64,000 nt of DNA from assembly GCF_011752065.1 (NCBI RefSeq), contig NZ_JAAIJY010000017.1, positions 1 through 64,000 on the forward strand, in the 5' to 3' direction. The stretch is from Actinomyces sp. ZJ308. GTDB lineage: Bacteria > Actinomycetota > Actinomycetes > Actinomycetales > Actinomycetaceae. The notes beneath the pieces are model-generated. The model was not told the origin of the DNA. It was given only the letters and a program-made list of their open reading frames with translations, and searched no databases. The translations under genes and the position numbers were made by a program. This document shows, piece by piece, positions 1-64,000 of the stretch; the stretch's first letter is position 1, and every line of letters starts with the position of its first letter.

Positions 1-1
1 G

Positions 2-103
2 ATCCGCGCCTTCATCAACGGCTGGAACCAACGCTGCCACCCATTGGCCTGGACCAAGACCCCCGACGAGATCCTCACCAAATGCCAACCAAAAACAAAC
101 TAA
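2..103 (+). pseudogene. IS630-type transposase, C-terminal end (cut by window edge)
   Basis: The open frame enters from the left edge and gives about 33 residues ending at a TAA at 101-103. The end reads FINGWN, then HPLAWTKTPDEIL, which is the usual C-terminus of IS630/Tc1-mariner DDE transposases that cut and paste at TA sites. The catalytic part lies outside the window, so whether the element is intact cannot be judged. The bases just after the stop (104-119) look like the outer end of the element, but its partner repeat is not visible. Typed as pseudogene only because it is partial here. Confidence 0.6.
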
Positions 104-124
104 CGACACGCGACACTAGTAGGT

Positions 125-1066
125 ATGGCCACCAGCGTTGCTCCCAATAGTCCGTCAAACCGAGCCCCGTCGTTCCTTCTTTCCTCCGACGCCGTCGCAG
201 CGGGAGCTTCCCGCTTGTGCACTGCTCCGGGGCTGGCCCGTATCGGTCCCGGGGTCTATGCACCGGAGCAGGAGTGGAAGGCGGCCAGGCCCGAGCTGAG
301 GCACCTGACCCTCATCCGGGCGGTACTGGCCAAGACCCGCGGGGACGTCGTCCTGCTGGGCCCCTCGGCGGCGGTGTGGCTCGGGCTCCCGCTGGTGGGC
401 CGCATTCCCAGGCGCGTTCAGTGCCTGGGTCGTCACACGGATCGGTCAAGCACCGCATTTCTGCAGCGGCGGGAGAGGAACGGGCTCGGACCGGTGGAAG
501 CGGTCAGAGGGGTCCCGGTATCCAACGCATCTGACACGGTTGTGGATGTGGCCCGGTGGGGTGGGCTCACCCAGGGCGTGTGCGCCATGGACGCCGCCCT
601 GGGCAGGCGCCTGTGCACCCACGCCGAGCTGGCCGACGCCGTCGACCGCCTCCCGGCCGGCGCCCGCGGCATCCGCAGCGCCCGCACCGCCGCCCACCTG
701 GCCGACGAGCGCGCCGAGTCCCCCGGCGAGTCCGTCTCCCGCGTCCGCATGTGGCAGGCCACCCTGCCGCGTCCCGACCTCCAGCACGAGGTCTGGATCG
801 ACGGCGAGCTCTACCGCCTCGACTTCTTCTGGCCCCAGGCCATGCTCGACGGAGAGTTCGACGGCCACGTCAAGTACACGAGGAACAGCTTCGGCAAGGA
901 CGCCGAACGCACCGTCTGGGAGGAGCGACAGCGCGAGCTCGCCCTCATCCGCGCCGGCTACGACGTCGCCCGCTGGCTCTGGAAGGACGCCTGGCCCCAC
1001 GACGCCACCGCCATGCACCACGAGCTCGCCCGCCACAACATCCACCCCACCGGCACACGATGGTGA
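125..1066 (+). CDS. AbiEi antitoxin-like / DUF559-type protein with nuclease-like C-terminus
   Basis: The 313-residue product matches a common actinobacterial architecture. The N-terminal half (about 20-110) resembles the winged-helix region of type IV AbiEi-family proteins, with a conserved stretch near LLGPSAAVWLGLPL. The C-terminal part (about 215-300) carries acidic and basic residues spaced like a small Vsr/DUF559 nuclease fold (YRLDFFWP, then LDGEFDGHVKY, then a basic helix). No partner toxin is next to it, so a toxin-antitoxin role is not shown. These proteins are usually orphans of unknown function. It starts 22 bp after the transposase stop, consistent with a transposon-flanked accessory gene. 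Confidence 0.6.
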   Translation: MATSVAPNSPSNRAPSFLLSSDAVAAGASRLCTAPGLARIGPGVYAPEQEWKAARPELRHLTLIRAVLAKTRGDVVLLGPSAAVWLGLPLVGRIPRRVQCLGRHTDRSSTAFLQRRERNGLGPVEAVRGVPVSNASDTVVDVARWGGLTQGVCAMDAALGRRLCTHAELADAVDRLPAGARGIRSARTAAHLADERAESPGESVSRVRMWQATLPRPDLQHEVWIDGELYRLDFFWPQAMLDGEFDGHVKYTRNSFGKDAERTVWEERQRELALIRAGYDVARWLWKDAWPHDATAMHHELARHNIHPTGTRW

Positions 1067-1071
1067 GGACG

Positions 1072-1146
1072 CCACCGAGCCGGGCTTTTCTCGCGTGGCC
1101 CAACAGAATTTCTGTAGGGGTTAGCGAAAAGTGCCCGGCTCGGTGG
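1072..1146. terminator. bidirectional terminator between the AbiEi-like gene and sdhB
   Basis: A perfect 14-bp inverted repeat (1072-1085 with 1133-1146) lies between two convergent genes. Inside it a T-rich arm (from 1086) faces an A-rich arm (1124-1132), so the stem continues imperfectly and gives each strand a short T tract. Position and symmetry suit a terminator used from both sides. Confidence 0.75.
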
Positions 1147-1164
1147 ATGAGGGAGGCGAGGAGG

Positions 1165-1931
1165 TCAGTGGGCGTGCTGACCCTTCCACAGGGCGTGGCC
1201 CAGGTCGCGGTTGAGACGCGAGATGACCTCGAGGGGCACCAGCTTGGGGCATACGGCCGCGCACTCACCGATGTTCGTGCAGCCGCCGAAGCCCTCGGCG
1301 TCGTGCTGGTTGAGCATGCTCACCACGCGGGCGAGGCGCTCAGGCTGACCCTGCGGCAGCAGGCCCAGGTGCGAGATCTTCGCGCCCGTGAACAGCATCG
1401 CCGAGGCGTTGGGGCAGGCGGCCACGCAGGCGCCGCAGCCGATGCAGGCGGCGGCCTCGAAGGCGGCGTCGGCCTTCTCCTTCTGCACGGGCACCGAGTG
1501 GGCCTCGGGGGCGCCACCGGTGTTGACCGAGATGTAACCACCGGCCTGGACGATGCGGTCCAGGGCGGAGCGGTCCACGATGAGGTCGCGCAGCACCGGG
1601 AAGCCGGTGGAGCGCCACGGCTCGATCGTGATGGTGGATCCGTCCTTGAAGGAGGGGTCCTCCGCCAGGTGACGCATGTGCAGCTGGCAGGTGGTCGAGC
1701 GGATCGGCCCGTGGGCCTGCCCGTTGATGACCACACCGCACTGGCCGCAGATGCCCTCGCGGCAGTCGGAGTCGAAGGCCACCGGCTCCTTGCCCTCGGC
1801 GAAGAGCTGCTCGTTGAGCAGGTCGAGGACCTCGAGGAAGCTCATGTGCTCCTCGATCCCGCTCATGGCGTACTCCTCGAAGTGGCCCTTCGAGTCCTTG
1901 TTCTTCTGGCGCCAGATCTTGAGCTTGATGT

Positions 1932-1935
<4 letters not shown>
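1165..1935 (-). CDS. sdhB: Succinate dehydrogenase / fumarate reductase iron-sulfur subunit
   Basis: This subunit passes electrons from the flavoprotein to the membrane quinone site. The cysteines are clear: [10 protein letters not shown] near residues 58-66 plus a later Cys (TTCQLHM) for the plant-type [2Fe-2S] cluster, and [12 protein letters not shown] and [13 protein letters not shown] in the C-terminal half for the other two clusters. Length (256 residues) suits the family. I chose the GTG at 1935 because VNIKLKIW starts the domain and this codon shares bases with the sdhA stop (GTGA), a coupled start. A longer frame upstream only reads through sdhA in another phase. It is the last gene of sdhCAB. 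Confidence 0.95.
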
Positions 1936-3932
<1,997 letters not shown>

Positions 3933-3944
3933 AGTCGTTCACTC

Positions 3945-4757
3945 TCAGTGGGTCGCCGCAGCACACTCGGCGAAGTGCTCGGCGGAGGAGCCGATCGCGT
4001 CACAGAACTGCGGGTAGTAGTCGGCAGCGGACATGGGGGCGTCGACGTAGCCGAAGAGGATCGCCGTCGGAACGATCATGAAGCCGGCGAACAGCGCGAA
4101 GGCCACCACGAAGGCGATCAGCCGGATGAAGGGGATGGTGCTTCCTCGCACCGCACCCAACGTCTGCAGGGCGGACCACACGCCGTGCCACACGTGCAGG
4201 CACAGGGACACCAACGCGATCGCGTAGATGAGCCACACCCACCACAGCTGGAAGCCGTAGTACATGTTGAGGTAGGCGCGTCCGTGCACGTACTGTCCCC
4301 CCGGCGTCAGTGACAGGGTGGTGAACTGCAGGATGTGCCAGATGATGAACAGCAGGAGGATGACGCCGCCCCAGCGCATGGTGCGCATGGCGTAGCGGGA
4401 GGCGAAGTACTCGGCGCCGGGCTTCTTGACGGCGTACTTGTCGTTGCCGCGGGCCCGCTTGTTGCGCACCCACAGGTGGAAGGCGCTGCCGGCGTGAGCC
4501 AGGAGGCAGGCCATGAGCGCCAGGCGGAGGATCCACAGGACACCGCCGTAAGGCATGATCGGCACCAGCAGTGCCCGCAGGAACACGGCGTAGTGATCGT
4601 AGGCGACCTCACCCTCGAAGTAGTGAAGGTTGCCGTAGGCGTGGAAGAGGACGAAGAACAGGAACACCAGCCCCGAGATCGCCATCATGCGCTTCATGAA
4701 GACGGTCGTGGAGAAGGCGGTCCGCCTCTTCAGGGAAGGAGCAGATGTTTTGGCCAC
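3945..4757 (-). CDS. sdhC: Succinate dehydrogenase cytochrome b558 membrane subunit
   Basis: The 270-residue membrane anchor binds haem and the quinone. I see five hydrophobic spans, the first at MMAISGLVFLFFVLFHAYGN, with His residues in several helices (FHAYGN, LAHAGSAFH, WHILQF, LHVWHGVW) suited to the two haems of the cytochrome b558 family. There is no separate sdhD, as expected for this type. The start is a GTG at 4757 without a clear Shine-Dalgarno; MKRMMAISG further in is the first membrane-proximal Met. First gene of sdhCAB. Confidence 0.92.
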   Translation of the reverse strand: MAKTSAPSLKRRTAFSTTVFMKRMMAISGLVFLFFVLFHAYGNLHYFEGEVAYDHYAVFLRALLVPIMPYGGVLWILRLALMACLLAHAGSAFHLWVRNKRARGNDKYAVKKPGAEYFASRYAMRTMRWGGVILLLFIIWHILQFTTLSLTPGGQYVHGRAYLNMYYGFQLWWVWLIYAIALVSLCLHVWHGVWSALQTLGAVRGSTIPFIRLIAFVVAFALFAGFMIVPTAILFGYVDAPMSAADYYPQFCDAIGSSAEHFAECAAATH

Positions 4758-5089
4758 GGCAAAAGGCTAGCCGGGCTTGAAGCCCCCTTGGCACCATCTG
4801 TGCCGCCACCAGCGCAGATACGCCGACAATCCGCAGAATCACGGGGATTTCGGAAGGCCTCAACGCTGGATTCAACGCTGCGGAATTTGCTGACGGCCCC
4901 GTCTGCGGCCGCCTTTTCGTCATGGGGGTGTCAGGCAAATCTGTGAGACCTCAGACACTCGGGGTCTCACCGACGAGAGACCGTATTTATTGCCGGCAAA
5001 TGCCGTGCCTATCTGCTTCTTCAACCCCGGCGCAATCCTTCTGGTCGGGTGCGGTGCGCTCGTCGGTCGGGGCGGACCGCTCGCACGGC
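4758..5089. other. Intergenic region rimI - sdhC
   Basis: No gene is supported in these 332 bp. It should contain the sdhCAB promoter. Two symmetric elements stand out: an 8-bp inverted repeat GTGAGACC/GGTCTCAC with a 12-bp spacer (4943-4970), followed by a further direct GAGACC copy, and a 10-bp palindrome TTGCCGGCAA (4990-4999) in an AT-richer patch. Confidence 0.5.
4943..4970. promoter_or_regulatory. Inverted repeat upstream of sdhCAB
   Basis: GTGAGACC (4943-4950) and GGTCTCAC (4963-4970) form a perfect 8-bp inverted repeat about 190 bp before the sdhC start. It lacks a T tract and lies about 120 bp past the rimI stop, so an operator is at least as likely as a terminator. Confidence 0.35.
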
Positions 5090-5746
5090 TCAGCCTGAGC
5101 CCGGCTCACCGGCCTCGGCTGTTCCGACGGGGCCCAGGCGCGGACGCAGCGTCAGTCGCATGACCACGGCGTCCTCGGGCGGCGCCTGGTAGTAGCGGCG
5201 ACGCCTGCCGATGGGGACGAACCCGTGCCTGGCGTAGAGCCCCTGGGCGGTCTCGTTGGACTGGCGCACCTCCAGCAGGACGTCGGGGCAGCCCGCCTTC
5301 CGGGCGGTATCCACGAGCTCGGCCAGCATGCGCGAGGCCAGGCCCCGCCCGCGTGCGTCCGGGACGGTGACGATGGTCAGCAGGTCGGCGCTGCTCAGGC
5401 CGCCGGCGTGGTAGAGACCGGCATAGCCCAGGAGCCGCGGTCTCGTCGCCCCGGTGTCCGCCCGGGGCCGGAGCCCCGCAGGACTGTCGGCATGACCCGC
5501 ACCGTGCTCCTCGCCGGCACCATCCGGCTCGACATCAGGCTCAGCATCAGACTCGACGACGACGTAGCGGCGGTCGGCCAGGGCCCCCCGGGTGGCCTCC
5601 AGCTCGGCGGCCAGCAGATCCCGGCTCCAGGCCTCGGCACCGAACAGCTCGCCCTCGAGCCGGGCGATCCCCTCCAGGTCCGCCTCGGTCATCTCCCGCA
5701 GTCTGAGCGCCCACTCCGCTCCCGGCACCTCGGACACCTGAGTCAC
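5090..5746 (-). CDS. rimI: Ribosomal-protein-alanine N-acetyltransferase RimI-like (GNAT)
   Basis: GNAT-fold acetyltransferase whose gene habitually sits beside tsaB. The core is clear: LLTIVTVPDARGRGLASRML holds the acetyl-CoA loop (R-G-x-G-L-A), followed by DVLLEVRQSNETAQGLYARHGF and the RRRRYY tail. An unusual acidic, Gly/Pro-rich insert of about 40 residues separates the early beta strands. I placed the start at the GTG at 5746, 13 bp after the tsaB stop; a second GTG three codons later is equally possible. It is the distal gene of the nnr-alr-tsaE-tsaB-rimI run. In vivo substrate unproven. Confidence 0.85.
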   Translation of the reverse strand: MTQVSEVPGAEWALRLREMTEADLEGIARLEGELFGAEAWSRDLLAAELEATRGALADRRYVVVESDAEPDVEPDGAGEEHGAGHADSPAGLRPRADTGATRPRLLGYAGLYHAGGLSSADLLTIVTVPDARGRGLASRMLAELVDTARKAGCPDVLLEVRQSNETAQGLYARHGFVPIGRRRRYYQAPPEDAVVMRLTLRPRLGPVGTAEAGEPGSG

Positions 5747-5759
5747 TCGGGGCCGGGGC

Positions 5760-6533
5760 TCAGCGCACGCGCTTGCGTGCGGCGGGCATCTGCACGTCGG
5801 CGTGACGCAGGTAGAGCGGCTGCGTCCCCAGCTCCTCACCGCGACCCAGCCGGGCCAGGGCGACGCGCACCTGGGTCAGGGCGTCACCGGAGACCGGGGC
5901 GAGCACCTCGCGCGAGGAGGCCAGCTCGGCCAGCTCGGGGTACAGGGCCGCGCCGGAGCCGGCTACGGCGTCGACGACTCCGACCTCGTCGAGCCGCCCG
6001 GCTACCTGGGCCGGGGGGCAGACGTCAATCTCGGTCAGGCGAGTGACGTCGTCGGGGCCGTTGGCACGGAAGAGCGCCGCGTAGACCTCCCGCCTGCGAG
6101 CGTCGGTGGCGACCAGGACGACGGGATCGGCCTCGCCCTCAGCACCCAGCTCGTCGAGGGCGCGACGGGCCACGGCGTCGAGGCTGGAGACTCCGTGGAC
6201 GGGGATGCCGCGGGTGCGCCCCACGACCCGGGCCGTCACGAGCCCGGCACGCAGCCCGGTGAAGGGGGCCGGGCCGGTGGCGGCCACGACGGCGTCCAGC
6301 GGGCGTTCGGCGACGTCGGGAGCGGACAGGGCCTCGGAGAGCATCTGCCCCAGGGACTCGGCGTGGCGCCGGGTGTCGGCCTGTTCGGCCTGGCTGAGCA
6401 CCCGCGGCGCGCCCGCGCCGAGCCGGCCGGCGGTCTGAGAGGTCTCGGCGGTCGAGGCGTCCTCGGCCGCCTCATCGATGTCAACGACCGCCAGCTGTGT
6501 CCCCAGGGAGGAGTCGATCGAGAGGATACGCAC
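5760..6533 (-). CDS. tsaB: tRNA t6A37 threonylcarbamoyladenosine complex subunit TsaB
   Basis: TsaB is an ASKHA-fold protein that dimerises with TsaD and, with TsaE, transfers threonylcarbamoyl to A37 of ANN-decoding tRNAs. The 257-residue product begins MRILSIDSSLG (GTG start) and has the diagnostic GPAPFTGLRAGLVTARVVGR segment around residues 90-110, followed by GVSSLDAVA and ATDARRREVYAALF. An Ala/Glu-rich insert after residue 20 lengthens the N-terminal lobe. tsaD itself is not in this window. Confidence 0.92.
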   Translation of the reverse strand: MRILSIDSSLGTQLAVVDIDEAAEDASTAETSQTAGRLGAGAPRVLSQAEQADTRRHAESLGQMLSEALSAPDVAERPLDAVVAATGPAPFTGLRAGLVTARVVGRTRGIPVHGVSSLDAVARRALDELGAEGEADPVVLVATDARRREVYAALFRANGPDDVTRLTEIDVCPPAQVAGRLDEVGVVDAVAGSGAALYPELAELASSREVLAPVSGDALTQVRVALARLGRGEELGTQPLYLRHADVQMPAARKRVR

Positions 6534-6542
6534 CGGCCCAGC

Positions 6543-7661
6543 CTATGCCCTCGGGTCCCGAGAGGAGTTGGCGCGGCTCTCGGGGATCGTGTCCCCCAGG
6601 GTCTCGCCGCCAGTCGTGCCGGTGTCGCCCTCGGCCCCGTCTCCGAGGAGGGACAGGTCGATGGCCGCGCGGGGGATGCCCCGGCGGACCGCGACGCCCT
6701 CGGTATCGGACTCGTCGCGGCTGAGCCGGTCGGCGCGCTCAGCCATGTCGGCGCGGTTGCGGGCCTGGCGCAGCGGCGCGGTCACCTTGCGCTCGTGTCG
6801 AACCGTGATGATGACCGTGACGATCCCGACGACGACGACCGCCAGAACCGGCCCCCAGATCGCCCAGCCTCCCGTGGTGGAGCGCGCCTCGTTCTGAGCC
6901 GCGGAGGTCTTGGGCTTGGAACCGGCGCGCTCGCGCAGGATCTCTCCGTAGTCGCTGAGCTCGATGGGGCCGGCCAGGCGCCGGGTGGCGGCCTCCCCCA
7001 GCGCCGTCACCGTGGTGCCGCTGAGCGAGTACCAGGCGTTGGCGTTGCGGTCGTGGATGAGGTGGGCCTCGCCCATCTGGTCGACGTCGGTGGCCAGGTC
7101 GTCGTCGAACACGGGTGTGCAGGTGGTGCGTCCTTTCTCCGTGACCACCTCGAGAAGGCCGATGGGCTTGCCGGCTGCGGTGGCGGTCGCGACCCAGTCG
7201 CCGGTGTCGACGGGCTGTGCGGACGGCTGGGAGCCGTCGAGGAAGCCGGGCGCCCAGGTGTAGACGCTTCTGAGGTCCCCCACCGTGACCTCGCCCTGCT
7301 CACCGGTGCTCTGGCGCACCTGGGCCACGCAGTCTCGCTCCATAAGAGCCTTGGCGGTACTGCGTGATTCCGTATCGGCCGAGGTATCCGCCGTCTGGGA
7401 AGTCGGGTCGGTGGCGGGCGTCGGCTCGGAGGCGGCCGGGCCGTCACCACCGTCCGGGGCGGCGGAGGCGGCGGAGTCGCCCGTGGAGTCCGACGGCGGG
7501 TCGGTGGCGGCTCGTACCGTCCCGGCAGGCAGAAGGGCGGTGGCGGTCAGGAGGAGGACTGCGACGGCGAGGCGGGCCAGGTTTCGCAGGCGCCCGTGGT
7601 GCCCGACGGGGCGGATGGGGATGGCATCGCTCACGGGTGCGACGGGAGAGGGAGGCTTCAC
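6543..7661 (-). CDS. Predicted exported, membrane-anchored protein of unknown function
   Basis: I do not recognise a family. The 372-residue product has an N-terminal hydrophobic signal (about residues 30-50, LARLAVAVLLLTATALLP), a Ser/Asp/Thr-rich linker, a middle domain of about 170 residues with two Cys (ERDCVAQV and TTCTPVF) that could form a disulfide, then a second membrane helix (GPVLAVVVVGIVTVIITV) and a basic, polar cytoplasmic tail. It starts at a GTG whose bases overlap the tsaE stop (GTGA) and ends 9 bp before tsaB, so it is embedded in the t6A operon. Topology suggests an extracytoplasmic domain between two helices; function unknown. Confidence 0.8.
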   Translation of the reverse strand: MKPPSPVAPVSDAIPIRPVGHHGRLRNLARLAVAVLLLTATALLPAGTVRAATDPPSDSTGDSAASAAPDGGDGPAASEPTPATDPTSQTADTSADTESRSTAKALMERDCVAQVRQSTGEQGEVTVGDLRSVYTWAPGFLDGSQPSAQPVDTGDWVATATAAGKPIGLLEVVTEKGRTTCTPVFDDDLATDVDQMGEAHLIHDRNANAWYSLSGTTVTALGEAATRRLAGPIELSDYGEILRERAGSKPKTSAAQNEARSTTGGWAIWGPVLAVVVVGIVTVIITVRHERKVTAPLRQARNRADMAERADRLSRDESDTEGVAVRRGIPRAAIDLSLLGDGAEGDTGTTGGETLGDTIPESRANSSRDPRA

Positions 7662-8299
7662 AGCGGTGCTCCAGACTGCCGGTGGGAGGCGCCAGTGCCC
7701 AGTGGTCCCAGGTCAACGTCGGCCCATCGCGGACCGAGGGCGCGCACGGTGATCGTCCGGTTGCCGTCGTCGACCTCTCCCAGGTCCACGACGGGACCCT
7801 CCGTCGCCGAGCCGGCGGACCGCTGGGAGTCGGCCCGGACGTCGTCGAGCCGCGGGGCACCGGCACGCACGGCGCCGTGAGGTCGAAGCACCTGGATCTC
7901 CAGGCGGTCGGGGCTCAGGGCCTCCACCTTCTCCTCGCCCCACTCGACCAGGGTGACCGAGCGGTCCAGGGAGGAGTCCAGGTCGAGGGCGTCGATCTCC
8001 TCCAGGGAGGTGATCCGGTAGGCGTCGACGTGGATGAGGTCGGGACCGTCGGACAGTGAGGGATGGACGCGGGCGATGATGAAGGTGGGAGAGGAGACGC
8101 GGCCGCGCACCCCTAGAGCGGCACCGATGCCCTGGGCCAGGGTGGTCTTGCCGGCCCCCAGCCCGCCGGAGAGCATGACGAGGTCGCCGGCGCGCAGCAG
8201 GTGCGCCAGGCGCGCGCCGAGGCCCCGGGTCTCATCGGCGTCGCCGGTGGCGACGGTGATCTCGGGCACGGCCTCAGGTGTGTGCGGCGCACCGCTCAT
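7658..8299 (-). CDS. tsaE: tRNA t6A37 threonylcarbamoyladenosine ATPase TsaE
   Basis: ATPase that resets the TsaB-TsaD complex. The P-loop GGLGAGKTTLAQGIG is at about residues 45-59, followed by the family signature SSPTFIIARVHP, a Walker B-like LIHVDAYRI and VEWGEE with the conserved Trp. The family core ends near residue 150; a further 60 residues (Asp/Gly-rich, then a short beta-like segment) are an unusual C-terminal extension. It lies downstream of alr and overlaps the exported-protein gene by 4 bp. Confidence 0.93.
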   Translation of the reverse strand: MSGAPHTPEAVPEITVATGDADETRGLGARLAHLLRAGDLVMLSGGLGAGKTTLAQGIGAALGVRGRVSSPTFIIARVHPSLSDGPDLIHVDAYRITSLEEIDALDLDSSLDRSVTLVEWGEEKVEALSPDRLEIQVLRPHGAVRAGAPRLDDVRADSQRSAGSATEGPVVDLGEVDDGNRTITVRALGPRWADVDLGPLGTGASHRQSGAPL

Positions 8300-8387
8300 G
8301 TGTCCTCCTCATCAGTGCACGGAGCCGACAACCGGAGTCGGTGGACACCGGCGTACCGGGCTTCCGACATCCGACGTCTGCTGTTCT

Positions 8388-9821
8388 CTAGGGTCGAGCG
8401 TAGTCGCCGCCGGCCCCGGCCCCGACGTAGCGGCGCGGGATCCGGGTTCCGAGCCGGGTCACGATCTCGTAGTTGATGGTGCCGCAGGCCTGTGCCCACT
8501 CGTCCGCCGTGGGGACGGCCTCGCGTCCCGCGGCGTCCGGGGCACCCCAGAGCACGACGGTGTCCCCGACCCGGGCCGGCGCCGGCAGGGGTGCACCGGC
8601 CCCGTCTCGGGCCGGGCCGAGGTCGATGACCACCTGGTCCATGCACACTCGGCCCACGATGGTGGTCATGACGCCGCCGACTCCCACGGGGCCGGTCGAG
8701 CTGGCGGCGCGCGGAACGCCGTCGGAGTAGCCCAGGGGGACGAGCCCCACCCAGCGGTCGGTGGGGGCGCTCCAGGTGCCCCCGTAGGAGACGGCCCGTC
8801 CGGCGTCGATGCGCTTGACCTGGACCAGGGCGGACTCCAGACGCATGGCCGGCCGCAGGCCGAGCTCGGCACTGGTGGCCACGGCCGGGTCCGGGCTCAG
8901 TCCGTACAGGCCGATCCCCGCCCGAACCAGGTCCATGCGGGCCTGCGGGTACCACAGGAGCCCTCCGGTGGCGGCCAGGTGACGGATGGATGGACGCAGA
9001 CCCGCCTCCTGCACGACTCTCTCGGCCTGGCGGTATCGCGTCAGGTGCTCCTCGGTGGAACCGCTGGTGGGCTCGTCGGCGCGGGACAGGTGGGACCACA
9101 GACCGACGACGTCGACCGTGCCCTCGTCCACGGCCCGCCTCAGCGCCGCGGCCAGGGCGGGCAGGTCCTCGTCCATGGCGCCGCCGCGCGACATGCCGGT
9201 GTCGACCTTGAGGTGGAGGCGCGCCGTCACCCCCTGTAACCGGGCCGCGGCCTCCAGGGCCTCGAGCTGGGACAGGGTGGAGACCGACAGGTCCAGGTCG
9301 GCCGCCAGCGCGGCGCGCAGGGGCGAGTCCTCGGCGCCCGCCCGGGAGGGATCCATGACGGGCAGGAGCCAGGTCAGGACCCGGGGCGCCCGGCCGGAGG
9401 GCTCCCCCGCCGGACGGGCCACGCCGGCCTCATCCAGGACGGAGCGCAGGGTCAGGGCCTCGGCGAGCTGTGCCACCCCCAACCAGGAGGCCCCCGCAGA
9501 CAGGGCCGTCAGGGCGACCGGCCCCAGGCCGTGACCATAGGCGTCGGCCTTGACCACGGCCATCCACGGCACGCCGGCGATCTGGGCCAGGCGGCGGCCG
9601 TTGTGGGCGATGGCCTCCAGGTCGATGACGGCGCAGGAGGTGGCCGCCCCGGGCAGCGGAGGCCGGGCGGCTGCGGCTTCCGGAGCGGTGGACGGGGTCG
9701 TTGCTGCTGAGTCCGCGGAGGTGGTCACGGCGCGATTGTCGCACTGGGAGACCGGTGGCGAGCCTGTTTCCTCGCGCACTCGCTCATCCGAAGCATCCGG
9801 TTGACGCCGATCGGCTGACAC
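8388..9821 (-). CDS. alr: Alanine racemase
   Basis: PLP enzyme that makes D-alanine for peptidoglycan. The PLP lysine is in VVKADAYGHGL (Lys about 91) and the second catalytic Tyr is in AVSYGGTWSA. Further signatures are KVDTGMSRGG and GRVCMDQVVIDLG. The family core starts near residue 60, so the first 55 residues (polar, Ala/Thr-rich) are an N-terminal extension. The frame opens at a GTG at 9821, 3 bp from the nnr stop; a GTG near 9728 (VTTSADSA) would shorten the extension and may be the real start. Confidence 0.93.
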   Translation of the reverse strand: MSADRRQPDASDERVREETGSPPVSQCDNRAVTTSADSAATTPSTAPEAAAARPPLPGAATSCAVIDLEAIAHNGRRLAQIAGVPWMAVVKADAYGHGLGPVALTALSAGASWLGVAQLAEALTLRSVLDEAGVARPAGEPSGRAPRVLTWLLPVMDPSRAGAEDSPLRAALAADLDLSVSTLSQLEALEAAARLQGVTARLHLKVDTGMSRGGAMDEDLPALAAALRRAVDEGTVDVVGLWSHLSRADEPTSGSTEEHLTRYRQAERVVQEAGLRPSIRHLAATGGLLWYPQARMDLVRAGIGLYGLSPDPAVATSAELGLRPAMRLESALVQVKRIDAGRAVSYGGTWSAPTDRWVGLVPLGYSDGVPRAASSTGPVGVGGVMTTIVGRVCMDQVVIDLGPARDGAGAPLPAPARVGDTVVLWGAPDAAGREAVPTADEWAQACGTINYEIVTRLGTRIPRRYVGAGAGGDYARP

Positions 9822-9824
9822 GTC

Positions 9825-11840
9825 TCAGTGGTGCGGCACTGCCTGAAGCCAGTTGAGCTCGAGGCGGGCCGGACCGAGGGCCGCGGCGATGTCGAGGGCG
9901 GCGATCGGGTGCCCGCCGGCACCGACGCCCCCGGCGCCCTGTGGGATCGCGGCGGCGTAGGCGCCCGCGAACGCGTGCAGCCTGACCCCGGCGGCCACCG
10001 AGTCGAGCAGAGCGTCGAGGAGGGGATCCAACGCGACGTCGGTTCTCGCCGTCGTCACTGCGCCCGCGCCTGAGACGGCGTCTGCCTTCGCCCGCTCCCA
10101 GCGGACGGCCGTTCCGGCCAGAACGGCGCCCAGCACCCCGGCGAGCACGTCACCGCTTCCCGCGGTCGCCATCCATCCGGGTCCACAGTCCACGCTGATC
10201 AGGGGGCGGTCGGGGGCGGCGATGAGCGTTGTCGCGCCCTTGAGCACGACGGTGGCACCGCTGAGTCGGGAGAGCTCGCGGGCGGCATGGGCCGGGCGGG
10301 CCTCGACGCGCTCCCGGTTCCACTGCCGGCTCGTCCCGGCCTGCGCCTCCGTACCCGTCAGCGCCGTCAGAAGGGCGGCGGCCTCTCCGGCGTGCGGGGT
10401 CAGGACGTGGAGCGGCGTGCAGCCCAGGTCCTCGGCGAGGAGGTCGGCCAGGATGCTCAGCGCTCCGGCATCGACGACGACGGACGGCTCGGTCGGAGCC
10501 GTGCCTCCATCGGGCTCGGCTGCCCCCTCATCGGTTCCCTCGCCGTCGGCGCCCTGACCCTCAAGGCCGCGGGCGACGACCAGGGTGGGGCGCAGGACGT
10601 CTCGCAGCTCACCGGCCCTGGCGGTGTCGGCGGGGTCGACGCCCGGCCCCAGGACGAGCGCCTGGCTGCGTCCGGCGGTGGGGACGACCTCGGGACGGGC
10701 CGCCAGGACGAGGTCCTCCACGCGTCTGGGTGCGGCCAGGCGCACCATGCCGGCACCGGCGCGCACCGCGCCGCTGGCGGCCAGGACGGCCGCGCCGGGG
10801 TAGGACTCGCTGCCGGCCCACAGGCCCACGACGCCGCGGGTGTACTTGTGGTCGTCGGCGCCGGGCTCGGGAACGGCTCGCGCCAGGTAGTCGCCCAGGC
10901 CGCCGTCGACGGGACGGCGGGCGATGGGCCGGCTCGAGGGCGCCGGCAGACCGAGGGGGACGACCTCGACGACACCGCACAGGTGCCGGGCCGGGGGCAG
11001 GCACAGGCACCCCTTGAGGCAGGTGAAGGTCACGGTGCGGTCAGCGGCGAGGACCGGCCCGTCGACCGTGCCGTCGTCGACGCCGGTCCCGCTGGGCAGG
11101 TCGACGGCGATGACGCGCAGCGGACGCCGCCCCGGCTCTCCGGCGGCGACGAGCGGGGCGATGAGGGCGGCGGCGTCGGGTCGCAGTGGTCCGCTGGCGC
11201 CGATGCCGGTGAGTCCGTCGAGGACGAGTCCACCCCGGGCGAGGAAGGCCTCGACGGCGGCGATGGCCTCGGCGTTGTCCTGATCGGTTCCATCCTCACT
11301 GCGGTAGCCGGCGCCGTAGACGGTGACGCCGTGGCTGCGGGCCTCCTCGAGGGCGACGGGGTGAGGGTGCTCGGTGGCGAGAACGGCGCTGACCGCGCAG
11401 CCGTTGTGCGACAGCAGGCCTCCGGCCAGGAGGGTGTCGGCGCCGTTGTGCCCGCCACCGACCAGGAGAAGCACCGGCGACCCCGCGATCCATCCCGGGC
11501 TCACGTACGCCCCTCCCCCGTCGGCCGACGCCCCGGTCGGCGCCGCCGGGGAGACCGGCGAGCTGGGTGTTGCCACCGGCCCCGCGGGGCTCGCCGAGGA
11601 GAACGGGGCCACGGCCGGCCGGGCGGGGGCCGTCACGGCCCCGGGAACGACGGGGCCCTGGCGCAGCTCGCGCAGTGCCGCCCGGGCCACTGCGTGGGCG
11701 GCGGCTCTCATGTAGCGGTCGGTGCCCGCGGTCACGGGGGATTCCGCCGCCGCGACCTCCTGGGCGGGCCAGGCGCAGGCGGTGGGGTCGGTGACGTCGT
11801 CGGAACGCGTGAAGTCGTTGAGGTCACTCACCTGTCCCAT
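9825..11840 (-). CDS. nnr: Bifunctional NAD(P)HX epimerase / dehydratase
   Basis: Repairs hydrated NADH and NADPH. The N-terminal YjeF_N (epimerase) domain has LLLVGGGHNGADTLLAG around residue 125 and is interrupted before this by a low-complexity Ala/Pro/Ser stretch of about 50 residues. The C-terminal ribokinase-like dehydratase domain shows GVVGLWAGSESYPGAAVLA and the catalytic GPGWMATAGSGDVLAGVLGA. Total 671 residues, long for the family because of linkers. ATG at 11840 is preceded by a GGAGG ribosome site. First gene of the run that includes alr and tsaE. Confidence 0.93.
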   Translation of the reverse strand: MGQVSDLNDFTRSDDVTDPTACAWPAQEVAAAESPVTAGTDRYMRAAAHAVARAALRELRQGPVVPGAVTAPARPAVAPFSSASPAGPVATPSSPVSPAAPTGASADGGGAYVSPGWIAGSPVLLLVGGGHNGADTLLAGGLLSHNGCAVSAVLATEHPHPVALEEARSHGVTVYGAGYRSEDGTDQDNAEAIAAVEAFLARGGLVLDGLTGIGASGPLRPDAAALIAPLVAAGEPGRRPLRVIAVDLPSGTGVDDGTVDGPVLAADRTVTFTCLKGCLCLPPARHLCGVVEVVPLGLPAPSSRPIARRPVDGGLGDYLARAVPEPGADDHKYTRGVVGLWAGSESYPGAAVLAASGAVRAGAGMVRLAAPRRVEDLVLAARPEVVPTAGRSQALVLGPGVDPADTARAGELRDVLRPTLVVARGLEGQGADGEGTDEGAAEPDGGTAPTEPSVVVDAGALSILADLLAEDLGCTPLHVLTPHAGEAAALLTALTGTEAQAGTSRQWNRERVEARPAHAARELSRLSGATVVLKGATTLIAAPDRPLISVDCGPGWMATAGSGDVLAGVLGAVLAGTAVRWERAKADAVSGAGAVTTARTDVALDPLLDALLDSVAAGVRLHAFAGAYAAAIPQGAGGVGAGGHPIAALDIAAALGPARLELNWLQAVPHH

Positions 11841-12014
11841 TGTCCTCCGCTCATGATTCCTCGCCCCTCCAGCAAGGTTCTGAGACCAAGAGTTTCATAG
11901 TGTGAGACATTTGGAAGGCTCGCCGTCTCCCTGCGGACCCAGGAGGTTGTCCATTCCAGAAGAGGGCGGCGCGTTCAGCCCTCACCGCCCCGGCCCACCC
12001 GGCACAATGGCCAG

Positions 12015-12494
12015 GTGATCCGCGCAGTAGGGACTGACCTGGTCGACGTCACCCGCCTCGAAGGCTACATGGACCGGGTACCCGGCCTGCGCGAGCGCCT
12101 CTTCACCCCCGTCGAGCTGGCCGCCTGCCAGAAGCGGGCCGCCTCCCTGGGGGCGCGCCTGGCGGCCAAGGAGGCGGTTCTCAAGGCGCTGGGGTCGGCC
12201 TACGCCGAGCTCGGGCTGGACGCTCCCGAGGGGTGGGCCTACAGGGACATCGAGGTGACCTCGACACCCGGTACCCCGCCGCGCCTGCGCCTGACCGGGG
12301 CGGCCGCGATGGCCGCGCGCCAGGCGGGTATCGGCCACTGGCACCTCTCACTGGCCCACGACGGCGGCATGGCGCAGGCCTTCGTCGTCGCCCAGGCCGA
12401 TCACGTGGACAACGACGACGACCTGGCCCTGTCCTCCCAACGCTCCGAGGCGCGCACGAAACCGCAGGTCAGGTCCCTGCGCCCGGCCCAGTAG
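12015..12494 (+). CDS. acpS: Holo-[acyl-carrier-protein] synthase
   Basis: Transfers 4'-phosphopantetheine from CoA to acyl carrier protein, activating fatty acid synthesis. The N-terminus has the Mg-binding GTDLVDVTRLE, then LFTPVELAAC and LAAKEAVLKALG, all signature elements. HLSLAHDGGMAQAFVV ends the fold near residue 130. The last 25 residues are polar and extend beyond a minimal AcpS. GTG start at 12015 is the only start that includes the Asp motif. Its promoter region is shared with divergent nnr, and it converges on glmS. Confidence 0.95.
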   Translation: MIRAVGTDLVDVTRLEGYMDRVPGLRERLFTPVELAACQKRAASLGARLAAKEAVLKALGSAYAELGLDAPEGWAYRDIEVTSTPGTPPRLRLTGAAAMAARQAGIGHWHLSLAHDGGMAQAFVVAQADHVDNDDDLALSSQRSEARTKPQVRSLRPAQ

Positions 12495-12519
12495 CCCAGC
12501 GCAGTGACCCAGCCCAGTA

Positions 12520-12553
12520 GGCGCCGGGCCCCGCACGTGCGGGGCCCGGCGCC
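12520..12553. terminator. Perfect 34-bp palindrome between acpS and glmS
   Basis: A fully symmetric GC-rich palindrome centred between 12536 and 12537, lying 26 bp after the acpS stop and 34 bp after the glmS stop. Both transcripts would form the same very stable hairpin; there is no T tract on either side, which is common in actinobacterial terminators. Confidence 0.8.
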
Positions 12554-12586
12554 GTTGAGGGCCGAGTCGATGCGTCGGCGTCGGTC

Positions 12587-14491
<1,905 letters not shown>

Positions 14492-14538
14492 GCTCCGATC
14501 GAATCATGCTGACGCGACGTTGACAACGAGCGCAGGGC

Positions 14539-14582
14539 CACGTCGGTGTGATCTCGGTGTGACGCCGGCGTGATCCCGAAGG
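14539..14582. repeat. Degenerate 11-bp tandem repeats, glmS side (4 units)
   Basis: Four consecutive 11-bp units start at 14539, 14550, 14561 and 14572. They share a GA-x-G/C-TCGGTGT-like pattern, the last resembling the better conserved array at 14662-14716. They lie 50-90 bp upstream of the glmS start. Confidence 0.6.
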
Positions 14583-14636
14583 GGCCGCCGCACGCCCCAG
14601 ACGCTCTTGTTGGAGTCCCTTCCCGAGCTCCCGGTT

Positions 14637-14654
14637 GATATCCGAGTGGATATC
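14637..14654. promoter_or_regulatory. Operator-like palindrome in the glmS-coaA intergenic region
   Basis: GATATCC-N4-GGATATC is a perfect 18-bp inverted repeat placed between the two 11-bp repeat arrays. Size and spacing suit a dimeric repressor site; the protein is unknown. Confidence 0.45.
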
Positions 14655-14661
14655 CCGCCGA

Positions 14662-14716
14662 GATCCCGACGCGATCCCAACGCGATCCCGACGCGATCCC
14701 GATGAGATCCCAATGA
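14662..14716. repeat. Five tandem 11-bp repeats, coaA side
   Basis: Five head-to-tail copies begin at 14662, 14673, 14684, 14695 and 14706. Each starts GATCCC, followed by R-A-Y-G and two variable bases. The array ends 53 bp before the coaA start. The 11-bp period is close to one helical turn, so every copy faces the same side of the DNA. Confidence 0.85.
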
Positions 14717-14768
14717 GTCCTCTTCGATCCGCCGGGATTGTCCGTCGAGCGCCTCTTTTTGCGACACT

Positions 14769-15752
14769 GTGTCGGTGACCTCCGAGCTGAGCGACCCGAG
14801 TGACCTGGGCATCCCGGGCGCCTCGCCCTATATCCAGCTGGACCGCGACCAGTGGTCCGCGCTGGCCTCATCGGCACCGCTGCCGCTGACCCAGGCCGAC
14901 GTCGAGAAGCTGCGGGGCCTGGGCGACCCCATCGACCTGGCCGAGGTGGACGCCGTCTACCGTCCCCTGACCGCGCTGCTGGAGGACTACATCGCCACCT
15001 CGCGTGAGCGCGCGCACCGCACCGGCGCCTTCCTGGGCGTGGACGAGCCGTCCACGCCCTTCGTCGTCGCGGTGGCCGGATCGGTCGCCGTCGGCAAGTC
15101 GACGACGGCGCGTCTCATCGCCCACCTGCTCTCCCGCTTTCCGGACACACCCCGCGTGGATCTGGTGACCACCGACGGCTTCCTCCTGCCCAACCGGGTC
15201 CTCGAGGAGCGCGGGCTCATGGCCCGCAAGGGCTTCCCCGAGTCCTACGACCGCCGCGCGCTGCTGGAGTTCGTCGCGGCCGTGAAGTCCGGCAGTGCGC
15301 GGGTTCAGGCCCCCGTCTACTCCCACACGGTCTACGACATCGTCCCGGGCCGGCACGTGACGGTGGAGCGCCCCGACATCCTCGTCCTGGAGGGGCTCAA
15401 CGTCCTCCAGCCCGCGCCGCGGGGAACGCGGCCGGGAGCCTCGGCCCTGGCGGTCAGTGACTTCATCGACTTCTCGATCTACGTCGACGCCGACCCCGCC
15501 GACATCCGCCGCTGGTACCTGGACCGCTTCCTCACCCTCAAGCACACGGCCTTCACCCAGCCGGGATCCTACTTCCGGCGCTTCGCCGAGATCCCCGACG
15601 ACGTCGCCCTGGCCGGGGCGGGCGAGATCTGGGAGAGCGTCAACCTGGTCAACCTGCGCGAGAACATCGCCCCCACCCGCGGCCGGGCCACCCTGGTCCT
15701 GACCAAGGACTCCGAGCACCGCATGAGCCGGGTCCTGCTGCGCAAGTCCTGA
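14769..15752 (+). CDS. coaA: Pantothenate kinase (type I, CoaA)
   Basis: ATP-dependent first step of CoA synthesis. The P-loop AVAGSVAVGKSTTARLI is near residue 98, followed by VDLVTTDGFLLPN, KGFPESYDRRALLEF and VYSHTVYDIVPG, the bacterial type I signatures, and YVDADPADIRRWYLDRF. 327 residues, normal length. GTG at 14769 is used; another GTG two codons later is possible. It is divergent from glmS, across the repeat array. The last codons form one arm of the terminator stem. Confidence 0.94.
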   Translation: MSVTSELSDPSDLGIPGASPYIQLDRDQWSALASSAPLPLTQADVEKLRGLGDPIDLAEVDAVYRPLTALLEDYIATSRERAHRTGAFLGVDEPSTPFVVAVAGSVAVGKSTTARLIAHLLSRFPDTPRVDLVTTDGFLLPNRVLEERGLMARKGFPESYDRRALLEFVAAVKSGSARVQAPVYSHTVYDIVPGRHVTVERPDILVLEGLNVLQPAPRGTRPGASALAVSDFIDFSIYVDADPADIRRWYLDRFLTLKHTAFTQPGSYFRRFAEIPDDVALAGAGEIWESVNLVNLRENIAPTRGRATLVLTKDSEHRMSRVLLRKS

Positions 15753-15777
15753 ACAGGCCTGAGCGGGACTTGCGCAG
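15738..15777 (+). terminator. coaA terminator overlapping its 3' coding end
   Basis: A perfect 12-bp inverted repeat (15738-15749 with 15766-15777), loop 16 bp containing the TGA stop. The left arm encodes the last four residues of CoaA, so the coding end doubles as a terminator arm. Confidence 0.65.
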
Positions 15778-15846
15778 GCCCGAACAGCCCGATCCTGAAG
15801 CCGGTACGAAGGCGGCCTGAAACCGGAGGGCCGCAGGCTGGCGGCC

Positions 15847-16902
15847 ATGACAGCACAGGCAAGCACCAAGGCTTCTATGAGCATTCTCGTCGTCGGCCTG
15901 GGGGTGATCGGAGCGACCTACGGCTACCTCTTCCAGAAGGCCGGCCACCGGGTCGAGCACCTGGTTCGCAGCAGCAGCGCGAGGTCCGGGATCAGCTCGC
16001 TCGAGGTGGAGATCCTCGATGGCAGGACCGATACGAAGGGCTCGTTGTCCCACGACCGCTACAGCGTTCACCACCATGTTCACCACCGTGCACGCAGCCG
16101 TTACGACCTCATCGTGGTCTCAGTGCCGCAGGGCAGGATCGCCGAGGTGATGGCCGACCTCGATGCGGGCGGTATCGAGGGGCCCGTTCTGCTGTTCTGC
16201 GGTTTCTGGGGAGAGCGTGAGGAGCTCGACGGTCTACTGGCCGGCCGCGACGTCATCCTGGGGTACCCGGTGGCGGGCGGGGGGTACCCGGTGGCGGGCG
16301 GGAGCATCACGGGCAACCGGCTCGACTGCTGCGTCTTCGACCACGTCATGCTGGAGCGGCGCGACAGGGCCCGCTTCCCCGGTTATGAGCGGGTGGAGGC
16401 GTTGTTCGCCTCCTGCGGCATCAGCCTGGAGCGCCCCTACGACATGCTCGAGTGGATCTGGTTGCACATGGCGATCAATGCCGGTGTCGGCGCCGTGGCG
16501 GGAATGTACGGCGATATCGAGGACACGACGCGCTCGGCCGAACAGCTCATGGGTTCAACCAGGATGCTCGCCCGAGCGGTCAGGGCGATTCGAGAGACGT
16601 CCAGGATCGTGGCGTCGCGCGGCGTCGATCTGAGCCGTTACCGCGGCGAGCTGCTGGCATACAGGCTGCCGACGGCCGTTTCCGCACCCCTCATGAGACG
16701 CATGTTCGCCAGGAATCTCCTCACCCGCAGGATCATGACGCTGCACGGCAACACCGACGACCTGCTGTTCGTCTGCGGAACTGTCTACGAGCAGGGCAGG
16801 GGTGGAGGGATTCCCGCCCCCGTCTTTTACGAGAGCTACGAGGCGGTTCGTGGCAAGGCCGCCCGCCGTGGCTCCGGCACTGCCGACATCGCCAGGCCTT
16901 GA
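15847..16902 (+). CDS. Ketopantoate reductase-like (ApbA/PanE family) protein
   Basis: An NAD(P)-binding Rossmann motif opens the protein (ILVVGLGVIGATYGYLF, about residues 13-29), followed by DLIVVSVPQGRIAEVM and a C-terminal helical domain (WIWLHMAINAGVGAVAGMYG) typical of the ApbA/PanE_C fold. Substrate is not certain: many family members reduce other 2-keto acids, and the classic catalytic Lys context is not obvious. A 21-bp perfect tandem duplication (16261-16302) repeats GYPVAGG in frame. It follows coaA after a terminator, so a CoA role is only suggested by position and family. The start could also be the Met at residue 11 (MSILVVG). Confidence 0.75.
   Translation: MTAQASTKASMSILVVGLGVIGATYGYLFQKAGHRVEHLVRSSSARSGISSLEVEILDGRTDTKGSLSHDRYSVHHHVHHRARSRYDLIVVSVPQGRIAEVMADLDAGGIEGPVLLFCGFWGEREELDGLLAGRDVILGYPVAGGGYPVAGGSITGNRLDCCVFDHVMLERRDRARFPGYERVEALFASCGISLERPYDMLEWIWLHMAINAGVGAVAGMYGDIEDTTRSAEQLMGSTRMLARAVRAIRETSRIVASRGVDLSRYRGELLAYRLPTAVSAPLMRRMFARNLLTRRIMTLHGNTDDLLFVCGTVYEQGRGGGIPAPVFYESYEAVRGKAARRGSGTADIARP
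16261..16302 (+). repeat. 21-bp perfect tandem duplication inside the PanE-like gene
   Basis: Two identical 21-bp copies (16261-16281 and 16282-16302) add seven residues, GYPVAGG, without shifting the frame. The unit is GC-rich and prone to slippage, so copy number may vary between strains. Confidence 0.9.
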
Positions 16903-16976
16903 AAGACCGTCGCCCGAAACGGGTGCCTCGCCGGATAGGATCGACCGCCTGGCGCGATCACCCACTCATCACATCA

Positions 16977-17468
16977 CTACTCATCGTTCGTGGTACGACC
17001 GGTCTGCCCAGCGGGAGACGGATAAGTGATATCCGGCATGTCCCCGGGGATATCGATGCGCCCCACGCTCCCATGACAAAGTGCCGCTGCTGTGCGCGCA
17101 GCGGCCGAGACATGATCCCACAAGAGGCGTGCGGCCCAGGGGCCGTATTGCTGCGCGACAGCACTGAGCTCTTCTCGCATCGCGGTCTCATCCGCTTCGT
17201 CATCGGAAGCAGCGAACACGATGCTGGCGGTAGCGCCGACGAACCACTCGCCGGCGCCGACGGCGAGGTCACCGACGAGGGCGTGGATCGGAGCGGTCTC
17301 CTCCGGCGCCATCTGTACTTCAACCGGGCTGATTCGCCACTGAACGAAGTCCTCCTCCATGTCCTGCGGCTGACAGATGACACGGACGGTCTGGAGCTGG
17401 AGGACGGTGGTCGATCGTAGTGGGAGACTCTGATCTTTCACCTCGTCAGGGTTCGACCTGGCCGTCAT
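16977..17468 (-). CDS. SecB-like chaperone of a toxin-antitoxin-chaperone (TAC) module
   Basis: The 163-residue product has the length and layout of SecB-like proteins. There is an N-terminal beta region, then a segment of the form EELSAVAQQYGPWAARLLWD leading into a helix (HVSAAARTAAALCHG) and a final IDIPGDMPDITYP strand. This matches, feature for feature, the C-terminal half of SecB and of Mycobacterium tuberculosis Rv1957 as I remember them (acidic-Leu helix, G-x-x-x-L-x-P-Y-x-R-E, short strand with P). Here the YPYxRE position reads LWDHVSA, so similarity is weak by identity. I chose the ATG at 17468 because it overlaps the antitoxin stop (ATGA); a longer frame to 17528 lies within the antitoxin. 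Confidence 0.6.
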   Translation of the reverse strand: MTARSNPDEVKDQSLPLRSTTVLQLQTVRVICQPQDMEEDFVQWRISPVEVQMAPEETAPIHALVGDLAVGAGEWFVGATASIVFAASDDEADETAMREELSAVAQQYGPWAARLLWDHVSAAARTAAALCHGSVGRIDIPGDMPDITYPSPAGQTGRTTNDE

Positions 17469-17854
17469 GCTCCCACCAGCTTGCCCGTGGACACTCGTCG
17501 TGCCGCCTCCGTCGAGGACGAGTTCCACCTGTAGTCGGACATGCCGGCGTTGCGGGTGGCAAGACGAACTTCATGTCCGTCGACAGGAACCACCTCATGG
17601 CGGATGACTGCTCCCACGGCCTTGGCGTAACGCCGTACCGTGGACAGGTGGGCGTCTGCGTGACCCGACTCGAACCGGGAGACGGAGGCCTGGCTGGTAC
17701 CCATGGCGTGAGCAACGTCAGCCTGAGTCATACCGCTGCGCTCGCGCACGGCAACGAGGTCACGGATCAACGCGCGATCGGCAGAGACCAGGCTGCGTGC
17801 ATGCCTGTAACCAGGGGCATCCGGATCCTCACCAAGAAGCTCGTAGATGTCCAT
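17465..17854 (-). CDS. higA: HigA-like XRE-family antitoxin with C-terminal chaperone-dependence tail
   Basis: The 129-residue product has a classic Cro/C1 helix-turn-helix (LVAVRERSGMTQADVAHAMG, then TSQASVSRFESGHADAHLST, about residues 33-72) and a C-terminal tail of about 40 residues containing DYRWNSSS and RRVSTGKLV. In M. tuberculosis HigA1 a similar tail with a central Trp makes folding depend on the SecB-like partner. Gene order here is toxin, antitoxin, SecB-like, as in that TAC locus. It should bind DNA to autorepress; an imperfect palindrome lies 22 bp upstream. Symbol given by family and context. Confidence 0.75.
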   Translation of the reverse strand: MDIYELLGEDPDAPGYRHARSLVSADRALIRDLVAVRERSGMTQADVAHAMGTSQASVSRFESGHADAHLSTVRRYAKAVGAVIRHEVVPVDGHEVRLATRNAGMSDYRWNSSSTEAARRVSTGKLVGA

Positions 17855-17875
17855 GTGTTCTCACCACCTCGTGGG

Positions 17876-17895
17876 ATATATCGGTGACGACATAT
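17876..17895. promoter_or_regulatory. Candidate HigA-type operator
   Basis: ATATATCG-N4-CGACATAT is a 20-bp inverted repeat with one mismatched pair, in an AT-rich patch between toxin and antitoxin genes. It is just upstream of the antitoxin start, the expected place for autoregulation. The AT-rich half-site recalls the ATATAGG/CCTATAT site reported for mycobacterial HigA1. Confidence 0.5.
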
Positions 17896-17941
17896 TAGCC
17901 TCTGGTTCAGGCATGTGAAGGGCGCTTCGTCACATCTCACA

Positions 17942-18433
17942 TCACCTCATCCGCCGCGACCGCGACCAGGACTCGAAACGCTCCTGCGCCTCAGCGATGT
18001 GCCCGTCCTGCTCCTCCAGTCCGATCATTCCGCCTCGCTTGTGGCGGAAGCTGAGCGAGAGCAGCAGGCGGTCCTCGTCGTCCGGCTCACTGAAGTACAG
18101 GCGCATGTAACGTCGCTCTCCGTCGAGGTCGACGGTCAGCTCCAGGCGGGCCTCGAGCACGTCATGCGCACTTCGAGCCTTGCAGACGACGCCCTTGGTG
18201 TAGGTGGTGTCGAAGTTGAGACGACCAGCCTCTGCATCCTGGAGTAGCTGGTGGACCTCGGCCAGGAGCATCTGCCACTCGTCTTCACCGATGCCACACG
18301 CCCGCAGCTCGCTCATCTCCCTGGTCAGATAAGGGCGCCAGTGGTTATCGACGGCGTTTCTCCAATACCCGCCAAGACGACACGAACGAGCCCCGTAGCC
18401 GTAAACCTTGTCATGGAGAAGGGCGGCCATCAT
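17942..18433 (-). CDS. higB: HigB/RelE-superfamily toxin of the TAC module (start uncertain)
   Basis: The C-terminal 110 residues fit the HigB/phage Gp49-like mRNA interferase pattern. WRPYLTREMSEL is followed by a helix (EWQMLLAEVHQLLQDAEAG), then the beta core LEARLELTVDLDGERRYMRLYF, LLLSLSFRHKRGG, and the final amphipathic helix with IAEAQERF. These would cleave ribosome-bound mRNA. It lies 87 bp upstream of the HigA-like gene in the toxin-first order of HigBA. The frame is open back to a GTG at 18643, overlapping the divergent ABC gene. I chose the ATG at 18433 (163 residues) because no earlier start avoids the divergent promoter; an N-terminal extension of about 40 residues before the toxin core remains. 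Confidence 0.6.
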   Translation of the reverse strand: MMAALLHDKVYGYGARSCRLGGYWRNAVDNHWRPYLTREMSELRACGIGEDEWQMLLAEVHQLLQDAEAGRLNFDTTYTKGVVCKARSAHDVLEARLELTVDLDGERRYMRLYFSEPDDEDRLLLSLSFRHKRGGMIGLEEQDGHIAEAQERFESWSRSRRMR

Positions 18434-18609
18434 GACCACGCTCGCAACGAGAACGATCTCATCGGGACTCCTGGGGGTGCTCTGGAGTGATTCATGAGGA
18501 TCGTAGCTTCTGCCGTTCGGCTCGACGCCGTCGTCGGACGAGACGGCGTGAAACTCGGCTCCATCTCGGTGAAGCCGTGCTGAAACCGTGCAGATCCAGC
18601 CTTGGCGGC

Positions 18610-19683
18610 ATGACCACACCAACAGCGACCGAATCGCCCTCACCCAACGAGCCCCCGGCCATCAGGACCGACGGACTGACGCGCGACTTCGGCTCCTTCA
18701 CCGCCGTCGATTCCCTGAATCTGGAGATTCCCGCCGGCATCGTCTACGGCCTGCTCGGCCCCAACGGCGCCGGCAAGTCCACGGCGCTGCGCATGATCAC
18801 CACCCTGCTGGCGCCCACCCGCGGCCGGGCGATGGTCCTGGGCCGCGACGTCGTCCGCGAGCGCCACGCCGTGCGCAGCCTCATCGGGGTGACGGGCCAG
18901 TACGCCAGCGTCGACGAGATGCTCACCGGGGTGGAGAACCTGCGGCTCTTCGGGCGCCTGCTGGGCCTTGGCCGACGGCGGGCGCGTGAGCGGGCCGACG
19001 AGCTGCTGGCCGCCTTCAGCCTGACCGAGGCGGGCGGTAAGCGGGTGAACAGCTACTCCGGTGGGATGCGGCGTCGACTGGACCTGGCCGTCTCCCTCAT
19101 CGCCCAGCCCCCGCTCGTCTTCCTGGACGAGCCCACCACCGGATTGGACCCGCGCACGCGTGAGCAGATGTGGGACGTCATCCGCTCCCTGGTGAAGGGC
19201 GGCTCCACGATCCTGCTGACCACCCAGTACCTGGAGGAGGCCGACCGCCTGGCCCACCGGGTCGGCATCATCGACGCCGGGCGGCTCATCGCCGAGGGCA
19301 CGCCCGATGAGCTCAAGGACCGGGTGGGCAGCAGCTCGCTCATCCTGACCCCGTCCGTACCCGAGGACCAGGCGGCCACCGCCGAGGTCATCGAGCGGGT
19401 CACCGGTCACGCCCCGGCGGTGACCGACCGGGGTATCCAGGGCGCGCGTCTGCAGACGCCGCTGACCGAGGCGTCTGTGGCCACCGAGGTGCTCGTGGCC
19501 CTGCGCGACGCCGGACTGTCCCCCAGGACCGTCTCGGTGGACCGCCCCAGCATGGACTCGGTCTTCATGGCCCTGACCGGCCACCCCAGGCAGGAGACCG
19601 ACGCCCCGCCCATTCCCTCCGCCGAGCCGTCGGCCTCCTCCCCCGCAACCATCCGTCCCGACGACGTCGAGGAGCAGTCATGA
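18610..19683 (+). CDS. ABC-2 transporter ATP-binding protein (DrrA-type)
   Basis: The motor of a two-gene exporter. Walker A is [12 protein letters not shown] (about residue 47), Q-loop in [15 protein letters not shown], signature [16 protein letters not shown], Walker [14 protein letters not shown] and the switch His region [19 protein letters not shown]. The C-terminal domain with [16 protein letters not shown] is the DrrA-type tail of drug and lipid exporters. ATG at 18610 ([10 protein letters not shown]) is preferred over an upstream frame reading arginine-rich junk. It overlaps the permease by 4 bp. Substrate unknown. Confidence 0.9.
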
Positions 19684-20531
19684 CCTCCCCCGCAGCAACC
19701 GCAACCGCCCTGCCGAACGGATCCGCCCCGTCCTCCGCCCTGTCCTCCAAGGGCTCTCGATTCAGTGAGGCGCGACTGGTCCCGGACACGCTCGCCATGG
19801 CCTGGCGCTCCCTCATCGCCATGGTGCGCAACCCTGGCGAGTTCTACGACATCCTCATCCAGCCGGTCATGTTCACCGTCATGTTCGGCGAGCTCTTCGG
19901 CGGTGCGATCGCCGGGGACGTCAAGGCCTACCTGCCCACGATCGTTCCGGGTCTCATCATCATCAACGCCCTGACCACGAGCCAGAGCGTGGGCGTGGAC
20001 CTGCGCGAGGACATGGACAAGGGAGTCTTCGACCGCTTCCGCACCATGCCGATGTCCCGGATCGCACCGGTCCTGGGGCCGATGGTCTCCGATGTGCTGC
20101 GTTATCTCATCTGCACGTCGCTGACGGTGCTGACCGGCTACGTCCTGGGCTACCGGCCTGAGAACGGCTGGTCAGGGACACTCGGCGCCATCGCCCTGGC
20201 GGCGGGCTGCGCCTGGGCGATCGCCTGGACCTTCCTGTTCCTGGGGACGGTCTTCTCCTCGGCCCAGGCGGTCACCTCCTTCACGGTCATCGTCCTGTTC
20301 CCGCTGACCTTCCTGTCCAACGCCATGGTGCCCACCGCGACGCTGCCGGGCTGGCTCAAGGCCTTCGCGCGTCACAACCCGGTCTCGCACATCGTCGACG
20401 GCTGCCGCTACCTGCTGGACGGGACGGCGGGATCGTCCGGGGACGTGCGCACGGCCATCCTCGGCTCGCTGCTGGTGCTGGCGGTCATGGCCCCGCTGAC
20501 GATTGTCCGCTACCAGCGGCGAAACGCCTGA
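19680..20531 (+). CDS. ABC-2 transporter permease (DrrB-type)
   Basis: Membrane half of the exporter. 283 residues with a polar N-terminal 40, then six hydrophobic spans including QPVMFTVMFGELFGG and VIVLFPLTFLSNAMVPTATL, the latter the typical ABC-2 motif. A conserved LPGWLKAFARHNPVSHIVD segment precedes the last span. ATGA overlap with the ATPase gene shows translational coupling. The pair ends 38 bp from a convergent large regulator gene, which may control it, though this is inference from position only. Confidence 0.88.
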   Translation: MTSPAATATALPNGSAPSSALSSKGSRFSEARLVPDTLAMAWRSLIAMVRNPGEFYDILIQPVMFTVMFGELFGGAIAGDVKAYLPTIVPGLIIINALTTSQSVGVDLREDMDKGVFDRFRTMPMSRIAPVLGPMVSDVLRYLICTSLTVLTGYVLGYRPENGWSGTLGAIALAAGCAWAIAWTFLFLGTVFSSAQAVTSFTVIVLFPLTFLSNAMVPTATLPGWLKAFARHNPVSHIVDGCRYLLDGTAGSSGDVRTAILGSLLVLAVMAPLTIVRYQRRNA

Positions 20532-20537
20532 GTGCGA

Positions 20538-20567
20538 CGTTCGGTTGCCCGCCACGGCGGCCGAACG
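20538..20567. terminator. Bidirectional terminator between the ABC permease and regulator genes
   Basis: An outer 7-bp inverted repeat CGTTCGG/CCGAACG (20538-20544, 20561-20567) encloses a 5-bp hairpin CCGCC-AC-GGCGG. It exactly fills the 37-bp gap between the two convergent stops. Confidence 0.6.
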
Positions 20568-20568
20568 G

Positions 20569-23500
20569 TCAGCGGCTCCAGCCGGTCTCGCTCGCCATAC
20601 GGCGGGCGAGGCCGGCCGCGTGCGCGACCAGCCGACCGCGGTCCAGGGGCCGTATCCGGTCCTCGGCCTCGGCCAGCGCCCGGGCGTCGAGCCGCTCGGT
20701 GCGGGTGCGCAGGTAGTCGTGGGAGAGCAGGCGGCAGGTCTGGTTGGTGCCCACGGCCAGTGCCGTGGCGACCAGCTCGGCTCCTGCGGCCCGCTGCGGG
20801 GAGCCCGCCGGCGCGGCGGCTGCGGCTGACAGGCCGACGGCCGCGGCGAAGGCCATGACGGTGGGGATGTCGCGCTGGCGTGGGGCGGGGTCGGACAGGA
20901 TGTCGCGCAGCAGCCGAACCGCCCGGGCGCGGATGGCCCCGGCGTCGAGCTCGACGGCGTCGTCGGGGCTGAGCTCGATGTCGGTGATCAGGCACATGCT
21001 CAGGATGTAGAGCTCCCACTGCGACCCGGCCCCCAGGATGGAGCGCCAGTGCCCGGCGTAGCGCAGGCTCATGCGCTGGGTGAGGGCGGCGGTGCGCACG
21101 CGCCCGCGGGTGAGCTCCAGCTCTCCGCGCACGGAACGGGCGATGAAGCGCATGGTTCCCGGCAGGTCGACGGGATCCAGGCTCTCCAGCAGCCTGTCCG
21201 CCGTCTGCGGCCTGGGATCGAGGCAGACCGCGCAGTAGGCGGCCTCCAGCCGCAGGGTGGTGCGGAAGAACCCGCTCCAGCTCGGCAGGATCCTCTCCAG
21301 GAGCACCTGGGCGCACGTGCACGCCTCGACGACCTGGCCGTAGCGTCCCAGGGACATGAGTACCTGCAGGCGGTGGAGGTGCAGCTCGAGCAGGTGGATA
21401 CCGGCCAGGTCGTTGCCGTGCAGCCGGTCCAGAAGGGTCTCGATGGTCTCCAGGGAGGCGCCGGGGTCACCGTCGTCCTCCTGCTGGGCCGCCAGGCAGC
21501 GGGTCGCGGCCCAGGCGACCCAGGGGTCGGCGTCGCGGGCCAGCTCTGGCCACTGCTCGTCTCCGGCGCGCAGGAAGCGCCGCACCCGGCTGAGGGGCCC
21601 CTCGCCGTCGAAGGAGGCCGACAGCAGGGAGCGGACCTGTGTGGGCATGTGGCTCAGGAGCCCGAACAGGGTGACGCACAGGGCCAGGACGGCGAGCCCC
21701 GCCTCGTTGCCACGCGGGTCCAGGGCCGGCTGGGCGGCGGGTCGGATGAGGCGCGAGCCGTAGTCCGCGATGCGCTCGTAGCTCCAGGTGACGCTCCACA
21801 GCCGCATGAGTGCGGCGCCGATGAGGCAGATCGCGTCGCGCAGCTCGCCGGGCAGACGGTCCGGTTCCTTGACGTCGGCCTGCGCCAGGAGCCGGTCGAG
21901 CTCCTGGACGATGACCGCCTCGTTGTCGGTGACCTGCTGGAAGACACGATCGTGCCAGTGGGCCTGAGGGTGGTCGGCAGCGCCGAAGTCGCCGGCGTCG
22001 ATGGGGAAGCGGATCTGGGAGCACAGGTCGACCACCCATTCGTGCAAGGCCCTCCTGGCCGTCGTCTCGTCCCCGGAGACGGACAGCTGCTCCAGGGCGA
22101 AGTCTCGGACGGTGACGAGCATGTGGAAGCGGGGCAGACCGCGGTCGCGCACCGCGAGCAGGGAGTGGGCGACCAGGGCGTCAAGAGCATCGGCGCCGTC
22201 AGCGCCGATGAGCGCCTCCGCGGCGGCAAGGGTGAAGCCGTCGGCGAGCAGCGCCAGATGTGCCATGGCCCGGCGCTCTGCGCTATCGAGAAGGTTCCAG
22301 GACCACTCGATGACCGCTCTCAGGGTGCGTTGACGGGCGGGGGCGTCCCGAGCCCCGGTGAGCAGCTCGGGCCGGTCGGGAAGCCGCTCGGCGATCTGAC
22401 GCGCTGACAGGCTGCGGGTGCGCGCGGCGGCCAGCTCGATGGCCAGGGGGATGCCGTCGAGCCGGCCGAGAAGGTCGTCCAGGTCCTCGTCGTCGATGAC
22501 CTGCTCGGGACGGGCCGCCAGGGCGCGGGCGCGGAAGAGCTCGGCCGCCGAGGCCGTATCCAGCGGTGCGAGGCGGTGGACATGCTCCGCCCCCAGCTCG
22601 AGGGGACGGCGCGAGGTGGCCAGGACCCGCAGGTCGGGGCAGGCGGCCAGCAGTGGTCCGACGAGGTCGGCGACCTCGTCGGCCAGGTGCTCGCAGTTGT
22701 CCAGGACAAGGACGGTTCCGGGTAGGGCGAGGGCGGCGGCCAGGGAGCTGCGCGGGTCGCCATCGGCCGCCGGAGGGTTCCCGACGGCGTCGAGCAGGAC
22801 CCTGGTCAGATCGGCGCCGGGTGCGACCTCGGCCAGGTGGGCGACGTAGACGGCGGGGCGGCGGCTGCGGGCCGCGACCACCTGGGCCAGGGTGGTCTTG
22901 CCGACTCCTCCCGACCCGGTGAGCGTCACCAGCCGGTGGGCGCTCAGGGCCTTGAGGACGCCGGTCACATCCGCCTCACGCCCCAGGAAGTGCTCGGGCG
23001 CGGGCTCCAGGCCGCGGCGCACGGGGCTCTCTGCGGCCAGGACGGCCTCGTGGGCGGCACGCATGGCCGGACCGGGCACGGCTCCCTGCTCGCGCAGGCG
23101 GCGGCGGTGCTCCTCGTAGATCTCCAGGGCGGCGGCGGGCGAGCGCGCCCAGGACTCGGCACGCATGAGGGCGGCCAGGACGGCCTCGTCGCCGGGGTCG
23201 CGCCGGGCGGCCTCGCGTAGCAGGTCCGCGGCCCGCTCGTGCTCGCCGGTGGACTCCAGGGCCAGGGCCCGGTCATGTTCGGCCGCTTCGGCCTGGGTGA
23301 CGGCGCGCGCCCGCAGGACGGTGACGGGGGATGCTTCTGATCCGGCGACGTCGGCCTCATCGGGAGCGGGCACCCGGGGCAGGGCGCCGGTGAGATCCAG
23401 GACCTGGTCCCACTGGCCCTCGGTGGCGCAGGTGCGGGCCCGGTGCGCCCGATCGGCCAGGTCGAGGGCGTCGACCTGCGCCATGGGCAGCGCCAGCCGG

Positions 23501-23772
23501 TACCCGTCGCCGGTGCGCTCGACGACGCCCTCCCCCACCGCCGTCCGCGCCCGGGAGACGACGACGTGCAGGGCCCGCAGGGGCCGGGCGGGGGCGTCAT
23601 CGGGCCACAGGGCCCCGATGAGGGCGCCGTCGCTCATCCGGGAGTCCTGGCCGCCAGCAAGGACGGCGAGCAGGTCGAGGGTCCGCCCGCTCAGGGCCCT
23701 GCCGCGCCAGGTCGGCGGATCCGTCAGGAGAGACAAGAGGTGGGAGGCCGTCACGGGGCCATCCTCCCCCAT
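20569..23772 (-). CDS. Large BTAD/NB-ARC transcriptional regulator (AfsR/SARP-like)
   Basis: The 1067-residue protein opens with a winged-helix OmpR/SARP DNA-binding region (about 10-95: LSGRTLDLLAVLAG, ALIGALWPDDAP, LRALHVVVSRARTAVG). It continues with a BTAD helical domain (about 100-250), an NB-ARC-type ATPase (Walker A GSGGVGKTTLAQVVA near 284; Walker B VLVLDNCEHLADEV; RVLATSRRPLEL) and a long helical C-terminal repeat region. Such proteins sense a ligand and activate neighbouring genes. Start is uncertain between GTG-coded Met 1 at 23772 and GTG seven codons in. It converges on the ABC exporter genes. Confidence 0.88.
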   Translation of the reverse strand: MGEDGPVTASHLLSLLTDPPTWRGRALSGRTLDLLAVLAGGQDSRMSDGALIGALWPDDAPARPLRALHVVVSRARTAVGEGVVERTGDGYRLALPMAQVDALDLADRAHRARTCATEGQWDQVLDLTGALPRVPAPDEADVAGSEASPVTVLRARAVTQAEAAEHDRALALESTGEHERAADLLREAARRDPGDEAVLAALMRAESWARSPAAALEIYEEHRRRLREQGAVPGPAMRAAHEAVLAAESPVRRGLEPAPEHFLGREADVTGVLKALSAHRLVTLTGSGGVGKTTLAQVVAARSRRPAVYVAHLAEVAPGADLTRVLLDAVGNPPAADGDPRSSLAAALALPGTVLVLDNCEHLADEVADLVGPLLAACPDLRVLATSRRPLELGAEHVHRLAPLDTASAAELFRARALAARPEQVIDDEDLDDLLGRLDGIPLAIELAAARTRSLSARQIAERLPDRPELLTGARDAPARQRTLRAVIEWSWNLLDSAERRAMAHLALLADGFTLAAAEALIGADGADALDALVAHSLLAVRDRGLPRFHMLVTVRDFALEQLSVSGDETTARRALHEWVVDLCSQIRFPIDAGDFGAADHPQAHWHDRVFQQVTDNEAVIVQELDRLLAQADVKEPDRLPGELRDAICLIGAALMRLWSVTWSYERIADYGSRLIRPAAQPALDPRGNEAGLAVLALCVTLFGLLSHMPTQVRSLLSASFDGEGPLSRVRRFLRAGDEQWPELARDADPWVAWAATRCLAAQQEDDGDPGASLETIETLLDRLHGNDLAGIHLLELHLHRLQVLMSLGRYGQVVEACTCAQVLLERILPSWSGFFRTTLRLEAAYCAVCLDPRPQTADRLLESLDPVDLPGTMRFIARSVRGELELTRGRVRTAALTQRMSLRYAGHWRSILGAGSQWELYILSMCLITDIELSPDDAVELDAGAIRARAVRLLRDILSDPAPRQRDIPTVMAFAAAVGLSAAAAAPAGSPQRAAGAELVATALAVGTNQTCRLLSHDYLRTRTERLDARALAEAEDRIRPLDRGRLVAHAAGLARRMASETGWSR

Positions 23773-23804
23773 CGCGGCCGGGCCGATGGCCTCGACGATC
23801 GAGG

Positions 23805-23853
23805 GCCGGCTGCAGAACTCGCCACCTGGCTGGTGGCTGTGTCCGCAGCCGGC
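23805..23853 (-). terminator. glmM terminator
   Basis: A nested inverted repeat, 9-bp outer stem (23805-23813 with 23845-23853) and inner 6-bp hairpin GCCACC/GGTGGC (23821-23837), begins 25 bp past the glmM stop. Confidence 0.55.
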
Positions 23854-23877
23854 TCCGGAGAGGGGTCCGTCCTCAGC

Positions 23878-25239
23878 TCACAGACTGAGGTTGCTCTTGA
23901 CGGTGTCGGCCAGGGAGCGGGCCACGCGGTCGGCCTCCTCCTGGGTGGAGGCCTCGACCATGACGCGCACGAGCGGCTCGGTGCCCGAGGGCCGCAGTAG
24001 GACGCGTCCGGTCTCACCCAGCTCCTTCTCCGCGGAGGCCACCGCGTCCTGCACGGACTGGTTGGTGCTGGCGGCCGCCTTGTCGACGTTCTTGACGTTG
24101 ATGAGCGTCTGGGGCAGGCGGGTGACGACGCTGGCGAGCTCGGCCAGGGTCTTGCCGCTGCGCTTGACGCGCGCGGCCACGCGCAGCGAGGTGAGCACGC
24201 CGTCACCAGTGGTGGCGTGGAGGGTGTCGATGACGTGGCCGGACTGCTCGCCGCCCAGGGTGTAGCCGCCCTGGAGCATGCGCTCGAGCACGTAGCGGTC
24301 GCCCACGCCGGTCTGGACGGTGCGGATGCCGTGCTCGCGCATCGCCAGGATGAGGCCGAGGTTGCTCATGACGGTGACGACGAGCGTGTCGGAGCCGAGG
24401 GTGCCGTCGGCCTTCATGCCGATGGCGAGCATCCCCATGATCTGGTCGCCGTCGACGAGCTGTCCGTCGGCGTCCACGGCCAGGCAGCGGTCGGCGTCGC
24501 CGTCGTAGGCCACGCCCATGTCCGCGCCGACGGCCTTGACGTAGTTCTGCAGCTGCTCGGGGTGGGTGGAGCCGCAGTTGTCGTTGATGTTGAGGCCGTC
24601 CGGGGAGGCGTTGATGACGATGACCTCGGCGCCTGAGGCGCGCAGCGCGGCGGGGCCGACGACGGAGGCGGCGCCGTTGGAGGCGTCGACGACGATGCGC
24701 AGCCCGGACAGGTCGGTGGCGGCGGAGTCGACGAGGTGGTTGATGTAGTTCTGGTCGGCGACGGTCTCGCCCTTGATGACGCGTCCGACGTCGGAGCCGG
24801 TGGGCCGGCCGTTGACCTTGCCCAGGAGGGCCTCGATCTCGTCCTCGACGGCGTCGGCGAGCTTGTAGCCGCCGCGGGCGATGAACTTGATGCCGTTGTC
24901 GGGGAAGGGGTTGTGGGAGGCGGAGATCATGACGCCCAGCTCGATGTCCTGCGTGGCCGTCAGGTGGGCGATCGCCGGGGTGGGCAGGACGCCCACGCGG
25001 GTGACGTCGACTCCGGAGGAGGCCAGGCCCGCGCTGATGGCGTGGTCGAGGAACTCTCCGGAGGCGCGGGTGTCACGCCCCACGATGGCGCGGGGGCGGA
25101 CGCTGCGCGAGCGCCGGGTGGCGGGGGTGTCCTTGGTCAGGACACGGGCCGCGGCCTCACCGAGCTGTACGGCCAGGGTGGGCGTGAGCAGGTCGTTGGC
25201 CAGGCCGCGTACGCCGTCGGTTCCGAAGAGACGAGCCAT
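23878..25239 (-). CDS. glmM: Phosphoglucosamine mutase
   Basis: Converts glucosamine-6-phosphate to glucosamine-1-phosphate for UDP-GlcNAc. It starts MARLFGTDGVRGLAND, carries the phosphoserine loop MISASHNPFPDNGIKF near residue 104, the metal site DGDADRCLAVD, the sugar loop GGEQSGHVI and the phosphate-binding RPSGTEPLVRVMVE. 453 residues, standard. The ATG at 25239 follows an AGGAGG ribosome site; an upstream open extension is non-coding. Downstream of rplM-rpsI, the usual actinobacterial order. Confidence 0.96.
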   Translation of the reverse strand: MARLFGTDGVRGLANDLLTPTLAVQLGEAAARVLTKDTPATRRSRSVRPRAIVGRDTRASGEFLDHAISAGLASSGVDVTRVGVLPTPAIAHLTATQDIELGVMISASHNPFPDNGIKFIARGGYKLADAVEDEIEALLGKVNGRPTGSDVGRVIKGETVADQNYINHLVDSAATDLSGLRIVVDASNGAASVVGPAALRASGAEVIVINASPDGLNINDNCGSTHPEQLQNYVKAVGADMGVAYDGDADRCLAVDADGQLVDGDQIMGMLAIGMKADGTLGSDTLVVTVMSNLGLILAMREHGIRTVQTGVGDRYVLERMLQGGYTLGGEQSGHVIDTLHATTGDGVLTSLRVAARVKRSGKTLAELASVVTRLPQTLINVKNVDKAAASTNQSVQDAVASAEKELGETGRVLLRPSGTEPLVRVMVEASTQEEADRVARSLADTVKSNLSL

Positions 25240-25443
25240 GGAAATCCTCCTGAGGGGTGACGAAACAGCACCATCCTGCCACGGGCCGCCCGGTGTGGGG
25301 GCATGACGGCCGGAGCACGAGCAAGGTCTGATGTCCTCCGGAGCCCCTTGGGCACGGCTCTCTCCTGCAATCTCAACCACCGGTGGCGGAGACCGGCCGG
25401 TACGGCGACGTCGGAACCGATCACGGCCACCCCTGACGGATGG

Positions 25444-25481
25444 CGACGGCGGCCGCCCCGGTGAGGGGACGGCCGCCGTCG
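25444..25481 (-). terminator. rplM-rpsI terminator
   Basis: A 12-bp perfect stem (25444-25455 with 25470-25481) with a further CCCC/GGGG inner pairing and 5-base loop, 51 bp past the rpsI stop. It separates the ribosomal pair from glmM. Confidence 0.75.
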
Positions 25482-25531
25482 TAGGTGAACGGTCGAGCGG
25501 TTCCGGCCGGAGGGGCCGGTACCGTGCCGGA

Positions 25532-26026
25532 TCAGCGCTTGGAGTACTGGGGGGCACGGCGGGCCTTGTGCAGACCGGCCTTCTTGCGCTCCACGATGCG
25601 CGAGTCGCGGGTGAGGAAACCGGCCTTCTTGAGGGTGGCGCGGTTGGCCTCGCGGTCGATCTCGTTGAGGGCGCGGGCGATGCCCAGGCGCAGGGCGCCG
25701 GCCTGACCGGAGACGCCACCGCCGTTGATACGGGCGACGACGTCGAAGCGGCCCTCGAGGTCCAGGACGGTGAAGGGGGCGCGCACGAGCTGCTGGTGCA
25801 GCTTGTTGGGGAAGTAGTCCTCCAGGGAGCGGCCGTTGAGCGTCCACTGGCCGGTGCCGGGCACGAGGCGCACGCGGGCGACGGCCTCCTTGCGGCGGCC
25901 CAGGCCGGAGCCGGGGGCGGTGATGGACTGGCCGCGACCCGGAGCGGACTCCTCGGTCTCGGTGGTGTAGCTGGAGGGGGCGTTCTCCTCGTCCAGCGCG
26001 TCGATGTCGACAGTGGTCTCAGCCAC
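25532..26026 (-). CDS. rpsI: 30S ribosomal protein S9
   Basis: The C-terminal 125 residues are a standard S9: [19 protein letters not shown], then [11 protein letters not shown], and the tail ending RRAPQYSKR, whose final Lys-Arg reaches the P-site tRNA. An acidic N-terminal extension of about 40 residues precedes it, as in many actinobacteria. GTG at 26026 gives VAETTVDID. It follows rplM by 43 bp. Confidence 0.96.
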
Positions 26027-26069
26027 GATGTGTCCTTTGCTTGTCGCGGGGTGCCGAGCGCTGGAGCGC

Positions 26070-26513
26070 TTACTGGGCGACCTGGGTGATCTCGAACGGC
26101 TTCGGGTTCTGGGAGGCGTGCGGGTGCTCGGCACCTGCGTAGACCTTGAGCTTCTTGAGCTGAGCGCGACCGAGCTTGGTGTGAGGAACCATGCCCTTGA
26201 TGGCCTTCTCGACGGCGCGCTCGGGGCGGGTGGCCAGCAGCTCGCGGTAGGAGACGGCGGTCAGGCCGCCCGGGTGGCCGGAGTGGCGGTAGGCGAACTT
26301 CCTGTCGGCCTTGCCGTTGGTGAGGGCCACCTTGTCGGCGTTGATGATGACGACGTAGTCGCCGCAGTCCTCGTTGGGCGCGAACTGGGGCTTGTGCTTC
26401 CCACGGAGCAGGGTGGCGGCCTGGGCCGCGAGTCGACCCAGGACGACGTCGGTGGCGTCAATGACGTACCAGTTCTTCTCGACGTCGCCGGGCTTCGGTG
26501 TATACGTGCGCAC
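26070..26513 (-). CDS. rplM: 50S ribosomal protein L13
   Basis: Standard 147-residue L13 with [20 protein letters not shown] at the N-terminus, [18 protein letters not shown] and [23 protein letters not shown] at 26513 fits the family start; the longer open frame runs into the leader. Leads the rplM-rpsI unit; the 261-bp leader up to truA contains no gene and should hold the promoter. Confidence 0.96.
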
Positions 26514-26774
26514 GGGCGTTGCCTTCGTTTCTCTTGGCGAGTGGGCACGCCGAAGCGCGGTGAAGCATTCGCGGTTCGGCGAGACCACCATGGTCAGGTG
26601 AGTGGTCGGAGCACAGGCGATCCGGGGCGAGTGGGACGGCACCGCGGACACGCACACGCGTGCTGCACGACGATTGCCAACAGTACCGGGCGCCCTGCGG
26701 GAGGGTCAAAAGGTGCGCCTTCGCAGTTCCGTGAATCGCACCACGCGCCTCGGCGGGGCATCGGCGGAGCCCGG

Positions 26775-27662
26775 TCAGCAGGTCAGACGGCGGGTGGCGC
26801 GGGCGCGCTCGACCTGGGCGGCGAGCTCGTCATCGTTGGGATAGGTGACCTCCTCCAGGGTCAGACCGTGCGGCGGGGCGACGGGGGCGGCGCCGTCGCG
26901 AGTACGGGCCGCCAGGAGCTCGCCGGGCCAGATGACGGGCTTGCGCCCCTGTCCGACGGCGAGCCCGGCCCCCACCAGGGAGCGGACCATGGAGTGGCAG
27001 AAGGCGTCGGCGACGACGGACAGGACGACGAGCCCGGCATCCGGTCCCGTGGTGGCTCGTCGCCAGTCGAGGGCGCGCAGGGTGCGGATGGTCGTGGCGC
27101 CCTCGCGCGGCTTGCAGTAGGACAGGAAGTCGTGCTCGCCCAGCAGGGGCGCGGCCGAGGCGGCCATCGCCTCGACGTCGAGCCGGTCCACCAGCCACAG
27201 GACGGTGGCGCGCCGGGCGGGATCGCGCGGGGAGGCGGCGTCGGCGATCCGGTAGGCGTAGCGGCGGCTGAGCGCACCGAAGCGGGCGTCAAAGGCCTCC
27301 GGCACGATGCGTGCTCCGGTGACGACGACGTCACCGGCCCCGCGCGGGGTGCGCGGGAGGCTCTCCTGGGCCTCACGTGCCAGGACGCCGGCGAGCCGGG
27401 TGAGCAGGGACGCCTCGGGGCTGCGCCCGGAGCGCCCGGGCAGCGCGGCCCAGGCCTCGGGGCTCGCATCGACGTGGACCACCTGGGCGGCGGCGTGGAC
27501 GCCGGCGTCGGTGCGGCCGGCCACCGTGAGGCGGACGGGCTCTCGCAGGACGGTGGCCAGGGCGTCGGTCAGCACCCCCTCGACGGTGCGCAGCCCGGGC
27601 TGGGCGGCCCACCCGGAGAAGAAGGTGCCGTCGTAGGCCAGGTCGAGGCGAATGCGTGGCAT
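26775..27662 (-). CDS. truA: tRNA pseudouridine(38-40) synthase
   Basis: Modifies the anticodon stem of many tRNAs. ATG at 27662 gives MPRIRLDLAYDGTFFSGWA, the family start; the catalytic Asp is in VAGRTDAGVHA, and FCHSMVRSLVGAGLAVG closes the fold. 295 residues, slightly long because of a Ala/Gly-rich loop around 90-130. In related genomes truA directly follows rplQ; here about 7.6 kb of other genes separates them, and truA instead precedes rplM. Confidence 0.94.
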   Translation of the reverse strand: MPRIRLDLAYDGTFFSGWAAQPGLRTVEGVLTDALATVLREPVRLTVAGRTDAGVHAAAQVVHVDASPEAWAALPGRSGRSPEASLLTRLAGVLAREAQESLPRTPRGAGDVVVTGARIVPEAFDARFGALSRRYAYRIADAASPRDPARRATVLWLVDRLDVEAMAASAAPLLGEHDFLSYCKPREGATTIRTLRALDWRRATTGPDAGLVVLSVVADAFCHSMVRSLVGAGLAVGQGRKPVIWPGELLAARTRDGAAPVAPPHGLTLEEVTYPNDDELAAQVERARATRRLTC

Positions 27663-27860
27663 GGCCCCATTGAACCGCACTGGTTGCGTATGACGTGGCA
27701 GGCAGTGACGACCTGGGCGGCATAGACGCTCTCGGCTACCATCCGCGCCGCTCGTTCCTCGCGGCGCTCCCGCCAGCCCCGCCACGCCTTCGAGCATCCA
27801 TGCCGCCCAGCTCTCAGCTCGTCACCCCAACAGCCCAGTGCTTCCACTAGGCTCGCAGCC

Positions 27861-28616
27861 GTGAGCACAACGACTCTGTCCGTGGACTGCGGCGGCGGCG
27901 GTATCAAGGCCTCGGTGCTTGACGCCGAGGGCAACATCATCTCCCGCGCCGTGCGCACCCCGACCCCCTACCCCCTGCCGCCGACGAAGCTGGTGGAGAC
28001 CATTACCTCCCTGGCCTCCCAGCTGCCGGGCGCGGACCGGGTGACGGTGGGGATGCCGGGCATGCTCCGTCACGGGGTCGTTATCGCCACGCCGCACTAC
28101 ATCACCAAGGACGGTCCGCGCTCCAAGGTGCTGCCCGAGCTGGTGGAGGCCTGGGCGCGCTTCGACATGGGCGCCGGGATCTCCCGGGCGCTGGGCATCC
28201 CCTCCCTGGTCCTCAACGACGCCGAGGTCGCCGGGGCCGGGGTCGTCACGGGCCACGGCCTGGAGATGATCGTGACCCTGGGGACGGGCCTGGGCAACGC
28301 CGTCTTCGACAACGGCGTCCTGGCCCCGCACGTGGAGGTCTCCCAGGGGCCGGTGCGCTGGGGCCTGACCTATGACGACTACATCGGCGAGCACGAGCGC
28401 CTGCGCCTGGGCGACGCCCACTGGTCGCGCCGGGTGCGCCGCGTCGTCGACGCCCTGCGCCCCATGTACCTGTGGGACCGCCTCTACCTGGGCGGCGGCA
28501 ACTCGCGCCGGATCACGGCGGCCCAGCTGGGCAAGATCGGCGACGACGTCGTCGTGGTCCCCAACGAGGCCGGTATGACCGGCGGCGCCCGCTGCTGGGA
28601 CATGGCCCGCCCCTGA
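27861..28616 (+). CDS. ppgK: ROK-family polyphosphate glucokinase-like protein
   Basis: Short ROK-type sugar kinase. VDCGGGGIKASVLDAEG is the N-terminal phosphate loop, VTVGMPGMLRHG and LVLNDAEVAGAG hold the catalytic Asp region, VTLGTGLGNAVF is the adenosine/polyphosphate loop and YLWDRLYLGGGNSRRI is the C-terminal glycine motif. The 251-residue length and lack of a ROK zinc finger (CxCGxxGC absent) match actinobacterial PpgK, which phosphorylates glucose with polyphosphate or ATP. Phosphoryl donor is inferred from family. GTG start at 27861. Confidence 0.8.
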   Translation: MSTTTLSVDCGGGGIKASVLDAEGNIISRAVRTPTPYPLPPTKLVETITSLASQLPGADRVTVGMPGMLRHGVVIATPHYITKDGPRSKVLPELVEAWARFDMGAGISRALGIPSLVLNDAEVAGAGVVTGHGLEMIVTLGTGLGNAVFDNGVLAPHVEVSQGPVRWGLTYDDYIGEHERLRLGDAHWSRRVRRVVDALRPMYLWDRLYLGGGNSRRITAAQLGKIGDDVVVVPNEAGMTGGARCWDMARP

Positions 28617-28768
28617 GGCCGGCCCTGAACCGGCCCTGAACCGACACTGCTCCGGTACTGGTCGAGCGCGGCGCCTCACCCGTCCCTCGACCGTCCTTCG
28701 GCGCTCATCGCACCGGCTCTCCTGCCGACGAGGCACCAACAGTCCCTTGCCCGAGCCCGCATGACCTT

Positions 28769-28783
28769 CTATCTTGCCGATAG
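28769..28783. promoter_or_regulatory. Short palindrome in the pntA leader
   Basis: CTATC-TTGCC-GATAG in an AT-richer patch about 50 bp upstream of the pntA start, near where a promoter would sit. The stem is only five pairs, so it may be chance. Confidence 0.25.
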
Positions 28784-28832
28784 TTTCTTGTGAGGTGCCG
28801 ACGACGGCATCCGTATCGTGCAAGGAGGCACT

Positions 28833-30392
28833 ATGCGTATCGGAGTTCCCCGCGAACCGGCGGATCAGCCACGCGCGGCCGCGACCCCGCAGACGGTGGA
28901 GCGGATGATCCGCCTGGGCTACGAGGTCCTGGTCGAGCGCGGCGCCGGTGAGGGGGCGCAGTTCCCCGACGACGCCTACGCCGCCGCCGGGGCCGAGCTC
29001 GCCGGTGGCGCCCGGGTCTGGGGCTGCGAGGTCGTGGTGAGTGCCTCGGCCCCGGCCGAGGAGCACCTGGCCCTCATGAACCGGGGCGCGGTCCTCATCT
29101 GCCGCCTGGACCCGGCGCGCCGGCCCGAGCTCCTTGAGGCGCTGCGGGAGCGGGGCATCACCTGCCTGGCCCTGGACGTGGTCCCGAGGGTGTCTCGGGC
29201 GCAGTCCCTGGACGTGCTCTCCTCGCAGGCGAATCTTGCCGGATACCGGGCCGTCATCGAGGCGGCCTCGCACCTGGGCCGGCTGTTCAGCGGGCAGGTG
29301 ACCGCTGCGGGGAAGTTCCCGCCGGCATCCGTCTACGTCATCGGTGCGGGCGTCGCGGGGCTGTCGGCGATCGGGACCGCCTGCTCCCTGGGCGCGCAGG
29401 TGCGCGGCTCCGACGTGCGCCCCGAGGTCGCCGACCAGGTGCGCTCCATGGGGGCGCAGTTCGTGCCGCTGCCCAGCGCTCAGGAGGTCTCCTCCGACGG
29501 CTACGCCAAGGAGATGGACGCCGATCAGGCGGCTGCGGCCAACGCGCTCTACGCCCGCCAGGCCGCCGAGTCCGACGTCGTCATCACGACCGCCGCGATC
29601 CCGGGCCGCCGCGCGCCGGTGCTCCTGGACCGCGCCGCGATCGAGGCCATGCGCCCGGGATCGGTCATCATCGACATGGCGGCGGCCACCGGCGGCAACA
29701 CCGAGCTGACGGTGCCCGGTGAGGTGGTCACCACCGCGGGCGGCGTGACCATCGTCGGGCACACGGACCTGGCCGGGATGCTGCCCGCGCAGGCCTCCCA
29801 GCTCTACGGGCGCAACATCGTCAACCTGCTGGGCCTGCTCACCCCCGCCAAGGACGGGGCCCTCGCTCTGGACCTGGATGACGAGGTGGTCCGGGCCATC
29901 ACGGTGACCCACGACGGCGAGCTGATGTGGCCCCCGCCCCCGATCCAGGTCTCGGCCGCCCAGGGGCCGGGGCGCCCAACGGAGGCGGCCGACGACGCTG
30001 CCTCCCAGGAGGCGGCCCGCGAGGCCGCCCGGGCCGCGCAGGCGCGCTCGCGCTCCCGGCAGTGGCTGGGACTGGCCGCGGCGTGCCTGGTGGCCGCCGC
30101 CCTGGTCCTGGTGACGCCGCCGGCGGCCACGAGCCACTACATCGTGCTCATGCTCTCGGTGATTCTGGGCTTCCACGTGATCTCCAACGTGACTCCCGCC
30201 CTGCACACGCCGCTGATGTCGGTGACCAACGCGATCTCGGGGATCATCCTGGTCGGGGCGATCTCGCAGGTCGGCAACCCCCACCCGTTCATCAGCGCCA
30301 TCAGCCTGATCGCGGTGGTCCTGGCCACGATCAACATCGTCGGCGGGTTCGCGGTCACTCACCGCATGCTCGCCATGTTCACGAAGGACTGA
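28833..30392 (+). CDS. pntA: NAD(P) transhydrogenase subunit alpha
   Basis: Proton-translocating transhydrogenase, the NAD(H)-binding subunit, moving hydride between NADH and NADP. The N-terminal domain starts MRIGVPREPADQPRAAATP; VYVIGAGVAGLSAIGTACSL is the NAD Rossmann motif near residue 170. After an Ala-rich linker, four hydrophobic segments (from WLGLAAACLVAAALVLV) form domain II. The fused E. coli-like form is 519 residues here. The ATG at 28833 has an AAGGAGG site 5 bp upstream, which decides it over a start 15 bp earlier. Confidence 0.94.
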   Translation: MRIGVPREPADQPRAAATPQTVERMIRLGYEVLVERGAGEGAQFPDDAYAAAGAELAGGARVWGCEVVVSASAPAEEHLALMNRGAVLICRLDPARRPELLEALRERGITCLALDVVPRVSRAQSLDVLSSQANLAGYRAVIEAASHLGRLFSGQVTAAGKFPPASVYVIGAGVAGLSAIGTACSLGAQVRGSDVRPEVADQVRSMGAQFVPLPSAQEVSSDGYAKEMDADQAAAANALYARQAAESDVVITTAAIPGRRAPVLLDRAAIEAMRPGSVIIDMAAATGGNTELTVPGEVVTTAGGVTIVGHTDLAGMLPAQASQLYGRNIVNLLGLLTPAKDGALALDLDDEVVRAITVTHDGELMWPPPPIQVSAAQGPGRPTEAADDAASQEAAREAARAAQARSRSRQWLGLAAACLVAAALVLVTPPAATSHYIVLMLSVILGFHVISNVTPALHTPLMSVTNAISGIILVGAISQVGNPHPFISAISLIAVVLATINIVGGFAVTHRMLAMFTKD

Positions 30393-30404
30393 GGTGAGGA
30401 GGAG

Positions 30405-31889
30405 ATGATGACTCAGATGGTGACCCTGGCCCCGGTATCGTCGTCGGAGCTGCTGACGGCCGCCGTGCCGTCGCTGCCCTCACCGGTGGTCCTGGCCTAT
30501 ATCGCCGCCGCGATCCTATTCATCCTGGCCGCCGCCGGCCTGTCCCGCCATGAGACGGCGGTGGCCGGCAACGTGGCGGGCGCCGTCGGCATGGGGGTGG
30601 CGGTGCTCGCCGCGATCGGCCTGGCCCTGAGCAGTCGCCCGGCACGGGGCGTGCTGCCGACCCTGCTGCTCATCGCCATGGGGCTGGCCCTGGGCTCGGT
30701 CATCGGACTGGTGGTGGCCAGGCGCGTGGCCATGACCGGGATGCCCCAGCTCATCGCCGTGCTCAACGGGCTCGTGGGGCTGGCGGCCGTCCTGGTGGGC
30801 TACAACTCCTACGTCTCCCCCGACGCGCTGTCCGCCTCGCTGGGGGCCTTCCACCTGGGCGAGGTCTTCCTGGGCGTATTCGTCGGAGGGGTGACCTTCA
30901 CCGGCTCGGTCCTGGCGGCCCTCAAGCTCTCCGGCCGGGTGCCGGGGCGTCCGCTGACGCTGCCGGGCCGCAACCTGCTGAACCTGGGGGCGCTCATCGT
31001 GTCTCTGCTCCTCATGGTGGGCTTCATGAGCGTGCCGGCCGGCTCCGTCGCGGGCTTGGCCTTCCTCGCGGCGATGATCGTCATCTCCCTGGTTCTGGGC
31101 GCCCACCTGGTCCTGGCGATCGGCGGCGGGGACATGCCGGTGGTCGTCTCGATCATGAACTCCTACTCGGGGTGGGCCTCGGCCTTCACCGGCTTCATGG
31201 TGGACAACGACCTGCTCATCATCACCGGCGCCCTGGTGGGCTCCTCGGGGGCGTACCTGTCCTACCTCATGTGCCAGGCCATGAACCGCTCCTTCCTCTC
31301 GGTGCTGCTGGGCGGCTACGGCACCGACTCGACCTCCGCGGCCACGAGCGGGGCCCGGCACGAGGGAACAGTGGATGAGACCGACGCCGCCCAGGTGGCC
31401 CACCTGCTGCAGTCCTCCCGCCGTGTGGTCATCACCCCCGGCTACGGGATGGCCGTCGCCCAGGCCCAGTACCCGGTGGCCACCCTCACCGAGATGCTGC
31501 GCTCGGAGGGCGTGGAGGTCACCTTCGGCATCCACCCGGTGGCGGGCCGCCTGCCCGGGCACATGAACGTGCTGCTGGCCGAGGCGAAGGTCCCCTACGA
31601 CATCGTCCTGGAGATGGACGAGGTCAATGACTCCTTCGACGACGTCGACGTCGTCCTCATTATCGGGGCCAACGACACCGTGAACCCCGCCGCCCAGGAG
31701 CCGGGCTCGCCGATCGCGGGCATGCCGGTGCTGCACGTGTGGGAGGCCGGGCGGGTCATCGTCTTCAAGCGGTCCATGGCCACCGGCTACGCCGGGGTGG
31801 ACAACCCGCTCTTCTTCCGGGAGAACACCTCGATGCTCTTCGGCGACGCCAAGGACACGGTCGAGGCCATCATCCGGGCCCTGGAGTAG
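30405..31889 (+). CDS. pntB: NAD(P) transhydrogenase subunit beta
   Basis: Membrane and NADP(H)-binding partner of PntA. About nine hydrophobic spans fill residues 20-300, and a C-terminal NADP domain begins near 330 with [49 protein letters not shown] and [18 protein letters not shown], all family hallmarks. 494 residues. GGTGAGGAGGAG precedes the two adjacent ATGs, so the start may be 30405 or 30408. The pair supplies NADPH at the expense of the proton gradient. Confidence 0.95.
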
Positions 31890-31919
31890 GACTGGAGTTG
31901 GAGGGGCCCGCTGTCGGGC

Positions 31920-32624
31920 TCAGTCGAGCCGGCCGCCCTCAAGACGCTCGACGCCGTCGACGCCGTCGAGCCCGGAGAGGGCCTCGATGAGGTGGGCGGC
32001 GGGCCGTTGCCCGTGGAAGCGCATGACGGCGTTCATGGTGCGCCCGTGCTCGCCACGAATCATCTCGGTCTCCTCCAGGGTGGCGGTGAAACCGGAGGCC
32101 GTGGCGGCCTGGAGGATCTCGGGCATGATGGCGCGGCCGACCTCGTAGTCGATCCGTACGGTCACCTCACCGTGGCGCCGCTGCAGCCGTGAGGTGAGGG
32201 GACCCAGCAGGAGGACGACGACGTAGTCGAGCGCGACGGCAGTGGCCGCCAGGGGGATCATGCCCGCCCCGCAGGCCATGCCGATAGCGGCACTGAGCCA
32301 GACGGTGGCGGCGGTGGTCAGGCCGCGGACGGTGTCGTTGTTGACGAAGATGACCCCGGCGCCCAGGAAGCCGATACCGGAGACGATCTGCGCGGCCACA
32401 CGGCTGGGGTCCACGGAGACGTCGGATCCGGTGATCGGGGCGAAGCCGTAGGCGGACACGAGGGTGAACAGGCACGAGCCCAGCCCCACCAGGACGTGCG
32501 TCTTGACCCCGGCGTCCTTGTGGCGCAGGTGACGTTCGGCGCCCAGTGTCAGGCACAGGAGGAAGGTGGCCGTCATCGCGACGACCTGCGCCCCCACGTG
32601 GTCCAGGCTGAACAGCGCGCCCAC
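31920..32624 (-). CDS. MgtC/SapB family membrane protein
   Basis: Small membrane protein of the MgtC family, linked elsewhere to growth at low magnesium and to F-ATPase or virulence control. LCLTLGAERHLRHKDAGVKTH is the conserved first loop, then GIGFLGAGVIFVNNDTVRGL and TTAATVWLSAAIGMACGAG, with four to five hydrophobic spans. The last 80 residues form a soluble ACT-like domain (VTVRIDYEVG, SGFTATLEETEM). Converges on pntB with only 30 bp between; no obvious hairpin there. Confidence 0.88.
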   Translation of the reverse strand: MGALFSLDHVGAQVVAMTATFLLCLTLGAERHLRHKDAGVKTHVLVGLGSCLFTLVSAYGFAPITGSDVSVDPSRVAAQIVSGIGFLGAGVIFVNNDTVRGLTTAATVWLSAAIGMACGAGMIPLAATAVALDYVVVLLLGPLTSRLQRRHGEVTVRIDYEVGRAIMPEILQAATASGFTATLEETEMIRGEHGRTMNAVMRFHGQRPAAHLIEALSGLDGVDGVERLEGGRLD

Positions 32625-32793
32625 ACCGGCTCCCTTCCTCGTGGTCCCGATACCGGCCCTTCGCCGATTCTAAAGGAGTTCTCAAGGAGCGGCTGCCGGG
32701 GCGCGTCCGCGGTGACCTCTCCCCATCGCGGTGCTGACCGGCGCCAGCTACCGTGCAGTCACCACTGTTTTCCCGATCCCGAGGCTTTCAGAC

Positions 32794-34614
32794 GTGTCCC
32801 TCTCCCCCCATGTCGGCCCCGAGGGTGCCGCTCATGCCGCCCGGCTGCTGGAGCTCAGTGAGCGCCTGGCCGGCTCGGGACGTCGGGGAGAGGCCCTGGA
32901 TGCCGCACGAGAGGCCGGCCAGATCCTCCGGGGCCTGGCCCGGGTCGACCCGGAGCGCTACCTGGCCGACCTCGCCGAGGGCCTGACGGTTCTGGCCCTG
33001 CGCCTGAGCCAGGCCCGCCGGATCCGCGAGGGGGTGGGTGTCTCACGCGAGACGGCCCGGATCCGACGGCGCCTGACCCAGCAGGACTACGACGCGCACG
33101 CTCCCGGCCTGGCCGAGTCGCTGCGCCGGCTCGCCGTCGACCTGAGCGCGGCCGGCGAGCTGCGCGACGCCCTGTCCACCGCGCAGGAGTCCGTCGACCT
33201 CTTCCGGAGCCTGAGCCGGGGCACACCCTCCACCTACGACACCGGTCTGGCTCAGGCTCTGACCACGCTCGCCTGCCGTCTGAGCGAGTCCGGACGGCCG
33301 AGCGACGCCTTCGTCATCGCCCAGCAGGCCGTCAGCGTCCGACGACGTCTGGCCCAGACCGATCCGGACAGTCAGGTCCTCGGGCTGGCGGCGGCCCTGA
33401 GCAGCCTGGCTCCGCGCCTGCGAACGGTCGGTTACGTCGACGAGGCCCTCGATCAGGCCCGGGAGGCCGTCGACCTCTACCGCCGTCTCGATGAGGACGA
33501 GCCGGGCTCCTGCACCGGTGAGCTCGCCGAGGCCCTGAAGGTCCTGGCCGCCTGCGGTGCCGCCGTCGGATGCCATGAGGAGGCTCTGGAGGCGGCCGAG
33601 GAGGCCGCTGCGCTCTACCGGGGACTGGCTCGGCGCACACCCGCCCTCCACACCCCCGAGGTCGTCCGCTGCCTGGGGACCCTGGCCCGGCGGCTGAGCG
33701 ACGTGGGGCGGCATCATGAGGCGCTTGCCGCGACTCAGGAGGCGGTCAGCATCAGCAGGGCCCTGGCCCACAGCGCCCCCGACACCCACCTGCCCGATCT
33801 GGCCGACGCTCTCAAGGCGCACGCCGCCTGCCTACGCGACGCAGACCGTCTCGACGGTGCGCTGGCCGCCTCCCGCGAGGTGGTGAGTATCCGGCGCACC
33901 CAGGTGAGGAGCAGTCCCACCACCTACACCCCAGCGCTTGCCGAGTCCCTGTACACGCTCGCCGTCGGCCTGTACACGGCTAGCCAGCTGCACGAGTCCT
34001 TGACGACCGCTCGGGAGTCCATCGACATCTATCGACGCCTGGTGCGGGCCAATCCGGCATCCCACACCGCTGACCTCGCCCGGGCTCTCAACATCCTCAC
34101 CTTGAACCTCAACCGGGCCGGGCGCATGAACGAGGCCCTGGCCGCCGTCCAGGAGGCGGTCACCATCTACCGCAGCCTGGTGCAGATCGACCCGGCCGCC
34201 TACAAGCCGGACCTGGCGGCCTGCCTGCACAACGTCGCGACGTGCCTGGGCGACACCGGGCACCGATCCGCTGCCCTGGCCGCGATCCGGGAGACGGCGG
34301 TGATCCGCCGGGAGCTGGCCGAGCGGGATCCTGCGACGCACGCCCCGGCGCTGGCCCCGTGCCTGCACCGGCTCGCCAAGCGCCTGGCCGAGGCCGGCCA
34401 CCGGGGTGAGGCTCTGGAGACTGCGCGGGAGGCCGCGGACCTCTACCGGAGCCTGACCCGCAGACAGCCGCAGACCTTCAGCCAGGGCCTGGCCGACACC
34501 CTGGGCACCTATGCCTCGGTCCTCCAGTGGAGCGGCCAGGAGTCCGACGCCGCCCGCGTCCGCCGGGAGCTCGAGGTCATGACGGAGCAGATGGCACGGA
34601 AGAGCTCCGTCTGA
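32794..34614 (+). CDS. TPR-like repeat protein with exact 46-residue units
   Basis: The protein consists almost wholly of helical repeats. Twelve consecutive units of exactly 46 residues, preceded by a partial first unit, follow YRxL-x5-P-x5-LAxxLxxLAxxL-x4-GxxxEALxAxxEAVxI. These are TPR-type two-helix units with a longer inter-repeat loop than the usual 34 or 42 residues. No enzymatic domain, signal or membrane span is present, so it is probably a cytoplasmic protein-interaction scaffold of unknown partner. The start is uncertain: GTG at 32794 (VSLSPHVGPEG) begins just before the first helix; an earlier GTG at 32731 adds 21 poorly conserved-looking residues. Confidence 0.75.
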   Translation: MSLSPHVGPEGAAHAARLLELSERLAGSGRRGEALDAAREAGQILRGLARVDPERYLADLAEGLTVLALRLSQARRIREGVGVSRETARIRRRLTQQDYDAHAPGLAESLRRLAVDLSAAGELRDALSTAQESVDLFRSLSRGTPSTYDTGLAQALTTLACRLSESGRPSDAFVIAQQAVSVRRRLAQTDPDSQVLGLAAALSSLAPRLRTVGYVDEALDQAREAVDLYRRLDEDEPGSCTGELAEALKVLAACGAAVGCHEEALEAAEEAAALYRGLARRTPALHTPEVVRCLGTLARRLSDVGRHHEALAATQEAVSISRALAHSAPDTHLPDLADALKAHAACLRDADRLDGALAASREVVSIRRTQVRSSPTTYTPALAESLYTLAVGLYTASQLHESLTTARESIDIYRRLVRANPASHTADLARALNILTLNLNRAGRMNEALAAVQEAVTIYRSLVQIDPAAYKPDLAACLHNVATCLGDTGHRSAALAAIRETAVIRRELAERDPATHAPALAPCLHRLAKRLAEAGHRGEALETAREAADLYRSLTRRQPQTFSQGLADTLGTYASVLQWSGQESDAARVRRELEVMTEQMARKSSV

Positions 34615-34959
34615 GGCCTCTCAGAGGTCGTGTCGGGCGGTAATGCGGATACGAATGGCGGGACGGCGGCGTTGATGTGGCAGCCGCTGGTACTGCACGA
34701 GGGTCGGGTGCCACTGGCCGGGAAACGGGTGTACTCCACGAGGTGCGGGGGCTCGTGCAGTAGTCACAACCCCTGGCCAGTAGAACCCCAACCTCATGCA
34801 GTAGTGGAGCGGGCCCTTAGCGGACACTCCCCTGATACGAGACCCGGTCGGTGACAACGCCATCAGCAGTCATCATCTGCGAACGCCAACCCGGAGCGCA
34901 CCGGCCTGGCCAGCCCGGACGTGCCGCCGTGCCGGCGTGGGGCGGCCAGCCAACGGATC

Positions 34960-35080
34960 GGGAACTGCGTTCTCCGTCCAGAACGTACTTCTCCCGCAGA
35001 CGACTGGGGGCAGACCTCAGTCGTCTGCGGGACAACGCAGTTCTCGTGGGTAAAGTACGTCCCCGATCAGGGCCGACCGG
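34960..35080. repeat. REP/BIME-like palindromic element
   Basis: The core is a perfect 14-bp inverted repeat CCCGCAGACGACTG/CAGTCGTCTGCGGG (34993-35006 and 35018-35031) with an 11-base loop. Outside it, both flanks carry the same two short blocks, GAACTGCGTT and CGTACTT, but in swapped order when one side is reverse-complemented. That pattern suits a bacterial interspersed mosaic element. Whether it recurs in the genome cannot be seen here. Confidence 0.5.
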
Positions 35081-35200
35081 CTCAGGTGGCCCGCAACGCT
35101 GCTGCTTGTAGTGGACCATAGGCTTTCCGCAGTATCAGCGGTGAGGATTCTGTAGAAACCTAGCCCTCTATCGTCGTCGGCCTCTGTCTGTTCACAAACA

Positions 35201-35240
35201 CGGGGAGGGCCGGCCACCTCGTGGTGACCGGCCCTCCCCG
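35201..35240 (-). terminator. rplQ terminator
   Basis: A 13-bp perfect stem (35201-35213 with 35228-35240) with additional partial pairing inside, 48 bp after the rplQ stop. It would end the long ribosomal transcript. Confidence 0.8.
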
Positions 35241-35287
35241 GAGTCTGCTGAGCGTTTCAGCTCAACGCGTCAGCCCGTGGGCTGGGC

Positions 35288-35992
35288 TCACTTCTCGACC
35301 TTCTGGGCGGCGGCGCCGCCGGCGGGGGCGAAGCCCGCGGCCTCGGCGTCCTCGGCGCTGGCGAACCAGACCTCGGCAACCGTGGCGTCGTACCAGCGCG
35401 AGCCGGGGACGTGGTACTTCATGGAGTCCTCGTTGCCCTTGACCAGGTGGTCGTCGTCGGGGGCGTCCGTGGCGCCCTCCTCGAGGCGAACCGCGCCGGC
35501 GTACTCGGCCTTCTCAGCCTGCTCCTCAGCCTTGTCGGCGTCGGCCTTGGGAGCCTTGTCCTCGGCGGCGACGGCCTTCTCGGCAGCCTTCTTGGCGGTG
35601 GTGATCGCGTCGTCCACGATCTCCTTGCGGGCCACCGGCTCCAGCACCAGGGAGATGAAGGCCATGGGGGCGTTGTCGCCCTTGCGGGGGGTCGTCTTGA
35701 TGATGCGGGTGTAACCGCCCTCGCGGCCCTCGAACTGGGGGGCGAGCTCCTCGAAGAGGCGGTAGACGGCGTACTTGTCCGTCACCTTCTTCAGCACGGT
35801 ACGGCGGGCGTGCAGGTCGCCGCGCTTGCCCTTGGTGATGAGCTTCTCGACGTAGGGACGCAGGCGGCGGGCGCGAGCCTCCGTGGTCTTGATCGACTCG
35901 TGGACGATGAGCTGCGTGGCCAGGTTGGCGAGCAGGTGGCGCTCGTGCTGGGCGCTGCCGCCCAGGCGGGGACCCTTAGTGGGGCGAGGCAT
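35288..35992 (-). CDS. rplQ: 50S ribosomal protein L17 with C-terminal YHVPGS-type domain
   Basis: Residues 1-120 are a normal L17: [40 protein letters not shown] and the [14 protein letters not shown] segment. Then follow an Ala/Lys/Glu-rich linker of about 50 residues and a C-terminal module of about 45 residues with [20 protein letters not shown], then [16 protein letters not shown]. This module matches a small domain found at the ends of unrelated bacterial proteins (sometimes annotated, as I recall, as sunset domain). At 234 residues it is almost twice a minimal L17. Last gene of the rpoA unit. Confidence 0.95.
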
Positions 35993-36022
35993 GGTTGTCT
36001 CCTAGGTGAATAACGAGCTGGC

Positions 36023-37024
36023 TCAGGCCTGGGTCTCGTCGCTGAAGGTGGGGTTGGCGTAGTCGTCGTCCGAGACGTAGTCGACCGGGGAGCCCTTGAG
36101 GGAGAGCCCCAGCTCGGCCAGCTTGTCCTTGATCTCGGAGATGGACTTGGCACCGAAGTTACGGATGTCGAGCAGGTCGGCCTCGCTGCGCGAGACGAGC
36201 TCACCGACGGTGTGGATGCCCTCGCGCTTGAGGGCGTTGGAGGAACGGGCCTGCAGGTCGAGCTCGTCGATCATGAGGGCGAGGTCCTGCTGGAAGGCCT
36301 CGTCGATCGGCGAGGGGCCGACCTCGATGCCCTCGGCCTCGACGTTGAGCTCACGGGCCAGGCCGAAGAGCTCCACGAGCGTCTTGCCGGCGGAGGCCAG
36401 GGCATCGCGCGGGGTGATGGAGGCCTTGGTCTCGACGTCGACGATGAGACGGTCGAAGTCGGTGCGCTGCTCCACACGGGTGGCCTCGACGGAGTAGGAG
36501 ACCTTCTTGACCGGCGAGTAGATCGAGTCCACCGGGATGCGGGAGATCTCCGCGTTGGGGTCCTTGTTCTGGTTGGCCGAGACGTAGCCGCGGCCGCGCT
36601 CGACCGTCAGCTCGATCTCCAGCTTGCCCTTCTCGTTGAGGGTGGCGATGACCAGCTCGGGGTTGTGGATCTCGACGCCGGCCGGCGGGGTGATGTCACC
36701 GGCGGTGACCTCGCTCGGGCCGGACTTGCGCAGGTACATGACGACCGGCTCGTCGTTCTCCGAGGACAGGACGATCTCCTTGATGTTGAGGATGATCTGG
36801 GCGACATCCTCCTTGACCCCGGGGATCGTGCGGAACTCGTGGGGCACCCCGTCGATGCGGACGCTGGTCACGGCCGCCCCCGGGATGGAGGACAGCAGTG
36901 TGCGGCGCAGGGAGTTGCCGAGCGTGTAGCCGAAGCCGGGCTCGAGGGGCTCGAGCACGAAGCGCGAGCGGCGGTCCTCGACCACGACCTCCTCGGTGAG
37001 CGTGGGTCGCTGTGCAATGAGCAC
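36023..37024 (-). CDS. rpoA: RNA polymerase alpha subunit
   Basis: Scaffold of RNA polymerase assembly. Starts [37 protein letters not shown] is the alpha-NTD dimer region, and the C-terminal domain (about 250-315) with [20 protein letters not shown] contacts UP elements and activators. 333 residues, standard. The GTG at 37024 with AAAGGAA upstream decides the start; the frame continues upstream into non-coding leader. rpsD, often between rpsK and rpoA in other actinobacteria, is absent here. Confidence 0.97.
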
Positions 37025-37181
37025 GTGGTTTCCTTTCGTCGCGGCGCCCGCTATATGACGCCGTTCCTCATGGGTGGAGCCGCCGACCCGCCCGGGCCGG
37101 TCCTGCTCCGAGCCCCGCCGGTTGGGCGGGACGTGGTGAGACGACGACGCAGCACCGGCTGCGCCGTCGTCCCGTGAAGCC

Positions 37182-37583
37182 TCAGACGCGGCGGCGCTTG
37201 GGCGGGCGGCAGCCGTTGAAGGCCTGGGGGGTGACGTCGGTGATCGAGCCGACCTCGAGGCCGGCGGCCTGGAGGGAGCGGATCGCGGTCTCGCGGCCGG
37301 AGCCGGGACCCTTGACGAAGACGTCAACCTTCTTCATGCCGTGCTCCTGGGCGCGCCGGGCGGCGGCCTCGGCGGCGAGCTGGGCGGCGTAGGGCGTCGA
37401 CTTGCGCGAGCCCTTGAAGCCGACCTGGCCGGAGGAGCACCAGGCGATGACGGCGCCCTGCGGGTCCGTCAGCGAGACGATGGTGTTGTTGAAGGTGGAC
37501 TTGATGTAGGCGTGACCGTGGGTAACGTTCTTGCGGTCCTTGCGGCGCGTCTTGCGCGCGGCGGCGCGGGTCTTGGGAGGCAT
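37182..37583 (-). CDS. rpsK: 30S ribosomal protein S11
   Basis: 133-residue S11, part of the platform near the mRNA exit. [40 protein letters not shown] and the final [11 protein letters not shown] are diagnostic. Lies 62 bp below rpsM and 157 bp above rpoA, so rpoA may have extra control in its leader. Confidence 0.97.
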
Positions 37584-37645
37584 TCTTCCTTCTTCGTGAT
37601 GAGGTCGTCACTGCGCTCTCCGCTGGGCGGGGCGCGAGCTGCTGC

Positions 37646-38020
37646 TTACTTGGCCTTCTTCTTACCGGCCACGGTGCGCTTGGGGCCCTTGCGGGTGCGC
37701 GCGTTGGTCTTGGTGCGCTGACCGTGCACCGGCAGGTGACGGCGGTGGCGCAGGCCCTGGTAGCAGCCGATCTCGATCTTGCGGCGGATGTCCGCCTGGA
37801 CCTCACGACGCAGGTCACCCTCAACCTGGTAGCTGCCGTCGATGTGGGTGCGGAGCTTGACCAGCTCCTCCTCGGTGAGGTCCTTGACGCGGGTGTCGGG
37901 GTTGACGCCCGTCGCCTTCAGGGTCTCGTCCGCGCGGGTGCGTCCGATCCCGAAGATGTAGGTGAGTGCGATCTCGACTCGCTTCTCGCGAGGCAGGTCG
38001 ACACCGGAAATGCGTGCCAC
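37646..38020 (-). CDS. rpsM: 30S ribosomal protein S13
   Basis: 124-residue S13 of the small-subunit head. [20 protein letters not shown] opens at the GTG at 38020, [12 protein letters not shown] is the helix-two-turn-helix region, and [20 protein letters not shown] plus a Lys-rich tail end it. Confidence 0.97.
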
Positions 38021-38185
38021 GGTGTGGTTCTCCTGTGTGCTCCCGGAGGTCGTCACCCATCTCCTCCACCTCGCTGGGTGGCCCCGGCCTCCGAGAACCG
38101 GGGGTTGCGGACCCGCGGTGCGGGTGCGCTGGGATGGGTGCTGGAAAGGGCCGTCCAGATCTGCGGGCGGCCCGGCGCCCGGGTC

Positions 38186-38299
38186 TCAGCCCTGACGCTG
38201 CTTGTGCCGCGGGTTCTCGCAGATGACCATGACGCGGCCGTGGCGACGAATCACCTTGCAGCTGTCACAGATCTTCTTGACGCTCGGCTTGACCTTCAT
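38186..38299 (-). CDS. rpmJ: 50S ribosomal protein L36
   Basis: 37-residue protein starting [20 protein letters not shown] and ending NPRHKQRQG. It is the zinc-binding C+ form, with CDSC, a third Cys in VICENPRH and the His. It lies between infA and rpsM as usual. Confidence 0.97.
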
Positions 38300-38332
38300 G
38301 ATGTTCCTCCGCCGGCTGCGGGAGCCGACATG

Positions 38333-38554
38333 TCACTTGTACCGGTAGACGATTCGGCCGCGGGACAGGTCGTAGGGGCTCAGCTCCACGACCACCCGGT
38401 CCTCGGGGAGGATGCGGATGTAGTGCTGCCGCATCTTTCCGGAGATGTGCGCGAGCACGACGTGCCCGTTGCTCAGCTCCACCCGGAACATCGCGTTCGG
38501 AAGGGCCTCGACGACCGATCCCTCGACCTCGATGACTCCGTCCTTCTTAGCCAT
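38333..38554 (-). CDS. infA: Translation initiation factor IF-1
   Basis: 73-residue OB-fold factor that blocks the A site during initiation. [40 protein letters not shown] and the ending GRIVYRYK are diagnostic. The 247-bp gap up to map has no gene and could carry a promoter for infA-rplQ. Confidence 0.97.
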
Positions 38555-38801
38555 GTTCCTCCATCGGTGCTTTCTCGCTCGAGTTCACCCCGACGACGAC
38601 GTCGCCGGGCAGTCGCGGTCGCCGTTGCAGGCCCTACCACAGGTGAGCCCCTATGACCAGGGCCTCGCTTGCGGGATGAGGGCATGCGTCATCGACGGAC
38701 GCGCGTCCAGCGGATAACTTTACGGCAGGCGGCCCGGGCTCCACCATGCCAGGCGGCCTGATCGCGCGGTGTTTCCTGACACACCGGCGCTTGGCCGCCG
38801 G

Positions 38802-39683
38802 TCAGCTCAGCGGCTTGGGCTCGATGCCGTAGGGGGCCAGGCCCTCGGCGCCGCCGTCGGGCGCGGTGAGGACCCACACGCCACCGGGGACGACGGCCAC
38901 GGTGTGCTCCCACTGGGCGGCGTGGGAGCCGTCCTGGGTGACGACGGTCCAGCCGTCATCGAGCTCACGAGTGGCCGGGCTGCCGGCGGTGAGCATGGGC
39001 TCGATGGCCAGCACCATGCCGGGGCGCAGGCGCGGTCCGCGCCGCTTGATCGAGTAGTTGAGGACGTCGGGGGGCATGTGCATGCTCGTGCCGATGCCAT
39101 GGCCGACGTACTCCTGGAGGATCCCCAGCTCGTGGCCCTCGCGCTCGGCGGCCGCTGCCACCACGGCCTCGACGGCGTCGCCGACGGCGTTGAGGCGCAG
39201 CTCGCGCCCGCTCCCCTCCCCCGCGGCTGCGCGGGCGACGGCGGCGATGGCCGCCCACAGGGCCTCGCGGGTGGTGGTGTCCACGAGCCGGTCGGTCTGG
39301 CTGCGGTAGGTACCGCCGACGACGGTGGTGAAGGCGGCGTCGCCGTGCCACTGGGTGCCGTCGTCGTCGAGGATGTAGGCGCCGCAGTCGAAGGTGACGA
39401 GGTCGCCGTCGGCGAGGACCCTCTCACCGGGGATGCCGTGGACCACCTCGTCGTTGACGGAGATGCACACGGTGGCCGGGTAGTCGTAGTAGCCCAGGAA
39501 GTTCGAGTGCGCGCCGGTGGCCTCGATGACGCCGGCCGAGACGGCGTCGAGCTCGGCGGTGGTGATCCCGGCGCGCACCGCCTCGCGCAGGGCGGCGTGG
39601 ATGTCGGCGACGACGAGCCCGGCCCTGCGCATGAGGCGGACCTGCTGGGGGGTCTTGATCTGGATCTGCTCGCGTGAGAGCAC
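38802..39683 (-). CDS. map: Methionine aminopeptidase, type I
   Basis: Removes the initiator Met from nascent proteins. Metal ligands follow the family: Asp in VTFDCGAYILDDDG (two Asp), His in GHGIGTSMHMPPDVL, Glu in VLAIEPMLTAG and Glu in AQWEHTVAVV. INDEVVHGIPG-type text reads VNDEVVHGIPGERVL. 293 residues, with an insert near 140-160. It follows adk by 127 bp containing a weak hairpin. Confidence 0.95.
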   Translation of the reverse strand: MLSREQIQIKTPQQVRLMRRAGLVVADIHAALREAVRAGITTAELDAVSAGVIEATGAHSNFLGYYDYPATVCISVNDEVVHGIPGERVLADGDLVTFDCGAYILDDDGTQWHGDAAFTTVVGGTYRSQTDRLVDTTTREALWAAIAAVARAAAGEGSGRELRLNAVGDAVEAVVAAAAEREGHELGILQEYVGHGIGTSMHMPPDVLNYSIKRRGPRLRPGMVLAIEPMLTAGSPATRELDDGWTVVTQDGSHAAQWEHTVAVVPGGVWVLTAPDGGAEGLAPYGIEPKPLS

Positions 39684-39764
39684 GCTGCCTCCTGTGGTCG
39701 CGTGGGCGGTGGGAGTCTGTCAGGAGCGTTCCGAGGGGCGCCGGGACGGGCCGGAGCACACGGA

Positions 39765-39796
39765 GGCGGGCCGTCCGCGTGAGCAGACGACCCGCC
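39765..39796 (-). terminator. Possible attenuator between adk and map
   Basis: An 11-bp stem with one mismatch (39765-39775 with 39786-39796), loop 10, starts 15 bp past the adk stop. Weaker than the other hairpins of the locus. Confidence 0.4.
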
Positions 39797-39810
39797 GGTG
39801 GGGCCGGGTC

Positions 39811-40398
39811 TCAGGAGCCGGTGATGCCGCGGGCGGCGAGGGCCTCCATGATGCGGCCGGTGACGGCGTCGATCTCGCCCATGCCGTCGACCTGGACGAG
39901 CAGGCCGCGCTCGGCGTAGATGCCGGCCAGTGGCGCGGTGGACTCGGCGTAGACCTCGAGGCGACGGCGGATGACGGGCTCGGTGTCGTCGGCGCGCCCC
40001 TGCTCGCCGGCCCGCTTGAGCAGGCGGGCGATGACGGCCTCGGCGTCGGCGGTGATCTCGACGACGACGTCAAGGGCCAGGTCCGAGTCCTTCAGCATGG
40101 AGTCGAGCTCGCCGACCTGCGCGGTGGTGCGCGGGTAGCCGTCCAGGAGGAAGCCGGCCCTGCAGTCGGCCTGGGCGATGCGGTCGGCGACCATGGCGTT
40201 GGTGATGGAGTCGGGCACGTACTCGCCCTTGTCCATGTAGGCCTTGGCCCGGGTGCCGAGCTCGGTGGCGCCGGCGACGTTGGCGCGGAAGATGTCTCCG
40301 GTGGAGATGGCCGGGATGCCGAGGCGCTCGGCGATCCGAGCGGCCTGGGTGCCCTTGCCCGCTCCGGGGGGACCGAGAAGAACCATGCGTGCGCTCAT
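39811..40398 (-). CDS. adk: Adenylate kinase
   Basis: Interconverts ATP+AMP and 2 ADP. P-loop GPPGAGKGTQAARI at residues 8-21, AMP-binding GYPRTTAQV and the R-x4-D region VIRRRLEVYAEST. 195 residues: the short-LID form without zinc Cys, usual in actinobacteria. ATGA overlap with secY shows coupling. Confidence 0.96.
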   Translation of the reverse strand: MSARMVLLGPPGAGKGTQAARIAERLGIPAISTGDIFRANVAGATELGTRAKAYMDKGEYVPDSITNAMVADRIAQADCRAGFLLDGYPRTTAQVGELDSMLKDSDLALDVVVEITADAEAVIARLLKRAGEQGRADDTEPVIRRRLEVYAESTAPLAGIYAERGLLVQVDGMGEIDAVTGRIMEALAARGITGS

Positions 40399-41687
40399 GA
40401 CAGGAACCCTTCGTAGTGGCGCTGCTGCAGCTGGGAGTTGACTTCCTTGACCGTCTGGAGACCCACGCCCACCATGATGAGGATGGTGGTTCCGCCGAAG
40501 GGCAGGTGCTGGGACAGGTCCAGCCAGATCACGGCAAGCGTCGGGATGAGGGCGAGGACCACCAGGTAGATGGAGCCCGCCGCCGTGATGCGGTTGATGA
40601 CGTAGGACAGGTAGCGCACGGTGGGCTCACCGGCGCGGATGCCCGGTATGAATCCGCCGTAGCGCTTCATGTTGTCCGCGATCTCCTCGGCGTCGAAGGT
40701 GATGGCCGTGTAGAAGAAGGCGAAGAACAGGATGAGGATGCCGTAGGCGGTCAGGTAGATCGGGTGGGTCTGCTGCAGGTGGGTCATGATCCACTGCACC
40801 CACTTGCTCGTGGGGGTGCCGAAGCCGGCGATGAGCTGGGGCATGGCCAGGATCGAGGAGGCGAAGATGACGGGGATGACGCCGGCGGTGTTGATCTTGA
40901 CCGGGATGTAGGTGGTCGAGCCGCCGTACTGACGGCGCCCGATCATCCGCTTGGCGTACTGCACGGGGATGCGCCGCTGGGCCTGCTCGATGTAGACGAC
41001 GGCGAGGGTGGCCACCAGGACGACGCCCACGACGATGAGGAACTTGGCCGCACCGTTGTTGCCGCCGGCGATGGAGAACATGTTGGAGGGGAACTGGGCC
41101 ACGATGGAGGTGAAGATCAGCAGCGACATGCCGTTGCCGATGCCGCGCTCGGTGATGAGCTCGCCCAGCCACATGATGAGGCCGGTGCCGGCGGTCATGG
41201 TGATGATCATGAGCAGCATGGTGATGACCGAGCCACCGGGGATGATCTCGGCGGTGCAGCCGGGGAAGAGACGCCCGCTGTTGGCGGTGGCCACGATGGT
41301 GCTGGACTGGAGCAGCCCCAGTCCGATGGTGAGGTATCGGGTGTACTCGGTGAGCTTGGCGGTACCCGCCTGCCCCTCCTTGTGGAGCTCCTCGAAACGG
41401 GGGATGACCACCCGCAGGAGCTGGATGATGATGGAGGCGGTGATGTAGGGCATGATGCCCAGAGCGAAGACGCTCAGCTGCAGCAGCGCACCACCGGAGA
41501 AGACGTTGACGAGGCTGAGCAGGCCCTGGTCCTGGGTCTGACCGATACAGGTCTTGACGTTGGCCAGATTGACGCCTGGGGCCGGCAGGATCGACCCGAG
41601 CCGGAACAGGGCCATGATGCCGAGGGTAAAGAGCAGCTTCGCCCTGAGGTCTGGCGTTCTGAACGCCTGGGTGAACGCGCTGAGCAC
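40395..41687 (-). CDS. secY: Protein translocase channel subunit SecY
   Basis: Ten-helix core of the Sec channel. MLSAFTQAFRTPDLRAKLLF at the start, FSGGALLQLSVFALGIMPYI (plug/TM2), RMIGRRQYGGSTTYIPVKIN (cytoplasmic loop 4/5) and PFGGTTILIMVGVGLQTV near the end are all characteristic. 430 residues. A terminator-like hairpin lies between rplO and secY, so secY-adk may have its own promoter in the 365-bp gap. Confidence 0.97.
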   Translation of the reverse strand: MLSAFTQAFRTPDLRAKLLFTLGIMALFRLGSILPAPGVNLANVKTCIGQTQDQGLLSLVNVFSGGALLQLSVFALGIMPYITASIIIQLLRVVIPRFEELHKEGQAGTAKLTEYTRYLTIGLGLLQSSTIVATANSGRLFPGCTAEIIPGGSVITMLLMIITMTAGTGLIMWLGELITERGIGNGMSLLIFTSIVAQFPSNMFSIAGGNNGAAKFLIVVGVVLVATLAVVYIEQAQRRIPVQYAKRMIGRRQYGGSTTYIPVKINTAGVIPVIFASSILAMPQLIAGFGTPTSKWVQWIMTHLQQTHPIYLTAYGILILFFAFFYTAITFDAEEIADNMKRYGGFIPGIRAGEPTVRYLSYVINRITAAGSIYLVVLALIPTLAVIWLDLSQHLPFGGTTILIMVGVGLQTVKEVNSQLQQRHYEGFLS

Positions 41688-42052
41688 TCGATCTCCTGTG
41701 GACTCGGGGTTGGGTTCGGTCTTGCACGCAGCAAGGCGGAGCGCAGGGGAGCTGCGCCCGGTCCAGACTACCCCGCCGAGGTCTCGACCTGGGCGCTGAG
41801 ACGGCCTTGCAACGCCGATGAGGTGCGGGTTTTGTCACGTCTCGTCCCGGCTATGCGTCGTCGGGTGATCCAGCGCACCTCGCCGTCAGCCGGTGCCACC
41901 GGTCACTGTCCACCGGTCGGCGGGCCGGGATGCTCGACGTCGGAGCACGACGGACCCCGGCGGCCCAGGTCTCCCTGGACAGCCGGGGTCCGTGGCTGCT
42001 CATCAGCGCGGTTTCTTTGCGGAGCTCACTCCCCCGCCGAGAGACCGGGCGT
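41688..42052. other. Intergenic region rplO - secY
   Basis: 365 bp without a gene. The rplO-proximal part holds a strong hairpin (41950-41993); the remainder is GC-rich and should carry a secY promoter, but I cannot pick a reliable -10/-35. Confidence 0.5.
41950..41993 (-). terminator. Terminator after rplO
   Basis: A perfect 12-bp stem (41950-41961 with 41982-41993), 20-base loop with inner CCAGG/CCTGG pairing, about 60 bp past the rplO stop. Ends the spc-type unit ahead of secY. Confidence 0.7.
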
Positions 42053-42529
42053 TCAGCGTGCGGCGATGGTGCCGCCGGCGGCCTCGATCTTCTCCTTGGC
42101 GGAGCCGGACCAGGCGTCGGCCGTGAGCGTCAGGGCCACGGTGACGTCGCCGCCGCCGAGAACCTTGACGAGCTGGTTCTTGCGAACCGCGCCCTTGGCG
42201 ACGAGGTCCTCCACGGTCACCGTGCCGCCCTCGGGGAACAGCTCGGCGATGCGGCCGACGTTCACGGGCTGGTACTCGACACGGTTGGGGTTGCGGAAGC
42301 CGCGCAGCTTGGGGAGCCGCATGTGCAGCGGCATCTGGCCACCCTCGAAACCAGGACGGACCTGGTAACGCGCCTTGGTGCCCTTGGTACCGCGACCGGC
42401 GGTCTTGCCCTTGGACGCCTCACCACGACCCACGCGGGTCTTGGCCTTCTTGGCGCCGGGGGCGGGACGCAGGTGGTGCAGCTTGACGACGCGCACCTTC
42501 TCCTCCTGCGTGTTCTCGGTGTCAGCCAT
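42053..42529 (-). CDS. rplO: 50S ribosomal protein L15
   Basis: 158-residue L15: [20 protein letters not shown], the Gly-rich [17 protein letters not shown] tail region that threads the 50S subunit, and [22 protein letters not shown] at 42529 ([10 protein letters not shown]) is chosen over a start within rpmD. Just one base separates it from the rpmD stop. Confidence 0.96.
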
Positions 42530-42530
42530 C

Positions 42531-42737
42531 TCAGACCTCCTCAACGGTGACCAGGTGGTGCACCGTGGCAATCAGGCCGCGCACGCTGGGGGTGTCCTCG
42601 CGCACGACGGACTGGCGGATCTTGCGCAGGCCCAGGGTCTTGAGGGACTCGCGCTGGCGGTGGGTGCCCCCGATGCCAGAGCGAATCTGAGTGACCTTGA
42701 GCTGCTTGGTCATCTGCTTCGATGCGGACTCAGCCAT
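42531..42737 (-). CDS. rpmD: 50S ribosomal protein L30
   Basis: 68 residues: [40 protein letters not shown] and [17 protein letters not shown] short N-terminal extension MAESASKQ begins at the ATG at 42737, which overlaps the rpsE stop (ATGA). Confidence 0.95.
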
Positions 42738-43444
42738 CACGCACCCACTCCTTCAGCGGCCTTCTCGGCCTCCTGCTTCTCGGCCTGGGCGCGCTTGTCG
42801 GCCTCGCCCTCGGCACGGGCCCGCAGCATGGACTGCGGGGCGACGTCCTCCAGGGGCAGGCCTCGGCGGGCCGCGACGACCTCGGGCTGCTCAAGCTGCT
42901 TGAGGGCGTCCACCGTGGCGTGCACGATGTTGATCGCGTTGGAGGAGCCCAGCGACTTGGACAGGATGTCGTGGACACCGGCGCAGTCCAGCACGGCGCG
43001 CACCGGACCACCGGCGATAACACCGGTACCGGGGGAGGCCGGGCGCAGGAGGACGACTCCGGCGGAGTCCTCGCCCTGGACCAGGTGCGGGATGGTGCGG
43101 CGGATCATCGGGACGTGGAAGAAGTTCTTCTTCGCGATCTCGACGGCCTTGGCGATGGCGGCGGGAACTTCCTTCGCCTTGCCGTAGCCCACGCCGACGG
43201 TGCCCTCACCGTCACCGACGACCACGAGGGCCGTGAAGGTGAAGCGGCGGCCGCCCTTGACGACCTTGGACACGCGGTTAATGGCGACGACGCGCTCGAT
43301 GTACTTGTCGTCGTTGCCGCGACCACGGTCGCGGCGGTCGTTGTTGCGGTCGCGGCGGCCGCGGCCCTCGCCCCGGCGCTCGTCGTTCTCGCGCTGGGCC
43401 GAGCCGTCGGACGACGCGGACCTGTCTCGCTGCGGTGCAGCCAT
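42737..43444 (-). CDS. rpsE: 30S ribosomal protein S5
   Basis: The S5 core spans about residues 45-200: [20 protein letters not shown], the [20 protein letters not shown] loop, [20 protein letters not shown] and [16 protein letters not shown] 40-residue Arg/Asp-rich N-terminal tail and an acidic Ala/Glu tail flank it, both usual in actinobacteria. 235 residues. Confidence 0.96.
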
Positions 43445-43478
43445 CAGATGTTCCTCTGCTTTCTCGTCGTCTTAGTGC

Positions 43479-43859
43479 TCACAGCTTCAGGCCGCCCTCG
43501 CGGGCGCCCTCGGCGACGGCCGCGACACGGCCGTGGTACTTGTTGCCGCCGCGGTCGAACACGACTGCCTCAATGCCCAGCGCCTTGGCACGCTCGGCGA
43601 TGAGCTCGCCGACCTTGTGGGCGGCGCCCACCTTGTGGCCCTCGACGCCCTTGGCGGCCTCCTCCAGGGTGGAGGCGGCGCACAGGGTGTGGCCGATGGT
43701 GTCGTCGACGACCTGGGCCACCATGTGGCGGTTGGACCGGGTGACCACCAGGCGGGGACGCTCGGGGGTGCCGGAGATGTGCTTGCGCACGCGCTGGTGG
43801 CGGATCTTGCGGGCGATGGCGCGGGGGTTGCCCTTGCCCCTCTTGATCGAGTAAGCCAT
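43479..43859 (-). CDS. rplR: 50S ribosomal protein L18
   Basis: 126-residue 5S-rRNA-binding protein: [63 protein letters not shown] at 43859 chosen since the next upstream Met lies in rplF stop context. Confidence 0.96.
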
Positions 43860-43861
43860 GG

Positions 43862-44401
43862 TCACTTACCAGCCTTTCCGACCTTGCGGCGCACGTTCTC
43901 GCCGGCGTAGCGCACGCCCTTGCCCTTGTAGGGCTCCGGCGGGCGGATCTTGCGAATGTTCGCCGCGACCTCGCCGACCTGCTCCTTGGAGATACCGGAG
44001 ACGGTGATCTTCAGGTTGCCGTCGACCGTGAAGGTGATGCCCTCGGGGGGCTCGACGGTCACGGTGTGGGAGAAGCCGAGGGAGAGCTCGATGCCCTGGC
44101 CCTTGGCCGCAACGCGGTAACCGGTGCCGACGATCTCGAGCTGCTTGGAGTAGCCCTCGGTGACGCCGACCACCATGTTGTTGATAAGGGTGCGCGACAG
44201 TCCGTGCAGCGAGCGCGAGCGGCGCTCGTCGTCGGGACTCGTGACCAGGATGGAGCCGTCCTCCTGGCGAGTGACGCTCAGGGGCTCGCTGATCGTGCGG
44301 GACAGGGTGCCCTTGGGGCCCTTGACCGTCACGTCCTGGCCTTCGATGGTGACGTCCACTCCGGCGGGAACCGGAACGGGGAGCCGTCCGATACGAGACA
44401 T
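43862..44401 (-). CDS. rplF: 50S ribosomal protein L6
   Basis: 179-residue two-domain L6: [38 protein letters not shown], and the signature [20 protein letters not shown]. Normal length and start. Confidence 0.97.
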
Positions 44402-44422
44402 GGTTTTCCTCCGTTCCTTCTC

Positions 44423-44815
44423 TTACCAGACGTAGGCGAGGACTTCGCCGCCCACGCCTCGCGACTCGGCCTGCCTGTCGGTCAGGAGGCCGGAGGAGGT
44501 GGACAGGATCGCCACTCCCAGGCCGCCGAGGACCTTGGGCAGGTTGGTGGACTTGGCGTAGACGCGCAGGCCGGGCTTGGAGATCCGGCGCAGGCCCTGG
44601 ATGGCCCGCTGGCGGTTGGCTCCGTACTTGAGGCTCAGCGTGAGCGTCTTGCCGACCTCCGCGTCCGTGACCTCGTAGCCGGCGATGTAGCCCTCGGACT
44701 TGAGCATCTCAGCGATGTTCACCTTGAGCTTGCTCGACGGCATCGACACGGTGTCGTGGTAGGCGCTGTTTGCGTTGCGCAGACGGGTCAGCATGTCTGC
44801 GATGGGGTCTGTCAT
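44423..44815 (-). CDS. rpsH: 30S ribosomal protein S8
   Basis: 130 residues: [40 protein letters not shown], and [19 protein letters not shown] at the rRNA-binding C-terminus. The Met at 44815 is chosen; a Met two codons earlier is also in frame. S8 commonly represses its own operon in E. coli; no such site is evident here. Confidence 0.97.
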
Positions 44816-44879
44816 TGTCATGAGTGGGCCTTGGCCCTTCCTCGTCGTGGTTTCCTTACCGGACCTGCGACGTAAGTTC

Positions 44880-45065
44880 TTACCAGCTGGACTTGCTCAC
44901 GCCCGGGAGCTCGCCGCGAAGGGCCATCTCACGCAGGCAGATACGGCACAGGCCGAACTTGCGGTACACCGAGTGCGGGCGGCCGCAGCGCTGGCAGCGC
45001 GTGTAGGCACGGACACCGAACTTGGGCTTGCGGTTCGCCTTCTCAATCAGAGCGGTCTTCGCCAT
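44880..45065 (-). CDS. rpsN: 30S ribosomal protein S14, zinc type
   Basis: 61 residues with two CxxC pairs, [20 protein letters not shown], so the short zinc-binding (C+) form, ending [10 protein letters not shown]. 2 bp from the rplE stop side and 65 bp above rpsH. Confidence 0.97.
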
Positions 45066-45066
45066 G

Positions 45067-45624
45067 TCACTTCTCCTTGAAGGGGAAGCCGAGCTGCTTG
45101 AGCAGCGAGCGGGCCTCCTCGTCGGTCTTGGCCGTGGTCACCACGGTGATGTCCATGCCGCGGACGCGGTCGATCTGGTCCTGGTCGATCTCGTGGAAGA
45201 CGGCCTGCTCGGTCAGACCGAAGGTGTAGTTGCCGTTCCCGTCGAACTGCTTGGGGCTGAGCCCGCGGAAGTCGCGGATGCGGGGCAGGGAGATCGACAC
45301 CAGGCGGTCCAGGAACTCCCACATGCGGTCACCGCGCAGCGTGGAGTGCGCGCCGATCGGCATGCCCTCACGCAGCTTGAACTGCGCGATGGACTTGCGG
45401 GCCCGGGTGACCTGGGGCTTCTGACCCGTGATGGCGGCGAGGTCGCGCACGGCGCCCTCGATCATCTTGGAGTCGTGGGCGGCCTCGCCCACACCCATGT
45501 TGACGACGACCTTGACGACGCGCCCGACCTCCATCACGTTGTCGTGGTGGAACTCCTTGAGCAGGGCGGGGCGCACCTCCTCGGTGTACTTCGTCTTGAG
45601 ACGGGGGGTGGTCTTGTCAGCCAT
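45067..45624 (-). CDS. rplE: 50S ribosomal protein L5
   Basis: 185 residues, binds 5S r[84 protein letters not shown] at 45624 fits the family; it lies 2 bp after the rplX stop. Confidence 0.97.
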
Positions 45625-45626
45625 GG

Positions 45627-45971
45627 TCACAGGTCCTCCCCGCTCTTCTTGGCGTAGCGCACGCGGACGGTGCGCTTGCGGCCGTTGGGACGCACGCCCT
45701 CCTCGACGCGGAAGCCCACGCGGGTGCGCTTCTTGGTCTTGGGGTCGACGAGCATGACGTTGGAGGCGTGGATGGGCGCCTCAACGGTCTCGATGCCGCC
45801 GGTGCGGGCGCCCTGCTGGGACTGCCCCACCTTGGTGTGCTTGGTAACGCGCTGGACGCCCTCGACGATGACACGGTCAGTGCCCTTGAGGACCTCCAGG
45901 ACGCGGCCGGTCTTGCCCTTGTCCTTACCGGCGATGACGATGACCTGGTCGCCCTTCTTGATGCGTGCCAT
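45627..45971 (-). CDS. rplX: 50S ribosomal protein L24
   Basis: 114 residues, assembly-initiating protein with a KOW motif at the N-terminus: [30 protein letters not shown], then [20 protein letters not shown]. Standard length. Confidence 0.97.
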
Positions 45972-45973
45972 GT

Positions 45974-46342
45974 TCAGATCACCTCCGGGGCGAGCGAGAC
46001 GATGCGCATGAACTTCTTCTCGCGAAGCTCACGGCCGACGGGGCCGAAGATGCGCGTACCGCGCGGCTCTCCGTCGTTCTTGAGGATGACGGCGGCGTTC
46101 TCGTCGAAGCGGATGTATGAGCCGTCGGGACGACGACGCTCCTTGCGGGCACGCACGACGACGGCCTTGACGACCTCGCCCTTCTTCACGTTGCCGCCGG
46201 GAATGGCGTCCTTGACGGTGGCGACGATCGTGTCGCCGATACCCGCATAGCGCCGACCCGATCCACCGAGAACACGGATGCAAAGGATCTCCTTGGCACC
46301 GGTGTTGTCGGCGACCTTCAGTCGCGACTCCTGCTGGATCAT
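45974..46342 (-). CDS. rplN: 50S ribosomal protein L14
   Basis: 122 residues: [60 protein letters not shown], ending VSLAPEVI. It opens a new unit: 402 bp lie between it and rpsQ, with a hairpin near rpsQ, so a promoter is expected here. Confidence 0.97.
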
Positions 46343-46744
46343 TGAGTGTTCTCCTGTCGTCGAGCCGGTTCTCAGGAAGCTCCCGAGCCTGGCCGAACGT
46401 TCTTCTGGTCTTGCGCACGTCTCCCCCGGCCGCAGGCCGCACGAGGCCGACCCAGGGATGGGGGATGTCCGCGGTACGCTCTCCCGGCAGACACAGGCGC
46501 AGAATGCACGAGGTCTCTGCCGGGCGCACCGAGGGCGCGCGCAACTCCATTAGCCTAGTCCAGCCGCCGCATCAAGCGGTACCTGAGACCACCACCCCGC
46601 CCTGTGCCTTTGCTCACCGGCTTTTCCCGGTCTCCCGGCTCATTCATCGAGCCCCGGGAGCACGACGACGCCGCAGCCTCCCGGGTGGGATGCTGCGGCG
46701 TCGGGGGCCGTTTCGACGTCGTCGAGCCGGCGTTCAGCCGAGGG
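46343..46744. other. Intergenic region rpsQ - rplN
   Basis: 402 bp without a gene, unusual because these genes are normally close. It holds a hairpin after rpsQ (46667-46702) and, by position, the promoter for rplN-rplO. No RNA gene recognised. Confidence 0.5.
46667..46702 (-). terminator. Hairpin after rpsQ
   Basis: A perfect 11-bp stem GACGCCGCAGC/GCTGCGGCGTC (46667-46677, 46692-46702), loop 14 bp, 43 bp past the rpsQ stop. No T tract. It splits the S10 unit from the rplN unit. Confidence 0.65.
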
Positions 46745-47038
46745 TCACTTGGCGCGCTCGAGGATCTCCAGGAGGCGGAAGTGCTTGGTGGCGCTCAGCG
46801 GGCGGGTCTCCATGATGGAGACGAGATCGCCGACGCCGGCCTCGTTGTTCTCGTCGTGGACCTTGACCTTCTTGGAGCGACGGAGAACCTTGCCGTACAG
46901 GGAGTGCTTGTAGCGCTCCTCGACGAGGACGACCACCGTCTTGTCCATCTTGTCGGAGACGACGTAGCCGCGACGCACCTTGCGCTGGGGGCGCTCGGTG
47001 GCCTGCTCGACGTTCTCAGTGCTGGTCTGCTCGCTCAC
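46745..47038 (-). CDS. rpsQ: 30S ribosomal protein S17
   Basis: 97 residues; the core is [40 protein letters not shown] and [21 protein letters not shown] 15-residue polar extension precedes the core. Overlaps rpmC by 4 bp. Confidence 0.96.
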
Positions 47039-47280
47039 TTGGACTCCTCCGTGCTCGGGGCGGTGCGAATACCGAGCTCACGCTCGCGCACGATCGTGTA
47101 GATACGGGCGATGTCGCGACGCACAGCCTTGAGACGTCCGTGGTCCTCGAGCTGGCCGGTCGCCGAGGCGAACCGGAGGTTGAACAGCTCGGCCTTGGCC
47201 TTGGAGAGCTCCTCGGCGAGGCGCTCGTTGTCCATGCCGTCGAGGTCGGCGGGGGTCAGGCCCTTGGAACCGATTGCCAT
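47035..47280 (-). CDS. rpmC: 50S ribosomal protein L29
   Basis: 81 residues: [59 protein letters not shown], the two-helix L29 fold at the tunnel exit. ATG at 47280 shares a base with the rplP stop. Confidence 0.96.
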
Positions 47281-47699
47281 CAGACGTCACCACCCTCACG
47301 AGTCACGAAACGGGTCTTCATCGGAAGCTTGTGCTGTGCGCGGCGCATGGCCTCGCGGGCGAGGGCCTCGTCGACACCGCCGAGCTCGAACAGGATGCGT
47401 CCGGGCTTGACGTTGGCGATCCACCACTCGGGTGCACCCTTACCGGAACCCATACGGGTCTCGGCGGGCTTCTTGGTCAGGGGGCGGTCCGGGAAGATGT
47501 TGATCCACACCTTGCCGCCACGCTTGATGTGGCGGGTCATGGCGATACGGGCCGCCTCGATCTGGCGGTTGGTGATGTAGGCGGGCTCGAGAGCCTGGAT
47601 GCCGTACTCACCGAAGGCGATCTGGTTGCCGCCCTTGGAAAGGCCCGTGCGGTGCGGGCGGTGCTGCTTGCGGAACTTGGTCCGGCGGGGAATGAGCAC
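47280..47699 (-). CDS. rplP: 50S ribosomal protein L16
   Basis: 139 residues: [60 protein letters not shown]. Contacts the A-site tRNA elbow and 5S region. 3 bp after rpsC. Confidence 0.97.
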
Positions 47700-47702
47700 G
47701 GC

Positions 47703-48524
47703 TCAGGCCTCCGTTCCCTGGTCTGCGGCAGCGGTCTCGGCGGCCGGCGTCTGCTCGGCGGCCTGCTGCTGCTCGGTGTTCTGACGCGAACCGCGCTCAC
47801 CGCGGTCGCCACGACGGCCGCCGCGGCGCTCGCCCCGGCCCCGGCCACGGGAGCCGGACTCGGCCTGCTGGCGGGCGAACTCACGCTCGGTGATGTCGCC
47901 CTTGTAGATCCACACCTTGACGCCGAGGCGGCCGAAGGTGGTCTTGGCCTCGTAGAAGCCGTAGTCGATGTTCGCGCGCAGGGTGTGCAGCGGCACGCGC
48001 CCCTCGCGGTAGAACTCGCTGCGGCTCATCTCGGCGCCGCCCAGGCGGCCGGAGCACTGCACCCGGATGCCCTTGGCACCGGCGCGCATCGCGGACTGCA
48101 TGCCCTTGCGCATCGCGCGACGGAAGGACACGCGGGAGGCGAGCTGCTCGGCGATGCCCTGGGCGACCAGCTGGGCGTCCAGGTCGGGGCTCTTGACCTC
48201 GAGGATGTTGAGCTGGACCTGCTTGCCGGTCAGCTTCTCGAGCTGACCGCGCAGGCGCTCGGCCTCGGCCCCGCGCCGACCGATGACGATGCCGGGACGG
48301 GCGGTGTGCAGGTCGACGCGCACGCGGTCACGGGTGCGCTCGATGTCGACCTTGGAGATACCGGCCCGCTCCATGCCGTCCTCCATGAGGCGGCGGATCT
48401 TGACATCCTCCTCCACGAAGTCGCGGTAGCGCTGACCGGGCTTGGTGGAGTCGGCGAACCAGCGCGAGCGGTGGTCCGTGGTGATGCCCAGGCGGAACCC
48501 GGTCGGGTTGACCTTCTGCCCCAT
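47703..48524 (-). CDS. rpsC: 30S ribosomal protein S3
   Basis: 273 residues: [20 protein letters not shown], the KH domain with [20 protein letters not shown], and [20 protein letters not shown]. After residue 215 a Gly/Arg-rich then Gln/Ala-rich tail of about 55 residues extends the family core. One-base overlap with the rplV stop. Confidence 0.97.
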
Positions 48525-48901
48525 TACCGGGCTCCTTCCTTCGTTGCGGCGTCGGACTTGTCCCCGACGATGACGGTGATGTGGCTGGTGCGCTTGAGGA
48601 TCCTGCTGGCCCGGCCCTGTGCCCGGGGACGGAACCGCTTCAGGGTGGGACCCTCGTCGGCGAACGCCTCGATGATGAACAGGTCGTTCTCGTCGAAACG
48701 CTCACCGTCACGCTCAGCCTTGAACCGGGCGTTGGCGATTGCGGACTCGAGGACCTTGCGCACCGGCACCGCAGCGGCCTGCGGGGCGAATCGGAGCACG
48801 TTGACGGCCTCGACGGCGCGCTTGCCGCGGACGACGTCCACGACCCGACGCGCCTTCATCGGCGTGCAGCGCACGTACTTGGCCTGCGCCTTGGCTTCCA
48901 T
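48524..48901 (-). CDS. rplV: 50S ribosomal protein L22
   Basis: 125 residues: [25 protein letters not shown]-like core reading [20 protein letters not shown], and the tunnel-lining hairpin with [20 protein letters not shown]. Macrolide-resistance hairpin sequence looks ordinary. Confidence 0.97.
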
Positions 48902-48932
48902 GTTCTCTGCCTCTCAAACTTTCCGACGTCCG

Positions 48933-49211
48933 TCAGCGACGCGACTTGCGGTCGTCCTTGACGTGCCCGCGGAAGGTGCGGGTCGGAGCGAACTCACCGA
49001 GCTTGTGGCCCACCATGGACTCGGTAACGAAGACCGGCACGTGCTTGCGACCGTCGTGGACGGCGAAGGTGTGCCCCAGGAAGTCCGGCGTGATGACCGA
49101 ACGGCGGGACCAGGTCTTAATGACGTTCTTGGTGCCCTTCTCGTTCTGAGCGTCCACCTTCTTGATGAGGTGGTCGTCGACGAAGGGACCCTTCTTCAGA
49201 CTACGCGGCAT
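48933..49211 (-). CDS. rpsS: 30S ribosomal protein S19
   Basis: 92 residues: [60 protein letters not shown]. Standard. Confidence 0.97.
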
Positions 49212-49225
49212 GATTCAGGCTCCTA

Positions 49226-50062
49226 TCAGCGCTTCTTGCCGGTCCGACGACGACGCACGATGAGGCGGTCGCTGGACTTGTTGGGACGACGGGTGCGGCC
49301 CTCGGGCTTGCCCCACGGCGAGACGGGGTGACGACCACCGGAGGTCTTGCCCTCACCACCACCGTGCGGGTGGTCCACCGGGTTCATGACGACACCGCGG
49401 ACGGTCGGGCGCACGCCCTTCCAGCGCATGCGGCCGGCCTTGCCCCAGTTGATGTTGGACTGCTCGGCGTTGCCGACCTCGCCGATGGTGGCGCGGCAGG
49501 CGGCCTCCACGTTGCGGATCTCCCCGGAGGGCATGCGCAGCTGCGCGTACTTGCCCTCCTTGGCGACCAGCTGGACGGAGGTGCCGGCGCTGCGGGCGAT
49601 CTTGGCTCCGCCACCGGGACGCAGCTCGACCGCGTGGACGACCGTACCGGTGGGGATGTGACGCAGCTGGAGGTTGTTGCCGGGCTTGATGTCGGCGTTG
49701 GGGCCGGCCTCGACGACGTCGCCCTGACGGAGCTTGTTCGGGGCGATGATGTAGCGCTTCTCGCCGTCCACGTAGTGCAGCAGGGCGATGCGCGCGGTGC
49801 GGTTGGGGTCGTACTCGATGTGAGCGACCTTGGCGGGCACGCCGTCCTTGTCGTGGCGACGGAAGTCGATGAGACGGTAGGCGCGCTTGTGGCCACCGCC
49901 CTTGTGGCGGGTGGTGATGCGGCCGGAGGAGTTGCGTCCACCGGACTTGCTCAGCGGGCGCACCAGCGACTTCTCGGGCGTGCTGCGCGTGATCTCCACG
50001 AAGTCGGCCACGGAGGCGCCGCGACGACCCGGGGTCGTGGGCTTGTACTTACGGATTCCCAT
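49226..50062 (-). CDS. rplB: 50S ribosomal protein L2
   Basis: 278 residues: [40 protein letters not shown], and the peptidyl-transferase-proximal [20 protein letters not shown] with the conserved His. Standard length. Confidence 0.97.
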
Positions 50063-50088
50063 ATCGGTCCTTTACCTTCCGTGGCGCA

Positions 50089-50391
50089 CTAGGCCACATC
50101 ACCGAAGATGTCGATGGTCCCCTCGCGCAGGGTGACGATCGCACGGCGGGTGTCCTTGGACTTGCCGATCCCGGTGCGGGTGCGGTGCGTCTTGCCCTTG
50201 CGGTTGATGGTGTTCACCGAGGAGACCCTGACGTTGAAGATGGCCTCGACGGCCTGCTTGATCTCGGTCTTGTTGGATCCTGGCGCCACGATGAACGTGT
50301 ACTGGCCACGGTCCATGCAGGCGTAGGACTTCTCGGAGACCACCGGCGCGATGATGACGTCGCGGGGGTTCTTGGACTTCTCGAGGCTCAC
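50089..50391 (-). CDS. rplW: 50S ribosomal protein L23
   Basis: 100 residues: [58 protein letters not shown]. Docking protein for trigger factor and SRP at the tunnel exit. Overlaps rplD by 4 bp. Confidence 0.97.
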
Positions 50392-51032
50392 TTGGACTCC
50401 TCCTCACCCTTGCCCAGGAACGCATCCAGGCCAGAGGCCGTGAAGACGACGTCGTCGGACTTGAGGACGTCGTAGGTGTTGAGCTGGTCGGCCCACAGGA
50501 CGTGCGCCTCGGGGGCGTTGCGCAGGCTGAGCCTGGACAGGTCGTCCTGACGGTCCACGATCACCAGGGCCTTGCGGTCGGTGAGGTTGCGCAGCGCGAC
50601 CAGGGCGTTCTTGGTGGAGGGCACCGTGGTGGTGACGAACTCGGTGATGACGTGGACGCGGCCGTTGCGGGCGCGGTCGGACAGGGCGCTGCGCAGGGCG
50701 GCGGCCTTCATCTTCTTGGGGGTCCGCTGGCTGTAGTCGCGCGGCTGGGGACCGTGGACGGTACCGCCGCCGACGAACTGCGGAGCGCGGGTCGAGCCCT
50801 GGCGGGCGCGGCCAGTGCCCTTCTGGCGGTAGGGCTTGCGGCCACCGCCGCGGACGTCGCCGCGGGTCTTGGTGGCGTGGGTACCCTGACGGGCCGCGGC
50901 CAGCTGGCCGACGACCACCTGGTGCATGAGCGGGATGTTGAGGGGGGCGTCGAAGACCTCGGCGGGCAGCTCGACGCTGCCGGTCTTCTTGCCCGCGGAG
51001 TCGACGACGTCGACGGTGAGTGCCTCAGTCAT
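50388..51032 (-). CDS. rplD: 50S ribosomal protein L4
   Basis: 214 residues: [20 protein letters not shown], the loop [40 protein letters not shown]. In E. coli L4 represses the S10 operon through the leader; whether this holds here is not shown. Confidence 0.97.
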
Positions 51033-51036
51033 GGTC

Positions 51037-51705
51037 TCAGGCTCCCTTCACGGCGGTGCGGACGACGACGACCGAGCCCTTGGGGCCGGGGATCGCGCCG
51101 TTGACGAGCAGAACGCCCTTGTCAACGTCGACGCCGCGGATCTTGAGGTTCTGGACGGTGCGGCGCGCGTGGCCCATGCGGCCGGCCATGCGCAGGCCCT
51201 TGAAGATGCGGCCGGGGGTGGCGCAGGCACCGATGGAGCCGGGCTTGCGGTGGTTGCGGTGAGCACCGTGGGAGGCGCCCACACCGGCGAAGCCGTGGCG
51301 CTTCATGACACCGGCGAACCCCTTGCCCTTGGAGGTCCCGGTGACGTCGACCAGCTGGCCGACCTCGAAGGTGTCGGCGGCCAGCTCCTGGCCGGGGGTG
51401 AACTCCGATGCCAGGGAGGTGCGCACCTCGGCCACGTGGCGGCGGGGCTCGACCCCGACCTTGGCGAAGTGACCGGCGAGCGGCTTGGTGACCTTCTTGG
51501 CGTCGATGTCGCCGAAGGCGAGCTGAACGGCCTCGTAGCCATCGGTCTCGATGGTGCGGACCTGGGTCACGACGTTGGTGTCGACCCGGACGACGGTCAC
51601 GGGGCGCAGGACCCCGTTCTCGTCCCAGATCTGCGTCATGCCGAGCTTGGTGCCGAGCAGCGCCTTGGCAGGCGCGGCGGCAGCCGGCGTGTTAAGCGTT
51701 GTCAT
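51037..51705 (-). CDS. rplC: 50S ribosomal protein L3
   Basis: 222 residues: [60 protein letters not shown], the peptidyl-transferase-facing loop. A 15-residue Ala-rich leader precedes the core. Confidence 0.97.
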
Positions 51706-51713
51706 GGCAGTCC

Positions 51714-52022
51714 TCAGAGCTTGATCTCGATGTTGACGTCAGCGGGCAGGTCGAGACGCATGAGCGAGTCGACGGCCTTGGGCGTCGGGTCGACGATGTC
51801 GATCAGCCGCTTGTGCGTGCGCATCTCGAAGTGCTCGCGGCTGTCCTTGTACTTGTGCGGCGACCGGATCACGCAGAACACGTTCTTCTCGGTCGGCAGC
51901 GGCACCGGGCCCACGACCGTCGCACCAGCGCGGGTCACGACGTCGACGATCTTGCGCGCCGAGGAGTCGATGACCTCGTGGTCGTAGGACTTGAGCCGGA
52001 TGCGGATCTTCTGTCCCGCCAT
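51714..52022 (-). CDS. rpsJ: 30S ribosomal protein S10
   Basis: 102 residues: [63 protein letters not shown] at 52022 fits the family exactly; the frame continues open upstream through the leader. First gene of the S10 operon; directly upstream is the fimbrial sortase gene instead of tuf. Confidence 0.97.
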
Positions 52023-52137
52023 GGCGCCTAACCTCTCTTGTACTTGCTTCTGGCCGGTCCACGCGCTCGGGCGTGTCGCTGGGCGACACACGCTGCTCCC
52101 CGGGAGGAGGGCGGCGAACCGGTCTGGACACACGGAA

Positions 52138-52158
52138 ACCCGTTCAGGAGGAACGGGT
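52138..52158 (-). terminator. Hairpin in the srtC-rpsJ gap (terminator or S10 leader)
   Basis: ACCCGTTC/GAACGGGT stem of 8 bp with a 5-base loop, about 120 bp past the sortase stop and 116 bp before rpsJ. It could end the fimbrial transcript or act in the S10 operon leader. Confidence 0.5.
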
Positions 52159-52278
52159 CCGTCAGAATGGATCCCGGGTGACCCCGGGGCGGCACAGCCA
52201 GGAGCATGCGAACGCATGCCTTGGCCGGCCGGATTACGCTATCAGGGCCCGCACGGGCAGCGGAACCCGAGATGGCGC

Positions 52279-53517
52279 CTAGAGGCTGTGAGTCCGCCCA
52301 CTGGCACCCGCGCTCGGGCGTGTCGCGGTCAGTGCCGGGATCTCGGTGGTGTCGATGAGCTCCTGATCATCTGATCTGCCTGGAGGCTCCGACAGGGATG
52401 CGATCTCCTCCAGAAGCCTCAGATTCTCCGCCTCGGAGACCTGTGGTGGGACCGGCAGGTCGGTGAACCAGCGCCGGGGCTCGACGCCGGCGTCGTCGTC
52501 CATCCAGTTGCGCATCTGCTCCTCCCAGGTCTGGGGCCGCGGCTCCTGCTCCTCACCGCGCTTGAGGGCCAGGGCGCGCTCCTTGGTCCGAGCGGCCGCG
52601 TAGCCCGAGCGCCACAGGTAGAGGCCGACGACGACGAGGCCGCCCACCAGCGCGACGATCCACCAGGGGAAGGTGGGAACCTCGGGCCGTTTGCCGGCTG
52701 CGGCGACGTCGGCGGCCGGGGTGGGGTAGATGCGCTCGCCGGTCAGCAGGATGCGGTGGGTGTTGATGCCCAGCGGCGTGCAGGTCACCAGGGTGAGCAG
52801 GTCCTTGCCGGCCTCGACGCGCAGGGCCTCGGTCTCCTCGGGCTCGACGACCTTGGTGCTGGTGACCCGGTAGGTGAGGACCTCGCCGAAGACCTCGATG
52901 ATGAGGCTGTCACCGTTCTTCACCCTGTCCAGGTGGGTGAACATGGTGGCCTCGGCCAGGCCGCGGTGCCCGGTGATGACCGAGCGCGTGCCCTCTCCCC
53001 CGACCGGCAGCGAGGTGCCCTCCAGGTGGCCGAGTCCCTTGAGCAGGGTGTCGTCGGCGGTGCCGTGGTAGACGGGCAGGTCCAGGGAGATGGAGGGGAT
53101 CTTGAGGCGCGCCATGAGCCCCTCATCATTGGCCTTGAGGATGGAGGCGTAGCTCAGTGAGGTGTCGGAGCTGGAACCGGCGCCGGTGGGAACATGGTTG
53201 TTGGCCTCCAGGACCGCGCCGGCGGAGAGCGCCTCGTTGTAGGCGTGCGCCTGGGCGATCTGGGTCCTGGCGTCGGGTCGGGCGTCGTCGACCTGGGCGG
53301 CGTAGTCGGCAGTCACCTTCGACTGGTTGTACTGGGAGATCCAGGAGGCCGCCGTCGGGTAGGTCAGGAGCCCCATGCCGATGACCGCCATGATCGAGGT
53401 GATGAGGGCTGAGACCGACAGGCGCCAGGCGCGGGGGCGACGGTGCTTCTGGACGCTCGAGGCGCGCGAGCGCGGGGGCCGGGCGGTGCGGGGCTTGCGT
53501 GCGGTGCGGGAGATCAT
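52279..53517 (-). CDS. srtC: Class C (pilin-polymerising) sortase
   Basis: Membrane transpeptidase that joins LPxTG pilin subunits to a pilin-motif Lys. N-terminal basic region, TM helix (about 33-57), and the catalytic barrel with LDLPVYHGTADDTLLKGLGH, His in VITGHRGLAEATMF (about 184), Cys in TLVTCTPLGINTHR (about 243) and its Arg. A second TM (WWIVALVGGLVVVGLYLW) is followed by a charged cytoplasmic tail of about 100 residues, long for the class. The usual DP-aromatic lid motif is not visible. ATG at 53517 preferred over a TTG at 53556. Downstream of its pilin substrate. Confidence 0.93.
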   Translation of the reverse strand: MISRTARKPRTARPPRSRASSVQKHRRPRAWRLSVSALITSIMAVIGMGLLTYPTAASWISQYNQSKVTADYAAQVDDARPDARTQIAQAHAYNEALSAGAVLEANNHVPTGAGSSSDTSLSYASILKANDEGLMARLKIPSISLDLPVYHGTADDTLLKGLGHLEGTSLPVGGEGTRSVITGHRGLAEATMFTHLDRVKNGDSLIIEVFGEVLTYRVTSTKVVEPEETEALRVEAGKDLLTLVTCTPLGINTHRILLTGERIYPTPAADVAAAGKRPEVPTFPWWIVALVGGLVVVGLYLWRSGYAAARTKERALALKRGEEQEPRPQTWEEQMRNWMDDDAGVEPRRWFTDLPVPPQVSEAENLRLLEEIASLSEPPGRSDDQELIDTTEIPALTATRPSAGASGRTHSL

Positions 53518-53580
53518 GGGGCCTCGTGCGCTTCCAGGGTCGTTGTCCGGGATCAAATGGTGCGAGATCGCACTGATGGC

Positions 53581-53618
53581 GCGGGCGCCCGACGAACCGC
53601 GGTTGGTCGGGCGCCCGC
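53581..53618 (-). terminator. Hairpin 2 between pilin and sortase
   Basis: A perfect 13-bp stem (53581-53593 with 53606-53618) with AACCGCGGTT self-pairing in the loop, about 64 bp before the sortase ATG. It may stall transcription, protect the 3' end of the pilin mRNA, or limit sortase translation. Confidence 0.6.
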
Positions 53619-53708
53619 AGCGCTGCCGTTCAGCTCATGGCCTCATGGTCGCAGTCACGGTCACAGCCTGATGAGGACGTTCGTGAGGACAGGCCTTCTC
53701 GGCGGTGT

Positions 53709-53742
53709 CCGTCGGCCGGGGTCCACGAGCCCCGGCCGACGG
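53709..53742 (-). terminator. Hairpin 1 just after the pilin gene
   Basis: A perfect 13-bp stem (53709-53721 with 53730-53742) and 8-base loop, starting 10 bp past the pilin stop. It is the likely major end or pause of the pilin transcript, allowing low read-through to srtC. Confidence 0.75.
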
Positions 53743-53751
53743 CGGTCGTCA

Positions 53752-55443
53752 TCAGACGGCGAGCTCCGCGGTCCGCTTGCGCTCGCGGTAACGGGCCACG
53801 AGCACGGAGCCGACGGCGATCATCAGCAGGGCCGCACCGGAGGCGGTCAGGATGAGCATGCCGTTGGCACCGGTCAGGGGCAGACCGGGAACCCTCTGCT
53901 TGAAGTTGTCGATGGTGACGTTGTCCGACAGAACGGAACCGGCCTGGATCTTGACGGCGGTCATAGCGTCCTCACCCGAAGGCAGGACGAAGCCAGCCGG
54001 TGCCTTGGTCTCGACCAGGACGTAGCAGCGCTCCGTGGCACCGACCTTGTTGTCGCGTTCCGCCCCGTCGACGGAGTCGGAGACGAAGAGGCCTGTGATT
54101 GTGAAGGATCCGTCGGTGTCGGTGGTGAAGGTGGTCTTACCACCAACGGCGATCGCGTCGCCCTCCTTCTCCTTGGAGCAGGTTCCGGCGTAGGCGTCCT
54201 TGGCCTTGAAGATCTGGAACTCAGCCCCCTTGAGGCCGATACCGGCCGCACTGAGGTCGCCGTCCACCTTGCGAACCATGAGGTCGCCCCAGTTGGAGGT
54301 CACCTCGTCGGTCGTCGGCGGGTTGTTGGGGTTGGCCGGGGGGTCACTCGGCTCCGGAGGCGTGGCAGCGTAGGTGGTGTCGGAGATGAGCTGGGCGGTG
54401 TTGGTGATCGCGCCGTTACCGATCGAAGCAACGGTACCCTCGAAGATAGCCTGGACCTTCTTGCCCGGGGCCGCCTTGAGCTTGGCCAGTCCCTCCTTGG
54501 TGAAGGTCACCGTCACGGTCTGACCGTCGGTGGCCACCTTGTAGTCAGCGGCGTCGAGGGTCGCCCCGTCAAGTGTGATGTCCGTGGCGGTTGCGCCGGT
54601 GAGGCGCGTGTCCAGGACGTCCTTGAGCTGGAAGTACTTGTAGTAGGAGGTGTCATCCAGCTTCGGCAGGGTCGAGGTGACCGGGAAGCGGACCTTGGAG
54701 CCAAGGCCGTAGCCGTTGACACTCTGGTCCTGGATGCTCTTGGAGACCTCGATCTTCTCATTCTTGGGGTAGACGTGGACGTCGTAGAGCCAGTAGCTCC
54801 CTCCCTGAGCGTTGGGGTGAGGGATGGTCACAACGAAGGGCTTGGCCTTCTGAACGATGTCTCCGGGGGTCTTGGTCTCGCAGACCAGGTAGGCCTTGAC
54901 CGGCATGTTGGAGATGGTGGCCACGCCATCGCCGTTGGTGTCAGGGGAAGTCATTCCCGCCTCGAAGGTGTAGCCGTCCAGCACGGGCTTGGCAGGATCG
55001 GCGCAGGCGGCGTCCGGGATGGCATCGGGGGCGGACAGAGCGCTCACCTTGTCCCAGTCGGTGGACTCCTTGAGGTTGATCCCGGCGATCGGGTAGGCGG
55101 TGAACTGCACGCCGGAGACGGGGGCGCCCTTGGCTGTCTGCAGGACGGGCGTCACTTGGAAAGGCTCGGACTCGATGATTCCCTCGGCCCGCTGCGGCCT
55201 CGTCAGAGGGTTCGGCGCAGGGATCGGGGCCTCGTCGCTGCTCGTACCGTCAGCGCGACCGATCGGTCGACCATCACCGTTGAGGTGCTTGTGGATCGTC
55301 AAGGAGCCAATCGCGTCCTCCTTGATGTTGCCGTAGTTCGGGTCCTCGGCATGGGCCGTGGGGGCCAGGCCGAGGAGGGCCAGGGTGAGGACACCGGCTG
55401 CGGCGGCAGCCCGACGCCCCAGTGTGCTGGCGTTGTGCTTCAT
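53752..55443 (-). CDS. LPLTG-anchored major fimbrial pilin (FimA/FimP-like)
   Basis: 563 residues. Sec signal peptide 1-32 (RRAAAAAGVLTLALLGLAP, then AHA). Pilin motif WLYDVHVYPKN near 222-231 gives the Lys that is cross-linked to the next subunit. E-box YVLVETKAPAGFVLP near 478, supporting isopeptide-bonded CNA-B-type domains. Sorting signal LPLTG at about 521-525, then TM and a basic tail. The N-terminus MKHNASTLGRRAAAAAGV is very close to the A. oris FimA signal as I recall it. No tip-protein gene (fimB/fimQ type) lies upstream; tuf does. Two hairpins separate it from srtC. Confidence 0.93.
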   Translation of the reverse strand: MKHNASTLGRRAAAAAGVLTLALLGLAPTAHAEDPNYGNIKEDAIGSLTIHKHLNGDGRPIGRADGTSSDEAPIPAPNPLTRPQRAEGIIESEPFQVTPVLQTAKGAPVSGVQFTAYPIAGINLKESTDWDKVSALSAPDAIPDAACADPAKPVLDGYTFEAGMTSPDTNGDGVATISNMPVKAYLVCETKTPGDIVQKAKPFVVTIPHPNAQGGSYWLYDVHVYPKNEKIEVSKSIQDQSVNGYGLGSKVRFPVTSTLPKLDDTSYYKYFQLKDVLDTRLTGATATDITLDGATLDAADYKVATDGQTVTVTFTKEGLAKLKAAPGKKVQAIFEGTVASIGNGAITNTAQLISDTTYAATPPEPSDPPANPNNPPTTDEVTSNWGDLMVRKVDGDLSAAGIGLKGAEFQIFKAKDAYAGTCSKEKEGDAIAVGGKTTFTTDTDGSFTITGLFVSDSVDGAERDNKVGATERCYVLVETKAPAGFVLPSGEDAMTAVKIQAGSVLSDNVTIDNFKQRVPGLPLTGANGMLILTASGAALLMIAVGSVLVARYRERKRTAELAV

Positions 55444-55961
55444 GGGTCGGGATTTCCTCTCACTGTGCGCCGCGGGGAGATGCGAACGCGTGTCAGAAAT
55501 GCGGATAGGGAGTGTGTTCTCCGGTGGACGGTTCCGTCTCGTCCGACAGCGTCACCGGCACCTCCGACGCTCCTTGCGAGAGTCGGCGGGCGGATCAGTC
55601 GAGGTTGCGGCGACGGCGCCTCCTGAGGAGTCCGGCAGTGATGGCGAGAACGGAACGGCACTGGTATCGCGCGCTGACATGCGCCTACGTCCATACACCT
55701 GGGGACAGCCGATAAACTAGCCGACGCACCGAAGAAAAACAGGCGCGGTAATTGATCTGAAATCGTCCGTTACTGCATTGCGACGCCATTCATTACGCCC
55801 GCATCACGAAACTTCGGAGGCGATGTCATTTGCATGACTATTCCCATTTCCGGTCGGCACCGTGGTCGACATCAACGGCACACGAAAAGACCTCCCCGGT
55901 CGGAACGAGTGTTCCGACCGGGGAGGTCTGGTGCTACGCGTAGGCGCGGAGCGTCAGTGGG
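55444..55961. other. Intergenic region tuf - pilin, probable fimbrial promoter region
   Basis: 518 bp without a gene. Contains the tuf terminator (55888-55929) and, at 55690-55860, the most AT-rich stretch of the neighbourhood, where the pilin promoter should lie. GTCAT-TTGC-ATGAC (55825-55838) is a small palindrome there. I cannot assign -35/-10 boxes with confidence. Confidence 0.5.
55888..55929 (-). terminator. tuf terminator
   Basis: A perfect 19-bp stem (55888-55906 with 55911-55929) with a 4-base loop, 33 bp past the tuf stop, followed on the minus strand by TTT. The strongest intrinsic-type terminator in the window; it closes the str operon before the fimbrial genes. Confidence 0.9.
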
Positions 55962-57152
55962 TCACTTGATGACCTTGGTGACGCGGCCGGAGCCGACGGT
56001 GCGGCCACCCTCACGGATGGCGAAGCCGAGGCCCTCCTCCATGGCGATGGGCTGGATGAGCTGGACGGACATCTCGGTGGTGTCACCGGGCATGACCATC
56101 TCGGTGCCCTCGGGGAGGGTGATGACACCGGTGACGTCCGTGGTCCGGAAGTAGAACTGCGGACGGTAGTTCGAGTAGAAGGGGTTGTGGCGGCCGCCCT
56201 CGTCCTTGGTGAGGATGTAGACGTGGCCCTCGAACTCGGTGTGCGGGGTGATGGAGCCGGGCTTGCAGACGACCTGGCCGCGCTCGACGTCCTCGCGACG
56301 GGTGCCACGCAGGAGCAGACCGCAGTTCTCGCCGGCCCAGGCCTCGTCCATCTGCTTGTGGAACATCTCGATACCGGTGACCGTGGTCTTCTGGGCCTCA
56401 CGGATACCGAGGATCTCGACCTCGGAGTTGATCGGGAGCTTGCCGCGCTCCACACGACCGGTGACGACGGTGCCGCGACCGGTGATGGTGAAGACGTCCT
56501 CGATGGGCATGAGGAAGGGCTTGTCCATGTCACGCTCGGGGGTGGGGATGTACTCGTCCACCGCGTCCATGAGCTCCTTGATCTTGCCGGCCCACTCGGC
56601 GTCGCCCTCGAGGGCCTTGAGAGCGGAGACGCGGATGACGGGAGCCTCGTCGCCGTCGTAGTCCTGGGAGGAGAGCAGCTCGCGCACCTCCATCTCGACC
56701 AGGTCGAGGAGCTCCTCGTCGTCCACCATGTCGGACTTGTTGAGGGCCACGAGGAGGGCGGGGACGCCCACCTGGCGGGCGAGCAGGACGTGCTCGCGGG
56801 TCTGGGCCATCGGGCCGTCGGTGGCGGCGACCACGAGGATCGCGCCGTCCATCTGGGCGGCACCGGTGATCATGTTCTTGATGTAGTCGGCGTGACCGGG
56901 GGCGTCGACGTGCGCGTAGTGACGCTTGTCGGTCTCGTACTCGACGTGCGCGATGTTGATGGTGATACCGCGCTGACGCTCCTCAGGAGCCTTGTCGATC
57001 TCGTCGAAGGGGGTGAAGGGGTTCAGCTCGGGGTACTCGTCGTGCAGAACCTTGGAGATCGCAGCGGTCAGCGTCGTCTTGCCGTGGTCGACGTGACCGA
57101 TCGTTCCGATGTTGACGTGCGGCTTGGTCCGCTCGAACTTGGCCTTGGCCAC
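55962..57152 (-). CDS. tuf: Translation elongation factor Tu
   Basis: 396-residue GTPase delivering aminoacyl-tRNA. G1 [21 protein letters not shown]2 RGITIN, G3 [21 protein letters not shown]4 [10 protein letters not shown], then domains 2 and 3 ending [16 protein letters not shown]. The RGITI and VDHGKTT elements are intact. Follows fusA by 198 bp containing a hairpin; upstream promoter of its own is plausible. Confidence 0.98.
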
Positions 57153-57298
57153 TGGTGTCCTCCTGGGACTCGGGTAGTTCTCTTCGTCGGGATTCGACTA
57201 GCACACATGCTAGCCGTCCGGGCGTCGAGAGTCTCTACTGGTGGATGTTGGAAATCTTACTGAACTGGGTCCCGCCGGCGCGCAGGGGCGCCGCCGGG

Positions 57299-57340
57299 CC
57301 GGGGTCCGCCACGATTGCGTGCAGCCGCAGCGGACCCCGG
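57299..57340 (-). terminator. Hairpin between fusA and tuf
   Basis: An 11-bp perfect stem CCGGGGTCCGC/GCGGACCCCGG (57299-57309, 57330-57340), 20-base loop, 10 bp after the fusA stop. It may attenuate read-through so that tuf is driven mainly from its own promoter. Confidence 0.6.
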
Positions 57341-57350
57341 TGCGCGGACG

Positions 57351-59492
<2,142 letters not shown>

Positions 59493-59537
59493 TTGTGGTG
59501 TCCTTCGTTCGTGTGGGGTACGGAGCTGCTACCGGCA

Positions 59538-60008
59538 TTACCAGCGGTAGTGGGCGAAGGCCTTGTTGGACTCGGCCATGCGGTGCATGTCCTCGCGGCG
59601 CTTGACCGCGGCGCCCAGGCCGTTGGAGGCGTCGAGGATCTCGTTCATGAGGCGCTCGGTCATCGTGTTCTCGCGGCGCTGGCGGGAGAAGTCCACGAGC
59701 CAGCGCAGGGCCAGGGTGGTGGCGCGGCCGGGGCGGACCTCGACGGGCACCTGGTAGGTGGCGCCGCCCACGCGGCGGGAGCGGACCTCCAGGGCGGGAC
59801 GGATGTTGTCCAGCGCGCGCTTGAGGACGGAGACCGGGTCCTGGTCCGTCTTCGAGCGGACGCCCTCCAGAGCGCCGTAGACGATGCGCTCAGCGGTGGA
59901 CTTCTTGCCGTCCAGCAGGACGCGGTTGACGAGCTGGGTGACGACCGGCGAGCCGTAGACGGGGTCGACGACGAGCGGGCGCTTGGGTGCGGGACCCTTA
60001 CGAGGCAT
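59538..60008 (-). CDS. rpsG: 30S ribosomal protein S7
   Basis: 156 residues: [40 protein letters not shown], and the C-terminal [20 protein letters not shown]. Its ATG shares a base with the rpsL stop (TAATG), so the two are coupled. Confidence 0.97.
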
Positions 60009-60382
60009 TACTTCTTCTCCTTCTTGGCGCCGTACTTGGAACGTGCCTGCTGACGGCCCTTGACACCCTGGGTGTCGAGGGCGCCGCGCACGATGTGGTA
60101 GCGGACACCGGGAAGGTCCTTCACACGACCACCGCGCACGAGCACGATGGAGTGCTCCTGGAGGTTGTGGCCCTCACCGGGGATGTAGGCCGTGACCTCG
60201 ATACCGGTGGACAGGCGCACACGGGCGACCTTACGAAGGGCGGAGTTCGGCTTCTTGGGGGTCGTGGTGTACACGCGGGTGCACACGCCACGGCGCTGCG
60301 GACTGGCCTTGAGCGCCGGCGTCTTGGACGCGGAGCGCTTCGTCGAGCGGCCCTTGCGGACCAGCTGCTGAATGGTAGGCAC
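60008..60382 (-). CDS. rpsL: 30S ribosomal protein S12
   Basis: 124 residues: [60 protein letters not shown]. The lysines corresponding to E. coli K43 and K88 are present, so this is the streptomycin-sensitive type by known genetics. GTG start at 60382. First gene of the str operon; rpoB/rpoC are not upstream here. Confidence 0.97.
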
Positions 60383-60852
60383 TACTCATTCTCCATGGGG
60401 ACGTGTCTGTATCTGGCTGCTGCCTGCGTGCCGGGCCGCTCCCCCACCGGTGGCTCGACGGCGCACGCCACCGCGGAGAGGGCCGGCCCGCCGGGATCGG
60501 GGCACGCCCGATACGACGTCCGGAGCCCCGCAGTCAGGGGCCCGTCGGTTCCCGCCGCGGCAGACCCGCGTCACGATGTCGAGCCGGGCAGGCCGTGAGG
60601 GCCCGAGCCGGAGCCGATGTCGCTGGGAACGGAATGGAGATGCGGTGACCCGTCAGCGGGCACCGTCGGCCAGGCTACCCGTTTGGCACAGGAGTGCGCC
60701 AGGGAGGGCGGAGCAGTGAGGGCGTGGTGCTGGACACGCCCACATCCGTGCCCGCGACGCGGAACCTGCGGGGAAAGAATGATGGACAATCATCGCGGCC
60801 TCGGCTCCTCATCCGTCACCGCCTCACCGCCCGCTCGTCGAAAGGCTCTCCG
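60383..60852. other. Intergenic region rpsL - prepilin peptidase (divergent)
   Basis: 470 bp with no gene I can support. Holds the divergent promoters of the str operon and the peptidase gene. GC-rich, with no strong palindrome or repeat. Confidence 0.5.
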
Positions 60853-61602
60853 ATGTCGGTCTCAGCGATTCAGCCCTGGCCGCTTGCGATGGTGGCAGCG
60901 ATGTCCGCAGTCTCCGTCGCGCTGGTCGCGGGGCCGGTATCGACGTGGACCAGGAGCTACGTCAGGCGCCCCGCACCCGATGACCCCACAACTCCTTCGA
61001 ATGACGCCGACGGCGAGGATCCGCGGGCACGTCCGGCACCTCGAGCACTGAAGCACCCCGGCCTGCTGGAGAGCAGGCCCCAGGCCCTTCTGGCCCTGGC
61101 TCTGTGCTGCTGGCCCGCGTGGTGGGGCGTACCTGCGGGCGCCGTCGGATCGACCCTCGTTGCCCTTCCTGTCTACACGCTTCTGGGTTGCGCAGCCAGC
61201 ACCGACAGCGTCGCCCACCTGCTGCCCAACCGGATTCTGGGCTCGGTCACGACCTGGCTGCTCATGTGCGGAGCAGCCGTTGCGATCTGGCGGCCTGAGA
61301 CCGTTCACGCCGCCGGGCGGGCCCTGCTGCTGGCGGCGGCGGCCGGCGGGATCAGCCTGGCACTGGCCCTCATCGGTACCGGAATGGGGATGGGCGATGT
61401 CAAGCTCTGCGCCGTTATCGGGCTGTGGCTGGGCTGGCACAGTCCCTGGGTGCTCGCCTACGGATTCATCACGGGCATCCTCATCGCCGGGATCGTCGCC
61501 CTCGCCCTCCTCGCCACCCGACGAGTGACTCGCAAGGACTCGATCGCCTACGGGCCCTACCTCATCGCCGGCGCCTTCCTGGTCTGGCCGGCGGCGATAT
61601 AG
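60853..61602 (+). CDS. Type IV prepilin peptidase (A24 family)
   Basis: Aspartic membrane protease that would cleave type IV pilin or Flp-type signal peptides. The second catalytic Asp is in GMGMGDVKLCAVIGLWLGW (the G-x-G-D motif); the first is probably the Asp in ASTDSVAHLLPNRILG. Six to seven hydrophobic spans. 249 residues without the N-terminal methylase domain, so the short peptidase-only form. ATG at 60853 (MSVSAIQPW) is chosen; the open frame upstream reads polar leader. A 50-residue Pro/Asp/Arg-rich stretch after the first TM is unusual. No type IV pilin gene is in the window. Confidence 0.82.
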   Translation: MSVSAIQPWPLAMVAAMSAVSVALVAGPVSTWTRSYVRRPAPDDPTTPSNDADGEDPRARPAPRALKHPGLLESRPQALLALALCCWPAWWGVPAGAVGSTLVALPVYTLLGCAASTDSVAHLLPNRILGSVTTWLLMCGAAVAIWRPETVHAAGRALLLAAAAGGISLALALIGTGMGMGDVKLCAVIGLWLGWHSPWVLAYGFITGILIAGIVALALLATRRVTRKDSIAYGPYLIAGAFLVWPAAI

Positions 61603-61690
61603 CGTGATCCCAACTCCGGCTCCGGCCCGCCCGGCCCCCTCACATGCCAGACTGAACCCCGCCGGCCGGGCCAGGTCGACGTCGTCACCC

Positions 61691-62377
61691 TCACCCCCAG
61701 CGCACGTCCACGTGGCGGTTGGCGGCCTTACCGGCCTCGTTGACGCTGCCGTCCTCGTTGGTCTCGGAGGCCACCGGCTCACTCTCCCCCTTTCCGGAGG
61801 ACTGCACGTTCAGGGACGCCACCTTGGAGGTCAGGTAGTCCGCCACCGCCTTGGCCCGCTGCTCGGAGAGCGTCTGGTTGTAGGCGTCGTCGGCCACGGA
61901 GTCGGTGTGGCCCACCACGGTGACCGTGGCCGGCGGCTTACCGTTCCAACGAGTGACGATCTCATCGAGCACCTGCTTGGCGCGGTCGGTCAGGGTGGCC
62001 GAGTCAACGTCGAAGGTGACGTCACCGGACAGTGAGGCGACGGTCGTCTGACCGTCCGAGGAGTAGGTGACCGCGCTGTCCGAGCTGCTCGATCGCGACA
62101 CCGGAGTGACAACACGGTCCAGGGCCTGCAGCACGCGGGGGTTGCCCGGACCGGCACTGGCGGGATGCTTGACGATCGGCGTCGGACTAGGAGTAGCGCT
62201 CTTAGTCGAATCCGCCACCGGACGGCCTTCCTGTGGTGCCATAGGCAGGGCGGCAGCCCCGACAGAGACCGACCACGCTGCAGCGCTCACTGCGGCAGCC
62301 ATCGCCGCCCGCGCCCCAGCCCGACGGAGGCACTTCGCATTCGTCGTCCAGGTTGCACGAAGCCTTCGCTGTCTCAT
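61691..62377 (-). CDS. Exported OmpA-family (peptidoglycan-binding) protein
   Basis: 228 residues. Arg-rich N-terminus with hydrophobic signal (AAMAAAVSAAAWSVSVGAAA), a Pro/Ser/Thr linker, and a C-terminal OmpA-like domain (about 110-228): GDVTFDVDSATLTDRAKQVL, VTVVGHTDSVADDAYNQTLS, EQRAKAVADYLTS and AANRHVDVRWG. The Asp, Leu-Ser-x-x-Arg-Ala and final Arg positions match diaminopimelate-binding OmpA domains. In a Gram-positive it would sit outside the membrane and grip the wall. ATGA overlap with the upstream lipoprotein gene makes them a coupled pair. Confidence 0.85.
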   Translation of the reverse strand: MRQRRLRATWTTNAKCLRRAGARAAMAAAVSAAAWSVSVGAAALPMAPQEGRPVADSTKSATPSPTPIVKHPASAGPGNPRVLQALDRVVTPVSRSSSSDSAVTYSSDGQTTVASLSGDVTFDVDSATLTDRAKQVLDEIVTRWNGKPPATVTVVGHTDSVADDAYNQTLSEQRAKAVADYLTSKVASLNVQSSGKGESEPVASETNEDGSVNEAGKAANRHVDVRWG

Positions 62378-62985
62378 CGGGACACCGCCACGTTATTGAA
62401 GGTTCCGCCGTTCGGAATGGTGACGGTGACACTCTTGGCATCTGCCGGAACACCGGAGAAGGTCGCCTGGAGCGCGATCGTCTGACCGGGTTTGACGTAT
62501 TCCGCGAGGTCGCTGGAGCACAGGCAACCCCCTTGGGAATCGTAGGAGACACGGTAGACGTTCGAGGAGGACGGCTCAATAAGCGTCAGGCCGTCGGCGT
62601 TGTTCGTACTCCCTCCCGGACTCGCCTTTCCGCTGGGCTGAGGAACCGAGTCATCTCCGTCGGAGAATGAGTCATAGATCCACATATCATTTTTCTTGTC
62701 ATTATTCGTCACGGAGAACATGACCGTCACCGTCATCCCCGTCCCGGAGACAGAGTTCAGAGAAACAGTCCCGGCCTCACCGTCAATGCTGGTGGTATGT
62801 GATTCGATAGCCTCACCACTACCATTACTACCACTCGCCCCGCCCTGCGCAGATTTCGGCGCAGATGCCGACGTCGACGCACCGGCTTTGTCCGAGCTCG
62901 AGCCACCTGCCAGTTCACAGGACGCCAGAGTCGCCGTCAGGCCGACGGCGCTGACAATGGCCAGGACTCGCTGAGAAACACTCAT
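62374..62985 (-). CDS. Lipoprotein of unknown function, partner of the OmpA-like protein
   Basis: About 203 residues with a type II signal: RVLAIVSAVGLTATLASC, the lipobox Cys being near residue 23. A Ser/Gly-rich linker follows, then a beta-rich domain with GTVSLNSVSGTGMTVTVMFS and, at the end, YVKPGQTIALQATFSGVP and KSVTVTIPNGGTFNNVAV. Two Cys (GGCLC) occur mid-domain. The C-terminal pattern recurs in the divergent lipoprotein at 63263. Met at 62988 is an alternative start by one codon. Function unknown. Confidence 0.78.
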   Translation of the reverse strand: MSVSQRVLAIVSAVGLTATLASCELAGGSSSDKAGASTSASAPKSAQGGASGSNGSGEAIESHTTSIDGEAGTVSLNSVSGTGMTVTVMFSVTNNDKKNDMWIYDSFSDGDDSVPQPSGKASPGGSTNNADGLTLIEPSSSNVYRVSYDSQGGCLCSSDLAEYVKPGQTIALQATFSGVPADAKSVTVTIPNGGTFNNVAVSR

Positions 62986-63146
62986 CATGATGGGACCTCC
63001 ATTGCTACTGCTCAGGCCACCTCGACCTGAGGATCACCAAAACCCTAAGCGGCGTCCCTCAACCATCAAATGGGGAGCCACACACGGGGAGACAGCGTGT
63101 GGTACACGGATATGACAGGGGTACCCATGGATAGTAGCGCTAAGCA

Positions 63147-63184
63147 CCCGGGGACTCCCCGTGGAGCGATGGGGAGTCCCCGGG
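63147..63184. promoter_or_regulatory. Perfect 14-bp inverted repeat between divergent lipoprotein genes
   Basis: CCCGGGGACTCCCC and its complement (63147-63160, 63171-63184), loop 10. It lies between two divergent starts, where a terminator is not expected, so an operator or RNA-leader hairpin is more likely. Confidence 0.45.
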
Positions 63185-63200
63185 GAGCAGCCCTTGTAAG

Positions 63201-63219
63201 GTAATCACATTTTGATTAC
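63201..63219. promoter_or_regulatory. Operator-like inverted repeat before the right-edge lipoprotein gene
   Basis: GTAATCA-N5-TGATTAC, a perfect 7-bp inverted repeat in an AT-rich patch 44 bp upstream of the GTG at 63263. Size and spacing suit a helix-turn-helix dimer or a promoter-overlapping site. Confidence 0.45.
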
Positions 63220-63262
63220 GCTCAATCGTTGAATAGTTCCAGCGTTCCCCGAAGGAGTTTCT

Positions 63263-64000
63263 GTGGCCTCGGCATTCTTCGATTCACGCGGTGTTTCCTT
63301 GACGACACCGTCTCGTCGTTCTTTCATCGTCCTATCGGCTTTGGCCGGGCTTGGGTTACCGGTGCTGGCGGGGTGCGACCTGCCGGGGGTGTCTAGGAAC
63401 AAGGGTGGATCCGCTTCGTCGTCGAGATCCTCGGCGGGTGAATCAGCCTCGGCCAGTGGCAGGGAAAAGGCCAACAGCACGGACTGGCAGGAGCTCGATG
63501 CCCACGTCATGGGTCACAAGGTGGCGGTGCGAGTCTCCCCCGTCATCCGCAAGGACGACTCCACCTCGATCATGGCCCTGGAGCTGACCCGCGCATCCGA
63601 CGACGCCTCCGTCGACGACATCAACGCCACGGCCTTCAGTGACAACGACAACAAGCTCAACCTCTCGAGCTACTTAGGGACCCCGTCCATCTATCGTCCC
63701 GGCGCCGGCGCCTCCGGGGTCAAGCTCCTCGACCTGGGCTCAGGGCGCGTGTGGAGCGCCACCGACGGTGGTGGCGGGTTCATGGACCTCACCCCCGGCG
63801 AGAAGGTCACCTCCTACCTGTCCTTCGGCAAGGTCGACACCGTCACCGTCTACGTCCCGATGGCCGGCTTCACCACCGTCTCGATCCTCGAGGCCGAGGC
63901 CACCAAGAAAGCCAACATCAACCTGGACACCGCCCAGACCGAGCTCGACAAGTACCCCAACCCCGCCACCGAGCTTGCCGAACCCGTCGCCATCGAGCGC
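63263..64000 (+). CDS. Lipoprotein with Tat-like signal, 3' end beyond the window
   Basis: The frame is open from a GTG at 63263 (ribosome site GAAGGAG 6-12 bp upstream) to the window edge, 246 codons without stop. The signal has a twin-arginine-like SRRSFIVLSALAGLGLPV and lipobox LAGC. After a Ser-rich linker comes a beta-rich domain with VAVRVSPVIRKDDSTSIMAL, then LTPGEKVTSYLSF, VDTVTVYVPMAGFTTVSIL, parallel to the end of the divergent lipoprotein. The last visible residues are helical and polar (AQTELDKYPNP), so a further domain, perhaps OmpA-like, may follow. Confidence 0.75.
   Translation, partial: MASAFFDSRGVSLTTPSRRSFIVLSALAGLGLPVLAGCDLPGVSRNKGGSASSSRSSAGESASASGREKANSTDWQELDAHVMGHKVAVRVSPVIRKDDSTSIMALELTRASDDASVDDINATAFSDNDNKLNLSSYLGTPSIYRPGAGASGVKLLDLGSGRVWSATDGGGGFMDLTPGEKVTSYLSFGKVDTVTVYVPMAGFTTVSILEAEATKKANINLDTAQTELDKYPNPATELAEPVAIER

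Follow-up and report, generated by a model that had tools for sequence, protein, structure and literature searches.

Among the closest described counterparts of the locus studied here is HigB1-HigA1-Rv1957 of Mycobacterium tuberculosis, a toxin-antitoxin-chaperone (TAC) system in which residues W108, R110 and Y114 of the HigA1 ChAD are described as binding Rv1957 (PMC6377645). HigA1 deprived of its last 42 residues is reported to work without the chaperone, if less efficiently, the chaperone is reported to be able to substitute for SecB of E. coli, and the ChADs of characterised TACs are said to show no significant similarity to one another (PMC5105189). In CmdTAC of E. coli ECOR22 and higBAC of E. 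coli C496 a SecB-like chaperone also guards the antitoxin, and the triggers reported for these two systems are a capsid protein and a tail protein (PMC11618068, PMC11980606). An earlier survey of TACs is described as having begun from the PF02556 profile, with a search for TAC chaperones that PF02556 might miss (PMC4257090). TAC systems as such are already known; what is new in the present locus is a chaperone and a toxin that lie beyond the profiles searched.

The locus belongs to an Actinomyces genome of 3.28 Mb and was studied in a window of 64 kb, the whole stretch of DNA analysed. The three open frames that an earlier note on this DNA had described were recovered on the minus strand, in the order toxin gene (P0001, 17942-18433, 163 aa), XRE antitoxin gene (P0002, 17465-17854, 129 aa, with a helix-turn-helix (HTH) core and a 41-aa tail) and third gene (P0003, 16977-17468, 163 aa, a chaperone of predicted SecB fold). 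The antitoxin stop and the third-gene start share an ATGA, the coupling proposed in that note, and the lower GC content noticed there also held, with 62.6% for the inserted unit (about 16924-18537, no strand assigned) against 69.2% for the window. This unit is what the empty site of genome G044 lacks, and it is flanked by a ketopantoate-reductase-like gene (15847-16902, with an ApbA match) and by an ABC transporter operon that starts near 18610. Rfam gave zero matches in 12000-24000, and no tRNA was found in the window. Substitution patterns indicate purifying selection on all three genes, with dN/dS values of 0.13-0.32 when each of the three genes was compared with its counterpart in three relatives (nine values). 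Since homologues elsewhere also keep the order, the three frames behave as real genes, and from order, spacing and overlap we infer that the toxin, antitoxin and SecB-type chaperone genes form one operon.

The module has in common with HigB1-HigA1-Rv1957 its gene order, a HigB fold with a long C-terminal helix, a Trp in the antitoxin tail and a SecB fold, but has no sequence-profile match to it. For the first gene, which the earlier note had called HigB/RelE-like, a HigB fold was both predicted and matched in structure comparison, although the best Foldseek E-value was a modest 2.6e-3 and identity to HigB1 was 22% over the structure alignment; by its modelled fold, P0001 belongs to the HigB/RelE (BECR-fold) toxins. 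HigB of Streptococcus pneumoniae, the entry for which is titled toxin-antitoxin module, is a further likeness. No match to P0001 was obtained in Pfam (Gp49, HigB and other toxin models included), NCBIfam or PADLOC at E up to 10, although the filters of these scans discard the bulk of matches with E above about 0.1, and PHROGs at E up to 1 gave none either. Sequence searches of solved structures with P0001, P0003 and their profiles returned matches at chance level (best E 0.024), as did searches with the toxins of two relatives. Residues E94, R96, R111, Y113, E116, K132 and Q142 do not vary among the 11 toxin rows of alignment A5, and the more distant toxin of G163 keeps all of these except R96, which is changed. 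The catalytic site proposed for HigB-TAC comprises E66, R68, R77 and K95 (PMC9098466). The E-x-R, R and terminal-strand K of the window's toxin fit this site by pattern only, and the stretch between R96 and R111 is longer than in HigB-TAC. The toxin may start at the ATG at 18433 or at a GTG two codons upstream; its frame is open to 18643 in the window, and the upstream part is broken by stops in loci L015, L016 and L018.

The profiles that the earlier note had named recognised only one of the three proteins. P0002 passed HTH_3 of Pfam (E 5.3e-10, 39.6 bits against a cut-off of 23), and HigB/Gp49 and SecB (PF02556) gave no match to their presumed counterparts. By sequence P0002 is an XRE helix-turn-helix antitoxin of HigA-like type, and its tail does contain the Trp noted earlier, one residue in the tail and zero in the HTH core. 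The same distribution (1-3 Trp in the tail, none in the core) was observed in 13/13 antitoxins that stand beside a third gene of the family, a set made up of the window, 11 genomes and the phage-collection contig MT837022, with the broken antitoxin of G012 left out; as six of the 13 come from close Actinomyces relatives, the number of independent lineages is about seven. Among antitoxins beside third genes without similarity to P0003, that of G167 lacks a tail Trp and that of G116 has its one Trp in the tail (alignment A6). The tail Trp of the window compares with ChAD residue W108 of HigA1, for which two tail motifs are described (PMC6377645), whereas the window has one Trp in a different tail sequence. 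Note that the Trp is a weak marker, because the ChADs of characterised TACs share no significant similarity. P0002 ends in KLVGA, which compares with the LAA end of CmdA, described as a ClpXP signal (PMC11618068), so that a C-terminal degron on this antitoxin is plausible by analogy.

A SecB fold, which the earlier note had suspected in the third gene, was predicted for 16977-17468 and matched in structure comparison. The best Foldseek match of the P0003 model was 5mtw, from the M. tuberculosis TAC, at a modest E of 8.2e-4, with 3% identity to Rv1957 over the structure alignment, and the single-chain model was poor at residues 1-16, 92-96 and 154-163. The usual YPYxRE text is absent by eye, as the note had remarked, and P0003 gave no match in Pfam, NCBIfam or PADLOC up to E 10 or in PHROGs up to E 1. 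A canonical TAC from a genome of the same class (G974, L063 1910-3232) served as positive control. It has the same toxin-antitoxin-chaperone order; its chaperone scores above the PF02556 cut-off (28.9 bits) and its toxin narrowly misses that of Gp49 (23.5 bits, with 23.9 needed), whereas the window's proteins match neither. Comparison of profiles of the window's toxin and third-gene families with this TAC revealed no similarity. PF02556 reached its cut-off in 2/296 genomes of the class, one of the two 8% contaminated, and the sole weak match in the source genome (E 0.65, below cut-off) lay on another contig. P0003 is not filed in PF02556 by sequence because it has no match to it; the predicted SecB fold is beyond the reach of that profile, which agrees with the note's proposal of a divergent or new chaperone subfamily.

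An inverted repeat, TATRTC-N6-GAYATA (17877-17894, no strand assigned), precedes the antitoxin gene and is probably an operator bound by the antitoxin. Within one mismatch it occurs once in the 64 kb against 0.01 expected, for a pattern that was chosen after viewing the alignment and then counted. The repeat is exact and in equivalent position in the modules of six relatives, and the exact form is absent in the loci of G012, G163, G471, G444, G359, G233 and MT837022. The HigA operator of M. tuberculosis has the form ATATAGG-N6-CCTATAT; a literature search found no paper on it. A promoter-like site upstream of the antitoxin (TTCACA-16-TAATAT, 17892-17919, minus strand), a weak candidate from a consensus scan (1 found against 0.3 expected), overlaps the inverted repeat with its -10 element. 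Furthermore, a 10-codon leader frame with an AGGAG (18430-18462, minus strand) ends across the toxin start, an arrangement that suggests coupled translation, and leaders of 10-11 codons and like make-up with a ribosome-binding site were present in 6/7 modules compared.

Searches with P0003 gave matches in 11/198 relatives. At the level of the order, third-gene profiles A1 (E limit 0.001) and A4 (E limit 0.01) matched in 4/395 and 5/395 genomes, G163 again included, and A1 across the phylum matched in 0/395. The 15 non-self genomes with third-gene matches were G006, G011, G012, G026, G027, G034, G040, G046, G163, G127, G145, G359, G444, G471 and G233, and in 12 of these toxin, XRE and third gene stand in the window's order. 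The third gene of G006 is reduced to a C-terminal fragment, and the matches in G127 and G145, which are weak, contain one in-frame TGA each and have no toxin or antitoxin found alongside, were set aside as probable chance. In G012 the antitoxin and third gene are frameshifted, in an assembly that is 82% complete. The first gene was undetected by tblastn with P0001 in G163 and G471, and profile comparison of the G471 first gene gave a weak result (probability 2.1, E 0.023). Whole loci are present in A. johnsonii and A. gerencseriae, and a remnant in A. oris S64C.

Toxin-side searches matched in 9/198 relatives, seven of them modules already found and the others G116 and G167. These two carry toxin-antitoxin relatives followed by third genes unlike P0003 or PF02556 (L034 740-1920 and L035 649-1935), possibly further SecB-fold families. 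In A. oris S64C a different set, with a toxin-like gene, an XRE gene and a third protein bearing the text FPYIREAL (L020 4047-5653, also L042), adjoins what is left of a P0003-family gene, its C-terminal part, and gives the look of one TAC having taken the place of another on the site. Profile comparison gave nothing for the third genes of G116, G167 and A. oris S64C, and membership in the P0003 family is not claimed for them. In the phage collection, MT837022, a contig from human fecal samples, has a toxin match and the same three-gene order, with its third gene related to profile A4 (probability 98.2, E 6e-14) and its toxin to profile A5 (99.4, E 5e-22). Searches with P0001 found this one record in phages and none in plasmids; P0003 found none in plasmids and phages, and in viral contigs it gave 8 pattern matches and 0 relatives.

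The intact module was absent from the equivalent site in 11/11 other Actinomyces genomes read, all of which have coaA close to the transporter permease and lack an intact module. Unmatched sequence of 10-38 bp lies between the reductase and transporter flanks in six of the 11 sites, and a gap of about 140 bp separates the two genes in G028. For G015 and G017 no reductase gene turned up at the site, and the G001 site holds an XRE gene together with one that resembles a hydrolase. In L051, L052 and L054, where XRE genes separate coaA from the reductase gene, a reading as second TACs was considered and rejected, as by eye these look like an XRE gene with a hydrolase-like gene. A second copy of the coaA 3' end (residues 305-327) borders the XRE and hydrolase-like insertion at L051 3121-3189 and L052 3288-3356, and this duplicated end is perhaps an integration site.

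The neighbours of seven modules were scanned against the libraries (G012, MT837022, G444, G471, G167, G359 and G233; those of G163, G040, G034 and G116 were left out). The G012 module (L022 3788-10118) stands beside a type I restriction HsdR, split in the assembly, and before a PD-Lambda-5_A-like gene. On the unannotated contig MT837022 a 366-aa gene and a SIR2 defence-type gene lie directly downstream of the module (L061 2196-4691). Elsewhere, G444 has a phage integrase and an M78 peptidase as neighbours, G471 an endolysin-like gene at a distance of about 1.8 kb, G167 HsdR and G359 a DUF4143 ATPase; the one neighbour scanned in G233 had no library match.

Genome G022 carries a solo antitoxin at the equivalent site (L066 2142-2463). 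Here an intact gene encodes the first 93 residues of the antitoxin and stops at the point at which the tail should start; the inverted repeat, with one mismatch, lies before it, and neither toxin, third gene nor antitoxin tail was found at that site. The core is identical to the window in 75/88 residues and to L018 in 81/88. Its dN/dS was 0.13-0.14 in comparisons with four relatives and 0.40 in that with the closest, a value that may reflect relaxed constraint after a recent loss. The joint loss of toxin, third gene and tail is the expectation if the tail exists for the chaperone; the deletion endpoint could also have arisen by chance.

Considering the predicted SecB and HigB folds, the gene order, the tail Trp, the joint loss in G022, the toxin residue pattern and the purifying selection, it is highly probable, as the earlier note proposed, that the module is a tripartite TAC with a HigB-fold toxin, an XRE antitoxin and a SecB-fold chaperone that would hold the Trp-bearing tail. 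Against this stand the missing profile link between P0003 and PF02556, the modest Foldseek E-values, the weakness of the Trp as a marker and the first genes of G163 and G471. The locus might instead be an ordinary two-gene HigBA-type pair whose SecB-fold third gene serves another client, for example in protein export, rather than the antitoxin, an idea that the reported exchange of the M. tuberculosis TAC chaperone for SecB favours (PMC5105189). We hold it to be improbable, however, given the ATGA overlap between antitoxin and third gene, the constant company of the third gene with the pair in other genomes, the joint absence of all three at empty sites, the Trp in the antitoxin tails and the combined loss of toxin, tail and third gene in G022. 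Still less credit is due to a decaying remnant of a mobile toxin-antitoxin cassette with no present function: the fragment in G006, the lone core in G022 and the frameshifts in the incomplete G012 assembly speak for decay elsewhere, but the frames of the window are intact, their dN/dS values against three relatives are low and the inverted repeat is conserved. Equally little weight goes to the third protein being a small alpha+beta protein of a different kind, for example a hotdog thioesterase, with the SecB match a common arrangement, even though thioesterases appear from rank 22 of the Foldseek results and no sequence match to SecB exists.

In the tripartite TAC so favoured, the HigB-fold toxin would probably cut mRNA on the ribosome, as an RNase, while CmdT of CmdTAC is described as an ADP-ribosyltransferase (PMC11618068). 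The antitoxin would probably block the toxin and, acting at the inverted repeat, repress the promoter from which it is itself expressed, and its Trp-bearing tail would make it unstable unless held by the SecB-fold protein, itself probably translated by coupling to the antitoxin through the ATGA overlap. We infer that the chaperone folds and protects this antitoxin, the guarding role seen in CmdTAC and higBAC. Were the chaperone drawn off by another unfolded protein, for instance a structural protein of a phage or a substrate stuck in export, degradation of the antitoxin would follow and release the toxin. Because defence and phage genes lie near the modules of some relatives, we lean slightly towards phage sensing over general stress control as the biological role.

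A literature search, in which subscription journals were thinly covered, found no paper on TACs in Actinomyces. We tentatively raise the idea, which we would put a little short of even, that the locus belongs to a hidden branch of phage-sensing TACs whose SecB-fold chaperones evolve too fast at the client-binding face for SecB profiles, with the third genes of G116, G167 and A. oris S64C as further branches. Should this hold, surveys built on PF02556 would count too few TACs. Hypothetical genes that overlap the 3' end of Trp-tailed XRE antitoxin genes are worth a fold search. The solo antitoxin of G022, with only a core and an operator-like repeat, offers a natural comparison for the role of the tail. 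If sensing falls to the chaperone, as it does in CmdTAC, a comparison of families with the same fold and different sequences could reveal the surface that reads the trigger. The module extends the range of TACs to oral Actinomyces and adds a chaperone family that annotation by sequence families leaves unnamed.
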